Assembly: GCA_028873795.1 (NCBI GenBank)
Contig: JAPPNP010000004.1
Location: 1 to 53,083 of the forward strand
DNA length: 53,083 bases
Direction: 5' to 3'
Source of the DNA: Chloroflexota bacterium
GTDB taxonomy: Bacteria; Chloroflexota; UBA11872
Shown one piece after another: positions 1 to 53,083 of this stretch. A program made the position numbers and the translations under genes. The notes beneath the pieces were generated by a model. It was not told the origin of the DNA and did not search any database. It saw nothing but the letters and a program-made list of their open reading frames with translations. Numbering within the stretch: position 1 is the first letter of the stretch; each line of letters begins with the position of its first letter.

Positions 1-71
1 CGCACCTCCAGGTTCGACCGAACTGGATTCCGGCTTCCGCCGGAATGACGGAGGGGTTCTGCAAGGGTCTC
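1..71 (-). mobile_element. Partial MITE-like palindromic element, cut by the window edge
   Basis: Read on the minus strand, this starts with the terminus GAGACCCTTGC at position 71 and continues into the GTCATTCCGGCGGAAGCCGG palindrome core seen in other copies (17917, 28558). Its other end lies outside the window. It matches the longer subfamily that carries a GGTCTGAGACC core. It is non-coding. Confidence 0.6.
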
Positions 72-72
72 C

Positions 73-220
73 AGGTTCGCGTTGCCCTGATTGGGCGGGT
101 CTGAAACCCGCCCCTACTCGAAATTGCCAGCGCGTCTTCAAGCCTGACGGGGCTGGATACAGGCTTCCGCCGGAATGACGAAGAAGCGCCCTTCCGAGGA
201 ATGGCCCCTGCCGAGGAACC
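73..220. repeat. Intergenic palindromic repeats
   Basis: Two palindromes of the dispersed family are visible: a GGGCGGGTCTGAAACCCGCCC-type inverted repeat at 93-113, and a decayed GGATACAGGCTTCCGCCGG / GGAATGAC core at about 152-179. No coding potential or RNA gene was seen. The region lies downstream of the trkA-like gene and may help end its transcript. Confidence 0.6.
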
Positions 221-892
221 CTAGAAATGGGCGGCGTCGAAGCGGGCGCGCAGGGCGCTCTCGTTGGCGATATCCACCACCGCCACCAACGTATCGCCGG
301 GCCGGAGCACGAGATCGGTGAAGGTGAAGAGCGCCTCGTCGCCGCGCAGCACGACGGCAATGCGAGCGCCAAGCTCCTCGAGCCGCAGATCGGCGATCGA
401 CGATCCGGCCGCGGCTGACTCACCGGCTACGGTCAGCTCCACGAGCTCGAGACCCGCGGACCGCAGGCGCATGAGGTGCACCACGGACGCCGCGCCCAGG
501 CCGCGCTCGATCATGCTCATGACCAGGTCGGTGGCGTTGACGATGGCCTCGATCTCCAGCAGACGAAACGCGTCCTGGTTCTTGGGGTTGTTGAGACGCG
601 CGATGGTGCGCGCCCGACCGTTGGAAAGCGCGCGGGCAAGTTGACAGATGATGAGGTTGTCCTCGTCATCGCCGGTGACGGCGATCACCAGGTCGGCGCG
701 CGCCACGCCCGCCGTCGACAGCCAGCGGCCCTCGGAGGCGTCCTGGGGAATGACCGAGGCGCCAAGGTCGTCCTCCAGGTCCTGCGCTTTGCGGCGGTTT
801 TTCTCGAGCACCACGATCTCGTGCCCGCCGGGCGGCAGGTCGTGCGCGAGCGCGGCGCCCACCTTGCCGCCGCCGGCGATGATGATGAACAC
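221..892 (-). CDS. TrkA/KtrA-type potassium uptake regulator (RCK_N + RCK_C)
   Basis: This is a 223-residue cytoplasmic regulatory subunit for a Trk/Ktr potassium channel. The N-terminal Rossmann RCK domain (about 1-120) starts with the dinucleotide-binding glycines in IIIAGGGKVGAAL, followed by an acidic beta2 end (VVLEKN) and the DLVIAVTGDDEDN segment. The C-terminal RCK_C (TrkA_C) domain spans about 137-220. RCK proteins bind NAD(H) or nucleotides and gate the membrane subunit. The gene follows a second TrkA_N gene with a 2-nt gap, so the two are probably cotranscribed. No TrkH/KtrB channel gene is present, though it could lie beyond the left edge. Confidence 0.9.
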   Translation of the reverse strand: MFIIIAGGGKVGAALAHDLPPGGHEIVVLEKNRRKAQDLEDDLGASVIPQDASEGRWLSTAGVARADLVIAVTGDDEDNLIICQLARALSNGRARTIARLNNPKNQDAFRLLEIEAIVNATDLVMSMIERGLGAASVVHLMRLRSAGLELVELTVAGESAAAGSSIADLRLEELGARIAVVLRGDEALFTFTDLVLRPGDTLVAVVDIANESALRARFDAAHF

Positions 893-894
893 GG

Positions 895-1305
895 TCAGGC
901 CGCCGGAGAGTCGGCCAGCCGGTCCATGATCGCGCCGGCGATGATGTCCGTGGAGCAGATGGTCTCGATGCCGCGATCGGCGAACACTCGGGCGCGCACG
1001 GGGTCCTTGACGCGGGCGATCACGCGCGGCACGTCGTATTTGAGGCGAGCCAGTTGCACCGCGGTGAGGTTGGAATTGTCGCCGTAGGTCGCCGCCACGA
1101 GCACGTCGGCGCGGGCCACGCCGGCGGACTCCAGCACGTCCAGGTCAATGGCGGTGCCCACGAGCGTGGTGCCGGAGAAATCGTCGGGCAGTCGCTGGAA
1201 CGCGTGGCTGTCGCGGTCGATGACGACCACCGAGTCGCCCGCCGCGGCCATGCGGGCGGCGATTTCGGCGCCGGCGCGTCCGCAGCCGATCACGATGGCG
1301 TACAT
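895..1305 (-). CDS. TrkA-N (RCK_N) domain protein, single domain
   Basis: This 136-residue protein consists of little more than one Rossmann RCK_N domain. The glycine motif IGCGRAG is at residues 6-12, VVVIDRD marks the end of beta2, and ADVLVAATYGDN follows. There is no RCK_C domain, unlike the gene immediately downstream (2-nt gap). It probably pairs with that neighbour as the second half of a Trk/Ktr gating ring. The start ATG at 1305 follows a weak purine-rich stretch. A divergent gene starts 87 nt away, so this short gap must hold its promoter. Confidence 0.85.
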   Translation of the reverse strand: MYAIVIGCGRAGAEIAARMAAAGDSVVVIDRDSHAFQRLPDDFSGTTLVGTAIDLDVLESAGVARADVLVAATYGDNSNLTAVQLARLKYDVPRVIARVKDPVRARVFADRGIETICSTDIIAGAIMDRLADSPAA

Positions 1306-1392
1306 GTGCCTGCGCCCTTCCGGCGAAACCGCCCGGTCCCTGCGGCCCCCATGCTACGCTCCCGCGCGCTCGCCGTCCGAGGTCATCCCGCC

Positions 1393-1716
1393 ATGCTGTA
1401 TGAGTTGCGCATCTACGAGATTCTTCCCGGCAAGATGCCGGTCATCGACGCACGTTTTCGCGAGCACACGTTGGGCTTCTTCGAGCGGCACGGCGTGGAA
1501 GTGGTGGGGTTCTGGCACGAAGTCGTGGGCCGCAGCGACCGCCTGGTGTACCTGACGCGCTTCGAGGACATGGCCGACCGCGAGCGGAAGTGGGGCGCCT
1601 TCATCAGCGATCCCGAGTGGGTGCAGCTTCGGGCCGAGACCGAAGCCGACGGGCAGATCGTAGCCCGCATCCACAACCGCTTCCTCGAGCCGACCGACTA
1701 TTCGCCGCTGCCGTAG
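1393..1716 (+). CDS. NIPSNAP family protein
   Basis: This 107-residue protein belongs to the NIPSNAP / dimeric alpha-beta barrel family. It begins MLYELRIYEILPGKM and continues with the characteristic pattern of an aromatic HTLGFFERHGVEVVGFW segment, LVYLTRFEDMADRE, and a W-rich region ending in the FLEPTDYSPLP tail typical of the family. The biochemical role of bacterial NIPSNAP proteins is not established. The ATG at 1393 fits the family's N-terminus; longer upstream readings add unrelated sequence. A possible -10 (TACGCT, 1355-1360) lies upstream without a convincing -35. Confidence 0.85.
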   Translation: MLYELRIYEILPGKMPVIDARFREHTLGFFERHGVEVVGFWHEVVGRSDRLVYLTRFEDMADRERKWGAFISDPEWVQLRAETEADGQIVARIHNRFLEPTDYSPLP

Positions 1717-1950
1717 ATCGGCGATCCGCCTTCAGGTGTAGGGGCGCCCCTGGTGGGCGCCCGGCGAACACCATCCGGTGTCCGACGCTGCGCGCAGCGT
1801 GGGACAAGTTGCAGTCTTGCTTCCCAGGCTGCACGCAGCCTGGGCCACCGAGCAGCCTACGGTGTCTTGTGGGCGCCCGTCCGATTCGACCATGAACACC
1901 GCGCAGGCCCGGCGCCCGGCGCCCGCGGTGACCGGCAGGCGCCGAACGGG
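1717..1950. repeat. Convergent intergenic gap with GC-rich inverted repeats
   Basis: The gap between the NIPSNAP gene (+) and the VWA gene (-) holds a GGGGCGCCCC...GGGCGCCC hairpin at about 1740-1763. It also has a CGCTGCGCGCAGCG palindrome near 1787-1800 and a perfect 10-bp inverted repeat (CCCAGGCTGC / GCAGCCTGGG) at 1823-1844. The last recurs at 28484-28505 and 44545-44566. No gene was seen. Confidence 0.65.
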
Positions 1951-3966
1951 CTAGCGGCTGTAGCCGGAGGGAGCTTCCGGCGGGGCCTCGGAGTACGCCC
2001 GCTCCGCCATCCGCTCCAGCAGGAAGCGGAAGTCGCGATAGGCGTCCAGGCCGCCCAGCGGACCGGCCAGGGCTCCCAGCTCCTCCTGCAGGATCGCCAG
2101 GTCGGTGGACACGCCCGCGGGGCCGTCTTCGGTGCCCCGCGGCAGGCTGCTGTAGCGGTCCGCCGCCAGCGCCACGATGCCGCCCAGCCGCAGCAGCGGG
2201 TCGGCCTCGACGCTTCCGAAGCTCAGGTCGCGTCGTCCCGTCACTTCGACCTGCTGGCTGCGCGACTGGCCCGTGTCGGGCACCACCCAGCGCAACTCCA
2301 CCTTGCCCAGCGTCAGGTCGTCACTGCCCCGCACGCCCTCCTGCAACTCCACCTCGTAGAACACCGTCGTCGCCGCCCCCGACGGCAGCTCCGCGAACTC
2401 CTTGCGGTCTTCCGCGAAGCTGGCGTCCGACGTCACCCGATTCTCATACCCAATGATCCGCCAGGACTTGACCACCTCCGGGTCCCACGTCACCTGCGCC
2501 CGCGTCTGGTCCGCGAAGGGCGTCGACAGCGCCAGCCAGTTCGCCCGGCTGAACGTGGCCCGCGCCTGGTTCGGGTCGTTGAGATACCGGTACCAGCCGT
2601 TGCCGTGCTGCGCCAGTTGCTCCAAGAGCACGTCGTTGTAGTTGTTGATCCCCACCCCGACCGTGATCAGCCGCAGCGGGTTGGCGGCGTCCCGGTCATA
2701 CGCCGACTCCAGGATCGCGAACGGGTTGGTGGCGTCCACATTCGCCACGCCGTCCGACATCAAGATCACGTAGTTGGTGGCGTCGGGCCGCTCCAGCCGC
2801 GCCCGGTGCGCCAGCTGCACGCCCAGGTTCAGCCCCGCCTGCACGTTGGTGCTGTCATGCGGCGCGAGCTGGGCAATGGACGCGACCACCGACGGGTCGT
2901 CCGGTGACTGATGCTCAACCGTGAGGTCGTGAATCACGTCCGTGGTGAAATGCACCACCGCGATCCGATCCCGCGGTCGCAGGCTCTGGCGAATCGCCTC
3001 CGCCGCCGCCCGCGCGATGTCGACCCGGTTGCCGTCACCCATCGAGCCCGAGGCGTCCAGCACCAGCGTCACGTTGAGCGGGCGGTCGTCGGCGACTTCC
3101 GCCGCCTGGAACCCGATCCGCACCAGGTGCTGGCGCTGGTCGAGCGGGTGCGCCACCAGGTCGCTGGTGATGCTGAAGCCCCAGGCGTCCGCCGGCGGGG
3201 CGTACTGGTAGTCGAAGGCGTTGATCCACTCCTCGGCGCGCACCGAGTCCGGCTCGACGTCGTAGCCCTGCCGCGCCCAGGTGAGCGCCAACTGGTACGA
3301 CGTGCGATCCGTATCCAGGCTGAAGGTCGAGACCGCGTCGTCGGCCGTGGCGACCAAGGGCTGCCGTCCGTAGTCCTGGAAGGTGGTGTCCGCCGGCCGC
3401 GTAGCGGTGGGAGGGGCAGCTTGGGCTGCGGCGCGCGATCCCGAAGACGATTGCGCGACTACCTTCTCAACCGCGACTTCCTTGATGACCTCTTGAGTCA
3501 CGACCTTCTCGACGACGGTCTCGACCGGGACCTCCTTGATCACGACCCGTTCGACCACCGTTGCCGCCGCCGTCGGTCCCGGCCCTGGAGGGGCTGCCGT
3601 CATGGCAGGCGTCGGGGCTACCGTTGGAGGTGACCGATAGGGCGCCGCCGTCGCGGCCGGCGTGGCGTAGGCCTCGACGGCTGCCTCATACGACGTTTCC
3701 TCGGCGCCGAAGTTGGCCGAACTCGCCCAGACCGCCAGCACGGCGCCCGCCGCGACCGCTCCGCCGGTGGCCAACGTGGGGAACCAATAGCGTGAGGCGG
3801 CGGCCAGAACCTTGCGTCGCATGCGCGGAATCCGTCGCGGCTCGTCGAGACGCTCCGCGAGGGCGTCCCAAAGGTTCGTGGGCGCGCGCAGCGAGGGGGC
3901 TTCCGCGGCGAAATACACCCGCAGCGCGTCGCCCAGGGATTCGTCGGTGGAGTAGTTAGGAGCCAT
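1951..3966 (-). CDS. Membrane-anchored VWA (YfbK-like) protein with N-terminal anti-sigma-like region
   Basis: This 671-residue protein has several parts. A cytoplasmic N-terminus (about 1-60) with a zinc-finger/anti-sigma-like position and size leads into one transmembrane helix (about 70-92). A Pro/Ala/Thr linker and a VVEKVVxxEV-type repeat (about 145-180) follow. The rest resembles YfbK, with a vWF-like N-terminal region, a VWA domain with the MIDAS motif DASGSM, and a DUF3520-like C-terminus. The start ATG at 3966 has GGAGG 9 nt upstream and overlaps the sigma factor stop by 11 nt, so the two are translationally coupled. The sensor/anti-sigma role is inference; the N-terminus has no recognisable His-x3-Cys-x2-Cys zinc motif. 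Confidence 0.85.
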   Translation of the reverse strand: MAPNYSTDESLGDALRVYFAAEAPSLRAPTNLWDALAERLDEPRRIPRMRRKVLAAASRYWFPTLATGGAVAAGAVLAVWASSANFGAEETSYEAAVEAYATPAATAAPYRSPPTVAPTPAMTAAPPGPGPTAAATVVERVVIKEVPVETVVEKVVTQEVIKEVAVEKVVAQSSSGSRAAAQAAPPTATRPADTTFQDYGRQPLVATADDAVSTFSLDTDRTSYQLALTWARQGYDVEPDSVRAEEWINAFDYQYAPPADAWGFSITSDLVAHPLDQRQHLVRIGFQAAEVADDRPLNVTLVLDASGSMGDGNRVDIARAAAEAIRQSLRPRDRIAVVHFTTDVIHDLTVEHQSPDDPSVVASIAQLAPHDSTNVQAGLNLGVQLAHRARLERPDATNYVILMSDGVANVDATNPFAILESAYDRDAANPLRLITVGVGINNYNDVLLEQLAQHGNGWYRYLNDPNQARATFSRANWLALSTPFADQTRAQVTWDPEVVKSWRIIGYENRVTSDASFAEDRKEFAELPSGAATTVFYEVELQEGVRGSDDLTLGKVELRWVVPDTGQSRSQQVEVTGRRDLSFGSVEADPLLRLGGIVALAADRYSSLPRGTEDGPAGVSTDLAILQEELGALAGPLGGLDAYRDFRFLLERMAERAYSEAPPEAPSGYSR

Positions 3967-4492
3967 CGTTGGCGACCTCCTGGGCACCTTGCGCCTCGAG
4001 TCGTTCGCGCAGGTGACCGAGCGCGTGGCCGAGGCGGGCGTTGATGGTGTCCTCCTGAGCGTCGAGGGCTGTCGCTAGCTGGGAGACGGTGAGGTCGGCG
4101 AAGTAGTGCAGCACCAGCAGGTGCCGCTGGTCGGCATCGAGACCGGCCAGGGCCTGCCGCATCTCTTGGCGCCCGTGTCGCCCCTCGTCGGGATCGACCG
4201 GCTGCCCGGAACCGGACGGGACAACGCCGGCCACCGGCCGGCGGCGCTGGGACACGCCCTCGCGGGCGAGATAGCGCATCAGCCAGGGTTGGAACGGGCA
4301 GCCATGCTGGAAGCCGTGGATGCCCCGCCATGCCGCGCGCAGGGTTCCTTGCACCAGCTCCTCGGCCGGCGCCCGGCTTCCGGTCATCAGCATGGCCGTG
4401 CGATAGAGCAGGTCTTGATAGCGCTCCACCAGATGGTGGAAGGCTTCGCGATCGCCGTCCTGGCAGCGCAGGACAGCCTGTGCATCCGTCAT
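3956..4492 (-). CDS. ECF-type RNA polymerase sigma factor (sigma-70 family)
   Basis: This 178-residue two-domain sigma factor directs RNA polymerase to specific promoters. Region 2 spans about 12-85 (REAFHHLVERYQDLLYRTAM, then AWRGIHGFQ and the PFQPWLMRYLARE segment). Region 4 spans about 110-165 (ALAGLDADQRHLLVLHYFAD, then a helix-turn-helix around LTVSQLATALDAQEDTINAR). A short Pro/Gly linker joins them, as in ECF factors. The start ATG at 4492 has GAGGG about 7 nt upstream. The downstream VWA protein, coupled by an 11-nt overlap, is the likely cognate regulator, a typical arrangement for sigma/anti-sigma pairs. Confidence 0.9.
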   Translation of the reverse strand: MTDAQAVLRCQDGDREAFHHLVERYQDLLYRTAMLMTGSRAPAEELVQGTLRAAWRGIHGFQHGCPFQPWLMRYLAREGVSQRRRPVAGVVPSGSGQPVDPDEGRHGRQEMRQALAGLDADQRHLLVLHYFADLTVSQLATALDAQEDTINARLGHALGHLRERLEAQGAQEVANDGS

Positions 4493-4605
4493 AAGCCGCC
4501 CTCATGGCCCGCGCGTCGCGGGGTAGTGCATAGAGAAGTACGCCGGTCAGGGCGCGATCGTTCCCTCCGGCGGACGGCGAATGACCGGGTTGGTTTGCCG
4601 CTTCG

Positions 4606-4761
4606 GATACCTTTGCGTAACCCCTCCGTCATTCCGGCGAAAAGCCTGCCCCGTACTCGATACGGGGCCGGAATCCAGTCCGGACGAACCTGCAGGCGCG
4701 CTCGATGCTTGGCATCGGGCGGATCTCAGACCGGGGCCGCGCGGATTCTTGCAACGGTCTC
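4606..4761 (+). mobile_element. Degenerate MITE-like element
   Basis: The left end reads GATACCTTTGCGTAACCCC, a variant of the family terminus, and the right end is GCAACGGTCTC. The internal core palindrome is interrupted by a CCCCGTACTCGATACGGGG hairpin. No matching target duplication is visible, so this copy is old or rearranged. The rest of the 4493-4814 gap carries no recognisable gene. Confidence 0.55.
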
Positions 4762-4814
4762 TTTCCGCCGGACTGACGGACTCACCGTGAGCCGACATCC
4801 GATCGACAATTATG

Positions 4815-4843
4815 TTGACTCAATTGCAGGCGACGCCTACCAT
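4815..4843 (+). promoter_or_regulatory. Sigma-A-type promoter for parA-ftsZ
   Basis: A -35 box TTGACT (4815-4820) and a -10 box TACCAT (4838-4843) are separated by exactly 17 nt, upstream of the parA ATG at 4901. GGAG at 4891-4894 provides a ribosome binding site 6 nt before the start. The predicted leader is about 50 nt. Confidence 0.6.
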
Positions 4844-4900
4844 CGCTCCGGGCGTTTGTCTGCCGTGGGGGCCCGTGGGCGGCAGCGCTCGGAGACGCCA

Positions 4901-5677
4901 ATGGCTGTCACCATCGCCGTTGCCAATCAGAAGGGCGGCGTCGGCAAGACCACGACCACCGCCAACCTTGCCGTCACGTTGGCCCGCCACGATCTGCGCG
5001 TGTTGGCCATCGACACGGACCCGCAAAGCAACCTGACGACCTCGTTCGGCCTCGACAAAGCGGTGTCGCCCTCGCTGGCGGATTCGCTGCTGCACCGCGA
5101 CGCCGAACTGCCCCGCTACCGCGTGCAGGAGGGCACGGACGTCGCCATCGACCTCGTGCCGGGCACGCCGGAACTGGCGGCCGTGGAGACCGAGCTGCAC
5201 ACCAAGCTCGGTCGCGAAATGCGCTTGCGCGAGCACCTGATGCGGCTCGACCAGGACTATGACTACGTCCTCGTCGACACGCCGCCGTCGCTCGGCGTGC
5301 TGACGCTCAACGCGCTGGTCGCCGCGCAATGGGTCATCATTCCCACCGAGGCGCGCTTCTTCTCCCTGCGCGGCCTGCAGATGCTCACGGAAAGCATTGA
5401 AGAGGTGACCATCGTCAATCCGAACCTGCGCGTGCTGGGCATCGTGCTCAACAAGTTCGACCGACGCCTGCGCGAGGAGAAGCACGTCGCCGGATACCTG
5501 AAGGAGCAGTGGGCCAGCGAGATGTTCGCCTCGAAGATCCCCACCAACAGCAAGATTCTGGAAGCGTCGAGCTCCGGGCTGTCGATCTTCGCGCCCGGAG
5601 CGCGCGGCCGCGGCGTGCGCCGAGCGGTTGACGCCTACGAGGCCCTGGCCGAGGAAGTGCTCAAGCGTGCCGCCTAG
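4901..5677 (+). CDS. parA: ParA/Soj family chromosome-partitioning ATPase
   Basis: This 258-residue P-loop ATPase has the deviant Walker A motif KGGVGKTT at residues 11-18, the Walker A' segment IDTDPQSNLT, the Walker B-like YVLVDTPPSLG and a C-terminal helical region. ParA proteins bind DNA non-specifically in the ATP form and move ParB-parS complexes or other cargo. The ATG at 4901 has a GGAG ribosome binding site and a clear promoter upstream. No parB follows; instead the stop overlaps the likely GTG start of ftsZ by 11 nt. A MinD-like role in positioning division is possible, but the sequence looks like Soj rather than MinD (no C-terminal amphipathic helix seen). Confidence 0.92.
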   Translation: MAVTIAVANQKGGVGKTTTTANLAVTLARHDLRVLAIDTDPQSNLTTSFGLDKAVSPSLADSLLHRDAELPRYRVQEGTDVAIDLVPGTPELAAVETELHTKLGREMRLREHLMRLDQDYDYVLVDTPPSLGVLTLNALVAAQWVIIPTEARFFSLRGLQMLTESIEEVTIVNPNLRVLGIVLNKFDRRLREEKHVAGYLKEQWASEMFASKIPTNSKILEASSSGLSIFAPGARGRGVRRAVDAYEALAEEVLKRAA

Positions 5678-6848
5678 CGACGGCGGCGGCTTCGACCCCG
5701 CGCGCATGGACGCCAACAACCGGCCGCCGGGGCTGGTGCCGCGCATCTTGGCGCGGGACGCCCCGCTGCCGGGACGGGCGACGGGCTTCACGCAGATCCG
5801 CGTGGTCGGCGTGGGCGGGGCCGGCGTCAATGCGGTGGACCGCATGATCGACGCCGGGCTCAGCGGCGTGGATTTCGTCGCGGTGAATACCGATGCCCAG
5901 GCGCTGCGCGGCTCGCGCGCGGCCGAGATCGTGCAGATCGGGACCCACACCACCGGCCAGCTTGGGGCGGGCGGCGACCCACGGCGCGGCCAGAAGGCGG
6001 CCAGCGAGAGCGCGTCGGCCCTGGCCGACGCCACCGAAGGCGCCGACATGGTGTTCATCGCGGCGGGCATGGGCGGCGGCACCGGGACCGGCGCCGCGCC
6101 GGCCATCGCCGAGATCGCCTCGGAGCAGGGGGCGCTGACGGTTGGCGTGGTCACGAGCCCGTTCACCTTCGAGGGCACGCGGCGGGGCCAGATCGCCGCG
6201 GGCGGAATTCAAGCCCTCGGCGAGCAGGTGGACGCGCTCATCGTGGTGCATAACGACCGGCTGTTGAAGATGTCCGATCCCCGCATGGGCATCGGCGACG
6301 CGTTCGTGCTGGCCGACGAGATGCTGCAGCGCGGCGTGCAGGGCATCACCGACCTCATCCTCACGACCGGGATCGTGAACGTGGATTTCGCGGACGTGCG
6401 GGCGGTGATGAGCAATGCCGGCCCGGCGCTGATGGGCGTTGGCGAGGCCTCCGGCGACGACCGGGCGATCACCGCCGTCAACGCGGCCATGCACAGTCCG
6501 CTGCTCGAAACCAGCATCGAGGATGCGCGAGGCGTGCTGCTCAACGTCACCGCCTCGGAAGACGTCACGCTGGTCGAGTTGAACACGGCCGCGCAAGCGG
6601 TGGCCGACGTCGTGGCCGACGACGCCAACATCATCTTCGGCTCGGTGATCGACCCACGCCTGGCGCAAGGCCTGCGCATCACCCTGATTGCGACGGGATG
6701 CCGGCCGGCAGCGGCGGCGCAGACGTCCACGCCCCGTCGCCGCACGCGCCGCCGAACGTCGCGAGGCGCCACGGCGCCGGGCAGCTCCCCCTTCACGGTG
6801 GTTCCCACGCCGTCCGGGCGCGACGAGACCGGCGCCGCCGGTCGCTGA
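5667..6848 (+). CDS. ftsZ: Cell division protein FtsZ (tubulin-like GTPase)
   Basis: This 393-residue FtsZ has GVGGAGVNAVDRM near the N-terminus, the tubulin signature GGGTGTGAAP at about 136-145, the FTFEGTRR and NDRLL segments, and a T7-loop NVDFADVRAVM with both catalytic acidic residues. The GTPase and C-terminal domains are complete. After about residue 345 an Arg-rich linker (TPRRRTRRRTSRG) follows, and the end SGRDETGAAGR lacks the usual DIPxFL-type peptide that binds FtsA or ZipA. I chose the GTG at 5667 because GAGGAA lies about 9 nt upstream; the ATG at 5706 is the alternative. It overlaps parA and has no dcw-cluster neighbours. Confidence 0.92.
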   Translation: MPPSDGGGFDPARMDANNRPPGLVPRILARDAPLPGRATGFTQIRVVGVGGAGVNAVDRMIDAGLSGVDFVAVNTDAQALRGSRAAEIVQIGTHTTGQLGAGGDPRRGQKAASESASALADATEGADMVFIAAGMGGGTGTGAAPAIAEIASEQGALTVGVVTSPFTFEGTRRGQIAAGGIQALGEQVDALIVVHNDRLLKMSDPRMGIGDAFVLADEMLQRGVQGITDLILTTGIVNVDFADVRAVMSNAGPALMGVGEASGDDRAITAVNAAMHSPLLETSIEDARGVLLNVTASEDVTLVELNTAAQAVADVVADDANIIFGSVIDPRLAQGLRITLIATGCRPAAAAQTSTPRRRTRRRTSRGATAPGSSPFTVVPTPSGRDETGAAGR

Positions 6849-6876
6849 CGAGCCGAGCGCCCTCACCTCATCCGGC

Positions 6877-6905
6877 CGGACATGAGGCCGCCGCCGACCG
6901 ATAAT
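6877..6905 (+). promoter_or_regulatory. Candidate promoter giving a leaderless histidine kinase mRNA
   Basis: A weak -35 CGGACA (6877-6882), a 17-nt spacer and a good -10 GATAAT (6900-6905) place the transcript start within a few bases of the ATG at 6915. No Shine-Dalgarno sequence precedes that ATG, which fits leaderless translation. Confidence 0.4.
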
Positions 6906-6914
6906 GGCGCCGAC

Positions 6915-8918
6915 ATGGTTGACGCCGAGCGCCTGGCCCTGTGGCTGGCCGACCGCGAAGCCGGCCGCGTAACCGCGCCGGATCACGAGCTGGCGCGCCT
7001 GGCGCTGCACCTCGGCGCGTCCCTGGAGTTCCGTCAGCACCTGCACGCCGCCGGCGCCGACGCCGCCAGTCATGGGAGCTCGGCGGCGGTGTTGGCCTCC
7101 ACCGCGATTCGGCGCCTGGGCCACACGGCCACCGACTACCTGGCGCGCCTGGACGCCTCGCAGCGGCTGCATGCCGCCGAGCGCCTCGAGGAGCTGCAGG
7201 CGCTGGTGGTCGAAGCCCTGATCCAGGGTCACGGCTCCGTGGTCGCCCTCAGCTCGAGTCCCACCAAGCGCGAGCGGCAGCTCACCGAGACGATCGAGGG
7301 ACTGGACCGCATCAACGCGGCCATCAATTCATCGCTGGAGCTGGAAGAGGTGCTGCGGCTCACGGTCGAGTCGGTGGGCGAAGTGCTGGACGCGCCCGAG
7401 GTCACCATCTATCTCTACGACCCGGCCATCGACCGCCTGATCCTGCGGGGCACGCGCTCGTTCAACCCCGAGGCCGTGGGACAGCTCACGCTGGGCATCG
7501 GCGAGGGCATCGTCGGCGAGGCCGCCAAGATCGGCCGCCCGGTGCCGGTGCGCGACGTGTGGTCCGACCCGCGCTTCAGATACGTGCCCGGCCTGGGCGA
7601 AGAGCGGCTGCGCAGCTTCCTGGCCGTGCCCATCGTGCTCTTCACCGTAAACCGGCTCATCGGGGTGCTCAACGTCACGTCGACGGAGTTTCGCGATTTC
7701 GCCCGGGAAGAGATCCGCTTCGCCGAGATCACCGCCGGCCACATCGCCATCGCGGTGGAGAACGCCCGGCTGCACGGGGAAACCGACGATGCCCTGCACG
7801 GCAAGGTCGAGCAGCTCACGTCGGTGCAAAACCTCGCGCGCACCCTGGCGTCGAACCTGGAACTCCAGTCGGTGCTCGCGCAGATCGCCCGCCAGGCCGC
7901 CGAGCTGACGGGCATGGAGAAAGCGGCCATCTGGCGCGTGAGCGACAACGACCTGCGTATCATCACCTCCTTCAATCTCGGCCCCGAATACGCGCGGCAC
8001 CGCCTGGCATTGGGCGAGGGCGCGGTGGGCCGCGCGGTGCAGACGCGCGCGCCGGTGGTGGTGCCCGACGCCATCAACAGCGACCTGCTGTCGGCCTCAC
8101 CCGACCTGGTGCGCCGGGAGGGCTACCGCGCCATGTTCTCGGTGCCGCTGATCACCGGCGACGACGTGCTGGGCGCGGTGAGCCTCTACAGCCAGCAGCC
8201 CGGAGAGATCAGCCAGGAGCAGGTGGACCTGGCGTTCACCTTTGGCAATCACGCGGCGATCGCCATGGAAAACGCGCGCCTCTTCGAGGAGGCGCGCAGC
8301 AGCCTGGAGAGCCAATCGCTGCTGCTGCAGGAGCTCCACCATCGCGTCAAGAACAACATGCAGACCATCAAGTCGCTGCTGGAGATGCAGGCGCGGCGCG
8401 CGCAAACGGACGAGGCGGCGGAGCTGCTCAAGCTCAGCGCCGGCCGCATCGCGGGCATGGCGCAGGTGCACGACTTGCTGTCTCGGCAAGACATCGGGCT
8501 GGCGTCGGTGGGCGAGATCATCGAGGCCATGGTGACGCTGATGCGCGCCGACCTGGCGGTGAGCGGCCGGTCGGTGGAAATCCAAGTCGCGGCCGAGCCG
8601 GCGCAGATCACCTCGGATAAAGCCTCGGTCTTCGCCCTGGTCGTCAACGAGCTGCTGTGGAACGCCCTCCAACACGGATTGGAAGGGCGTTCGTCGGGGC
8701 AGATTCACGTGACGGCGCAGGTCAACGGCCCAACCCTGATCGTGACGGTGGCCGACAACGGCCGCGGACTGCCGCCGGGCTTCGATCTCGATTCGGACCT
8801 CGGTCTGGGCCTCTCCATCGTGCGCAATCTGTCGGAGCGCAACCTGGAGGGCGCGGTGGCCATCGCGCCGCGCGACGACGGCCCCGGCGCGGTGGCGACG
8901 CTGAGGTTCGCGCCCTAG
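6915..8918 (+). CDS. GAF-GAF sensor histidine kinase (HisKA_2 family)
   Basis: This 667-residue soluble sensor kinase has no transmembrane helix. After about 125 helical N-terminal residues come GAF1 (about 130-290, ending IAIAVENARLH) and GAF2 (about 304-455, ending AAIAMENARLF). A HisKA_2 dimerisation domain with the phospho-acceptor His in ELHHRVKNNMQT follows (about 475). The HATPase_c domain spans about 560-665, with N box NELLWNALQHG, DNGRGLP and GLGLSIV. The ligand of the GAF domains is unknown. No response regulator is adjacent, so this is an orphan kinase. The ATG at 6915 is preferred over 6882, because the latter falls in the putative -35. The stop overlaps the convergent exporter's stop (shared CTAG). 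Confidence 0.9.
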   Translation: MVDAERLALWLADREAGRVTAPDHELARLALHLGASLEFRQHLHAAGADAASHGSSAAVLASTAIRRLGHTATDYLARLDASQRLHAAERLEELQALVVEALIQGHGSVVALSSSPTKRERQLTETIEGLDRINAAINSSLELEEVLRLTVESVGEVLDAPEVTIYLYDPAIDRLILRGTRSFNPEAVGQLTLGIGEGIVGEAAKIGRPVPVRDVWSDPRFRYVPGLGEERLRSFLAVPIVLFTVNRLIGVLNVTSTEFRDFAREEIRFAEITAGHIAIAVENARLHGETDDALHGKVEQLTSVQNLARTLASNLELQSVLAQIARQAAELTGMEKAAIWRVSDNDLRIITSFNLGPEYARHRLALGEGAVGRAVQTRAPVVVPDAINSDLLSASPDLVRREGYRAMFSVPLITGDDVLGAVSLYSQQPGEISQEQVDLAFTFGNHAAIAMENARLFEEARSSLESQSLLLQELHHRVKNNMQTIKSLLEMQARRAQTDEAAELLKLSAGRIAGMAQVHDLLSRQDIGLASVGEIIEAMVTLMRADLAVSGRSVEIQVAAEPAQITSDKASVFALVVNELLWNALQHGLEGRSSGQIHVTAQVNGPTLIVTVADNGRGLPPGFDLDSDLGLGLSIVRNLSERNLEGAVAIAPRDDGPGAVATLRFAP

Positions 8919-9769
8919 GTCGGCGAGGCGGAGCGGCCGCGGGCCTCCCGCGTCGCGGTGATGACCGCGATCACCCCCGCCAGCGCGATGAGGCCGCCGA
9001 TCAGCGTCGTCGGCCCCGGCACTTCCTGCACCAGCCAGATGCCGATGAGGACTCCCGCCGGCACTTCCTGCGCCGCGATGACGTTGGGCACGGTGGCGGG
9101 CAGCCGGCGCAGCGCCGCGTTGATGAGCGTGTGCCCGATCGCCAGCGGCCCCAAGCCGAGCAGCGCGATCCACAGCCACGTGTCGTCGAGAGCCGCGACA
9201 TCCAGGGTGACCGCGGCGCCGGGAAGGGCCGCGAGCGCCGCCCAGCCGTAGACGCCGGTCACGTAGGTTTCCAGCGGGTTGGCGCGGCGCAGCCAGCGGC
9301 CCGCGAGCACATAGGCCGCCAGGGTGACGGCCGATCCCAGCGCCGCGAGGTCGCCGAGCAGCGAGACGCCGGGCTCGCCGGGGTCGAAACCGGCGAGGAT
9401 GCCAATCCCCACCACGGCGGCGGCGACGCCGCCCAGTTGGATTCGCGAGGGCGGCTCGCGCAACAGCAGCGCCGAGCCGGCGGCGACGAAGATCGGCGCC
9501 GTATAGGTGATGGAGAGCGCGTGGGCGACCGTGGACGTCTGCGCCGCGACCGTAAACAGGTAGAAGTGCAGATAGAGCGTCACGCCAAGCACGGCGTGGC
9601 GCAGGCTGAGCGCCGGCCGCAGCGGGCGGCGCAGCGCCATGGTGATGAGCAGCACCACCACCACCGCCACGGCTAATCGCCCGAACGTCACCACGGCCGG
9701 CGACGCGGGGACCGTGAGCCGGGTGACGGCGCCGCTCCACATGAAGAGCGAGGCTGCGACCACCGACAT
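8915..9769 (-). CDS. EamA/DMT family transporter
   Basis: This is a hydrophobic protein of about 284 residues with roughly ten membrane helices in two EamA repeats of about 140 residues each. Examples include TVAHALSITYTAPIFVAAGS in the first repeat and TVPNVIAAQEVPAGVLIGIW in the second, at the equivalent position. Family members export amino acids and other metabolites. As the last gene of the hemB operon (26 nt beyond the hemB stop), it may share transcription with the sulfate-assimilation genes, and export of a sulfur metabolite is possible but unproven. The first ATG gives a short first helix; a non-ATG start (CTG) about 30 nt upstream would add TASAWRGIA and may be the real N-terminus. 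Confidence 0.85.
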   Translation of the reverse strand: MSVVAASLFMWSGAVTRLTVPASPAVVTFGRLAVAVVVVLLITMALRRPLRPALSLRHAVLGVTLYLHFYLFTVAAQTSTVAHALSITYTAPIFVAAGSALLLREPPSRIQLGGVAAAVVGIGILAGFDPGEPGVSLLGDLAALGSAVTLAAYVLAGRWLRRANPLETYVTGVYGWAALAALPGAAVTLDVAALDDTWLWIALLGLGPLAIGHTLINAALRRLPATVPNVIAAQEVPAGVLIGIWLVQEVPGPTTLIGGLIALAGVIAVITATREARGRSASPT

Positions 9770-9795
9770 GGCAATGCCCCGCCAGGCGCTTGCGG

Positions 9796-10815
9796 TCAGT
9801 CCCGCATCTCCTCGTCTCGCAGCCATTGGGCCGCGTCCGGCGCGAAGTAGGTCACGACGATCTGCGCGCCCGCGCGGACGATGGCGGTGAGGGCTTCGAG
9901 AGCCGCGGCGCGCTCGTCGAGCCAGCCCTGGGCCGCGGCGGCCTTGATGGCGGCGTATTCCCCGCTCACGAAGTACGCGGCCACCGGCACCGTGACCCGG
10001 TCCCGCACGCGCGCCACGAGATCCAGGTTCACCAGCGCCGGCTTGACCATGACGATGTCGGCGCCCTCCGCCACGTCCAACTCGACCTCGCGCAGGGCCT
10101 CGCGCGCGTTGGCGGGGTCGAGCTGATAGGTGCGGCGGTCCCCGAACGCGGGCGCCGAGTCGGCGGCCTCGCGAAACGGTCCGTAGAAGGCGCTGGCGGC
10201 CTTGGCCGCATAGGCCAGGATTCCCACGTCGGTATGACCGGCGGCGTCGAGGGCGGCGCGAATGGCCCCCACGCGGCCGTCCATCATGTCGGAGGGCGCC
10301 ACCAGGTCCGCGCCGGCGGCCGCATGCGACAGCGCCGTGTCCACGAGACGCGCCACCGATCGATCGTTGTCGATCCGCTCCTCGACGACGATGCCGCAAT
10401 GCCCGTGGTCGGTATAGGCGCAGAGGCACACGTCGGTAATCACGGTCAGCTCCGGCACGGAGGACTTGATGGCGGCCACCGCGCGTTGCACGGCGCCTTC
10501 CGGCGACGAGGCCTCGCTGCCCCGGGCGTCCTTGGCGGCGGCGCGGCCAAACAGCAGCACGGCGGGGATTCCCAGGTCCGCGACGCGCCGGGCCTCGTCC
10601 ACGACCCGATCAACCGAGCGCAGGAACTGCCCCGGCATGGCGTCGATGGGTTCAACGATGTCACTGCCGGGGGTGACGAACAGCGGGTAGACGAACTGGT
10701 CGACGGAGAGCCGCGTCTCGCGCAGCATGCGGCGGAGCGACGCGGTGGCGCGCAGCCGACGTGGGCGCACGATCGGCGGCGTCCAGACTTCGGGCCGCGA
10801 CTCGTCGGCAGACAT
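9796..10815 (-). CDS. hemB: Delta-aminolevulinic acid dehydratase (porphobilinogen synthase)
   Basis: This enzyme condenses two 5-aminolevulinate molecules to porphobilinogen, the first common step of tetrapyrrole synthesis. The 339-residue length is normal. The catalytic zinc-site cysteines lie in DVCLCAYTDHGHCG, and the two active-site lysine regions are ILAYAAKAASAFYGPFREA and IVMVKPAL. GEYAAIKAAAAQGW is also typical. Its ATG overlaps the hemD stop (ATGA), so it is translationally coupled within the cysH-to-hemB operon. Confidence 0.97.
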   Translation of the reverse strand: MSADESRPEVWTPPIVRPRRLRATASLRRMLRETRLSVDQFVYPLFVTPGSDIVEPIDAMPGQFLRSVDRVVDEARRVADLGIPAVLLFGRAAAKDARGSEASSPEGAVQRAVAAIKSSVPELTVITDVCLCAYTDHGHCGIVVEERIDNDRSVARLVDTALSHAAAGADLVAPSDMMDGRVGAIRAALDAAGHTDVGILAYAAKAASAFYGPFREAADSAPAFGDRRTYQLDPANAREALREVELDVAEGADIVMVKPALVNLDLVARVRDRVTVPVAAYFVSGEYAAIKAAAAQGWLDERAAALEALTAIVRAGAQIVVTYFAPDAAQWLRDEEMRD

Positions 10816-11588
10816 CAGGCGGCCCCCGCCGTCTGCACGACGTCAGCGACGGCATCGGCGAGTGCCGCTGCGGAGGACTCCCGCGCTACCGCGTCAGGCG
10901 CGCGTCCGGCGCGGCGGCAGGCGTCCGCCGTGGTCTGGCCGATGACCGCGATCCGCACCGACGCCGCCGACTTGCCAAGTCCGCCGAGCGCGATGGCGAA
11001 GCTGACGACGCTCGACGGGCTGGCGAAGGCGAGCGCATCGACCTCGCCGTCCTTGATGGCCTGCGCGACGGCCGGCGGCACCCTGGCGTTGCGGGTGCGG
11101 TAGGCCGCCACCGACCGCGCCTGGAATCCCGCCATGGTCAGCAGCTCGGTCGCCTCGGGCCGGCCGTCTTCGGCCTGCACGACCACGACGGCGGCGCCCG
11201 GATCGGCGCACGCCATGACCTCCTGGGCCAGGTCGTGGCCGCTGCGTCCCGGCGACTCCAGGTCCACGTCAATCTCCGCCCGGTCGCACGCGGCCCGTGT
11301 CGCCGGCCCCACCACCCCGACGTTTACCCCGTCGGGCACGGCCCGGGATCGCCGCAGCCGCCGGCTGCGCTGCACGAAATAGCGCACGGCGTTGCGACTG
11401 GTGAAGAGCAGCCAGTCCGCCTGCGCGGGGTCGGCCACCAGGCGGTCCAGCGCCTGGTAGCTGCGCGGCGGACCGATCTCGATGGCGGGCACGTGGACGA
11501 CTTCGAATCCCAACTGCTCGAGCCGGTCGACCAAATCGTCGGCGGCGTCTTGCGGCCGCGTCACCACGACGCGTGGCTGGGGGGTCAT
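10815..11588 (-). CDS. hemD: Uroporphyrinogen-III synthase
   Basis: This 257-residue HemD cyclises hydroxymethylbilane to uroporphyrinogen III with inversion of ring D. The two-lobed fold is seen as the N-terminal VVVTRPQDAADDLVDRLEQL plus the WLLFTSRNAVRYF segment. The C-terminal lobe contains RSVAAYRTRN, LAFASPSSVVSFA and IAVIGQTTADAC, all family hallmarks. It starts at the ATG at 11588, overlapping the cobA stop by 4 nt (ATGA), and its own stop overlaps the hemB ATG. HemD is poorly conserved in general, but the position between cobA and hemB makes the call secure. Confidence 0.93.
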   Translation of the reverse strand: MTPQPRVVVTRPQDAADDLVDRLEQLGFEVVHVPAIEIGPPRSYQALDRLVADPAQADWLLFTSRNAVRYFVQRSRRLRRSRAVPDGVNVGVVGPATRAACDRAEIDVDLESPGRSGHDLAQEVMACADPGAAVVVVQAEDGRPEATELLTMAGFQARSVAAYRTRNARVPPAVAQAIKDGEVDALAFASPSSVVSFAIALGGLGKSAASVRIAVIGQTTADACRRAGRAPDAVARESSAAALADAVADVVQTAGAA

Positions 11589-12331
11589 GCCGCGTCGCCC
11601 CGCAACGCCCGAACCACCGGGCCCACCACGACCACCGCCGGGTTGCGCGCGCCAACCCGCTCGGCGGTGTCGGCGATATCCGCCAACGTGCCCATGGTGA
11701 TTCGCTCGTCGGGCCAGGTGGCCCGCTCGATGACGGCGACGGGCTCCGACGAGGGGCGTCCGGCGGCGATGAGCCGCTCGCACGTCGTGGGGAGGGTAGC
11801 GATGCCCATGAGGATGACGATTGTGCCCCCGGCACCGGCGACCGCGGCCCAGTCGACCGGTGCGCCGTCCTTGGCTTCGCCCTCGTGTCCCGTGACCAGG
11901 GTTGCGGTGGAGGCCCAATCGCGATGGGTGAGCGGGATGCGGGCGGCGGCCGGCGCGGCGACGGCCGAGGTCACCCCGGGCACCACGTCCCAGGGAACGC
12001 CGGCAGCCTGCACGGCGGCGATCTCCTCCGCGCCGCGACCAAACACAAATGGGTCCCCGCCCTTGAGACGGCAGACGGACCGTCCGGCGCGTGCGTGCTC
12101 GATGATCTGCGCGTTGATCTGGGCCTGTGACGGCCCGCGGCCACCCGGCGCCTTGCCGGCGGACAGACGCTTCGCGCCGGGCTTGGCCGATTCGAGCAAC
12201 TCGGGTGCGACGAGGCGGTCGTACACCACCACGTCGGCGCTCTCGAGAATCCGTTGGCCGCGCACGGTGATGAGCCCCGGATCGCCGGGGCCGGCGCCGA
12301 CCAGGTGCACGGTGCCGGGCTGCGCGGTCAC
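11585..12331 (-). CDS. cobA: Uroporphyrinogen-III C-methyltransferase (SUMT)
   Basis: This 248-residue enzyme methylates uroporphyrinogen III at C2 and C7 with SAM, giving precorrin-2, the precursor of siroheme and cobalamin. Motifs include VHLVGAGPGDPGLITVRG, VVVYDRLV, RLKGGDPFVFGRGAEE, VVPGVTSAVAAPAAARIPLTHR and TIVILMGIATL. It is a stand-alone SUMT; the dehydrogenase/ferrochelatase half of CysG is absent. The start is a GTG at 12331 overlapping the hemC stop (GTGA). Its place among hem and sulfate genes argues that siroheme for the sulfite reductase is the main product. Confidence 0.96.
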   Translation of the reverse strand: MTAQPGTVHLVGAGPGDPGLITVRGQRILESADVVVYDRLVAPELLESAKPGAKRLSAGKAPGGRGPSQAQINAQIIEHARAGRSVCRLKGGDPFVFGRGAEEIAAVQAAGVPWDVVPGVTSAVAAPAAARIPLTHRDWASTATLVTGHEGEAKDGAPVDWAAVAGAGGTIVILMGIATLPTTCERLIAAGRPSSEPVAVIERATWPDERITMGTLADIADTAERVGARNPAVVVVGPVVRALRGDAA

Positions 12332-13236
12332 GTGACGCCTCGAGCCACGGTCTCGGCTGCCGCTTCGCGGCCCAGCGCCGCCGCCTCGTCGACCGGACCT
12401 TGCCGGTGGGTGCGCACCGCGCCGCCGTCGTCCACGTAGACGGCGGTATCGAGCACCAACTCGTCGCCATTCACGGTCGCAAGCGCCGCCGCCGGCAACG
12501 AGCAGCCGCCCTGGAGGTCGTGCAGAAACGCGCGTTCGGCGGTGGTGGCGGCGCGCGCCGCCGGATCCTCGATCGTGGCGATGAGCGCGACCACGTCCCG
12601 GCGGTCGGCCTGCGCCTCCACGGCCAACGCGGCCTGGGCGGGCGCCGGCAGAAAGTCCGGCAGCTCGAGCACGGCGGAGATCGCCGCGTCCAGCCCGGCC
12701 CGCTGCAACCCGGCGACGGCCATGATCGTGGCGTGCATGCGTCCCTCCTGCTGCGCGGCGACGCGTGACCCTACGCTGCCGCGCAGCGGCACGATGTTCA
12801 AGTCGGGGCGTTGGCGCAGCGCCTGGGCGACGCGTCGGGGGCTGCCGGTGCCGAGGGTCGCGCCGGGCGCGAGGTCGGCCAGCGAACGCACGGGTCCGGC
12901 CACGAGCGCCTCGCGCGGGTCGCCGCGCGTCGGCACGGCGGCGATGGTGAGTCCGGGCACCGATTCGGTGGGCAAATCCTTGAAGCTGTGCACCGCGACA
13001 TCCGCCCGACCGTCCAGCAGGGCGTCTTGCAGCGCCTTGGTGAACACGCCGCGCTCGCCAAGGGCGGCAATGGGCCGCGTGGGGTCGGCGTCGCCGGTCG
13101 TGCGCACGACCACCGGCTCGCAATGCATCTGGGGATGGACACGCTGCAGCGCGGCGACGACGAGATCGGTTTGGGCGCGCGCCAACGGCGTCCCACGCGT
13201 GGCCACGCGCAGCACCGGCGGCGCCGCCCGGGTCAC
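12328..13236 (-). CDS. hemC: Hydroxymethylbilane synthase (porphobilinogen deaminase)
   Basis: This enzyme polymerises four porphobilinogens into hydroxymethylbilane. It has 302 residues. Hallmarks are LRVATRGTPLARAQTDLV, VHSFKDLPTE, GTGSPRRVAQ, a variant LRGSVGSRV (usually LRGNVxTR), and GGCSLPAAALA, whose cysteine anchors the dipyrromethane cofactor. The stop overlaps cobA, and the start lies 9 nt after sat ends. With hemD, hemB and cobA in the same operon, the path from aminolevulinate to precorrin-2 is complete here. Confidence 0.96.
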   Translation of the reverse strand: MTRAAPPVLRVATRGTPLARAQTDLVVAALQRVHPQMHCEPVVVRTTGDADPTRPIAALGERGVFTKALQDALLDGRADVAVHSFKDLPTESVPGLTIAAVPTRGDPREALVAGPVRSLADLAPGATLGTGSPRRVAQALRQRPDLNIVPLRGSVGSRVAAQQEGRMHATIMAVAGLQRAGLDAAISAVLELPDFLPAPAQAALAVEAQADRRDVVALIATIEDPAARAATTAERAFLHDLQGGCSLPAAALATVNGDELVLDTAVYVDDGGAVRTHRQGPVDEAAALGREAAAETVARGVT

Positions 13237-13245
13237 GGCGCGCCG

Positions 13246-14331
13246 CTAGTCGCGCCGGTAGGCCGCCACCAGCTCATGCGCCACCTCGGGGCGGGTGAAC
13301 TCCACCGGCAGCGCCTGGTTCGCTTGCAGCAACTCCCGCACGGCCGTGCCGCTGAGGAACGTGCGCGTCGAAGGCTCGTGCGGACATGTCTTGGTGGTGG
13401 CCATGCCGTTGCACGCGCGGCACCAGAAGGCATGCTCGAAGAACAGCGGCGTGATGCCAAGCTCGTGCGGGCCGAACTCCCCAAAGATGTGCTGTGCATC
13501 GTAGCTGCCGTAGTAGTTGCCCACGCCGGCGTGGTCGCGGCCCACGATGAAGTGGGTGCAGCCGTAGTTGCGGCGCATGAGCGCGTGGAAGATCGCCTCG
13601 CGCGGGCCCGCGTAGCGCATGGCCGCCGGCAACACCGCCAGGACGGTGCGATCGCGCGGGTAGTACTTCTCCAGCAGCACGTGATAGCAGCGCATGCGCA
13701 CGTCCGCGGGCACGTCGTCGCCCTTGGTTTCGCCGACCAGCGGATGAAGCAGCAGCCCGTCCACGGTCTCCAGCGCCGCCTTTTGGATGTATTCGTGCGC
13801 GCGGTGGACCGGATTGCGCGTCTGAAATCCGACGACAGTGCGCCAGCCGCGCGCCGCAAACTCGGCCTTCAGCTCGGCGGGCGTCAGGCGGTACTCGGGG
13901 AACGGACCCGTCGGCCCCGTGGCGGCGTGGCGCACCGGACCGCCAAGCAACACGTCGCCTTGGGCGAAGAGCGCCGCGACGCCGGGGTGCGCCTCGTCGG
14001 TGGTGCGGTAGACCTCTTGCGCCTCGCGCCGCTTGTCGTAGCCGAACTTCTCGCGCACTTCGAGATGCCCGACGACGCGGTCGGACTGGTCCAACAGCGC
14101 CAGGTCGTCGCCTTCGGCAACCATCGCCGCCGTCTCGTCGTCGACCGCCAGGGTGATCGGCATGGACCACGGCGCGCCGTCGGCAAGGCGCATCTCGTCG
14201 ACCACGCGCGTGTAGTCGGCGCGCGTCATGAAGCCGGTCAGCGGGGCGTAGCCGCCGACCCGCAGCATCTCGACATCGTCCAGGTGGCGCTCGCCCAGGC
14301 GCAGGGCCGGGGGCGCGGCAACGGCGCTCAT
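13246..14331 (-). CDS. sat: Sulfate adenylyltransferase (ATP sulfurylase)
   Basis: This 361-residue homo-oligomeric ATP sulfurylase activates sulfate to adenosine 5'-phosphosulfate. It contains the nucleotide-binding HxxH-type motif [19 protein letters not shown], the [17 protein letters not shown] segment, and a C-terminal TKTCPHE and AVRELL region. It is of the Sat type, not CysDN. The ATG at 14331 overlaps the cysC stop (ATGA), giving coupled synthesis with APS kinase, while the APS reductase gene lies at the head of the operon. Confidence 0.96.
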
Positions 14332-14903
14332 CGGACGGCTCCCGCGACCGCGGGCGCCAGCGGCTCCAGGCTGTCGGCGAGGTGCCCATGCCGCTCCAGC
14401 GCGGCCAAGATCTTCTCTAGCGACGCTTGCGGCGACTCGCCGGCGGTGTTCACCACCACCTCGGGCTGCTCCGGCTCCTCATAGGGGTCCGAGACGCCGG
14501 TGAAGTTGTCGATCTCGCCGGCCAGCGCCTTCTTGTAGAGGCCCTTGGGGTCGCGCCGCACCAGCTCATCGAGCGGGCATTCGACGTAGACCTCGAAGAA
14601 CGCGGAGGTCATGGCGCGAACCTCGCGGCGCACGTCGCGATAGGGGGATATGGCGGAGACGATCATCGTGCCGCCCAGTCGAGTCCCCATGGCCGAGACC
14701 CACCCGATGCGCCGGATGTTGGTGTCGCGGTCCTCTTTCGAGAATCCCAGTCCCTTGCTCAAGTGCGTGCGGATCACGTCGCCGTCGAGCTTCTCGACGC
14801 GATGGCCGCGGGCCTCGAGTTCAGGCGCCAAAAGGTCGGCCAAGGTGGTTTTGCCGGCGCCGGAGAGGCCGGTGAACCAAATGGTCACGCCGTCAGAATT
14901 CAT
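14328..14903 (-). CDS. cysC: Adenylylsulfate kinase (APS kinase)
   Basis: This 191-residue kinase phosphorylates APS to PAPS. It carries the P-loop GLSGAGKTT near residue 13, [20 protein letters not shown], the [16 protein letters not shown] lid/active serine region, and the [25 protein letters not shown] and [12 protein letters not shown] segments typical of the family. The ATG at 14903 is chosen because family members begin shortly before the P-loop; AAAGGA lies about 10 nt upstream. It overlaps sat. Since the neighbouring reductase looks APS-specific, PAPS made here may serve sulfotransferases rather than reduction. Confidence 0.95.
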
Positions 14904-14952
14904 GCGGTGGTGGGTCCTTTCATGCCGGTCGAACGTCGCGGTGCGGATGCGA

Positions 14953-15711
14953 TCAGATTTGCCAGTGCAGCCCGCACTCGGTCTTGCCGGAGCCGCGCCA
15001 GCGACCGGCCCGCAGGTCTTCGCCGTCGCGGGCCGGGGTGGTGCAAGGGGTGCAGCCAAGGCTGGGGTAGCCCTGGGCGTGGAGGGCGTTGACGGGTATG
15101 TCGTAGCGGCGGACGTAGTTCCAGATCATGGCTTCGGTCCAGTTCGCCAGCGGCGCAACCTTGACCAGATCGTGGCGGTCGTTCCAGGCCACCACCGGCG
15201 TGTTGGCGCGGGTGGGCGACTGGTCGCGGCGGAGCCCGGCGATCCAGGCGCCCCGCCGGCTGAGCACCTCTCGATTGGGCGCCACGCGGCGCATGGCGCA
15301 GCAGGCGTTGGGATCGCGCGTCCACAGGGCGTCGCCGTGGGCCGCCGCTTGCTGTTCCAGGTTCAGGGTCGGCGCGAAAACCGTGGCGCTGAAGCCGTAG
15401 CGGCGCTCGACCTCGGCGCGCAGCGCGTGGGTTTCCTGGAACAGCAGCCCCGTATCGACCACGTACACGTCGACCTGGTCGAGCAGCGCCAGCCGGGCCA
15501 GCATGTCGACCAGCACGATGCCGCTTGGCCCGCCGAACGAGCACGAGACCGCCACGTCGGGACCGAAACGCTCGACCGTCCAGCGGAGGATGTCCTCGGG
15601 CGCCGCCGACTCGAGGCGCCGCGCGGCGGCCTCGATCTCAGCCGAATCGACCGCCAATGCGGAATTCGGCAGATCGACCTCCGCCACGGCCTGGGCGGCC
15701 AGCGCCATCAC
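14953..15711 (-). CDS. cysH: [4Fe-4S] adenylylsulfate (APS) reductase, assimilatory CysH type
   Basis: This 252-residue reductase converts activated sulfate to sulfite. The PP-loop-like SCSFGG lies at about residue 57, the cysteine pair in NACCAMRR and the pair in GCTPCTTP form the iron-sulfur ligand set of APS reductases, and the C-terminal ECGLH carries the catalytic cysteine. Enterobacterial PAPS reductases lack the first two pairs, so APS is the likely substrate. The start is GTG at 15711 or the next-codon ATG at 15708. It is first in the operon, behind a good promoter at 15741-15768. Confidence 0.94.
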   Translation of the reverse strand: MMALAAQAVAEVDLPNSALAVDSAEIEAAARRLESAAPEDILRWTVERFGPDVAVSCSFGGPSGIVLVDMLARLALLDQVDVYVVDTGLLFQETHALRAEVERRYGFSATVFAPTLNLEQQAAAHGDALWTRDPNACCAMRRVAPNREVLSRRGAWIAGLRRDQSPTRANTPVVAWNDRHDLVKVAPLANWTEAMIWNYVRRYDIPVNALHAQGYPSLGCTPCTTPARDGEDLRAGRWRGSGKTECGLHWQI

Positions 15712-15740
15712 TCACCATTTGTTCTTCAGAGGGGAGCGTA

Positions 15741-15768
15741 AGTGTACAAAGTTGATCGGGTTTATCAA
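15741..15768 (-). promoter_or_regulatory. Promoter of the cysH-hemB operon with an overlapping palindrome
   Basis: On the minus strand the -35 box TTGATA (15768-15763) and -10 box TACACT (15746-15741) are 16 nt apart, about 30 nt upstream of the cysH start. The -35 and spacer include a perfect inverted repeat TTGAT-N7-ATCAA (15752-15768), well placed for a repressor or activator responding to sulfur supply. The regulator is not identifiable from the window. Confidence 0.55.
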
Positions 15769-15785
15769 GAATGGGCCCCGCGCCT

Positions 15786-15877
15786 CCTCCGTCATTCCGG
15801 CGCACGCCGGAATCCAGTCGGGTCAACCCGAGAGGCCCGGTGGATGCTTGCGGTAGGGGCGGTTCGCGAACCGCCCC
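15786..15877. repeat. Palindromic intergenic repeats
   Basis: A GTCATTCCGGCG / CGCCGGAATCCAG palindrome is followed by the perfect inverted repeat GGGGCGGTTC / GAACCGCCCC at 15856-15877, the same type as near 35605. It lies between the sulfite reductase end and the cysH promoter and could insulate the two transcripts. No gene was seen in 15769-15963. Confidence 0.65.
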
Positions 15878-15963
15878 TAGTCGCGAGGGAACCGCTTCAG
15901 CGGCCGCGCTCGAACGCCTGAGACTCCTCGCGTGCACTCGGAACCGCCGCGGACGGGACCGTC

Positions 15964-17748
15964 CTAGACGGCGCACTCCCCTTCGCCGCGCTCCAGCACG
16001 TAGAGGCGGTCGCGGTCCCAGTCCACGAAGTGCTCCCGGTTCTCGTCGGTGAACTCGGGCGGGAGCGCCAGGTCCTTGAGCAAGTCGTTGAAATACAGCT
16101 TGCCCAGGCGGTCGACGTACTCGTTGAACGCCTCGTCGTCTTCCTCGCGGTTGTCTTCGTAGTCGAGGATCAGCCGCTCCACGGCCAGCGGGACGCGCTT
16201 GGCCGGCAGCCGCGTGCGCAGCAGCGTGCCGAGCTTCATGGGCTCGCCCGCGCGCCGGTTGCCCCCCACGAAGACGTGATAGGCGGGCACCTGCCGGTCG
16301 CCGCTCTTGATGGCCGCGCCGTGGAAGCCGATGTTGCCCACGTGGTGCATGCCGCAGGAGTTGGGGCAGCCGCTCATGTTGACCAGGATCTGGCGCGTGA
16401 GCGGGTCCTGGATGTCCATCTCTTCGATCTTGCCCTGCACGGCGCGATTGAGGCCCATGGACGAGGTGATGCCCAGCTTGCAGCTGTCGGTGCCGGGGCA
16501 GCTCACGACGTCGGTGATCTCCAGCGCGCCGGGGTTGCCCAGGTCCATCGCGTAGAGCTCGCGCCAGACGTCGTAGACGCGGTTTTGCGGAATCCAGCGC
16601 AGCACGATGTTCTGCCACGGGGTCGTGCGTGCGCGCCCGGACCCGTAGGTGCGCAGCAGCGTGGCCAGGCCGCGGAACTGCTCGGGCGAGAGATCGCCGC
16701 GGGTGACCTTGACCTCGACGGAGGCGTAGCCCTCTTGAATCTGCGGCTGCACGTTGGAGCGCATGAACCGCTCGAACATGTCGCGGTCGGCCTCGGCAAC
16801 GGTCGGCGTGTGGCCGTTCAGCACCGGCGCCTCGGCGGCTTCGTCGTCCAGGTACACCAGATCGTCGAGCGGGTAGTCGCGCTTGGCCCAGTCGCCCTTC
16901 AGCTCTTCCTCGACCATCTCGCGGAAGGCGTCGATGCCGACGCGATGCACCAGGAACTTGATGCGGGCCTTGGCGCGGTTGCGGCGCAGGTCATCGGAGC
17001 GCTCGAAGATGCGCAGGACGGCTTCCGAAACGCGCAGGTATTCGGTCAGCGGCACGAAGTCGTAGAGCACGAACGCGCGCTTGGCCATGATGGAGAGTCC
17101 GCCGCCGGTCACCATCCGAAAGCCGCGGACTTCCTTGCCGTTTTCGTGCCGGATCTGCGAGATGAAGCCCAGGTCGTGAATGTCGGTGACCACGCGGTCG
17201 GTCTCGGAGCCGGTGAACGCCACCTTGAACTTGCGCGGCAGGAGCTGCGTGAGCGGGTGCCGCACGAAATAGCGCACGAACGCGCCGGCGTAGGGCGTGG
17301 CGTCGTAGACCTCGTCGTTGCAGATGCCGCCCCACGGGTCGCCGGTCACGTTGCGCACGGTGTTGCCGCAGGCCTCGCGGCTCGACAGCCCCGCGTCGCC
17401 CAGCACGCGAATGGCCATGGCCGCCAGCGGCAGCGGCACGTGGTGGTACTGCACGTTCTCGCGCGTGGTGATGTGGCCCTTCTTGAGCGGGGCGAACCGC
17501 TCGGCGACCTCGCCGAAGGCGTCCAGCTGATCGGCGGACACGCCGCCAAACGGCAGCTTGACGCGGATCATCTGGACGTCCGCCTGGCGCTGTCCGTAGA
17601 CCCCCTGCTTCAGGCGAAAGCCGGTGAACAAGTCCGGATCGCGCTCACCGCGAAGGAAGGCCGAGGCTTCGGTGTCGAAGTCCTCGAACTCTTCGTCGCT
17701 GATCGGAATGACGCGCCCAGGCGTGTCGGTCGAATGCGTGACTGCCAT
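15964..17748 (-). CDS. Siroheme- and [4Fe-4S]-dependent sulfite/nitrite reductase
   Basis: This 594-residue protein belongs to the ferredoxin-dependent sulfite/nitrite reductase family. It has two half repeats with parachute domains, and a siroheme/iron-sulfur ligand set seen as CPGTDSCKLGITSS and MSGCPNSCGMHHVGNIGFHG near residues 415-470. The six-electron reduction of sulfite to sulfide is the favoured role, because the APS reductase and siroheme genes lie just downstream; nitrite reduction cannot be excluded by sequence. The ATG at 17748 is preferred over 17772, because GGAGG lies 8 nt upstream of it. Confidence 0.92.
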   Translation of the reverse strand: MAVTHSTDTPGRVIPISDEEFEDFDTEASAFLRGERDPDLFTGFRLKQGVYGQRQADVQMIRVKLPFGGVSADQLDAFGEVAERFAPLKKGHITTRENVQYHHVPLPLAAMAIRVLGDAGLSSREACGNTVRNVTGDPWGGICNDEVYDATPYAGAFVRYFVRHPLTQLLPRKFKVAFTGSETDRVVTDIHDLGFISQIRHENGKEVRGFRMVTGGGLSIMAKRAFVLYDFVPLTEYLRVSEAVLRIFERSDDLRRNRAKARIKFLVHRVGIDAFREMVEEELKGDWAKRDYPLDDLVYLDDEAAEAPVLNGHTPTVAEADRDMFERFMRSNVQPQIQEGYASVEVKVTRGDLSPEQFRGLATLLRTYGSGRARTTPWQNIVLRWIPQNRVYDVWRELYAMDLGNPGALEITDVVSCPGTDSCKLGITSSMGLNRAVQGKIEEMDIQDPLTRQILVNMSGCPNSCGMHHVGNIGFHGAAIKSGDRQVPAYHVFVGGNRRAGEPMKLGTLLRTRLPAKRVPLAVERLILDYEDNREEDDEAFNEYVDRLGKLYFNDLLKDLALPPEFTDENREHFVDWDRDRLYVLERGEGECAV

Positions 17749-17916
17749 TGCACAAGCCTCCAGGCGCGCCATCGGCCCCTGCTGATAGACAGATTTTGCC
17801 AGATGGGCCGACCCGGGGTGGTTGACTGACCGGGTGCGGGAAGTCTACAGGCCGGAACGCCCTGCGCCAAAGGCGTCCGCGGGCGACCCCCTCATCCTTG
17901 TCTTCGCCCAACAGCG

Positions 17917-18040
17917 GAGACCCTTGCGTGGTCCCTTCGTCATTCCGGCGGAAGCCGGAATCCAGTTCGGTCGAGTCTGAAGGCGCGCCTGATGCTCGCC
18001 GCCGGGCGGGTCTGAGACCCGCCCCTACCAGACTCTTGAC
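17917..18040 (+). mobile_element. MITE-like element with a decayed right end
   Basis: It begins GAGACCCTTGCGTGGTCCC, carries the GTCATTCCGGCGGAAGCCGG core and the perfect inverted repeat GGGCGGGTCTGAGACCCGCCC at 18004-18024, then fades at CAGACTCTTGACGAG, where GCAAAGGTCTC would be expected. The rest of the 17749-18071 gap holds only the leader of the sulfite reductase gene. Confidence 0.6.
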
Positions 18041-18071
18041 GAGTGTGGAAGGGCGGGGGCTTGGGTGACGA

Positions 18072-19244
18072 TCACTTCCCCCGGTCGCTCTCCGCCTCAA
18101 CTCGTGCCATCCAAGCCGCCGCATCCTGCGTCTCCGCCAGCGTCGGCAGATGCTCCGGGCCTTCCCAGAGCCGGTTGGCGAAGGCTATGCCGCGCTGCCG
18201 CACCACCTCGTCCACGAACGCCTCGCCGATGCGGTATTGCTCCAGCTTCATATCGAGCCCGAGCGCCCGCGTGAGCAGCCGCACCCAGGTGGCTTGCGAG
18301 CGTTCGCGGGCCTTCATGCGCCGGGCCAGATGCGCATATCCCGGAATCAGGCGGGCGCCGGTGGCGTGCATCACGTGGTTGCCGTAGCCCTCCACGACGG
18401 TCATCAGCGCTTGAATCTGCTCGATGGTGCGCACCTGCCGCGGCGACAGCGCCAGGCGCAGCCAGCCGGATTGGCGCAGCCCGCCGCGCTGGAATTCCTG
18501 CACCGCCGCGCTCAGCCGCGCACGCAATTCACCGTGCTGCCCCAGCGTGTCGACGGCTTCTTCCAGATAGTCCTGGAGCAGGGCGGACATATAGCCGTGC
18601 AGCCAGGGCGGATTGCCCGCATGGAACTGGAAGGCGTGCGTGACCTCGTGCAGCGTCACCCACAGCCGCAGGTCGTCGACCGGAACGCCCGCGCGGGCCG
18701 CCACGGCTCTGAGGTTGGTATCCACGAAGTAGATCGCGGCGGGGCCGGGCTCCGGATCAAGCAGCGGGATGTCGTATTGGCCCAGGACGCGACGTCCCAA
18801 GAACCCCAGCAGCACGCCAAGCTGTGTCGAGACGCCGGCCTGCGTGGCGGCGCCCAGCGCCCGCCCACCGACGCCGCTTCCGGCCTGGGCGTGGTCATAG
18901 GCCTCGATGACCGGTCGCAGGATGCGCCGGAAGTTGGAGAGATTGGCGCCGATCCAATCCGCGCGCCGCAGCACCCGCACGGTGTCCACCGTCGGCGGGA
19001 TGGGCGCCTGGATGTAGTCGCCGACCGCGGCATAGCTGCGCGCGACCAGGTCGGCATAGACGGCCGTGAGCTCGGGCGGCGACGCCGGCTCAGCCTGCGC
19101 GTCCGCCAGCCGCAAGGCCAAGCGCCGCGTGAGCGACCAGTTGACCAGCGTGGTCCGCTGCCCGCGCCCCGCCAGCGCCACGCCACCCACCGCCGCCGCC
19201 AGCAGCCCCACCGCCAGAAGTCCTAACCGCCTCCCAGCCGCCAT
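18072..19244 (-). CDS. DUF2342-type zinc-dependent metalloprotease-like protein
   Basis: This 390-residue protein resembles the family annotated as coenzyme F420 biosynthesis-associated / zincin-like DUF2342. A hydrophobic N-terminal segment (about 7-27) suggests a membrane anchor or signal. The zincin motif HEVTH occurs in LWVTLHEVTHAFQFHAGNPP (about 195-214), and a later MTVVEGYGNHVMHATGARL region supplies the further conserved Glu and His. Substrates are unknown. It stands alone; no F420 genes are nearby. The start ATG at 19244 gives an ordinary N-terminal anchor. Confidence 0.8.
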   Translation of the reverse strand: MAAGRRLGLLAVGLLAAAVGGVALAGRGQRTTLVNWSLTRRLALRLADAQAEPASPPELTAVYADLVARSYAAVGDYIQAPIPPTVDTVRVLRRADWIGANLSNFRRILRPVIEAYDHAQAGSGVGGRALGAATQAGVSTQLGVLLGFLGRRVLGQYDIPLLDPEPGPAAIYFVDTNLRAVAARAGVPVDDLRLWVTLHEVTHAFQFHAGNPPWLHGYMSALLQDYLEEAVDTLGQHGELRARLSAAVQEFQRGGLRQSGWLRLALSPRQVRTIEQIQALMTVVEGYGNHVMHATGARLIPGYAHLARRMKARERSQATWVRLLTRALGLDMKLEQYRIGEAFVDEVVRQRGIAFANRLWEGPEHLPTLAETQDAAAWMARVEAESDRGK

Positions 19245-19387
19245 GGCCCTCGCTTATCCGGTCTGTTTGTCTGGCCCGCCAGCGTACGGCACGGGCGAGA
19301 CGCGCTCGTCGCGTCAGGCGAAGGGGCAATTCCCGTGGGTGCTCACCGAGACTCTGCCAGGGCCGGGCACCCGTCGGCTGCCGCCAG

Positions 19388-20905
19388 TCACACAGTCCGG
19401 GGGCGTGGCGGCACCTCCGGCTCCAGGTTGTCCGCCTCCGAGTCCTCGACCTCGCGGCTGCGGGCGCGGTTCCAGGTCATGAGGATGGCGGGGATGATGC
19501 CCAGGGCGGCGACGACGGCCGCGACCGCGAAGAACGTGACGAACACGTCCATGCCGATGTTGGTGAGGGTCTCCTGGAACTCGGCCACCCGCTGCCGGGA
19601 GACCTCGATCGCCTCGCCCTCCTGCGGCACGGGCATGGGGATGCCGGCCACGAGCAGCGAGAACCGCTGGGAGCCCCAGGCCGTGATCGCCGCCAGGCCG
19701 AGCGTCATGCCCACCAGCCGCATCGACGTGACCGCGGCGGCCGCGGAGCCGCGGTCGCCGTGGCCGACGGGCTCGGTGGCGCCCAGGGCTATGGGAGCAA
19801 TGAGGAAGCCGAAACCCAGTCCGGCAAGCGCCAGATGGATCGTGAGTTGGGGATCGGCCACGCTGAGGTCCCAGGTGGTCATGAAGGCGTAGCCGATCGC
19901 CACTAGGATCAGGCCGATCACGCTCGGGATGCGGTAGTCGATGCGCTGGCAGGCGAGCCCGCCGAGGACCGCGCCGAACGGCATGGCCACCGTCATGCGC
20001 ATGAGCCGGAGCCCGCCTTCAAGCGGCGAGTGGCCCACCAAATAGGTGGTCATGATGGGAATGGTCACCATGCCGATGATCAGCGACACGCCGACCATCA
20101 AATGGGCCACGTTGGCCATGACGACCGTGCGGCTGCGGAACATCGAGTTGGGCAGCAGGGTGACCGCCGCCGTCCGCTGGCGGTAGACAAAGGCGGCCAG
20201 TGCCACGGCGGTGAGCGCCAGGAGCCCGAGCATCCCCAGGTCCAGCCGATCGATGCGCGAGAGCCCGAGCGTGAGCGACGCCAGGGCCACGGCGATGAAG
20301 AACCCGCCCACATAGTCCAGCGAGGACTTGAACCTCGGGCTCGGCCCAAGCAGCAGGAACAGGGCGATCAGGACGAGCGCGCCGAGCGGCAGGTTCATCC
20401 AGAACACCCAGGGCCAGTCGAGGAAGCGCGCGACCAGGCCGCCCCAGAGCGGACCGATGACGCCGCCCGCCTCCGCCGAGCCGCCCACGATGCCCAGCGC
20501 AAGGCCCCGGCCGCCCCGGGGGAACAAATCGCCGACCACCGCGATCGCAATCGGCAGCATGGCGCCGGCGCCCACGGCCTGAAAGACCCTGATGCCGATC
20601 AGAAACGGCAGGCTGGGCGAAAGCGCGGCCACCACCGAGCACAGCATGAAAAACACCGTGGCGATGGCGAACATGCGGCGGTGGCCAAAGGCGTCCGACA
20701 TGCTGCCAATGAGCGGCATCGCGGCCACGTAGCCCAGGAGGTAGGCGGTGATGGTCCACGACGCGTAGTCGAGCTCGATGGGCGGGATGCGGAAGTCGAA
20801 CATGATGTCCGGCAGCACCGTCACCATCACCGTCTGGTCGTCGGCGGCGACGAACACCCCTAGGCAGACGGGGATAAGCGCGACGTAGGGGGAGACGCGG
20901 AACAC
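19388..20905 (-). CDS. MFS transporter, DHA2-like (14 membrane helices)
   Basis: This 505-residue membrane protein has about 14 hydrophobic segments, as in the DHA2 drug:proton antiporters. The first helix contains ADDQTVMVTVLPDI, similar to the DxTxVNVALP motif. Loop 2-3 has GSMSDAFGHRRMF (motif A), and helix 5 has GVIGPLWGG (antiporter motif C). A periplasmic stretch with amphipathic sequence precedes the last helix. The substrate is unknown. The start is GTG with no clear ribosome binding site. Confidence 0.88.
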   Translation of the reverse strand: MFRVSPYVALIPVCLGVFVAADDQTVMVTVLPDIMFDFRIPPIELDYASWTITAYLLGYVAAMPLIGSMSDAFGHRRMFAIATVFFMLCSVVAALSPSLPFLIGIRVFQAVGAGAMLPIAIAVVGDLFPRGGRGLALGIVGGSAEAGGVIGPLWGGLVARFLDWPWVFWMNLPLGALVLIALFLLLGPSPRFKSSLDYVGGFFIAVALASLTLGLSRIDRLDLGMLGLLALTAVALAAFVYRQRTAAVTLLPNSMFRSRTVVMANVAHLMVGVSLIIGMVTIPIMTTYLVGHSPLEGGLRLMRMTVAMPFGAVLGGLACQRIDYRIPSVIGLILVAIGYAFMTTWDLSVADPQLTIHLALAGLGFGFLIAPIALGATEPVGHGDRGSAAAAVTSMRLVGMTLGLAAITAWGSQRFSLLVAGIPMPVPQEGEAIEVSRQRVAEFQETLTNIGMDVFVTFFAVAAVVAALGIIPAILMTWNRARSREVEDSEADNLEPEVPPRPRTV

Positions 20906-20991
20906 GCTAGGGCCTCGCCGGCCGTCGAATGCCGCCTGGGCACGCGCTCATGGCCTTCCCTCGGGGCCGTGCTCCGTGGACCACGGACTCC

Positions 20992-21879
20992 TTAGGAACC
21001 GGTGTCGGGGACCTCGATCGAGACGGACTCGTCGAACCGCGACAGCTCGACCACCCGAATGACGCTCGGATCGTCGAGGGGGCTGACCTGGCCCGCGAAG
21101 CGGATCTTGGTCAGGTGGAAGCTGTCGGCATCAATCTCGATGCTCACGTCGACGACGGAGTCCTCCAGGGTGTCGCCGATCAGCGCTGCGAAAGCGCTGG
21201 CGGGCAGCGTCCCCGAAAGAGTGAAGACATCGCCCTCGGGGCCGTCGAAGGTGGCGTCGATTGACGACATCACGGAGGCAATCCCCTCCTCGGGCCGGAA
21301 GAAGCCGACCGGCGAGTTCGCCGCCGGGACCTCTTCCCAGACTCCCGTGAGCGGGTTGGTGATGTAGTGCAAGTCACCGACCTTGATGAGCTCGACCTGG
21401 ATGGGAATGTCCCCGAACAGGCCGGAGAACTCCACGCTCAGCTTGTCGGGAATCTCGAGCTGGCCTTTCACTTCCTCGACCGCCAGTCCGGGCAAGAACT
21501 CGCTGGAGCCCACCTCATGGGTCAGCGAGAAATCGAACGTCTTGGCGGCGCTCATCACCGCCCCCGCGCGCTGGAGAACGTCGGCCTCCGTCAAGGGCGT
21601 CGGGGTGGGGGTCGGCGTGGGGGCCGGGGTTGGCGTGGGGGTGGGAGCAGGGGTCGGAGTGGGGGCGGCGGTCGGTTCAGGGGCGGCAGTGGCCGCGGCC
21701 GCTTGGGCGGGCGCGGCCTCCGGGGTCGGCGCAGCTTCCGATTCGGACTCGCCGCATCCGACGGCGGCAACGGCCAGGCAGCCCAAGACCAGCAGGGACA
21801 TGCCGCCGTGGGCCAAGCATCGGCGCATCCACGGCCGCCAACCGGAGGGAACAAGGATTCGGGCAGCGGGACTCAACAT
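20992..21879 (-). CDS. LppX/LprAFG-like lipoprotein
   Basis: This 295-residue exported lipoprotein has a long signal peptide ending in the lipobox AAVGC (Cys about 42). A Pro/Thr/Ala tail of repeated PTPTP units (about 60-100) follows, then a beta-rich domain. The domain shows features of the LppX_LprAFG family (SFDFSLTHEVGS, LSVEFSGLFGD, DLHYITNPLTGVWEEV, SVDVSIEIDADSFHLTKIRF). These proteins carry lipids or lipoglycans between membrane layers in actinobacteria. The start at 21879 has GGAGG 9 nt upstream, supporting the long signal peptide over the internal ATG at 21828. Confidence 0.82.
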   Translation of the reverse strand: MLSPAARILVPSGWRPWMRRCLAHGGMSLLVLGCLAVAAVGCGESESEAAPTPEAAPAQAAAATAAPEPTAAPTPTPAPTPTPTPAPTPTPTPTPLTEADVLQRAGAVMSAAKTFDFSLTHEVGSSEFLPGLAVEEVKGQLEIPDKLSVEFSGLFGDIPIQVELIKVGDLHYITNPLTGVWEEVPAANSPVGFFRPEEGIASVMSSIDATFDGPEGDVFTLSGTLPASAFAALIGDTLEDSVVDVSIEIDADSFHLTKIRFAGQVSPLDDPSVIRVVELSRFDESVSIEVPDTGS

Positions 21880-22082
21880 TGACGCATGCCTCCAGGTTTG
21901 GCTGCGATGTCAACGGCGGCCGCGAGGAAGCGTGCCACCTCCCGGCCAAGCCGAGCGCGCGCGCCGTTTCGTAGCGAATACTACAAAAGCCACCACATCG
22001 GCGCTATCAGCGCCGTACTCCCTCATCCGCTACCTTCGGGCGACATGCGTCATCACAAACCGCGCACCGTTTGCATCGGTCG

Positions 22083-22835
22083 ATGACTAGCCCCGCCCCC
22101 GGGCCGTCGCAGTTGCGCGTGGCCCTGCTGCCCGAGCTCATCGAGCCCGATCCGGCCGGCGTGTGCGCGGTGGTCGACGTGATTCGGGCCTCCACCACGC
22201 TCGTCGAGCTTGCCGGGTCCGGCAACCCCGAGGTCTGGCTGGCAGCCGATCATGCGGCGGCCCGCGCGGCGGCGGCGCGACTGGGTCCCGGCGCGCTGCT
22301 GGGCGGCGAGGAAGGCGGGCTTCGGCCCGAGGGCTACGACTTTGGCAACTCGCCGCGCGAAGCGGCCGCCGGCGACTTCGCGGGCCGGCGAGCGATCTTC
22401 GTCACCACCAACGGCACCAATGCCCTGCGCCGCTGGTCCACCGCGCGCCGGACCTTCGTGGGGGCGTTGCGCAACCGCGATGCCGTCGCGCGGCGCCTCG
22501 TGGAGGAAGCGGCGCTGGGCGGGTCGTTGACGCTGGTGTGCGCCGGCAAGGAGGGAACCTTGGCCCTCGATGACGTCTATACCGCGGGGGCCATCGTGGC
22601 GCGCCTGCTGGAGCTGCGACCCGGCATTGAGCTTGACGAGACGGCGATCGTGGCGCTGCGAGTGACGCGGGCGCAGCCGGATCCAGCCGCGGCGCTGGCG
22701 GAGTCGCAGAGCGCGCATGCCCTGGTCGGCGTGGGGCTTGGGGACGACGTTCCCTATTGCGCGGTGCTGGACGCTTCGTCGGCGGTGCCGGAGCTGGGTG
22801 GCGGCGGTCGCCTGCGGCTGCTCGAAAATATCTGA
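22083..22835 (+). CDS. comB: ComB-like 2-phosphosulfolactate phosphatase
   Basis: This 250-residue protein shows the ComB motifs VVDVIRASTTLVELAGSG, the LGGEEGGLRPEGYDFGNSP segment, FVTTNGTNAL, and LVCAGKEGTLALDDVYTAGAI with acidic metal ligands. ComB dephosphorylates 2-phospho-3-sulfolactate; in bacteria the family also occurs outside coenzyme M synthesis, where its substrate is unclear. No comA or comC is nearby. The ATG at 22083 has no evident ribosome binding site, and an in-frame TTG at 22071 is an alternative. Confidence 0.88.
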   Translation: MTSPAPGPSQLRVALLPELIEPDPAGVCAVVDVIRASTTLVELAGSGNPEVWLAADHAAARAAAARLGPGALLGGEEGGLRPEGYDFGNSPREAAAGDFAGRRAIFVTTNGTNALRRWSTARRTFVGALRNRDAVARRLVEEAALGGSLTLVCAGKEGTLALDDVYTAGAIVARLLELRPGIELDETAIVALRVTRAQPDPAAALAESQSAHALVGVGLGDDVPYCAVLDASSAVPELGGGGRLRLLENI

Positions 22836-22924
22836 GTGACTGCGAGCAACCTGGCGACAGCTCGCGTAGGGGCAGCCCGCGAACCGCCCCCTGCCTGGCG
22901 GCGAACCCGTTGGCAAGCGAAGAA
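22836..22924. repeat. Short convergent gap with a degenerate hairpin repeat
   Basis: It contains a decayed copy of the GGGGCGGTTCGCGAACCGCCCC-type palindrome (GTAGGGGCAGCCCGCGAACC, then GCCCCC, about 22867-22891), between the convergent comB and FAD-oxidoreductase stops. It may act as a transcription barrier. Confidence 0.45.
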
Positions 22925-24250
22925 TCAGGCTTCGCGGCGCGTCAGCTCCGCGGCGTCTCCGTCGAGCACCTTCACGCACTCGCGGGCGATGCGCACGTTG
23001 TAGTTCGTGCCGCGGTCTTCGGGGTAGATCTGCGACGTGTTGCAGATGTAGAAGCCGGGAATCGGTGAGCGATAGGCCGGCTTGCGGCGCTGGTACCCGG
23101 CCGCAATCACCGGCTGCGCCACGGGATCGCGCGAGACCCAGGAGCGCCCGATCTGCTCGCGGGCGAAGCGCGGGAAGACCCGCTGAATCGGCTCGACGAA
23201 CCGGTCGATCAGGGCGTCGTCGTCGATGTGGAAGAACTCGTGCTCGGGCGGGAGATAGTTGCTGACGTAGAGCAGCCGCTGCCCGCCGTAGCGCTCGCGC
23301 TCGACCATGTTGGTGTGCTCGATCAGCCCCGCGAAGGGCAGGTCGCGGTCGCCGATGTTGGTCCAGTAGTACTCCGAGAGCTGGCGCTCGATCTCCATCA
23401 GCACCACGCAGGCGCCCACATAGTTCGTGGCCGCTAGGGAGTTGGTGAAATCGCGTCGCTCCTCGGGCAGGATGCGGCGGATGATCGGCAGACCCACGGT
23501 GGCCACGACCGCGTCGGCTTCAATGGCTTGGCCGCCGACCCGCAGCGCCGGGGCTCCAGGCGAGCCAATGGAGACTTCCTGGACCGGCGAGCGCAGATGC
23601 AGCGCCACCCCGCGGCTGGTGATGGTGCGCGCCAGCGCGTCCACCACGACGCGGAACCCGCCCCGGAAGTAGCCCAGGCGTTCGCGGCGTTTATCGGGCG
23701 TGCGGGTGCGGGCGCGCGACATCAGCCGGGCCCACATCCAGGCCATGGACACGCCTTCCCAGTGGCGGTCGAATTTGGCTTCGAGGAGCGGTCGGAAGAT
23801 CTTCTCGAAGGCTTCGCGCCCGGTGTAGCGCGGCATCACCTCGGCCGCCGTCCGGTCCTCGAACGCGGCGTAGCTGCGGCGCCTCTGCAGCAAGACGGTC
23901 CCCAGGCCAAGCCGCACGCGGGCCGGCGGCGAGAGGTGCCCAAAGCGCAGCAGGTCGAGCGGCGAGGTGAAGGGGTGGACCCGGCCGCCGGCGTAGAACG
24001 CCATCAGCGGTTCGTGCCAGTCCAGCCGATCCGCGATGCCGAGCTCCTCGCACAACCCGATCATGAACCGGTCGTGGGTGAACAGGTGGTGATAGAAGCG
24101 CTCGATGGGCTCGCCGCCGACCTCAACCGTCGCCAGCTCGCCGCCCGGCGCGCCGCCGGCCTCGAACACCTCCACCGCATGGCCGCGCTTCCGGAGCAAG
24201 TAGGCCAGGGTGAGCCCGGTGATGCCGGCTCCGACGATGGCGATCTTCAC
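22925..24250 (-). CDS. NAD(P)/FAD-dependent oxidoreductase (amine oxidase / UDP-galactopyranose mutase-like)
   Basis: This 441-residue flavoprotein has the dinucleotide-binding start IAIVGAGITGLTLAYLLRKRGH, the EVFEAGGAPGG segment, and a His-rich RFYHHLFTHD region. It ends with a second FAD contact, GFYICNTSQIYPEDRGTNY. It resembles the protoporphyrinogen-oxidase/mutase-like proteins often found beside polysaccharide and lipid-linked sugar genes, so the substrate is probably a nucleotide sugar or prenyl-linked intermediate. Its ATG overlaps the upstream glycosyltransferase stop (ATGA), tying it to the membrane trio. Confidence 0.82.
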   Translation of the reverse strand: MKIAIVGAGITGLTLAYLLRKRGHAVEVFEAGGAPGGELATVEVGGEPIERFYHHLFTHDRFMIGLCEELGIADRLDWHEPLMAFYAGGRVHPFTSPLDLLRFGHLSPPARVRLGLGTVLLQRRRSYAAFEDRTAAEVMPRYTGREAFEKIFRPLLEAKFDRHWEGVSMAWMWARLMSRARTRTPDKRRERLGYFRGGFRVVVDALARTITSRGVALHLRSPVQEVSIGSPGAPALRVGGQAIEADAVVATVGLPIIRRILPEERRDFTNSLAATNYVGACVVLMEIERQLSEYYWTNIGDRDLPFAGLIEHTNMVERERYGGQRLLYVSNYLPPEHEFFHIDDDALIDRFVEPIQRVFPRFAREQIGRSWVSRDPVAQPVIAAGYQRRKPAYRSPIPGFYICNTSQIYPEDRGTNYNVRIARECVKVLDGDAAELTRREA

Positions 24251-25983
24251 TTGAGCGCCTCACCGACGGGTTGAGTGGGTTGGACGGGCCCCACATCGTC
24301 ACGGATGTGCAACACGTAGTCGAAGCTGCCGATGGGCACCGGCGTCTGCTCCCGAAAGACCAGCCAATCCCAAAACGTCTCGCGGGCCTTGGCATCGCTG
24401 AAGAACGTGCCCAGGAACCCAATGGTCCAGCCGCGATAGGCGAACTCGGGGAACCACCGCCGCAGCGGCAAGACCTCGGAGGAGTAGCCGTGGGTATCCA
24501 GGCGCAAGTGCGCCGACGTCTCTTTCTTCAACAGCACCACCGGGGAACTCAGCGCTTCCTCCAGCGTCACTTCTTTCTCGTAGGCGATGTTCGGATAGTT
24601 CCGCAGGTACCAGGCCAGCGGCCAGGCGAACTCATGTTCCACCACCGCCCGCACGTAGTTGGCGTCGCCGGTGACCTGGCCCGAGGCCTCGATGGCGGCG
24701 ACGCCCTTCAGCGCGTCGGGCGACGTTTGGACATACATCACGAAGTCAATGGGAACGTCGCCCCGTTCGTAGGTGGTCGGCACGCCGAAGCGCACCGTCC
24801 AGGCGAATAGACCCACCACCAGCACGGCCATGGCGGCGCGCAGCATCCACGGCTGGCCCGCTTCGAGCCGGCGTCCGGCGTACCAGCTTGCCAGCACCAG
24901 GAAGGGCCACATGACGTGCAGCACCAGCCACGGGGCCTTCTCTCCGAGCGTCGAGTAGATGCCCATGCCGACCACGCCCCACAGGGCCAGCACCCAGGGC
25001 AGCGGCGTGCGCGCCGTGGACAGGCGGGTGAGCGCGAACGCCCCCACGAGCAACACGAACGGCTCATACACCAGGAGGAACATCGGGTAGTAGAACCACG
25101 GCTGGTTGACCCGCTCGGACTCGTGGACCGCGGCCCAATAGTTAACCGAGTCGACGAAGGCGTCGCGAAACCCGGTCAAGTTGGTCAGAAACGAGGTGTA
25201 GAACAGGAACGCGATGAGCACGAAGACGAGGAAGCCGTAGACGAGGTGCTCCGCGTCGCGGCGCAGGTGCGTCATGGCCGAGTGAATCGCGCCCACCACC
25301 GGCAAGGCCTTCCGCGACGGGCGCCGCGCCGCGGCCCACGCCACGATCGCGAACGCGCCCAGCAGCCCGACCAGCAGCACGCCGTGGATATAGGTGTTCT
25401 CCTTGGTCACGAACGAAAGCCCCAACGCGACCCACGCGATATAGATCCAGCGCCTACGCGGCCGGGCCATGTAGCGCATCAGCGCGCCGACCAGCACGAG
25501 CGTGAACAGCGCGACGTAGATGTCGTTGCGGACGAACCGCGAGTAGTAGAGGAACGCGGTCGAAAGCGTCATGGCGGTCATGGCCAGCGGCGTGCCGACG
25601 CGGCCCAGCTCGGGACGCAGCAAGATCAACGCCGCCACCGTGGCCACGCCGACCACGGCCGGGATCACGCGCGCCGTCACGTCGTCGTGGCCCACCGCCA
25701 TGAAGAACAGCGTGTTGGTGAAGTAGAGCAGCGGTCCGTGATAGGCCGGGTCGTAGCGATACTGCTTGCCGCGGATCATCTCCACGGATTCCTTGGCGTG
25801 GATCGCCTCGTCGTGGTGGAAAGTTCGCGCGCCCAGGTCGTGGAACCGCAGGCCGGCGGCCAACGCCAGGATCGCGAGGTACAGCAGCACCTCGCCGCGA
25901 GTCAGCCCGAAGCCCACCGGACCCGCCAGCCAGGCGCGGATTTCGTCCGATCGGCCGACCTGGACGGTCTGCTCGCCGATCAC
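24247..25983 (-). CDS. TIGR03663-type polytopic membrane glycosyltransferase (GT39-like)
   Basis: This 578-residue protein has about 10-12 membrane helices. Near the N-terminus, LRFHDLGARTFHHDEAIHA contains the acidic DE pair in the first outer loop typical of GT-C glycosyltransferases that use polyprenyl-phosphate sugars. The AYHGPLLYF segment and later PWFYYPMFLLVYEP agree with the TIGR03663 family seen in Chloroflexota and haloarchaea. The C-terminal soluble part (about 420-578) is outside the membrane. Both ends overlap neighbours by 4 nt. The acceptor is unknown. Confidence 0.85.
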   Translation of the reverse strand: MIGEQTVQVGRSDEIRAWLAGPVGFGLTRGEVLLYLAILALAAGLRFHDLGARTFHHDEAIHAKESVEMIRGKQYRYDPAYHGPLLYFTNTLFFMAVGHDDVTARVIPAVVGVATVAALILLRPELGRVGTPLAMTAMTLSTAFLYYSRFVRNDIYVALFTLVLVGALMRYMARPRRRWIYIAWVALGLSFVTKENTYIHGVLLVGLLGAFAIVAWAAARRPSRKALPVVGAIHSAMTHLRRDAEHLVYGFLVFVLIAFLFYTSFLTNLTGFRDAFVDSVNYWAAVHESERVNQPWFYYPMFLLVYEPFVLLVGAFALTRLSTARTPLPWVLALWGVVGMGIYSTLGEKAPWLVLHVMWPFLVLASWYAGRRLEAGQPWMLRAAMAVLVVGLFAWTVRFGVPTTYERGDVPIDFVMYVQTSPDALKGVAAIEASGQVTGDANYVRAVVEHEFAWPLAWYLRNYPNIAYEKEVTLEEALSSPVVLLKKETSAHLRLDTHGYSSEVLPLRRWFPEFAYRGWTIGFLGTFFSDAKARETFWDWLVFREQTPVPIGSFDYVLHIRDDVGPVQPTQPVGEALK

Positions 25984-28229
25984 GGGCCGGCCGGCACCGC
26001 GAAGACGATGGTGCCGCCAAACTGCGCCACCGGCTCGAGGTAGGCCCGCAAGCGAGACGCCGCCTGCACGTCGTAGCGCGCCCGCTCGATGCGGCCGAAC
26101 ACCACGTGCGTCACCTCGTAGCGGCGCATGAGCCGCAGCGCTTCGGCGGCGTCCGTCGTGGAATAGATGCGGTCCACGTCATCGGCGCGCTCGCCGATTT
26201 CGGGAATGCTTCCCCGCCACAACTGCTCATGTTGCGTCCAGCCGATCACGGTCGGCACACCCGACCACGTGGCGATGCGTGACATCTCACTGTACGGAGT
26301 ACCCGGCGCTTCCAGAACGACGGCCGCGTCCTCCGCGTTCCGCGCCAGCCAGCGCGCCGCCGCCAGATCGTCGCCGCGCAACCGCTCGGCCTGGGCAAGT
26401 CCGTCAATGGTGCCGCTCACCTCGCTGTCGGCGGCCTTGTCGCGCAGGGCCACCGCGGAGTAGCTGAGCGCCAGCACCACCAGCACCGCCAGCACGCTCG
26501 CATAGCCGGCGCGAACCACCGCTCGCCCCGGGCCGGCGGCGTCGGACAACTTGCGCCAGGTGACCAGCAGCGCCGGCCCCGCGGCAATCGCCAGCAGCGC
26601 CCACGCCTGGTAATGCACCTTGAACACGGTGTTCATGCGGACATACGGCGGTCCGAAGAAGTCGTCCACGTGCACCATCTCGACGAGGAGCATGAGGCCG
26701 AACGCGGCCGCCACAAGCACGCTCAGCGCAAACGGCCCCGGTTCCCCGTGTCGGCGCGCCATCACCGCCGCCGCCAGCGCCAGCACCACCAGGAGGACGC
26801 CCACGATCTCGCCGCCGGTGCCGACGACGGTCAGCGCCGCGACGGCCAGGCTCACGCCGAGCCAGATCCGCGCCGACCGCGAGCCGTCCGCCAGCAAGGC
26901 GACCAGCGCCCCCACGGCGAGCAGCCCCAGCAAGCCAAACATCTGCACGAAGTGCAGCGCCAGCGTGCGCGTGGGCACCACCCCCAGGCCCTCGCTGAGC
27001 AAGGTGACATTCAGGCTGTAAGGCAGCCACGCGACGGCCGCCGCCGCCGCGACAAGCGCGCCGTGGCCCAGCAGCCGGCCCCAGGCGCGTGGCCCCGGCC
27101 CGACCAGGTGCGCCAGCAACGCGGCGCCGAGAACCAGGACCAGGTAAGTCGGAAGGTCCCACGCATTGAGTCCATAGAGGCCGCCGACCAGGAGCCCCGC
27201 CAGCAGCGAGCCGCCCCACGGCGTCCAGCCCCGGACGGCGCCGGGCCGCCACCAGGCGGCGATGCCCTGCAGCGCAAGGCTGGCGGCCACCACGGTGAAT
27301 GGCAGCGCCATCACGTGGGGATGGAGGTCGCCGAGGATGAAGGAAAAGGCCGGAAACTCGTTGATCGTCTTGTCGGCGATTCCGTCCACCGGCTGCCGTT
27401 CGATGACCCGTGAGGCGTTCCACCCGATGCCCGGCCAAAACCCCGTCTGGCCACGGAACTCCTCCGTCACCACGGCGCGCGCGATGGCCAGGTTGCCCGC
27501 GACGACGCCGACGATCACCGATCCCAGCGCCGCCCGCAGCGCGCGCCGCGGTCCGGCGCCGAGCATGGCGGCCAGATCGAACGCCGCCGAGCCGACGCCG
27601 ACCACCAGCAGGGCGAGCAGCGTGGCGAGGTAGGTGTTGAAGGCCACCTCCGGCGATGCGCCGGCCAGGTGCGCCAGCGCGCCGCCCATCGAGTAGCCCA
27701 GGTAGTAGTAGTTGATCGTCCCGCCCGAGAACCACGGGTCGAGCGGCGGGAACGCGGTGCTGCGCATGGTGGCGCTGAGCAGCGCCAGGTCCATGGGCTT
27801 TTCGGTGCCGGCGATCTCGGGATTGAGCCAGCGCATGCCCACGCCGACGCCGTAGGCGATCAGGAGCGCCGCCACGCCCCAGATCCAGACGCGCCGCCGC
27901 GGCCAGAGCTCGCGCAGGTCCGCCCGGGTGAACCAGGCCAGCGCGGCCGTGAGCGCCGCGAAGACCCCGAGCGCCGCCCACGCATACGCCTGGCCGTTGC
28001 GGAACCAGCCGGTGAAGAGCCCCAGCCAGGCGACGTAGTGAAACAGGAAGAAGCCGACGGGCGCGGCGAGCGCGAGGCCGCGAGACGTCAGGCGGCCGAA
28101 CGCCAGGCGCGCCCAGGGCGCCCCCAGCACGGCGAACGCGACCAGCGCGAGCATCCAGAGCGCCTGATCGATCGGTCCGGCCCTCCGTGCACCGGCGCAC
28201 CCCTCGCGCCGCGCGTCAAGCATAGCCAC
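25980..28229 (-). CDS. DUF2298 (TIGR03662, Chlor_Arch_YYY) multi-pass membrane protein
   Basis: This is a very hydrophobic protein of about 749 residues with some 14-16 predicted helices. MDLALLSATMRSTAFPPLDPWFSGG followed by INYYYLGYSMGGALAHL is the hallmark of the DUF2298 family, and FPAFSFILGDLHPHVMALPF is another conserved block. The C-terminal soluble region includes VVLEAPGTPYSEMSRIATWSG and VPTVIGWTQHEQLWRG. Family members are thought to be GT-C-like glycosyltransferases, but the activity is not established. The start could be GTG 28229, ATG 28223 or a downstream ATG. It is the first gene of the overlapping trio. Confidence 0.85.
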   Translation of the reverse strand: MAMLDARREGCAGARRAGPIDQALWMLALVAFAVLGAPWARLAFGRLTSRGLALAAPVGFFLFHYVAWLGLFTGWFRNGQAYAWAALGVFAALTAALAWFTRADLRELWPRRRVWIWGVAALLIAYGVGVGMRWLNPEIAGTEKPMDLALLSATMRSTAFPPLDPWFSGGTINYYYLGYSMGGALAHLAGASPEVAFNTYLATLLALLVVGVGSAAFDLAAMLGAGPRRALRAALGSVIVGVVAGNLAIARAVVTEEFRGQTGFWPGIGWNASRVIERQPVDGIADKTINEFPAFSFILGDLHPHVMALPFTVVAASLALQGIAAWWRPGAVRGWTPWGGSLLAGLLVGGLYGLNAWDLPTYLVLVLGAALLAHLVGPGPRAWGRLLGHGALVAAAAAVAWLPYSLNVTLLSEGLGVVPTRTLALHFVQMFGLLGLLAVGALVALLADGSRSARIWLGVSLAVAALTVVGTGGEIVGVLLVVLALAAAVMARRHGEPGPFALSVLVAAAFGLMLLVEMVHVDDFFGPPYVRMNTVFKVHYQAWALLAIAAGPALLVTWRKLSDAAGPGRAVVRAGYASVLAVLVVLALSYSAVALRDKAADSEVSGTIDGLAQAERLRGDDLAAARWLARNAEDAAVVLEAPGTPYSEMSRIATWSGVPTVIGWTQHEQLWRGSIPEIGERADDVDRIYSTTDAAEALRLMRRYEVTHVVFGRIERARYDVQAASRLRAYLEPVAQFGGTIVFAVPAGP

Positions 28230-28299
28230 GCGCCCAGGGGCGGTCTGCCGTCAGGCGAATGCGCCGCGGCGCGCCCCACGAGCCATTCCCAGCCACCCC

Positions 28300-28380
28300 T
28301 TCCTGTCATTCCGGCCCCCCTCCCTGTCGCTCCGAGCCCCCTCCCTGTCGTTCCGAGCCCCCTTCCTGTCATTCCGAGCG
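28300..28380. repeat. 21-bp tandem repeat, about four units
   Basis: Four adjacent units of about 21 bp with consensus CCCTGTCGYTCCGAGCCCCCT differ at a few positions. The last merges into the TGTCATTCCGAGCGCAGCGA head of the dispersed hairpin repeat. It appears to be local expansion of that repeat's first 20 bases. The rest of 28230-28556 contains only further palindromes. Confidence 0.7.
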
Positions 28381-28483
28381 CAGCGAGGAATCTAAGCGGC
28401 ACCGGAGACAGCGCAGCGCCCTTGGATTCTTGGATTCCCCACGTTCGTCCGGAACAACTCTTCCAGGGCTCACTCCCCGGTGG

Positions 28484-28505
28484 CCCAGGCTGCGCGCAGC
28501 CTGGG
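28484..28505. repeat. CCCAGGCTGC inverted repeat
   Basis: Perfect 10-bp arms (CCCAGGCTGC / GCAGCCTGGG) are separated by 2 nt. The same palindrome occurs at 1823-1844 and 44545-44566, each followed or preceded by GGCCACCG or its complement. Confidence 0.7.
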
Positions 28506-28557
28506 ATTTTCCACCTCGGCCGGTCCGTCATTCCGGCGAAGCCCGTCCCCGCGCCGG

Positions 28558-28688
28558 GAGACCTTTGCATAATCCCTCCGTCATTCCGGCGGAAGCCGGA
28601 ATCCAGTTCGGTCGAACCTGGAGGTGCACCGGATGCTCGGCGTCGGGCGGGTCTGAGACCCGCCCCTGCCGGATTTTTCATAGGTCTC
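28558..28688 (+). mobile_element. MITE-like element, copy C, with 6-bp target duplication
   Basis: The element is 131 bp, from GAGACCTTTGC to TAGGTCTC. It is flanked on both sides by CGCCGG (28552-28557 and 28689-28694), a perfect 6-bp duplication. Internally it carries the GTCATTCCGGCGGAAGCCGG palindrome and the GGGCGGGTCTGAGACCCGCCC inverted repeat. It sits inside another copy of the same GTCATTCCGGCG...GCCGGAATCCAG palindrome, whose two halves lie at about 28527-28551 and 28695-28713. It encodes no protein. Confidence 0.72.
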
Positions 28689-28840
28689 CGCCGGCGGGGA
28701 GCCGGAATCCAGTCCGATCGGCCCGGCACCGCCGAGTTCGACGGCCTCTGGACCCCGGCCTCCGCCGGGGTGACGCCAGATGGACTCGCCAGCGCCGCGC
28801 CCATTGCCCCGGTCGCATCGCTTGCCGTAGGCTTGCAGTG

Positions 28841-28856
28841 CACCCCACCTGGGGTG
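28841..28856 (+). promoter_or_regulatory. CsoR copper operator
   Basis: The inverted repeat CACCCC-ACCT-GGGGTG lies 20 nt upstream of csoR. CsoR-type repressors bind GC-tract palindromes of this kind overlapping their own promoters and release them when Cu(I) binds. A -35-like TTGCAG lies at 28833-28838; the -10 is not clear. Confidence 0.7.
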
Positions 28857-28875
28857 GGGTAGAAAGAGGGATTCC

Positions 28876-29253
28876 ATGGACGATGCGACGCGCCGCCTGG
28901 TCAATCGCTGGAGGTCAATCGCCGGGCACGCGCGCGGCGTCGAGCGCATGCTCGCCGACGAGGCCTACTGCGTCGACATCCTTAAGCAAACCCTCGCGAT
29001 TCAGGGCGCCATCGACAAGGTCAACGCCGCCATCCTCGAGCGCCACCTCCAAACCTGCGTCATCGCCGCCATCCGGAGCGACGACCTCGACGAGCGCGAG
29101 CAGGTGATCCGCGAATTGCTCGAGGTCATGAAAGGGACGGGCCACCTGCGCCGGGTCGCGTCGACGGGCGACGTCCTCGAGAGCGTCGCCGAGGCGCTGG
29201 CCGGCGGCGGCCCGGCCCCGCAGCCGGCGCCGACGGAGGCGGGCCCGGCATGA
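28876..29253 (+). CDS. csoR: CsoR family copper-sensing transcriptional repressor
   Basis: This 125-residue all-helical repressor binds DNA without copper and is released by Cu(I). The C-H-C copper ligand set is present as Cys32 (EAYCVDIL), His57 and Cys61 (ERHLQTC). The N-terminal [19 protein letters not shown] segment is typical. The C-terminus has a short Gly/Pro/Ala tail not needed for the fold. ATG 28876 follows AAAGAGGG at a good distance, and the stop overlaps the copA ATG (ATGA). The operator at 28841-28856 suggests autoregulation of the csoR-copA operon. Confidence 0.95.
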
Positions 29254-31721
29254 CCACCCTCGCGCCCGCGCGCGCGGCGACCAGGATCACGCTCCCGATC
29301 AACGGCATGTCCTGCGCCTCGTGCGTCGGACGCGTCGAGAAGGCGTTGTCCGGTGTCGACGGGGTCGCGAGCGCGACCGTCAACCTGGCCACCGAGACGG
29401 CCACGGCGGAGTTCGATCCAGCCCGGACGGATGCCGCCGCGCTCGCGGCGGCGGTGGAGGCGGACGGCTACGCCGTGCCGACCACGGCGATCCAGTTGCG
29501 AATCGGCGGCATGAGCTGCGCCTCATGCGTCTCGCGCGTGGAGGGCGCGCTGCGGGAGACGCCCGGCGCGCTTGAGGCGGTCGTCAACCTGGCCTCGGGG
29601 CGGGCGCAGGTGCGCGCGATCCGGGGCGCGGCGACCCGCGACGACCTGGCCGCCGCGGTTGATGCCGCGGGTTACGAACTGGTCGAATCGCCGGCGGCGG
29701 ACGCCGATGAGCGAGCCGTCGGCCGGTGGGACGCCGCCCGGCGCCGCGAGCAGCGCGTGCTGGGCTGGCAAGCCGCGGCGGCCGTAAGCCTGGGCCTGCT
29801 GGTGCTGTGGGCGGGCGCGACTTACATCCCCGGTCTCTGGCAGCCCGAAGTCTTCGCCAATCCGGTGGTGCAGCTGGCGCTGGCGACGCCGGTGCAGTTC
29901 GTGCTCGGCTGGCGCTTCTACCGGGGAACCTGGACGGCCCTGCGCCGCGGCGGCGCCGACATGAACACCCTGATCGCCGTGGGCACCAGCGCGGCCTACG
30001 GCTCCAGTCTGGTGTTCACGGTCTGGCCGTCGCTCCTGGCGAACGCCGCCGCCATGCATCACTACGACACGGCCATGATCATCATCGGCCTGGTGCTGCT
30101 GGGACGCTGGATCGAGGCGCGGGCCAAGGGCCAGGCCTCCGTCGCAATCGAGCGCCTCATGAACCTGCGTCCGGCGACGGCGCTGGTCGAGCGTGACGGC
30201 GAGCGCGTCGAGATTCCGCTGGCGAGCGTGGAGGTCGGCGACATCGTCCTCGTGTCGCCGGGCGCCAAGATCCCGGTCGACGGCGAGGTCCTGGACGGCG
30301 CGTCGGCGGTCGACGAGTCGATCATCACGGGTGAGAGCGTGCCGGTGGAGAAGGCCGCCGGCGATCCCGTGGTCGGGGCGACGGTCAACACCACGGGGCG
30401 TCTGCGGATTCGGACGACGGCGGTGGATCGCGAGTCGGTGCTGGCGCAGATCGTCCGCCTCGTCGAGCAAGCCCAGACCACCAAGGCGCCGCTGCAGCGC
30501 CTGGCGGATCGAGTGGCCGGGCGCTTCGTCCCGGCGGTGATTCTGATTGCGCTGGCCGCATTGGCGGTATGGGCGGCGGTCGGGCCCGAGCCCAAGGCGG
30601 CTCACGCGCTGGTGAGCTTCGTGGCGGTCCTGGTGGTCGCCTGTCCCTGCGCGCTCGGGCTGGCCACGCCCCTCGCCATCATGGTGGGGACGGGCCGGGG
30701 CGCCGAGCATGGGGTGCTGGTCCGCAGCGGCGAGGCGCTCGAAGCGGCCGGCAAGGTCGACACCGTGCTGCTCGACAAGACCGGCACGCTGACCCACGGC
30801 GAGCCCGAGCTGGTGGACGTGCTGCCGCGCAACGGCGTCCCACCGTCCGAGTTGCTGCGGCTGGCGGCGGCGGCCGAGGCCGACTCGGAGCACCCCATCG
30901 GCCGCGCCACCGTGCGCGGCGCGCAGGCCCAGGGCGTCGCGATTCCGCGAGCCGAGGCGTTTCACTCGGTCACCGGCAGCGGCGTTGAGGCCGTCGTCGA
31001 GGAGCGGCCGGTCATCGTCGGCACGGCGGATCTGCTGATGGACGCGGGCGTGCCGCTGGACGCCGACGACTCCGAAGCGGCACGGCTGGCGGCGCAGGGG
31101 CGGACAGCGCTCTACGCGGCGATCGACGGGCAGCTTGCCGGCGTCTTGGCGGTTGCCGACACGGTGCGGCCGGAAGCGCCCGACACGGTGGCCGCGCTGC
31201 GGCGCATGGGACTGCGGGTGCTGATGCTCACCGGCGACCGACCGGAAACGGCGCAGGCCGTGGCGCGCGCGGTCGGGATCGACGAGGTCCGCGCCCGCGT
31301 CCGGCCCGAGGACAAGGCGGCCGTCGTGCGCGAGCTCCAAGCCAAGGGCGCGCGGGTGGTGATGGCGGGCGACGGCATCAACGACGCCCCGGCGCTGGCG
31401 CAGGCCGATCTGGGCATCGCCATGGGCGCCGGCGCCGACATCGCCATGGCGGCGGGGGACGTCACGCTGGTGCGCGGCGACTTGCGCGGCGTGCTCACGG
31501 CCGTTCGCCTCAGCCGCCGCACCGTGCGCACCATCAAGGAGAACCTGGCGCTGGCGTTTGGCTACAACATCCTGGTCATCCCGCTCGCCGCCGGCGCGTT
31601 TTTCCCCGTGCTCGGTCTGCAGCTCGATCCCATGCTGGCCGCCCTGGCGATGGCCCTGGAGTCGCTCTCGGTGGTGGGGAACTCCTTGCGACTACGGCGA
31701 TTCACCGCGGGCGCCCATTGA
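29250..31721 (+). CDS. copA: Cu(I)-exporting P1B-type ATPase
   Basis: This 823-residue copper efflux pump has two N-terminal heavy-metal domains with MSCASC motifs (Cys22/25 and Cys90/93). The eight-helix membrane core includes the CPC metal site (465-467), the actuator ITGES, and the phosphorylation motif DKTGTLTHG (Asp509). SEHPIG in the nucleotide domain and [20 protein letters not shown] near the C-terminus complete the set. All signature residues are intact. It couples ATP hydrolysis to Cu(I) export from the cytoplasm and is coupled by overlap to csoR. Confidence 0.96.
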
Positions 31722-31780
31722 CGGCCCGGTCGCACGAATTCGACGTCAGCTAGAAAGCGTCCCGCCCGCGCGCCGGCGAC

Positions 31781-33208
31781 TCAGCACCACTCCGCGGCAT
31801 CGGGAAGGGTCTCCGGACACGTCGACAGGGGATCGACGCTTCCGATTTCCTGACCGGGGAGATGCAACTGGTCGCGCATATTCACGCTCTGGTAACCGGC
31901 GCTGTGGATTTCGCGCGCCAGGCGCGGCAGCGCGGCCAAGTCGCTGGCCAGGGCGTGGAGCAACAGCACGGCCCCGGGTTCGAGCTTTTGGGTCAGGTTG
32001 CCCAGCACGAAGTCTCGCGCGCGGGCGCCGCCGTCCCAAGGGTAGAGCCATCCCTGGGAATCGGCCGTCCACATGGCGATGTGAAGTCCCGCGGCCTGCG
32101 AGATCCGCAGCAGGCGGTCTCGAGCGCCGGGGATGCCCGCTCCCAGCGGCGGCCGCATGAACCGCTGAGGGTACGCATAGCCCAACGCGGCGTTGAGTTG
32201 ACGTCCGGCCTCATCCAACTCCCAGCGAATGCGTGCATCGCTCATGTCAGGCAACGGCAGATGCGAATAGGTGTGGTTCTCGATCGAATGCCCCTCGACG
32301 ACGACCCGGCGCCAGAGGGCGGGGTTCTTCTTCAGCTCCGCGCCGACGGGAAAGAACGTGATCTTGATCCGCTCGTCCCGTGCAATGTCGAGCGCCCGGC
32401 CCGTCAACTCCGGATCCCAGCAGTCGTCGACGGTGACAAACACATACGGTTGCGCCGTGTCGCCGTAGCGGATTACCGGCGGCGCCTCCATCGGATACAC
32501 CGGCAGCGCGCGGGGCAGAAACGGCGTCTCGGGAAAGTAGCCCGCCGCCTGCAGATAGTGCGGCGCGGGGACCAATGCGGCGCTCTCGTGCCCGCCGCCC
32601 TCGGGCAGGGTGATCACGGCGTTGTCGAAGCGTTGCAGCGTCACGCCCTGCCCTTGGACCTCCGGCGTCGCCGGCGCGCCCAGGACGGGCCAGTTGCCGA
32701 GGGCGTGATAGGCGTCCGCGAAATCCCCGCTTACCCCAAGGCTCGCCGCCGCGCTCCCAGTCCGCGCTGCGGGGATTCCGTGTTCGGCCTCGAGGACATC
32801 GTCAAAACCGCCCTCGCTCGCCATCTTGAGCAGCGGCGCCGGCCGGACGGTGCGCGTGAGCGGCGACACGTGAAAGACAAGACGCTCGAACGCCTGGCAG
32901 AACTGACCGCTTGGGCCATCCCGAAACCGCCCGCTGATCGCCGGACCAGCGACGGCGTTGCCGCCGAGCGACATGTAGGTCGTCGCGAACTCGGCCTGGC
33001 GATCGTCTTGCACCACAAAGCCAAGGTCCGCCCGATGCTCCGACACGAAGACGAACCACGGGTCGCGGTCCTGGGCCACCAGCCTGGACGGCCCCACGCC
33101 CAGCGCGCCACCGAGCACGGCCCCTGCGCCAAGCTTCAAGGCCCGCCGACGCGGGAGCTGGAACGGCCTCGGAGACTCCCCGGCACCGGGGAGTCGAGCG
33201 ATCGTCAT
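31781..33208 (-). CDS. Tat-exported polysaccharide deacetylase family protein
   Basis: This 475-residue protein has a twin-arginine signal (RRRALKLGAGAVLGGALG, about 22-40). A domain of about 180 residues follows with an N-terminal pattern common in Chloroflexota secreted proteins (GPAISGRF, QAFERLVF, WPVLGAPATPEVQGQGVTLQRFDNAVI). A NodB-type deacetylase domain (about 250-450) comes last. The metal/catalytic motifs are TVDDCWDP (family consensus T-F-D-D-G), NHTYSHLPLP (His-x3-His) and a late VLLLHA. ATG 33208 is preferred; the GTG pair just upstream is an alternative. Export plus deacetylase fold suggests remodelling of a surface glycan. Confidence 0.82.
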   Translation of the reverse strand: MTIARLPGAGESPRPFQLPRRRALKLGAGAVLGGALGVGPSRLVAQDRDPWFVFVSEHRADLGFVVQDDRQAEFATTYMSLGGNAVAGPAISGRFRDGPSGQFCQAFERLVFHVSPLTRTVRPAPLLKMASEGGFDDVLEAEHGIPAARTGSAAASLGVSGDFADAYHALGNWPVLGAPATPEVQGQGVTLQRFDNAVITLPEGGGHESAALVPAPHYLQAAGYFPETPFLPRALPVYPMEAPPVIRYGDTAQPYVFVTVDDCWDPELTGRALDIARDERIKITFFPVGAELKKNPALWRRVVVEGHSIENHTYSHLPLPDMSDARIRWELDEAGRQLNAALGYAYPQRFMRPPLGAGIPGARDRLLRISQAAGLHIAMWTADSQGWLYPWDGGARARDFVLGNLTQKLEPGAVLLLHALASDLAALPRLAREIHSAGYQSVNMRDQLHLPGQEIGSVDPLSTCPETLPDAAEWC

Positions 33209-33390
33209 TTGGGTCACCGTCACAAGAGGGACGGTTATATTACCGGACTCAGCGCCGGTGCGGAACCGGGGTGAGACCCTCATCCACAGCCGCGCGCGAA
33301 GCAGGAGTTCGGTCGGCGCGAGATGGCGCCGCGGATCGACCGGCGCGCTGCGTATCATCGGTTTCGCCGGCTCGAATCTCCGAGGCCCCA

Positions 33391-33642
33391 GTGACGCCAT
33401 CGACCCTCAAGCGACCCCTGAACCCAATGCCGGAGTTCGTGGAGCGCGCGTTGCTGGACCGCGGCCTCATGGAGGCCTACCGCTGGCGGCCGCCGTATCA
33501 GCGCAACGACTACCTCGGCTGGATCACGCAGGCCAAGCGCGAGGCGACGAAGCTACGGCGCTTGGCGCAAATGCTGGACGAACTCGCGCGGGGCGACCGC
33601 TACATGAAGATGGCCTGGCGGCCGTCGTCCCGCGGACGCTAG
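33391..33642 (+). CDS. YdeI/OmpD-associated (OmdA) family small protein
   Basis: This 83-residue protein has the core of the OmdA family, PPYQRNDYLGWITQAKREA followed by TKLRRLAQMLDELARGDRYM and the MAWRP end. The role of these proteins is poorly known; the family name comes from bacteriocin protection. The start GTG at 33391 gives TPSTLKRPLNPMPEFV, which matches typical short members; the ATG at 33421 would also be usable. It is convergent with the GNAT gene. Confidence 0.8.
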   Translation: MTPSTLKRPLNPMPEFVERALLDRGLMEAYRWRPPYQRNDYLGWITQAKREATKLRRLAQMLDELARGDRYMKMAWRPSSRGR

Positions 33643-33689
33643 TCTCGCCACGCCGCCCGGTTCCGCCGGCCGTGCTCGCCGGCGCGTCG

Positions 33690-34388
33690 CTATCCGGGAC
33701 GGCCCCCGGCGAGAGTCCGCTCGAAACGCACCCGGCCGTCCACGCCGGCGAGGCGCCGGAGCGACTCCGAAGCCGCGCCGTCTCGCTCCACGTAGCCCGC
33801 GCGGTCGTAGAACTCGCGTGCGGTCGCGTTGCTGGTCGGCACATAGAGGCTGCATGCCGGCGCGTGGGTCTCGGCATGCCGGTAGACCGTCTGCAGCAAG
33901 GCGTGCGCGACGCCGTTGCCCCGGTGCTTGGGCAAGACCGCCAGGCAGGGAATGAACCAGTGGTCCGGCGGCACCGCTGGACTGGCCCGCATCAGGGCGC
34001 GGAGCCGCGGCATGAGCTTCAGCAGCGCCCACGGCCCATAGGCGCGCAGATAGCCCCACAGGGTGGCCCGCCGCCGCTGGGCCAGCACCGCCCACGGCGC
34101 GTGCGACACCAGGCCGACGACCTCACCGTCGAGCTCGGCCAGCGTGGTGATGTCATAGCTCCACAGGGTGCCCCGGCGCGCGAAGAGGCGCTCGAGGTAG
34201 GACGAGGCGCCGGCTGCGCCGAGGCCGAATACGGCATCCGCGAGCCGCGGCGTCAACGCCTCACGCAGCAGCGTCCCCGCCTGAGCCCGGTCGCCCGGCC
34301 GGGCGTCGCGCAGCAGCAGCCGTCCCTGGGACGACTCGTGTCGAGCCGCCGCCGGGCGCCCGTCCACCACGCGCACCGATCCGCTCAC
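33690..34388 (-). CDS. GNAT family N-acetyltransferase
   Basis: This 232-residue acetyltransferase has acetyl-CoA motif A in IPCLAVLPKHRGNGVAHALLQ (R-G-N-G-V-A) and a motif B-like SLYVPTSNATAREFYDRAGY near the end. The N-terminal LLLRDARPGDRAQAGTLLREAL is the usual start of a GNAT fold. The substrate is unknown. The start GTG at 34388 was chosen because GGAGG lies 6 nt before it. The long upstream extension in this frame looks non-coding. Confidence 0.85.
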   Translation of the reverse strand: MSGSVRVVDGRPAAARHESSQGRLLLRDARPGDRAQAGTLLREALTPRLADAVFGLGAAGASSYLERLFARRGTLWSYDITTLAELDGEVVGLVSHAPWAVLAQRRRATLWGYLRAYGPWALLKLMPRLRALMRASPAVPPDHWFIPCLAVLPKHRGNGVAHALLQTVYRHAETHAPACSLYVPTSNATAREFYDRAGYVERDGAASESLRRLAGVDGRVRFERTLAGGRPG

Positions 34389-34529
34389 AATGGTCCTCCC
34401 TGGGTGCGGCCATCGCACCAGCCCATTGGATGCTATGTGGAACCGATTGAGCGCCGGTGCAGCGCTCATGCAGATTTTATGCAATTCGCCGGGGAGCCCG
34501 TGGGTACCATGGCTCGCCCGCGCCGCGTG

Positions 34530-34769
34530 GAGGCGCCCATGCCGCAACCGTTGAATCGGCGCTTCGTCCGTGCCGGCAGGCCCCATGGCCTGCCCCCCGC
34601 CGCGAAGTTCCGGCCGGAAGCGGCGCCCATCCCCGACCCGGGCGGGGCGCCGGCGCGCGCGCTCCGGCTTTCGGCTGACCTCTACCGGCGCCGGGCGATT
34701 CGCGGGAGGCGAACCACTGTCGGCGAGGCGCTCGTGAGGATCGCCGGCCCGTTGGAGGTCGCGTCGTAA
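34530..34769 (+). CDS. Small Arg/Pro-rich hypothetical protein (doubtful)
   Basis: This open frame of 79 residues has high GC at third positions and ends 14 nt before the holin-like gene, whose nearest ribosome-binding-like GGAGG lies inside it (34754-34758). The product is rich in Arg, Pro and Ala (e.g. LYRRRAIRGRRTTVGEALV) and resembles no family I recognise. High-GC DNA produces such frames by chance, so this is a low-confidence call. Confidence 0.25.
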   Translation, partial: EAPMPQPLNRRFVRAGRPHGLPPAAKFRPEAAPIPDPGGAPARALRLSADLYRRRAIRGRRTTVGEALVRIAGPLEVAS

Positions 34770-34783
34770 ACGACCAACCGCCG

Positions 34784-35254
34784 GTGCGCGTGCGCTGGAA
34801 CTTCGAGCGCACGGTTCAGCAGTTCGCCGTGCACTGGGCCGGCGCCTTTCTGGGCGTGTTGCTCACCGCGCTGCTGCTGGACCCGTATGTCCGCCTGCCC
34901 GAGACCGGCTCGCTGATGTACTGGGCCACGGCGGCGGCGTTTTCCGCCGTGCTGGCGGCGCTGAACGTCTATGTGCGCCCGCTGATGTACCTGGCCACGC
35001 TGCCGCTGACGTGCTGCTTCATGGTCGCGACGCTGGGGTTCGGTCACTTCGTGGTCGGCGCGTTCATGTTCTGGCTGGCCGGGCAGATCATTCCGCCGAT
35101 CTATGTGGAGAGCTTCGGCTGGGCGCTGCTCGGCGCGCTCATCACCGCCGCCATCTCGACCAGCGTGTCCTGGCTCGTGTTTCGGCGGGGCCAGGGACAA
35201 GCCGGCGGGCCGGCGCCGGGACAGCCAGGGACTAGGGGCGGCCCTGCACCCTAG
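34784..35254 (+). CDS. Phage-holin-like four-helix membrane protein (PF04020 type)
   Basis: This 156-residue protein has four hydrophobic segments (about 17-36, 45-62, 68-92 and 105-125) and a hydrophilic Gly/Pro-rich tail. The arrangement NVYVRPLMYLATLPLTCCFM followed by a GFGHFVVGAFMFWLAGQI helix matches the family of small 4-TM proteins annotated as mycobacterial-type phage holins, which are chromosomal and not known to lyse cells. The start is GTG 34784 without a close ribosome binding site. It is not part of a prophage here. Confidence 0.75.
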   Translation: MRVRWNFERTVQQFAVHWAGAFLGVLLTALLLDPYVRLPETGSLMYWATAAAFSAVLAALNVYVRPLMYLATLPLTCCFMVATLGFGHFVVGAFMFWLAGQIIPPIYVESFGWALLGALITAAISTSVSWLVFRRGQGQAGGPAPGQPGTRGGPAP

Positions 35255-35255
35255 G

Positions 35256-35376
35256 GAGACCTTTGCGTAACCCTTCGTCATTCCCGCGGAGGCGGGAATC
35301 CACCCCTAATTGAATCTGGGGGCGGAAGGGATGCGCCCGGTCATCCCCAAGCTCGCGTGGGATTTGCAAAGGTCTC
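35256..35376 (+). mobile_element. MITE-like element, copy A
   Basis: The 121-bp element has perfect 11-bp terminal inverted repeats GAGACCTTTGC / GCAAAGGTCTC and an internal CCCGCGGAGGCGGG palindrome. Flanks are CCTAGG (left) and CTAAGG (right), an imperfect 6-bp target duplication. Its interior is about 90% identical by eye to copy B at 44761-44882. It lies right after the stop of the holin-like gene. Confidence 0.72.
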
Positions 35377-35415
35377 CTAAGGCATTCCCACCTCGCGGAA
35401 GAGGGCGCCGGACTG

Positions 35416-35499
35416 TGTCATTCCGAACGAACGTGAGGAATCTAAGGCCGTTGTGCCTTCTCCCCGCCCCTTAGATTCCTCGCTGCGCTCGGAATGACA
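35416..35499. repeat. 84-bp dispersed hairpin repeat
   Basis: The left arm TGTCATTCCGAACGAACGTG and the right arm ending CTGCGCTCGGAATGACA form a long imperfect inverted repeat around a CCGTTGTGCCTTCTCCCCG centre. Related copies lie at 44402, 44625 and 51152. It sits between convergent genes, where its hairpin could end transcription from both sides. Confidence 0.7.
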
Positions 35500-35581
35500 G
35501 GAGGGGGACGCTCGGAACGCCAGGGTGCTGCGCGCGGCGCGACAGGTCGGGCGGGGCGGGCCGCTCTGGCGCCCGCGCGGG

Positions 35582-35776
35582 GAGACCTTCGAAAACGGTG
35601 TAGGGGCGGTTCGCGAACCGCCCTTCCTCGTGGGCGACCAGGTTAAGGGCCGCTAGATTCCCACCCGCGGAGACCCTTGCAGAGTCCGGTAGGGGCGGGT
35701 CTGAGACCCGCCCGACGCCAAGCGTCCGCCGCGCCGTCAGATTCAACCGGACTGGATTCCGGCCTCCGCGGGCGGA
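35582..35776. repeat. Mosaic of palindromic repeats, including a MITE-like remnant
   Basis: A GAGACCTTCG end (35582) is followed by the palindrome GGGGCGGTTC / GAACCGCCCT near 35603-35624. A minus-strand copy of the longer MITE subfamily runs from its right end at 35670 (GAGACCCTTGC) through the GGGCGGGTCTGAGACCCGCCC inverted repeat (about 35695-35715) to 35776, where it abuts the hpnH stop codon. No gene was seen. Confidence 0.6.
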
Positions 35777-36787
35777 CTAGTTCAGCGCCGAGGCGAAGGC
35801 TCGCAGGGACTCGCGTAGCGAGCTGCCGGTGGCGGCCACGGCGGTCGGCTCATAGCCGCAGTGGGCCATGCAGTTGTCGCAACGCGGGTCGCGGCCGCGA
35901 CCATAGCTGTCCCAATCCGTGGTCTCGATCAGTTCCTTGTAGGTCTCGACATAGCCGTCGGCCATGAGGTAGCAGGGCCGCTGCCAGCCGAAGATGGAAT
36001 AGCTCGGAATGCCCCAGGCGGTGCAGTCGTAGTCCACCTTGCCTTCCAGGAAGTCGAGGAAGAGCGGGCTGTGGTTGAGCCGCCAGCGCTTGCGCCCGCC
36101 GCCGCGAAAGGCCTCGCGGAAGAGCCGCCGCGTCTGCTCCACCGGCAGGAAGTGCTCCTGGTCGGGCGCTTTCTCGTAGGCGTAGCCGGGGGAGATCATC
36201 ATGTGATCCACTTCCAACTCGTCGTTGAGGAAGTCCAGGACCGCCCGCACGTTGTCCGGGGTGTCGTGAGTGAAGAAGGTGGTATTGGTGGTGACGCGGA
36301 AGCCCGCGTGCTTGGCCGCCTTGATGGCCTCCACCGCCTTGTCGAACACGCCCTCCTGACACACCGACTCGTCGTGCCGCTCGCGCAACCCGTCGATGTG
36401 AATGGCGAACGCGAAGTAGGGCGACGGGGTGAAGAGCGACAGCTTGCGCTCGAGCAGGAGCGCGTTGGTGCAGAGGTAGACGAACTTTCCGCGCCGCACC
36501 AACTCGTCGGCGATCTTGTGAATCTCCGGATGCACCAGCGGCTCGCCGCCGGCGATCGACACCATGGGCGCGCCGCACTCCTCGACGGCGGCCACGGCCT
36601 GCTCGACCGGCATGCGCTTGCGCAGCGTCTCGACCGGATGTTGGATCTTGCCGCAGCCGGCGCAGGCCAGATTGCAGGCGTAGAGCGGCTCGAGCTCGAC
36701 GATCAGCGGGAACTTCTCCCGCCCGCGCAGCCGCTGCGTCATCAGATAGCGCGCCACGGTGATGGTCTGTCGCAGGGGAACGCCCAT
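35777..36787 (-). CDS. hpnH: Adenosyl-hopene transferase (radical SAM, HpnH)
   Basis: This 336-residue radical SAM enzyme joins the adenosyl group of SAM to hopene, giving adenosylhopane, the first step to extended hopanoids. The iron-sulfur motif CNLACAGC (Cys38, 42, 45) follows LIVELEPLYA. VSIAGGEPLVHPEI, the TNTTFFTHDTP region, and a C-terminal cysteine cluster RCDNCMAHCGYEP agree with HpnH. It is the last gene of the hopanoid operon and follows shc after a 36-nt gap. Confidence 0.95.
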   Translation of the reverse strand: MGVPLRQTITVARYLMTQRLRGREKFPLIVELEPLYACNLACAGCGKIQHPVETLRKRMPVEQAVAAVEECGAPMVSIAGGEPLVHPEIHKIADELVRRGKFVYLCTNALLLERKLSLFTPSPYFAFAIHIDGLRERHDESVCQEGVFDKAVEAIKAAKHAGFRVTTNTTFFTHDTPDNVRAVLDFLNDELEVDHMMISPGYAYEKAPDQEHFLPVEQTRRLFREAFRGGGRKRWRLNHSPLFLDFLEGKVDYDCTAWGIPSYSIFGWQRPCYLMADGYVETYKELIETTDWDSYGRGRDPRCDNCMAHCGYEPTAVAATGSSLRESLRAFASALN

Positions 36788-36823
36788 GCCTACATCTCGT
36801 GTTCGGGAGCCAGCACGAGCAAG

Positions 36824-38794
36824 CTACGACGTTCCATCGGCCCCGTCCAGTACAAAGCGGGTGAGCCGTCCGGCGTGCCAGCCATTCACATAGCGGCCGA
36901 GCGCCATGACGGGAAAGATCAGCCGGTAGAGGTGATAGTTGATGTAGAACGCCCCCGGAAAGCCCGTGCCGGTGTACAGCTCTTCGTCCCAGGAGCCGTC
37001 CTCGCGCTGGGTGTCGACGAGGAATTCGACGCCGCGACGCGTCATGGACCCGTCGTCGCCGGCCGCCACCAGCGCGAGCAGCGCCCAGGCCGTCTGCGAG
37101 GCGGTGCTCGCGCCCCGGCCCGACCAGCCGTCGGGGTCGTCATAGGACCGCATGTCCTCGCCCCAGCCCCCGTCCGCGTTTTGGCGCGCGGCCAGCCACT
37201 GCACGGCGCGCCGGATGGATGGGTCGTCGGGCGAGACGCCGGCCGCGATCAGGGCCGGAACCGCCGCGCCGGTGCCGTAGATGTAGTTGGCGCCCCACCG
37301 GCCAAACCACGAGCCGTCGGGCTCCTGCGCGGCGCGCAGCCACGCGATGCCCCGCTGGACCCGGGCGTTATAGGTCTTGCCTTCGAGGGCCAGCATCTCG
37401 ATCGCATGCGCGGTCACGTCGGCGCTGGGCGGGTCGATCACTTCACCGAAATCGCAGAAGGCCGGCGCGCGGCAGAGCGTGCGAGTGTTGTCGGCGTCGA
37501 AGGCCGCCCAGCCGCCGTCGACGCACTGCATGCCCAACGTCCAGGCGACGCCGCGGTCGATGGCTCCCTTGGCGTTGGGCGCTTCCACGCGGCGCAGGGC
37601 CAGGATGACCTCGGCCGTGTCGTCGACGTCGGGATAGTTGCGGTTCTCATACTCGAAGGCCCAGCCGCCGGGGTGGAGATAGGGGCGGCGCACGGCCCAG
37701 TCGCCTTTCTGCGACACCTCCTCGCCCACCAGCCACTCGCCGCCGCGCTGCATCGCCGGGGCGTCGGGGGGCATCCCGGCGTCGGCCAGCGCCACCAGCG
37801 CCAGGGCGGTGTCCCAGACCGGCGACTGACAGGCCTCGAGGCGACGCACGTCGCCGTCCCAGATCGTGAACCGCTCCAGGCCCTCGAGGGCGTGCTTGAT
37901 GACGGGCTGCGACATGCCGTAGCCGCGCAGCCGCAGGGCGATGATGGAGTAGACCCAGGGAGGTTGAATGCCGCCCCAGGAGCCGTCCGCTTCTTGCCGG
38001 CGCATGACCCAGGACTCGGCACGGTGCAGCGCGGCGGCGCGGAGCCAGCCCAGCGGGCGCCGCTCATAGCGCCGCAGCGCCCGGTCGATCCAGGTGAACC
38101 ACCCCTTCCACGAGCGCAGCGAGGCGGTCGTGGGCGGCGCCACCCCGGTGCGCAGCTCGTCGATGCTGAAGGCCGCGGGCCTGACCGGGCGATAGGCGCG
38201 CACGATGCTCAGCGCCACGATCGTCTGCCGGGCCCAGCAGCCGAAGTCGTAGATGTTGAGCGGCACCCAGGTGGGCAGGAAGATCATTTCCGGCGGAATG
38301 GCCGGCAGTTCGTCCCAGTCCCACCAGCCGTGCAGCGCCAGCCACATGCGGGTGAAGACGCGCGTCGCCTCGAGTCCGCCCCCTTCGACGATCGAGGCGG
38401 CGGCCCGCTGCATGTGGCCGGCCTCGGGCGCATCTCCCGCCATGCGCAGGGCGACATAGGCCTCCACCGTGGTCGAGATGTCGCCCGGACCTGCATGGAA
38501 ATTGGCCCACGTGCCGTCGTCCCGCTGCCGCTGCCGGATCCACGTCGCCGTCGCCTGCAAGACGTCGTCATCCAGGATTCCCAGAAACTCGCGCAGAAAC
38601 AGGTCCTCGGCCTCGATGGTCACGTTGGTGCCCAGCTCGCCGCGCCAGACGCCCTGGGCGTCCTGCTGTTCGAGCAGTTGGTTGCGGGCGCGCTCCAGCG
38701 CGGCGCGCGCGCCTTCGAGGACGTCGCTCGATGCCGCTGAGCGCGTGGGTCCGGGGCGCGACCCGGAGGCGGTGCCCGGAACACGTCGAATCAC
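36824..38794 (-). CDS. shc: Squalene-hopene cyclase
   Basis: This 656-residue class II triterpene cyclase converts squalene to hopene (and diplopterol) at the membrane. The catalytic acid motif is DVDDTAEV, near residues 387-394. Multiple QW repeats are visible (for example DGTWANFHAGPGD, DGSWGGIQPPW, DGGWAAFDADN, DGSWFGRWGANY, DGGWGEDM, DGSWDEELYTG), as is the C-terminal YHLYRLIFPVMALGRY. The length is normal. The GTG at 38794 was chosen; AAGGAG lies somewhat far upstream. The 84-nt gap before it may hold a second promoter (TATATT-like). Confidence 0.96.
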   Translation of the reverse strand: MIRRVPGTASGSRPGPTRSAASSDVLEGARAALERARNQLLEQQDAQGVWRGELGTNVTIEAEDLFLREFLGILDDDVLQATATWIRQRQRDDGTWANFHAGPGDISTTVEAYVALRMAGDAPEAGHMQRAAASIVEGGGLEATRVFTRMWLALHGWWDWDELPAIPPEMIFLPTWVPLNIYDFGCWARQTIVALSIVRAYRPVRPAAFSIDELRTGVAPPTTASLRSWKGWFTWIDRALRRYERRPLGWLRAAALHRAESWVMRRQEADGSWGGIQPPWVYSIIALRLRGYGMSQPVIKHALEGLERFTIWDGDVRRLEACQSPVWDTALALVALADAGMPPDAPAMQRGGEWLVGEEVSQKGDWAVRRPYLHPGGWAFEYENRNYPDVDDTAEVILALRRVEAPNAKGAIDRGVAWTLGMQCVDGGWAAFDADNTRTLCRAPAFCDFGEVIDPPSADVTAHAIEMLALEGKTYNARVQRGIAWLRAAQEPDGSWFGRWGANYIYGTGAAVPALIAAGVSPDDPSIRRAVQWLAARQNADGGWGEDMRSYDDPDGWSGRGASTASQTAWALLALVAAGDDGSMTRRGVEFLVDTQREDGSWDEELYTGTGFPGAFYINYHLYRLIFPVMALGRYVNGWHAGRLTRFVLDGADGTS

Positions 38795-38878
38795 GAGACG
38801 ACACCGCTCCTTGTCGCTGTGGGGCCGGCGCTTGGCGAATATATCAACGCATGTCGCCTACCGACAGGTGCGCGCGGC

Positions 38879-40222
38879 TCACGCCGCGACCGGCGTCGCT
38901 AGCCCCAGCGCGCGCAGCGCGTGTTCCCCGGCGCGGTTGCCGCTGCGCACCGCGCCTTCCATGGTGGCGGGCCAGCCGGTGTCGGTCCACGCGCCGGCCA
39001 GGAACAGATCCGGCAGGGCCGTGCGGGGTCCGGGACGCCGCGCCTGGCACCCCGGCGCCTGGCGGAAGGTGGCCTGGTGCTCGCGGGTGACGTAGAACCC
39101 CCGCACCTGCGCCTCACGCGCCCGAGGAAACACGCGCGCCAGCTCGGCCGCGAACCGCTCGCGCAAAGCGTCGGTGGGGACCTGGGCATATTCCACGGCG
39201 CCGGAGAGCGAGACGGCCAGCGCCTGGCCCTCGGCAAGCCCGGCGGCCTCGGTGCGGTCGAACACCCATTGCACGGGCGTCCCGACCCCGGCCGCGAATT
39301 GATAGGGCATAACCGGCCGGTCGTAGATCACGTGCAGGTTCACGATCGGCACGGACCCCAGGTCGGCGAATCGCGCCGCGTCCGGATCGGCGGCGGTCGG
39401 CGCTAGACGCGCGGCCTGCAGGTGCGGCACCGCCAGCACGATGGCGTCCGCCGACAGTTCGCCGCCTTGCCGCCGGACGCGCAGCTCGCCCCCCGGCTCG
39501 ACGCCTACCTCCGAGACGGCGACCCCGAGCTGCACGTCCACGCCCGCGGCTTGCAGCGCGCGCAAGCCCTGGTCGCTGTGCGCGCGACCCAGGGTGGTGG
39601 TGGTGTAGCCCATGTCCGCCGCCGACCGGTCGCGCAGCAGCCCGACCTTGAAGACCATGGCGGCGAGGCTCAACGAGGCCTCGGCCGACGGCAGGTTCAC
39701 GGTGGGCAGCACGATCAGGTCCCACAGCGCCTCGAGCGAGCCGTCGGACTGGCCGCGGGCGCGCAGCCAGTCTCCAAAGGTGCGAGCGTCCAGCGCGGCG
39801 TCGCGAAGATCCAGGCGCATCAGCCCCAGCAACGCGCGCCCCAGTTGCAGGCGCTCGACGAGCGACAGATGCCGATAGGCTCCCAGGCTGCGAGCCAGGT
39901 GCAGCGGGGCCGGCAGATTGGCACGCTTGATCCAGGCCACGCCGCGCCCGGGATGGATCACCGGGATCTCCAGGCGGCGCTGCATGGTGACCATGCCGGA
40001 AGCGCCGATGCGGTCGATGAAGGCCCGGTAGGCGGTGCAGCACCGCAGGTGGACGTGCTGGCCGTTGTCGAGCCACAGGCCGTCGCGCTGAAAGGAGTAG
40101 GTGGCCCCGCCGAGACGCCGGCGAGCTTCCAGCAGCGTCACGCGCGCTCCGGCGTCGGCGCAGGTGAGCGCCGCCGCGCATCCCGCAAGCCCGCCGCCGA
40201 CCACCACCACGCGGCGGTTCAT
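38879..40222 (-). CDS. hpnE: Hydroxysqualene dehydroxylase (HpnE), FAD-dependent
   Basis: This 447-residue flavoprotein of the amine oxidase superfamily reduces hydroxysqualene to squalene in the three-step HpnC/D/E route. It starts with MNRRVVVVGGGLAGCAAAL and VTLLEARRRLGGATYSF. NGQHVHLRCCTAYRAFIDRI is typical of the HpnE branch, and the C-terminus LFLAGAWTDTGWPATMEGAV is the second FAD contact. ATG 40222 overlaps the hpnD stop (ATGA). Confidence 0.95.
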   Translation of the reverse strand: MNRRVVVVGGGLAGCAAALTCADAGARVTLLEARRRLGGATYSFQRDGLWLDNGQHVHLRCCTAYRAFIDRIGASGMVTMQRRLEIPVIHPGRGVAWIKRANLPAPLHLARSLGAYRHLSLVERLQLGRALLGLMRLDLRDAALDARTFGDWLRARGQSDGSLEALWDLIVLPTVNLPSAEASLSLAAMVFKVGLLRDRSAADMGYTTTTLGRAHSDQGLRALQAAGVDVQLGVAVSEVGVEPGGELRVRRQGGELSADAIVLAVPHLQAARLAPTAADPDAARFADLGSVPIVNLHVIYDRPVMPYQFAAGVGTPVQWVFDRTEAAGLAEGQALAVSLSGAVEYAQVPTDALRERFAAELARVFPRAREAQVRGFYVTREHQATFRQAPGCQARRPGPRTALPDLFLAGAWTDTGWPATMEGAVRSGNRAGEHALRALGLATPVAA

Positions 40223-41055
40223 CCGCGGAGCAGGCTCCACAGCGCGACGCGCACCTTGGTCCCGGTGGACAGCGACACCCGCCCGCGGGTCACGGCGGCC
40301 GGCTCCTGCTCGATGCGCCGCAGCACCTGCCGGTAGATGCCGGCCATGGCGGCGGCGCAGGCGGTGCTGCGCCAGTCCAGCAACGGCAGCAGCTGCAGCC
40401 CGATGTCGAATTGCCGCCGGGCGCGCTGGGCCTGAAAGCGGATCAGCGCGTCGAAGGCCGGCGTGGGCGTGAGCGGTGGGCGCAGCTCGCAGGCGAAGGC
40501 CGCCAGGTCCTCGCGCGGCAGGTAGACGCGGCCCTGGGCCAGGTCCTCGCGCACGTCGCGCAGGATGTTGGTCAGCTGCAACGCCACGCCCAACTCGTCG
40601 GCCAGCGGCTCGGCGCGCGCCATGTCGCGTGACTCGAACACGCCCAGCGACAGCCGCCCGATGCTGCCGGCGACGCGGCGGCAGTAGACCACCAGCTCGT
40701 CAAAGGTCTCGTAGGTTTCGCCGCGCAGGTCCATTTCCACGCCGTCGATCAGATCGCCAAACGCATCCAGCGGCACCGGGAAGCGGTCGGCCGCGTGGCG
40801 CAGCGCCGTGATGACCGGGTCCGCGGCGCCATCGCCGGCGGATTCGAGCCGCTGCCGCGCCTCGGCCAGCGCGGTGGCCTTCGCCGGCGCCGGCAGGCCG
40901 CCGTCGCCGATATCGTCGATTTGCCGCGCGAAGGCGTAGACGGCGCTGAGCGCGCGCCGCTTGGGCGGCGGGAGCAGACGGATGCCCCAGTAGAAATTCG
41001 CCGCGCGGGTGCGCGTGATCTGCTCGCAAACGTCGTAGGCGGCGGCGACGTCCAC
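40219..41055 (-). CDS. hpnD: Presqualene diphosphate synthase (HpnD)
   Basis: This 278-residue trans-isoprenyl diphosphate synthase head-to-head family member makes presqualene diphosphate from two farnesyl diphosphates. The first Asp-rich motif is in YAFARQIDDIGD (about 42-53), and the second in NILRDVREDLAQGRVYLP (about 160-177). The GVEMDLRGETYETFDELVVY block is conserved. The order hpnC-hpnD-hpnE and the 3-nt gap after hpnC support the HpnD assignment. Confidence 0.95.
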   Translation of the reverse strand: MDVAAAYDVCEQITRTRAANFYWGIRLLPPPKRRALSAVYAFARQIDDIGDGGLPAPAKATALAEARQRLESAGDGAADPVITALRHAADRFPVPLDAFGDLIDGVEMDLRGETYETFDELVVYCRRVAGSIGRLSLGVFESRDMARAEPLADELGVALQLTNILRDVREDLAQGRVYLPREDLAAFACELRPPLTPTPAFDALIRFQAQRARRQFDIGLQLLPLLDWRSTACAAAMAGIYRQVLRRIEQEPAAVTRGRVSLSTGTKVRVALWSLLRG

Positions 41056-41058
41056 GGC

Positions 41059-41943
41059 CTACCAGCTCATCCAGAGGCGCGCCACGGCGCGCACCGCGCG
41101 CGCCTTGTGCCGCAGCGTGGGGCGGGGGGAGCGCCCGAGCACGTCGTAGTCGGCGTCGCGGATGGCCTGCAGCGCGGCGCGCCCGCCTTCGGTAAAGGCC
41201 GCGATGGCCAGCCCGTACGTGCCGGGGAGCAACCGGCTCAATGGCGCCCCGCGGTCCAGGTGGGCCTCGGCGCGGTCGACTTCGAATGCCATGAGCTCGC
41301 GAAACTCAGACGTGGCCACCCGCAGCGCGAAGTCCTCGGGCCGGCAGTCGAAGCGCTCCAGGTCCTCGCCGGGCACATAGACGCGCCCGCTGTCGTAGTC
41401 CTCGGCGATGTCCTGCCAGTGCTCGACCAGCTGCAAGCCGGTGCAAATCTGGTCCGACAGCCACACGCGCTCCGGCGTGGCCGCGTCGAAGACGTGGAGC
41501 ACCAGGCGGCCCACGGGATCGGCCGAAAGCTGGCAGTAGCCCGCGAGGTCCTCGAAGGTCTCGTAGGCGTGGACCGTCTGATCCTGTCGGTTGGCCTGGA
41601 TGAGGCGGCGGAACGGCTCGTCGGGGATGTCCGCCGCCCGCACGGTGCCAACCAGCCGGCGCATGATCGGATGCGCCGGGGCCCGCTCGGCGTAGATGGC
41701 CGACACCTCGTCGTCCAGCCAGTCCAGCAGGGCCAAGCGATCGCCCTCGGCGGCGTCCCCCAGCTCGTCCACCAGCCGGGCGAAGCCGTAGATGGCGAGC
41801 AGATGGCGCCGCACGTCGGGCGGCAGCAGACGCAGGGCGACGGGGAAGTTCTCGCCGGAGGCGCGCGCCATCACCGCGTCGCGCCGCGGCACACCGTCCG
41901 GGATCGTGGACGGCGGCGGGGGCGCGGCGTTGACGGTTGACAT
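41059..41943 (-). CDS. hpnC: Hydroxysqualene synthase (HpnC)
   Basis: This 294-residue relative of HpnD converts presqualene diphosphate to hydroxysqualene. The Asp-rich motif is weaker (YGFARLVDELGD), and the second is VEHWQDIAEDYDSGRVYVP, both as expected for the HpnC branch. GENFPVALRLLPPDVRRHLL precedes them. ATG 41943 has GGAG 5 nt upstream, and longer readings of the frame run into the antisense of gap. It is the first gene of the hopanoid operon, divergent from gap. Confidence 0.93.
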   Translation of the reverse strand: MSTVNAAPPPPSTIPDGVPRRDAVMARASGENFPVALRLLPPDVRRHLLAIYGFARLVDELGDAAEGDRLALLDWLDDEVSAIYAERAPAHPIMRRLVGTVRAADIPDEPFRRLIQANRQDQTVHAYETFEDLAGYCQLSADPVGRLVLHVFDAATPERVWLSDQICTGLQLVEHWQDIAEDYDSGRVYVPGEDLERFDCRPEDFALRVATSEFRELMAFEVDRAEAHLDRGAPLSRLLPGTYGLAIAAFTEGGRAALQAIRDADYDVLGRSPRPTLRHKARAVRAVARLWMSW

Positions 41944-42078
41944 GGCGGCTCCGCCCGCCGCGCCCGGCAGGTGCGGCGCGGCCTGGCTGCTGAAGGGTGC
42001 CCGGGGCGCAATTCTACGCGGGGCGGAATCCGTGCAGGGCGGGTGATGCGGCCCAGGCGTCGACTGCATCGCCGGACC

Positions 42079-42084
42079 TATACT
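42079..42084 (+). promoter_or_regulatory. Candidate -10 box for gap-pgk
   Basis: TATACT lies 36 nt upstream of the gap GTG start. No TTGACA-like -35 is present at the expected distance, so this is tentative. On the other strand a TAGAAT (complement of 42011-42016) is a possible -10 for hpnC. Confidence 0.35.
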
Positions 42085-42120
42085 CGACACGCGATCGGGC
42101 GCTGCGCGGGAGGGCACGAC

Positions 42121-43140
42121 GTGCGCATTGCCATCAACGGGTTCGGGCGGATCGGCCGGCAAGCGTTCCGCGCGCTGCTGGAGCGCCAGCCGCAGGTCGA
42201 CGTCGTGGGCATCAACGAGCTGGTGGACCTCGAAACGCTGGCCCACCTGCTGCGCTACGACAGCAACTACGGCCGCTTCCCAGGCGAGGTGGCCGTGGAC
42301 GGCACGGACCTGGTCGTCAACGGACGCCGCATTCCGACCACCGCGCAACGCGAGTGGGATCGGCTGCCGTGGGGCGATCTGGGCGCGCAGCTCGTGATCG
42401 AGGCCACCGGCGTCGGCACCGCGCGCGAACGCGCCGCGCTGCACCTGGACGCCGGGGCCGAGCGGGTGCTGATCACCGCGCCCGCCACGGGCGCCGACCT
42501 GACCATCGTGATGGGGGTCAACCACGACCGCTACGATCCCGCCGCCCATCGCGTGGTGAGCAACGCCTCGTGCACCACCAACGGCCTGGCGCCGCCGCTG
42601 GACACGCTGCACCGCGCCTTCGGCGTGCGCAAGGGCCTGATGTCCACCGTGCATGCCTACACCGCCTCGCAGGCGCTGGTGGACGGCCCGGCGGGCGACA
42701 TCCGCGAGGCCCGCTCCGCGGCGCTGAGCATCGTCCCCACGTCAACCGGCGCCGCCAAGGCCATCGGCCTGGTGATCCCCGAGCTCGAGGGCCGCATGCA
42801 CGGCGCGGCCTACCGCGTGCCCGTGCCCACCGTGTCGATCGTGGAGTTCGTGGCGCACCTGGAGCGTGCCGCGAGCGAGGCGGAGCTCAACGACGCGCTG
42901 CGGGAGGCGGCCGCCGGACGACTGCAGGGCATCATGGCCATCAATGACGAGCCGCTGGTGTCGGTGGACCTGCGCGGCGACCCGCACTCCTCGATCGTCG
43001 AGGCCGAGAGCACCATGGCCATCGGTGACGACCTGGTCAAAGTCGCCGCCTGGTACGACAACGAGTGGGGCTATGCCTGCCGCGTGGCCGACGCGGCGGC
43101 GCTGGTCGCCGCCGGCACGCCCGCGGCGGCCGCTGTTTAG
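42121..43140 (+). CDS. gap: Glyceraldehyde-3-phosphate dehydrogenase, type I
   Basis: This 339-residue glycolytic/gluconeogenic enzyme begins RIAINGFGRIGRQAFRALLE. The catalytic cysteine is in NASCTTN (about 151), with the catalytic histidine in MSTVHAYTASQALVDGP. The substrate-binding STGAAKAIGLVIPEL and WYDNEWGYACRVADAA are also present. The GTG at 42121 has GGAGG 7 nt upstream. It is followed by pgk after 42 nt. Confidence 0.97.
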   Translation: MRIAINGFGRIGRQAFRALLERQPQVDVVGINELVDLETLAHLLRYDSNYGRFPGEVAVDGTDLVVNGRRIPTTAQREWDRLPWGDLGAQLVIEATGVGTARERAALHLDAGAERVLITAPATGADLTIVMGVNHDRYDPAAHRVVSNASCTTNGLAPPLDTLHRAFGVRKGLMSTVHAYTASQALVDGPAGDIREARSAALSIVPTSTGAAKAIGLVIPELEGRMHGAAYRVPVPTVSIVEFVAHLERAASEAELNDALREAAAGRLQGIMAINDEPLVSVDLRGDPHSSIVEAESTMAIGDDLVKVAAWYDNEWGYACRVADAAALVAAGTPAAAAV

Positions 43141-43182
43141 CCCCAACCGCCCGGTGGCGTCGGTCGCCGATCGGTCCGCCGC

Positions 43183-44358
43183 ATGAAACGCGGTCTGCCG
43201 GACCTCGACGTGGGCGGCCTCCGCGTCTTCGTGCGCGCCGACCTGAACGTGCCGCTCGACGGGAGCGCGATTCGCGACGACTCCCGCATCAGGGCGTCGC
43301 TGCCGACCATCCGCGATCTGCGCGACCGCGGCGCGCGAGTGGTGCTGGCGTCGCATCTTGGCCGACCACAGGGAGCCGCCAGCCCTGAGTTGTCGCTGGA
43401 GCCGGTCGCGGAGCACCTGGCGCGCACGCTGGACGCATGGGTGCTGTTCGCGCCCGACAGCGTGGGCCCCGCGGTCGAGCGGCTGACCCGCGACCTGGGG
43501 GATGGAGCGGTGCTGCTGCTCGAAAACCTGCGCTTCCATCCCGGCGAGGAGGCCAACGACCCGGACCACGTGCGCGCGCTGGCGCGCCTGGCCGACCGCT
43601 ACGTCAACGACGCCTTCGGTTCGGCGCACCGGGCGCATGCCAGCACCACCGGGCTGGCTCACGCGCTGCCCGCCGCCGCCGGACACCTCCTGCTGGCCGA
43701 GCTTCGAGCCTTGGACCCCATCGTGCAGGGGCCGCCGCGGCCGTTTGCGGCCATCGTGGGCGGGGCCAAGATCAGCGACAAGATCGCGCTCCTGGAGCGG
43801 CTGGCGACATCCGCCGACGTGCTGATCCTGGGCGGCGCGATGGCCAACACGTTCCTGGCGGCTGACGGTGTCGGCATCGGCCGGTCACGCGCGGAAGACG
43901 CCGCCGATGCCGTCGCCGCCATTCGCGCGGCGGCCGCCGCGTCGGGCTGCCGGCTGGTGCTGCCGGTGGACGCGGTAGTGGCGAATGAGGTCGCGGCCGA
44001 CGCGTCTCCGAGCACCGTGGCGCTGGACGCCGTGCCGTCCGAGGCCATGATCCTGGATGTCGGGCCCGCGTCGCTGGCGACATATGCCGCGGCGCTCGCG
44101 GACGTGCGAACCGTGCTGTGGAACGGACCGGTCGGCGTCTACGAGCTGGCGCCGTTCGCGGGCGGCACGCTGGCGCTGGCGCGGCTCCTGGCCGACTTGC
44201 CCGCCGAGGTGGTGGTGGCGGGCGGCGACGCCGTGGCGGCCGCGCAAGCCTCGGGGCGCGCGCACGACTTCGCCCATCTGAGCACCGGCGGCGGCGCCAC
44301 GCTGGAGCTCATCGAAGGCCGCGAGCTCCCAGGCGTGGCCGCGCTGCCGGACGGCTGA
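43183..44358 (+). CDS. pgk: Phosphoglycerate kinase
   Basis: This 391-residue kinase transfers phosphate from 1,3-bisphosphoglycerate to ADP. Motifs include VFVRADLNVPLDG, ASHLGRPQG, LLLENLRFHPGEE, YVNDAFGSAHRAHAST, VGGAKISDKIALLERL, ILGGAMANTFL, VLWNGPVGVYE and the C-terminal HLSTGGGATLELIEG. All are intact. It is the second gene of the gap-pgk operon, with no tpi following. Confidence 0.97.
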   Translation: MKRGLPDLDVGGLRVFVRADLNVPLDGSAIRDDSRIRASLPTIRDLRDRGARVVLASHLGRPQGAASPELSLEPVAEHLARTLDAWVLFAPDSVGPAVERLTRDLGDGAVLLLENLRFHPGEEANDPDHVRALARLADRYVNDAFGSAHRAHASTTGLAHALPAAAGHLLLAELRALDPIVQGPPRPFAAIVGGAKISDKIALLERLATSADVLILGGAMANTFLAADGVGIGRSRAEDAADAVAAIRAAAAASGCRLVLPVDAVVANEVAADASPSTVALDAVPSEAMILDVGPASLATYAAALADVRTVLWNGPVGVYELAPFAGGTLALARLLADLPAEVVVAGGDAVAAAQASGRAHDFAHLSTGGGATLELIEGRELPGVAALPDG

Positions 44359-44401
44359 GGCAGGTCACTCGACCTTGCGCGCGCTGGTAGCGGAATCTCA
44401 T

Positions 44402-44484
44402 TGTCATTCCGAACGAACGTGAGGAATCCCAGGCCGTTGCTAGGTCTTCCCGCCCCTTAGATTCCTCGCCGCGCGCGGAATGAC
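44402..44484. repeat. Dispersed hairpin repeat
   Basis: It has the same structure as 35416-35499: left arm TGTCATTCCGAACGAACGTG, centre with CCGTTGCTAGGTCTTCCCG, and a right arm ending GCGCGGAATGAC. It is in the convergent gap between pgk and selB. Confidence 0.7.
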
Positions 44485-44544
44485 CGGAAGGGCTGGCGCG
44501 AGCGTCGGGCAGGGGCGCCGCGCAAAGACGGCGGTGCCCGGTGG

Positions 44545-44566
44545 CCCAGGCTGCGGGCAGCCTGGG
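44545..44566. repeat. CCCAGGCTGC inverted repeat
   Basis: Perfect 10-bp arms (CCCAGGCTGC / GCAGCCTGGG) surround a 2-nt centre. A related CGCTGCGCGCAGCG palindrome follows at about 44589-44603. These sit between two copies of the 83-bp hairpin repeat. Confidence 0.65.
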
Positions 44567-44624
44567 AGACACACCCACAGCCGGCCCCACGCTGCGCGCA
44601 GCGCGGGCCACCGGGAGAACGATC

Positions 44625-44707
44625 TGTCATTCCGAACGAACGTGAGGAATCCAAGGCCGTTGCTAGGTCTTCCCGCCCCATAGATTCCTCGCTGCGCTCG
44701 GAATGAC
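44625..44707. repeat. Dispersed hairpin repeat
   Basis: It is nearly identical to the copy at 44402-44484, again with the CCGTTGCTAGGTCTTCCCG centre. The two close copies suggest a local duplication. Confidence 0.7.
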
Positions 44708-44760
44708 CGGAAGGGACAGCGCGGGCCACCGGAGCAATCCGGCCTAGATTCCCGCCTTCG

Positions 44761-44882
44761 GAGACCTTCGCGTAACCCCTCCGTCATTCCCGCGAAGGCG
44801 GGAATCCACCCATAATTGAATCTGGGGGCGGAAGGGGTGCGCCCGGTCATCCCCAAGCCCGCCTGGATTCTGCAAAGGTCTC
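44761..44882 (+). mobile_element. MITE-like element, copy B, with perfect 6-bp target duplication
   Basis: This 122-bp element runs from GAGACCTTCGC to GCAAAGGTCTC. Both sides carry CCTTCG (44755-44760 and 44883-44888). Removing the element and one duplicate restores GATTCCCGCCTTCGCGGGAG, a copy of the family's own core palindrome, so insertion was into a repeat loop. The interior matches copy A (35256) with about ten differences. It is non-coding, between convergent pgk and selB. Confidence 0.78.
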
Positions 44883-44921
44883 CCTTCGCGGGAGTGACAA
44901 ACGGCGGCTCTACGGCGTTCG

Positions 44922-46811
44922 CTACTCCCGCAGCCAGCTCCGGTCCAGCAAAATGCGGACCTCGCCGACCCGCCGCGTGACGGCGCGGGCGTCCAGGTGC
45001 TCCAGGAACGCGAGGACGTATTTGCGGCTGGTGCCCAGTTGGTCGCGAAGCTGCCGCACCGTCACCTGCTCATTGGCCGCGAAGGCCTCCCCAATGGCCT
45101 CCCGCCAGCGTGCGTATCCCGCGCGCGTCAGGCCGAACGCCGGCGTGACGCGCACCAGCTCTCCGGCGGCGGTGAGAGCGTCGAGCACCTCGGGCGGAGT
45201 CTTCTGGGCGCGCGCCAGCGTGGACAGGTCCGGTGGCGCGAAGCCGCCCTGGTCGAGCGCGGCCAGCAGGCGGTCGGCCACCGGGCCGCGCGGCGCCGCC
45301 GCTTGTCCCGGTGGGAGGACCCGCCCGCCCTCGAGGACCAGCTTCCCATCGGCCGCCAGGCTCTCGAGCAGCGCCGAAACCAGGGCCGCGGGCGCTTCAA
45401 GCCGCCGGGGCAGCGCGGCCCGCGCCAGACCGCCGGCAGCGCCGGGCGTCAGCAAGCCGCCAATGCGCTCGCTCAGGGCGTCGACGGCGGCCGCCGGCGC
45501 CACGTAGCCGCCGACAACACTCAGCGCGCCTTCGCGCTCCATGGCGTCCACGATCGCCGTCACCTCGCCCAGGCTCACCTCGGTGCGCCGCGCGATCTCG
45601 GCGGGCGTGAGCGGGCCCGCGGCCTCCACCGCCGCCGTCACCAGCTCGGCCGGCTCCGCCCGGCGGGCGCGTTCGAGGCCCTCGAGCGCGCCGGCGTCGC
45701 CGCGCGGCACGTGGCGGGCCTGCGCGCGCACGATCTCGCCGCCGCCGATGGTCATGGGCGGCGAGAGCCGCCGGATCACGTAGGGATCGCCCTTGCGCAC
45801 GGCGACCGCTTCCCCAAGCCGCCACTGGACCCAGCCGGCGGCGCCCGGCCGCATGGGATCGGCCTCCAGGTAGCGCAGCGCCGCCACCACTTCGGCGGTC
45901 CCCGAGTGCCAGGACACCCGCTCCCCGGGCTTCAGCGCCCGCGGCGCCGACGGCAGCAGCCGCAGCGTGGCGTCCACGCGCCGCGTCTCGGTGACGGCGC
46001 CGGACGCCGCCACGACCGTGCCGCGCGGGACCTCGGACGGCGCCACGCCGCCGAGGTTCACCGCCACGCGCCGTCCCGGCCAGGCGCGATTCTCCGTCGC
46101 GCGATGGGTCTGCAAGCCGCGCACGCGCGTCCGCGCGCCGCCCGGATACAGATGGACCATGTCGCCCACGTCCAGCGGCCCGCCGGCCAGCGTGCCGGTC
46201 ACCACGGTGCCGAAGCCGGGTTGGGTGAAGGCCCGGTCTACCGGCAGCCGCGGTCCGCCGGTCTGCTGCCGAGACTGGGGCTGCGACAAGATGTGCTCCA
46301 GCGTTTCGAGGAGCAGATCCAGGCCTTGGCCCTCGCGCGCCGAGACGGGAACAATTGGCGCGTGGGCGAGCGAGCCGTCCGCCAGCGCCTCTCGGACTTC
46401 CTGCTCGACGAGGTCGAGCCATTCCTCGTCCACCAGGTCCGTTTTGGCGAGCGCGACCACGCCCCGGTCGATGCCCAGCAGCGTCACGATGTCGAGGTGC
46501 TCGCGCGTTTGCGGCATCACCCCTTCGTCGGCGGCCACGACGAATAGGCAGGCGTCGATGCCGCCCACGCCGGCCAGCATGTTGTGAATGAATCGCTCAT
46601 GTCCCGGCACGTCCACCAAGCTCACCGAGCGCCCGCCGGGCAGGGTGAGCCACGCGAACCCCAGGTCGATGGTCATGCCCCGCGCCTTCTCTTCGGCCAG
46701 GCGGTCCGGGTCGATGCCGGTCAGCGCGTGGACCAGGGTGGATTTGCCGTGATCGACGTGCCCCGCCGTGCCAACCGTGGCCGCCGGTGGGGCGTCCGTC
46801 GCCGCCGTCAC
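44922..46811 (-). CDS. selB: Selenocysteine-specific elongation factor SelB
   Basis: This 629-residue GTPase delivers selenocysteyl-tRNA to UGA codons marked by a SECIS hairpin. The EF-Tu-like domain has GTAGHVDHGKSTL, ARGMTIDLGFAWL (the SelB type of switch I), DVPGHERFIHNML and AKTD. Domains II/III follow, including DRAFTQPGFGTVVTGTL. The C-terminal 250 residues contain the winged-helix domains that bind the SECIS (last one around VTVRQLRDQLGTSRKYVLAF). The GTG start overlaps the panC stop (GTGA). selA, selD and selC are not in the window. A selenoprotein gene lies at 50703-50954. Confidence 0.96.
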   Translation of the reverse strand: MTAATDAPPAATVGTAGHVDHGKSTLVHALTGIDPDRLAEEKARGMTIDLGFAWLTLPGGRSVSLVDVPGHERFIHNMLAGVGGIDACLFVVAADEGVMPQTREHLDIVTLLGIDRGVVALAKTDLVDEEWLDLVEQEVREALADGSLAHAPIVPVSAREGQGLDLLLETLEHILSQPQSRQQTGGPRLPVDRAFTQPGFGTVVTGTLAGGPLDVGDMVHLYPGGARTRVRGLQTHRATENRAWPGRRVAVNLGGVAPSEVPRGTVVAASGAVTETRRVDATLRLLPSAPRALKPGERVSWHSGTAEVVAALRYLEADPMRPGAAGWVQWRLGEAVAVRKGDPYVIRRLSPPMTIGGGEIVRAQARHVPRGDAGALEGLERARRAEPAELVTAAVEAAGPLTPAEIARRTEVSLGEVTAIVDAMEREGALSVVGGYVAPAAAVDALSERIGGLLTPGAAGGLARAALPRRLEAPAALVSALLESLAADGKLVLEGGRVLPPGQAAAPRGPVADRLLAALDQGGFAPPDLSTLARAQKTPPEVLDALTAAGELVRVTPAFGLTRAGYARWREAIGEAFAANEQVTVRQLRDQLGTSRKYVLAFLEHLDARAVTRRVGEVRILLDRSWLRE

Positions 46812-47722
46812 GCCGAGGCCGGACCGTCGCCGCCCGATTCAGGCGCGGCAACGGCCGGCAGTGGTTCGGGCTCGACGTCCACGAGGCCGTCGCCCAGGAC
46901 GAAGTTGTCGATCAGTCGCACCCCTTCCACCCAGGCGGCCACGAGCAGCGCGACGGCGGACGCCTGGTGGTCGAGGGCGTCGAGCGCGTGGGGCTCCCGC
47001 GCCACCGCGTAGTCGACGCCGACGCCGGGTTCGGTTTCCAGCTCTCGGCGCATCGCGCGCTCCAGGTGGTCGGCCCGCCGCTCACCGCGCTGCCAGGCGT
47101 CGGCCCCAGCCGTCAATGCTCGATAGATCACGCGCGCAGACCGGCGGCCCGCGGCTGTCAGCCGCACGTTGCGCGTGCCCAGCGCCAGGCCCGCGTCATC
47201 GCGCACGGTGCGGACCACGCGCACCTTCACGCCGAGCGCCAGATCCGCCACGACCTGCCGGATCACGCGCGTTTGCTGCCAATCCTTCTGCCCGAGATAG
47301 GTGCGCTCGGGGCGCGTGAGGTTGAGCAGCACGGCGACCACCGTGGCGACGCCGTCGAAGTGCCCCGGCCGGCTGGCGCCTTCGAGCACGGCGCTGAGTG
47401 CCGGTACGCCAACCTGGGTGGCGAACCCCGGCCCGTAGATTTCGTGGGCCGGCGGCACAAACACAACGTCGGCGCCCTCGGTTTCAAATCGGCGCAGGTC
47501 AGCCGCCTCGTCGCCGGGATAGGTCGCGGCGTCTTGCTCGATCTCGAACTGGATGGGATTCACGAAGAGCGTGGCCACCACGGAGGCGCATTCGCGGCGC
47601 GCGGCGCGCAGCAGGGCGGTATGGCCGTCGTGCAAGCCGCCCATGGTGAACACGGCGCCAACCGGATCCGGGAGTCGGGCGCGCGCCGCCGCCAACTCAG
47701 CCCGCGTGCGCGCCACGATCAT
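46808..47722 (-). CDS. panC: Pantothenate synthetase (pantoate-beta-alanine ligase)
   Basis: This 304-residue enzyme joins pantoate and beta-alanine with ATP. VFTMGGLHDGHTALLRAA is the HxGH-like nucleotide motif. LFVNPIQFEIEQDAATYP and LNLTRPERTYLGQKDWQQT are typical. The usual SSRN segment reads LALGTRNVRL here. The C-terminus has an extra acidic/Pro-rich tail of about 25 residues. It sits upstream of selB with a 4-nt overlap; this pairing looks like operon convenience rather than a shared pathway. Confidence 0.94.
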   Translation of the reverse strand: MIVARTRAELAAARARLPDPVGAVFTMGGLHDGHTALLRAARRECASVVATLFVNPIQFEIEQDAATYPGDEAADLRRFETEGADVVFVPPAHEIYGPGFATQVGVPALSAVLEGASRPGHFDGVATVVAVLLNLTRPERTYLGQKDWQQTRVIRQVVADLALGVKVRVVRTVRDDAGLALGTRNVRLTAAGRRSARVIYRALTAGADAWQRGERRADHLERAMRRELETEPGVGVDYAVAREPHALDALDHQASAVALLVAAWVEGVRLIDNFVLGDGLVDVEPEPLPAVAAPESGGDGPASA

Positions 47723-47772
47723 GCCGCGCCCCGGTGGTTGGGGATGGTCGTGGCGTCATGGCCGCGCCGATC

Positions 47773-47975
47773 CCTGGATTCCGGTCCCGTATCGAGAACG
47801 GGGCCGGCTGTTTGGCGGAATGATGGGACGGGGGCAATCCCCCTCTCGCCAGGGAAACCTTCGCAGAGTCCGGTAGGGGCAGGTCTCAGACCTGCCCGCA
47901 TGCCAAGCATCCAGCGTGCCTCCAGGCTCGACCGGACTGGATTCCGGCCTTCGCCGGAATGACGGAGGTGGTGGT
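47773..47975. repeat. Intergenic palindromic repeats and a minus-strand MITE-like copy
   Basis: A GGATTCCGG palindrome with an inserted CCCGTATCGAGAACGGGG hairpin (47773-47822) is followed by a minus-strand MITE-like copy (47854 to about 47970). The copy has a GAAACCTTCGC end, the inverted repeat GGGGCAGGTCTCAGACCTGCCC-type arms at about 47875-47900, and the GGATTCCGGCCTTCGCCGG core. Its far end is decayed. This fills most of the gap between panC and the glycolate-oxidase genes. Confidence 0.55.
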
Positions 47976-47977
47976 GG

Positions 47978-48006
47978 TTGTTCCGGTCCTGGCCGCGCTC
48001 CATACT
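47978..48006 (+). promoter_or_regulatory. Candidate promoter for a leaderless glycolate-oxidase transcript
   Basis: -35 TTGTTC (47978-47983), a 17-nt spacer and -10 CATACT (48001-48006) place the transcript start at about 48013, directly at the ATG at 48014. No Shine-Dalgarno sequence is present. Confidence 0.45.
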
Positions 48007-48013
48007 GCCAATC

Positions 48014-49372
48014 ATGGCACTTGAAGCCGAGGCGCCGACCGCACTCACGGCCCCGGAAATCGCGACCGCGTTGGCGCGGGAAATGCCGGCCGGCCGCATC
48101 CGCAGCGGCGATCTGGCGGCGGTGGCCGTGGACGGGATTGAGCCGTCGGTGGTCGTCCGCCCCGCGCACCCGGACGAAGCGGCGGCGGTCGTGGCGCGGT
48201 GCGACGAAATGGGCGCCGCGGTGGCGCCGCGCGGCGGCGGCAGCCAGATGGCCCTGGGCAACATCCCCGAGCGCGTGGACGTGGTGCTCGACATGACCGC
48301 GCTCGACGAAATCGTGACCTACACGCCCGCGGACCTGACGCTTGGCGTCCAGGCCGGCATCACCCTCGCAGCGCTACAGGCGCGCTTGGGCGAGGAAGGC
48401 CAGCACCTGCCGTTGGACCCGCCGTTCGCGTCGTCGGCCACGATTGGCGGTCTGATGGCGACAAACATCTCGGGGCCGCGCCGGGTGGCCTCGGGCTCGT
48501 TCCGCGACCTGGTGATCGGCGCGGAGACGGCGGGGCCGGACGGCGCAATCACGAAATCCGGCGGCATGGTGGTCAAGAATGTGACCGGCTACGACCTGCA
48601 CAAGGGCCACATCGGCGCGCTGGGCACCCTGGGACTGATTACCCGTGTGAATCTCAAGGTGGCGCCGCTGCCGACCAACGAGCGCACGGCGGTCTATGGG
48701 TACGCATCGGTGCTCGACGCCGGGGGAGCCGTTGGGTCGATCGTGGGCCTGCCGGTCGCGCCCACGGCCGTCGACCTCATCGACCGTCGGCTGGTCGCGG
48801 CAGCCGTAGTGCCGAACCGGCCCTGGTTGCTGGCGGCGCGCTTCGCCGGAACGGAAGCGGGAGTCGCCGCCCAACTCGCGATGGTCCACGAGGCGCTCGC
48901 GTCGAATGGCGCCGCGCCCAACATCCTGGAGCGCGATGCCCAGCGCGACTTCTGGCGCGATGCGGTGCGCGTGGCGGAACCGCCCCAATCCGGTGAGCCG
49001 TATACGGTGTGCCGCATGAGCGCCCTCTCATCGCAGATTCCATCGCTGCTCGGGTCGGCAGCCGAGATCGGCGCCGAGCACGGCTTGGAGTGGCGCGCGG
49101 AGGCTCACGCCGTGAGCGGCGTGGGGCGGGTGCGCTGGACGGGCGGGGACAGCGACGCGGTTTGCCGTGCGGTCGACGACTTGCGACGCGCCGCGCAAAT
49201 GTTCGATGCGCCGGTCGTCGTCGAGGCGGCTCCGCCGGCGGTCAAGCGGCGCCTGGACGTCTGGGGCTCGGACTCGGCGAACGCCGCGCATGCGCTCGCG
49301 AGCGAGTTGCGGCGCGCGTTCGATCCCAACCGCACGCTCAATCCGGGACGCTTTCTGGCGGATGCCGCATGA
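48014..49372 (+). CDS. FAD-binding oxidoreductase (GlcD/GlcE-like subunit)
   Basis: This 452-residue flavoprotein belongs to the PCMH-type FAD family. The FAD-binding domain (about 40-225) includes VAPRGGGSQMALGN, PLDPPFASSATIGGLMATNI, GVMVVKN-like GGMVVKNVTGYDLHKGHIGA and the LGTLGLITRVNLKV end. The C-terminal domain ends RRAFDPNRTLNPGRF, as in glycolate oxidase subunits. Its length is between GlcE and GlcD. The ATG overlaps no upstream gene, and the stop overlaps the glcF start (ATGA). The substrate is probably a 2-hydroxy acid such as glycolate or lactate; this is inferred from the partner. Confidence 0.85.
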   Translation: MALEAEAPTALTAPEIATALAREMPAGRIRSGDLAAVAVDGIEPSVVVRPAHPDEAAAVVARCDEMGAAVAPRGGGSQMALGNIPERVDVVLDMTALDEIVTYTPADLTLGVQAGITLAALQARLGEEGQHLPLDPPFASSATIGGLMATNISGPRRVASGSFRDLVIGAETAGPDGAITKSGGMVVKNVTGYDLHKGHIGALGTLGLITRVNLKVAPLPTNERTAVYGYASVLDAGGAVGSIVGLPVAPTAVDLIDRRLVAAAVVPNRPWLLAARFAGTEAGVAAQLAMVHEALASNGAAPNILERDAQRDFWRDAVRVAEPPQSGEPYTVCRMSALSSQIPSLLGSAAEIGAEHGLEWRAEAHAVSGVGRVRWTGGDSDAVCRAVDDLRRAAQMFDAPVVVEAAPPAVKRRLDVWGSDSANAAHALASELRRAFDPNRTLNPGRFLADAA

Positions 49373-50676
49373 GCGTCGCCGCACCGCGCGTCGGCTTCAG
49401 CGCGCAGGACGCCCCCGATCCCGCCACCATCGCCACCTGCGTGCACTGCGGCCTGTGCCTCAACGAGTGCCCGACCTATCGCGTGCTGCGGCTGGAGATG
49501 GACTCGCCGCGGGGACGCATTCAGCTCACCAAAGCGGTCTCCGACGGGCACATGTCGCTCGCCAGCCCGACATTTCTGAAGCACACCTTCCGCTGTCTGG
49601 ACTGCCGCGCCTGCGAGACGGCCTGTCCCTCGGGCGTCAAGTACGGCGAGATCATCGAGGACGTGCGGGCGCAGACGGTGCAGGCCGGGCTGCTGCCGCG
49701 GGCGCGCCGCATCGCCGACCTGGTGCTGCGGCACGTCTTCACCCGACCGCGGGCGCTCCGGCTGCTAGGGCAGGGACTACGGCTGTATCAGCGCAGCGGC
49801 CTGCAGTGGCTGGTACGCCGCAGCCGCCTGCTGCACGCGCTGGCGCCGCCCCTGGCGCGGCTCGATGAAATGTCGCCGCCGATGTCCGCGAGCTTCCTGC
49901 AGGCAAGCGACCTGCGACTCGTGCCCGCCGAGGGCGAGCGTCGCCATCGCGTGGCCTTCCTGACCGGCTGCATCATGTCGCTGTCGCTCGCCGACGCGCA
50001 CCGGGCCTCGCTGCGAGTGCTGGCGCGCGCCGGCTGCGAGGTTCACATCCCCGAGCACCAGCAGTGCTGCGGCGCGCTGCACGTGCACGGCGGCGCGCGC
50101 ACGACCGCCCGCGACCTGGCCAGGCGCAACATCGACGCCTTTGAGGCGGACGCCTATGACGCCATCGTCGTCAACTCCGCCGGCTGCGGCTCGACGCTGA
50201 AGGAATACGGCCACCTGCTGGCGGACGACCCCGCCTACGGCGAGCGGGCGCGCGCGTTCGTCGCCAAGGTGCGGGACTTCTCCGAATTCCTCGCGGAGAT
50301 CGAGGCGCCCGGCGGCTCAGCCTCGGTCGAGCGCGACGTGATCTACCAGGACGCCTGCCACCTGGTGCACGCCCAGGGCATCACGCAGCAGCCGCGCGAC
50401 CTGATCGGCGCGATCCCCGGCGTCAATCTGGTGGAGACGGCCAATCCCACGGTCTGCTGCGGCGCCGCGGGCCTCTACAGCGCCACCGACACCGAGGTGT
50501 CGCTGCAAATCCTGGACGAGAAGCTCGACGCCATCCAGGCCACCGGCGCGCGCACCATCGTGTCGGGCAATCCCGGCTGCATCCTGCACCTGCGCACCGG
50601 CGCGCGGCGACGCGGGCTGGACCTGGAAGTCCTGCACGTCGCCGAGTTTCTGGACACGGCCCACGCCACGGAGTGA
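49369..50676 (+). CDS. glcF: Glycolate oxidase iron-sulfur subunit (GlcF-like, CCG domains)
   Basis: This 435-residue electron-transfer subunit has two [4Fe-4S] ferredoxin motifs, CVHCGLCLNECP (about 24-35) and CLDCRACETACP (about 75-86). Two cysteine-rich CCG domains follow, the first with QQCCGALHVHGG, then NSAGCGS and DACHLVHAQG, and a final VCCGAAGLYSATD with SGNPGCILHL. It passes electrons from the flavoprotein encoded upstream to quinone or another acceptor. The start overlaps the FAD subunit stop (ATGA). The third subunit of classic GlcDEF is absent. It converges on the selenoprotein gene 26 nt later. Confidence 0.93.
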   Translation: MSVAAPRVGFSAQDAPDPATIATCVHCGLCLNECPTYRVLRLEMDSPRGRIQLTKAVSDGHMSLASPTFLKHTFRCLDCRACETACPSGVKYGEIIEDVRAQTVQAGLLPRARRIADLVLRHVFTRPRALRLLGQGLRLYQRSGLQWLVRRSRLLHALAPPLARLDEMSPPMSASFLQASDLRLVPAEGERRHRVAFLTGCIMSLSLADAHRASLRVLARAGCEVHIPEHQQCCGALHVHGGARTTARDLARRNIDAFEADAYDAIVVNSAGCGSTLKEYGHLLADDPAYGERARAFVAKVRDFSEFLAEIEAPGGSASVERDVIYQDACHLVHAQGITQQPRDLIGAIPGVNLVETANPTVCCGAAGLYSATDTEVSLQILDEKLDAIQATGARTIVSGNPGCILHLRTGARRRGLDLEVLHVAEFLDTAHATE

Positions 50677-50702
50677 CGGATCGGTCGCCGTGCCGCCGGG
50701 CG

Positions 50703-50954
50703 TCAGCCCGAGAGCGCCTCGCTGACCAGCGGATAGATCTCGCCGGGTTTGGCGTGCCGCTTCAACGCGCGCTTCGAGAACACCAGCTCGTCGTTAACCT
50801 TCACCTCGAACACGCCGCCGCCGGACGGGATCAGCGTCCACTCGGCCACGTCGTCTGCAAACTCGGTCAGAATCTCCTCCGTCGCACGGACGGCTCTAGG
50901 GAGATAGTTTCATTGACTGCAGTATTCGATGGAGACTCGGGCGCCATGCGACAT
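50703..50954 (-). CDS. SelT/SelW/SelH (Rdx) family selenoprotein with in-frame UGA
   Basis: This is an 83-residue thioredoxin-like redox protein if the in-frame TGA at 50912-50910 is read as selenocysteine. Residues are Tyr11-Cys12-Ser13-Gln14-Sec15-Asn-Tyr-Leu-Pro-Arg-Ala, exactly the CxxU/CxxC active site and following YLPRA helix of the Rdx family. The frame continues with family features: EEILTEFADDVAEWTLIPSG, GGVFEVKVNDELVFSKRA, then HAKPGEIYPLV. ATG 50954 has a GGGGGAG ribosome binding site 6 nt upstream. A SECIS-like hairpin follows the UGA, and selB is 4 kb away. A stop codon at 50703-50705 ends it. Its function in bacteria is unknown; redox/thiol defence is assumed. Confidence 0.9.
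50872..50905 (-). promoter_or_regulatory. Bacterial SECIS-like hairpin inside the selenoprotein gene
   Basis: In the mRNA, 4 nt after the UGA, AUCUCC (50905-50900) pairs with GGAGAU (50877-50872). A 5-bp inner stem CCGUC / GACGG (50893-50889 with 50883-50879) closes the loop CGUGC, with an asymmetric internal loop between the two stems. The apical loop begins 22 nt after the UGA and has G at its second position, in line with the published bacterial SECIS consensus (loop 16-37 nt from UGA, G in the first two positions). Confidence 0.7.
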
Positions 50955-51079
50955 GTTGCGCTCCCCCTGATGCGGGTCGAGATTTGCGCGTGCGATTCCA
51001 TCGTCGCACGCCGCGCGGCCCACGCGCACGTCAAGAGATGAGACCCTTACCGAATACTTCGTCATGCTCGCCCCCCTCC

Positions 51080-51105
51080 GTCATTCCCGCGACGGCGGGA
51101 ATCCA
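51080..51105. repeat. GTCATTCCCGC core palindrome
   Basis: GTCATTCCCGC and GGCGGGAATCC flank a 3-nt centre, a lone core of the dispersed family without the GAGACC ends. It lies in the divergent gap upstream of ftsY and the selenoprotein gene. Confidence 0.6.
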
Positions 51106-51151
51106 CCCCTCCACCACCTCCGCGCACCCACCGACCCAGGCGCACCCAACC

Positions 51152-51235
51152 TGTCATTCCGAGCGCAGCGAGGAATCTCGGAGGCGGGCAGCATGCGCCG
51201 ACGACCTTAGATTCCTCACTTCGTTCGGAATGACA
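51152..51235. repeat. 84-bp dispersed hairpin repeat
   Basis: The left arm TGTCATTCCGAGCGCAGCGA and the right arm ending CACTTCGTTCGGAATGACA pair imperfectly around a different centre from the other copies. It ends 53 nt before the ftsY ATG, so ftsY transcription must start inside or just after it. The 50955-51288 gap otherwise shows only the leader of the selenoprotein gene. Confidence 0.65.
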
Positions 51236-51288
51236 TATCTGTCATTTCCGCGTCCCACGGGGTTGGGCAAGCGTCGCGACACTTCGCC

Positions 51289-52242
51289 ATGCGCCTGAGA
51301 CGTCTGCGGCGACCCAAGGACGCGTCCGTGGACGCCAGCTCTGCGCCCACGCGCCGTCGATTCGGCGGGGGCCTGCGACGCTGGTTCGACCGCGGCGGCC
51401 TCGGTGACGCCGACTGGGAAGAGCTCGAAGAGCTGCTGATCCAAGCCGACCTCGGCCCCGAGCTGTCGCTCGAGCTCGTCGACGGGCTGCAAGAGGCCGT
51501 GCAAGACGCGGGCGTCAAGAACCCCGAAGCCGCACGGGCGCTGCTGAGCGAACGCCTCACGGCGGAGCTGGGCAGCGGCGAGCGCGCCTTCGCCGCGGGC
51601 GATCCGCCGCAGGTGGTGCTGGTGGTCGGCGTCAACGGCGCGGGCAAGACCACCTCCATCGCCAAGCTGGCGACGCTGCTCCAGAGCCACGGCTATTCCG
51701 TGCTGCTGGCCGCGGCCGACACCTACCGCGCAGGGGCCATCGACCAACTGCGCATCTGGGGCGACCGCGTCGAGGCGCCGGTGGTGGCGCATCAGCCGGG
51801 CAGCGATCCCGGGGCGGTGGTCTACGACGCCCTGGACGCGGCCAAGGCGCGCGGCGTGGACTACGTCATCGCCGACACCGCGGGGCGCCAGCACACCAAC
51901 CTGAACCTGATGAACGAGCTGGCCAAGGTGCGCCGCGTGGCCGAGCGGCAGGTGCCGGGCGCGCCGCATGAGGTGCTGCTGGTGCTCGATGCCTTGACCG
52001 GGCAAAACGGCCTGCGCCAAGCTCAGGCGTTTCGCGACGCGGTGGACGTGACCGGCGTGATCGTCTCCAAGCTCGACAGCTCGGCCAAGGGCGGCGTGGC
52101 CTTTGCCGTCACGCGCGCGCTCGGCGTGCCGATCAAGTTCATCGGTACGGGTGAACAGCCGGAGGATTTCGCCGTGTTCGATCCCCAGGAGTTCGCCGCC
52201 GCGGTGCTGGCAAGCGACGACGCCACGGAGCCCGGCGCGTGA
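51289..52242 (+). CDS. ftsY: Signal recognition particle receptor FtsY
   Basis: This 317-residue SRP GTPase docks ribosome-SRP complexes at the membrane. The short basic N-terminus (MRLRRLRRPKDAS) and an amphipathic RRFGGGLRRWFDR stretch replace the long acidic A domain of enterobacteria and may contact the membrane. The N domain (about 30-100) precedes the GTPase motifs GVNGAGKTTSIAKLA, ADTYRAGAIDQL, DTAGRQHTN, SKLDSSAKGG and GTGEQPEDFAVFD. No Shine-Dalgarno sequence precedes ATG 51289. Its stop overlaps the start of the next gene. Confidence 0.96.
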   Translation: MRLRRLRRPKDASVDASSAPTRRRFGGGLRRWFDRGGLGDADWEELEELLIQADLGPELSLELVDGLQEAVQDAGVKNPEAARALLSERLTAELGSGERAFAAGDPPQVVLVVGVNGAGKTTSIAKLATLLQSHGYSVLLAAADTYRAGAIDQLRIWGDRVEAPVVAHQPGSDPGAVVYDALDAAKARGVDYVIADTAGRQHTNLNLMNELAKVRRVAERQVPGAPHEVLLVLDALTGQNGLRQAQAFRDAVDVTGVIVSKLDSSAKGGVAFAVTRALGVPIKFIGTGEQPEDFAVFDPQEFAAAVLASDDATEPGA

Positions 52243-53021
52243 AGGGCGTCATCCTGGCCGGCGGCACCGGCTCGCGCCTCGACCCCCTGACGCGCGTGAC
52301 CAACAAGCAGCTGCTGCCCGTCTTCGACAAGCCGATGATCTACTACCCCATCGAAACGCTGGTGAACGCGGGCGTCACCGAGATCCTGATCGTGACCAGC
52401 GGCTCGAGCGCGGGCGACTTTCTGCAGCTGCTGGGCAACGGTCGCGAGTTTGGCATCGACCACCTGGGCTACACCTACCAGGAGGGCGCGGGCGGCATCG
52501 CCGAAGCCATCGGCCTGGCCGAGCCGTTCGTGGGCCGCGACCGCATGCTGGTGATCCTGGGCGACAACATCATCGGCGGGAACATCGTTCAGGCCGCGCG
52601 CCGCTTCGAGGCCCAGCCGTCGGGCGCCAAGGTGCTGCTCACCGAGGTGGAGAATCCGCAGGCCTACGGCGTGGCGGAGTTGGACGGCGATCGCATCGTG
52701 CAGTTCATCGAGAAGCCCGAGCGCCCGCCCTCGAACCTGGCGGTGACGGGCATCTACTTCTACGACGAGAACGCCTTCGACCTGGTGCGCCAGCTCGACC
52801 GGTCGGCGCGCGGCGAGCTGGAGGTCACGGACCTCAACAACGCGTACCTCGCGCGCGGCGAGATGACCCACGACCTCCTGGAGGGCTACTGGGCCGACTG
52901 CGGCGAGTCCATCGAGCACTACCTGCAAGCGTGCAACCTAGTGGCCGAGCAAGGCGCCAACCGGATCAACCCCAACCCCTCCGGTCCGGCCCCCTCTCCC
53001 GTGGGGAGAGGGTTGGGGTGA
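52239..53021 (+). CDS. rmlA: Glucose-1-phosphate thymidylyltransferase-like nucleotidyltransferase
   Basis: This 260-residue sugar-1-phosphate nucleotidyltransferase of the short RmlA type probably makes dTDP-glucose. KGVILAGGTGSRLDPLTRVT and KQLLPVFDKPMIYYPIE form the nucleotide site. GDNIIGGNI carries the metal-binding Asp, and QFIEKPERPPSNLAVTGIYF the sugar site. The C-terminal PNPSGPAPSPVGRGLG is encoded by an intergenic hairpin repeat and is not family sequence. The normal end would be near EQGANRI. The GTG start overlaps ftsY (GTGA). Other rml genes may lie beyond the right edge. Confidence 0.9.
   Translation: MKGVILAGGTGSRLDPLTRVTNKQLLPVFDKPMIYYPIETLVNAGVTEILIVTSGSSAGDFLQLLGNGREFGIDHLGYTYQEGAGGIAEAIGLAEPFVGRDRMLVILGDNIIGGNIVQAARRFEAQPSGAKVLLTEVENPQAYGVAELDGDRIVQFIEKPERPPSNLAVTGIYFYDENAFDLVRQLDRSARGELEVTDLNNAYLARGEMTHDLLEGYWADCGESIEHYLQACNLVAEQGANRINPNPSGPAPSPVGRGLG
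52992..53012 (+). repeat. CCCTCTCCC hairpin repeat, possible terminator
   Basis: Arms CCCTCTCCC / GGGAGAGGG form a 9-bp stem with a 3-nt loop, overlapping the rmlA 3' end. No T-run follows. A second copy with one mismatch lies 63 bp downstream. This repeat type is widespread in high-GC genomes. Confidence 0.6.
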
Positions 53022-53054
53022 GGGGATACCCCGGCCGTCATACCGCGTCCGGCC

Positions 53055-53075
53055 CCCTCGCCCGTGGGGAGAGGG
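53055..53075 (+). repeat. Second CCCTCGCCC / GGGAGAGGG hairpin repeat
   Basis: This copy of the preceding hairpin has one arm mismatch (CCCTCGCCC). The two copies share flanking CCGG-rich text, suggesting duplication of a unit of about 63 bp. The window ends 8 nt later. Confidence 0.55.
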
Positions 53076-53083
53076 CCGGGGTG

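Follow-up and report, generated by a model that had tools for sequence, protein, structure and literature searches.

A conserved in-frame UGA at the CxxU motif of a predicted SelW-like selenoprotein in a Chloroflexota lineage

A short minus-strand frame in a Chloroflexota genome is interrupted by one TGA, which raises the question of whether this codon is read as selenocysteine (Sec). The window, that is, the whole stretch of 53,083 nucleotides that was analysed, belongs to a genome of 3.18 Mb in 89 contigs with 96.6% completeness. The frame (50703..50954, minus strand) starts with ATG at 50954 and ends with the terminal TGA at 50705-50703, and its single internal TGA is located at 50912-50910, corresponding to codon 15. 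The ribosome binding site GGGGGAG (50961..50967, minus strand) lies 6 nt before the ATG, and a GGGAG-like stretch is kept in the genus. The product of 83 residues, MSHGARVSIEYCSQ-U-NYLPRAVRATEEILTEFADDVAEWTLIPSGGGVFEVKVNDELVFSKRALKRHAKPGEIYPLVSEALSG, reads IEYCSQ-U-NYLPRA around the internal TGA; CSQU occupies residues 12-15 and forms a CxxC/CxxU motif near the N-terminus, with the UGA at the second redox position. We estimate a probability of roughly 95% that this gene encodes a SelW-like selenoprotein of the Rdx family, a predicted thiol/selenol oxidoreductase in which Sec would be inserted at the UGA via SelB.

Family searches, with the TGA read as Sec/Cys, matched the product to Pfam Rdx PF10262 with 75.1 bits (cut-off 22.6, 5e-21). 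The match covers residues 6-77 (model 1-72 of 74) and continues across the TGA without a change of frame, which bears out the original prediction that the flanks on either side resemble the family. The product also scored 93.9 bits against NCBIfam NF041051, "SelT/SelW/SelH family (seleno)protein", above the equivalog cut-off of 88, and 56.4 bits against TIGR02174 CXXU_selWTH (cut-off 34.2). PDB Rdx relatives were found at ~1e-14 and align with Cys at the place of U, and with all three models above their cut-offs the proposed SelW/Rdx membership holds. SAV_2001 (PDB 3dex) and Atu0228 (PDB 2fa8) align over residues 3-64 and share the YC.QC..L.RA core, but they differ from the product in the Cys at the second redox position and in their longer chains of 105-107 residues. 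Mammalian selenoprotein W (PDB 2npb) is a distant Rdx relative with a weak match (E 0.14); it carries a CxxU motif, and its eukaryotic SECIS is located in the 3' UTR. The short name of NF041051, SelTWH_Campy, points to Campylobacter, whereas the host here belongs to Chloroflexota; our search of the literature on NF041051 found nothing on point. A search of the window's own genome revealed this gene as its only Rdx gene.

The identity of the residue inserted at codon 15 does not follow from the frame alone, and the UGA might be passed by ordinary leaky read-through or be read as Trp, Cys or Gly, without Sec. We consider this very improbable on several grounds, the first being that the UGA sits at the redox Cys/Sec position of the family. 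Of the window's 68 open frames with more than 300 codons, 41 end in TGA (a rough count, some frames being non-coding overlaps), and since it is the commonest stop of the long frames, the code is not reassigned throughout. The genome also possesses the full Sec machinery. The selB gene for the selenocysteine-specific elongation factor (44922..46811, minus strand) encodes a protein of 629 aa whose C-terminal part carries SelB winged helices and scored 315.5 bits against TIGR00475 (cut-off 242), in agreement with its earlier assignment. Sec insertion had been tied to selA, selD and selC in the same genome, and every one of them is present: selA on contig C85 (499.9 bits), selD on contig C75 (376.3 bits) and the tRNA-Sec on contig C11 (71.3 bits), identified by ARAGORN as SeC(tca), anticodon TCA. 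In addition, selD (L012 1501-2427; G000:C75:179515-180441) contains an in-frame TGA within SPGAG-U-ACK at the active site; the UGA of GAG-U-ACK stands where SelD proteins are known to carry Sec, and SelD of this genome is itself a predicted selenoprotein.

A further point against a non-Sec reading is a bSECIS-like hairpin suitably spaced from the UGA. Its core, CCGUC-CGUGC-GACGG (50879..50893, minus strand), begins 16 nt after the UGA and consists of a 5-bp upper stem and a 5-nt GU-bearing loop, CGUGC, which places the apical loop 21 nt downstream of the UGA. An extended stem-loop (50872..50905, minus strand) is predicted in which 50905-50900 pairs with 50877-50872 as an outer helix that is kept in some relatives, not all; the predicted energy of core plus outer helix is -11.6 kcal/mol. 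A 2026 review (PMC13188914) limits bSECIS elements to loops of 3-9 nt, stems of 4-16 bp, a G among the first two loop nucleotides, a distance of 16-37 nt from UGA to loop and an MFE of at most -7.5 kcal/mol, and the predicted hairpin of the window lies within all these limits (spacing 21 nt). In all 15 representative genes, a hairpin of 5 bp or more carries GU at positions 1-2 or 2-3 of its loop, compared with ~3.2 of 15 expected from swapping codons for synonyms; here the GU criterion was chosen only once the loops were known, and the representatives are not independent. Taken alone, the hairpin of the window is not unusually stable (z -1.5 against dinucleotide shuffles and -0.45 against synonymous shuffles), and that of one relative (L039) folds at merely -7.0 kcal/mol. 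There is slight covariation, at 2 of 5 pairs, and the RNAalifold consensus is weak at -2.4 kcal/mol, partly owing to a register shift of the helix in the more distant members. An Rfam search of the region returned chance matches only and no SECIS family. The bSECIS-like hairpin, which was absent from the original prediction, strengthens the reading of the UGA as Sec.

Other genes of the same genome carry in-frame UGA codons as well. Four peroxiredoxin-like (AhpC/TSA) genes, two of them neighbours, have the UGA in a UxxC motif (RAFW-U-TAC, RAFW-U-GTC, RHVW-U-LSC and RGHW-U-SHC), with loci at L062 G000:C76:12300-14700, L063 G000:C75:87000-88000 and L064 G000:C4:36000-37000. They are predicted to encode peroxiredoxin-like selenoproteins of a known family type. 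For the CMD/AhpD family, no match was found in this genome.

A second alternative is a pseudogene or sequencing error, in which a codon that formerly encoded Cys (UGC/UGU) would now read as the nonsense UGA; UGA is one base away from either Cys codon, and Rdx relatives with Cys do exist, both in the PDB and in one genome of our comparison. This comparison comprised 61 genomes, counting that of the window, at ranks from the genus up to the phylum, and 43 of them gave a SelW-like match. The minus-strand frame with one internal TGA is as originally claimed, and the same frame and TGA recur, far more often than chance would allow, in 42 of the 43 matched Chloroflexota genomes, at the levels of genus, family, order, class and phylum. 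The UGA is kept down to ~34-45% protein identity and is nearly always the sole disruption of the gene; two far relatives, G033 and G050, have one further TAG each inside the searched stretch, and the G033 gene (L055) nevertheless runs cleanly to its own stop. The only Cys form among the matched genomes, CAEC, was found in G046 (L065, G046:C9:32100-32900), which carries both selB and tRNA-Sec. Such scarcity of Cys forms was also the pattern in a 2006 bacterial survey, where SelW-like proteins had very few Cys forms in Sec-using organisms (PMC1794560).

Coding conservation downstream of the UGA, which the original prediction had left to close relatives to decide, was found as well. The dN/dS values (NG86) after the UGA are ~0.13-0.16 for comparisons inside the genus and ~0.14-0.44 for those spanning the family, which excludes a decayed gene; synonymous-site conservation in the same part is suggestive only (p ~0.07). 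With the UGA conserved and the coding constraint continuing after it, the pseudogene or error explanation is refuted in practice. No more credible is the proposal that the region codes instead for an antisense ORF, which is indeed open on the plus strand (50673-51041, 122 aa) but is opposed by the strong family matches and the codon-level constraint of the minus strand.

All 42 genomes with the UGA gene have at least one Sec-machinery marker, and 41 of them have selB over the cut-off or a clear tRNA-Sec, compared with selB or tRNA-Sec in 9 of the 19 genomes lacking the UGA gene (Fisher p = 9e-6, relatedness ignored). One genome with the UGA form, G022 (L051), has selA at 534.7 bits and no clear selB or tRNA-Sec; its assembly is 89% complete, and the missing genes are probably assembly gaps. 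Within the genus, all six genomes have the SelW-like gene and selB on one contig, ~4-6 kb apart, while comparison of gene positions in the sister genus revealed no such closeness.

The family assignment, the full Sec machinery, the conserved UGA and the constraint after it thus support the predicted expression of this gene with Sec via SelB. Hairpin-guided Sec insertion by SelB is established in E. coli, and from that mechanism and the anatomy of the locus we infer that SelB would bring Sec-tRNA-Sec to UGA codon 15 (50910..50912, minus strand), guided by the hairpin directly after it. The finished protein would adopt a thioredoxin-like fold and have C-S-Q-U as its redox centre, whose Cys and Sec may form a selenenyl-sulfide during the cycle. 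Judged by its family, the protein would most likely be a small thiol/selenol oxidoreductase, probably with a role in antioxidant defence and perhaps with a link to glutathione.

This kind of protein is already known, since SelW-like CxxU proteins were described in 2005 and an NCBI family model exists. SelW-like CxxU selenoproteins were the most abundant in the Sargasso Sea in that 2005 study (PMC1088965), and SelW-like proteins and SelD were the most widespread selenoproteins in the GOS data (427 genes; PMC2398784). Their function was called unclear, with the CxxU motif and the glutathione binding seen in work on mammalian selenoprotein W as pointers (PMC1088965). The marine bacterial proteins (PMC1088965, PMC2398784) belong to the same SelW-related family and share the CxxU motif and the in-frame UGA followed by a bSECIS; as far as tested, the host alone differs, here a Chloroflexota lineage with the UGA fixed across its family. 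For Chloroflexota, the 2006 survey listed only three selenoproteins (PMC1794560), and our literature search on selenoproteins of sponge-associated Chloroflexi found nothing on point. The bin names of some close relatives suggest a sponge source.

At about even odds, we regard the UGA as the fixed SelW-like state in this Chloroflexota lineage, within an undescribed selenoproteome of SelD, the SelW-like protein and at least four peroxiredoxin-like proteins with UxxC, in bacteria that are probably marine and associated with a host. The finding bears on annotation and comparative genomics, not on mechanism. Genes for SelW proteins were wholly missed in the annotation of Epsilonproteobacteria (PMC4607533), and automatic annotation would probably miss the present gene or truncate it at the internal UGA; the locus also contributes a SelW in the predicted Sec form, a state fixed throughout an entire Chloroflexota family.
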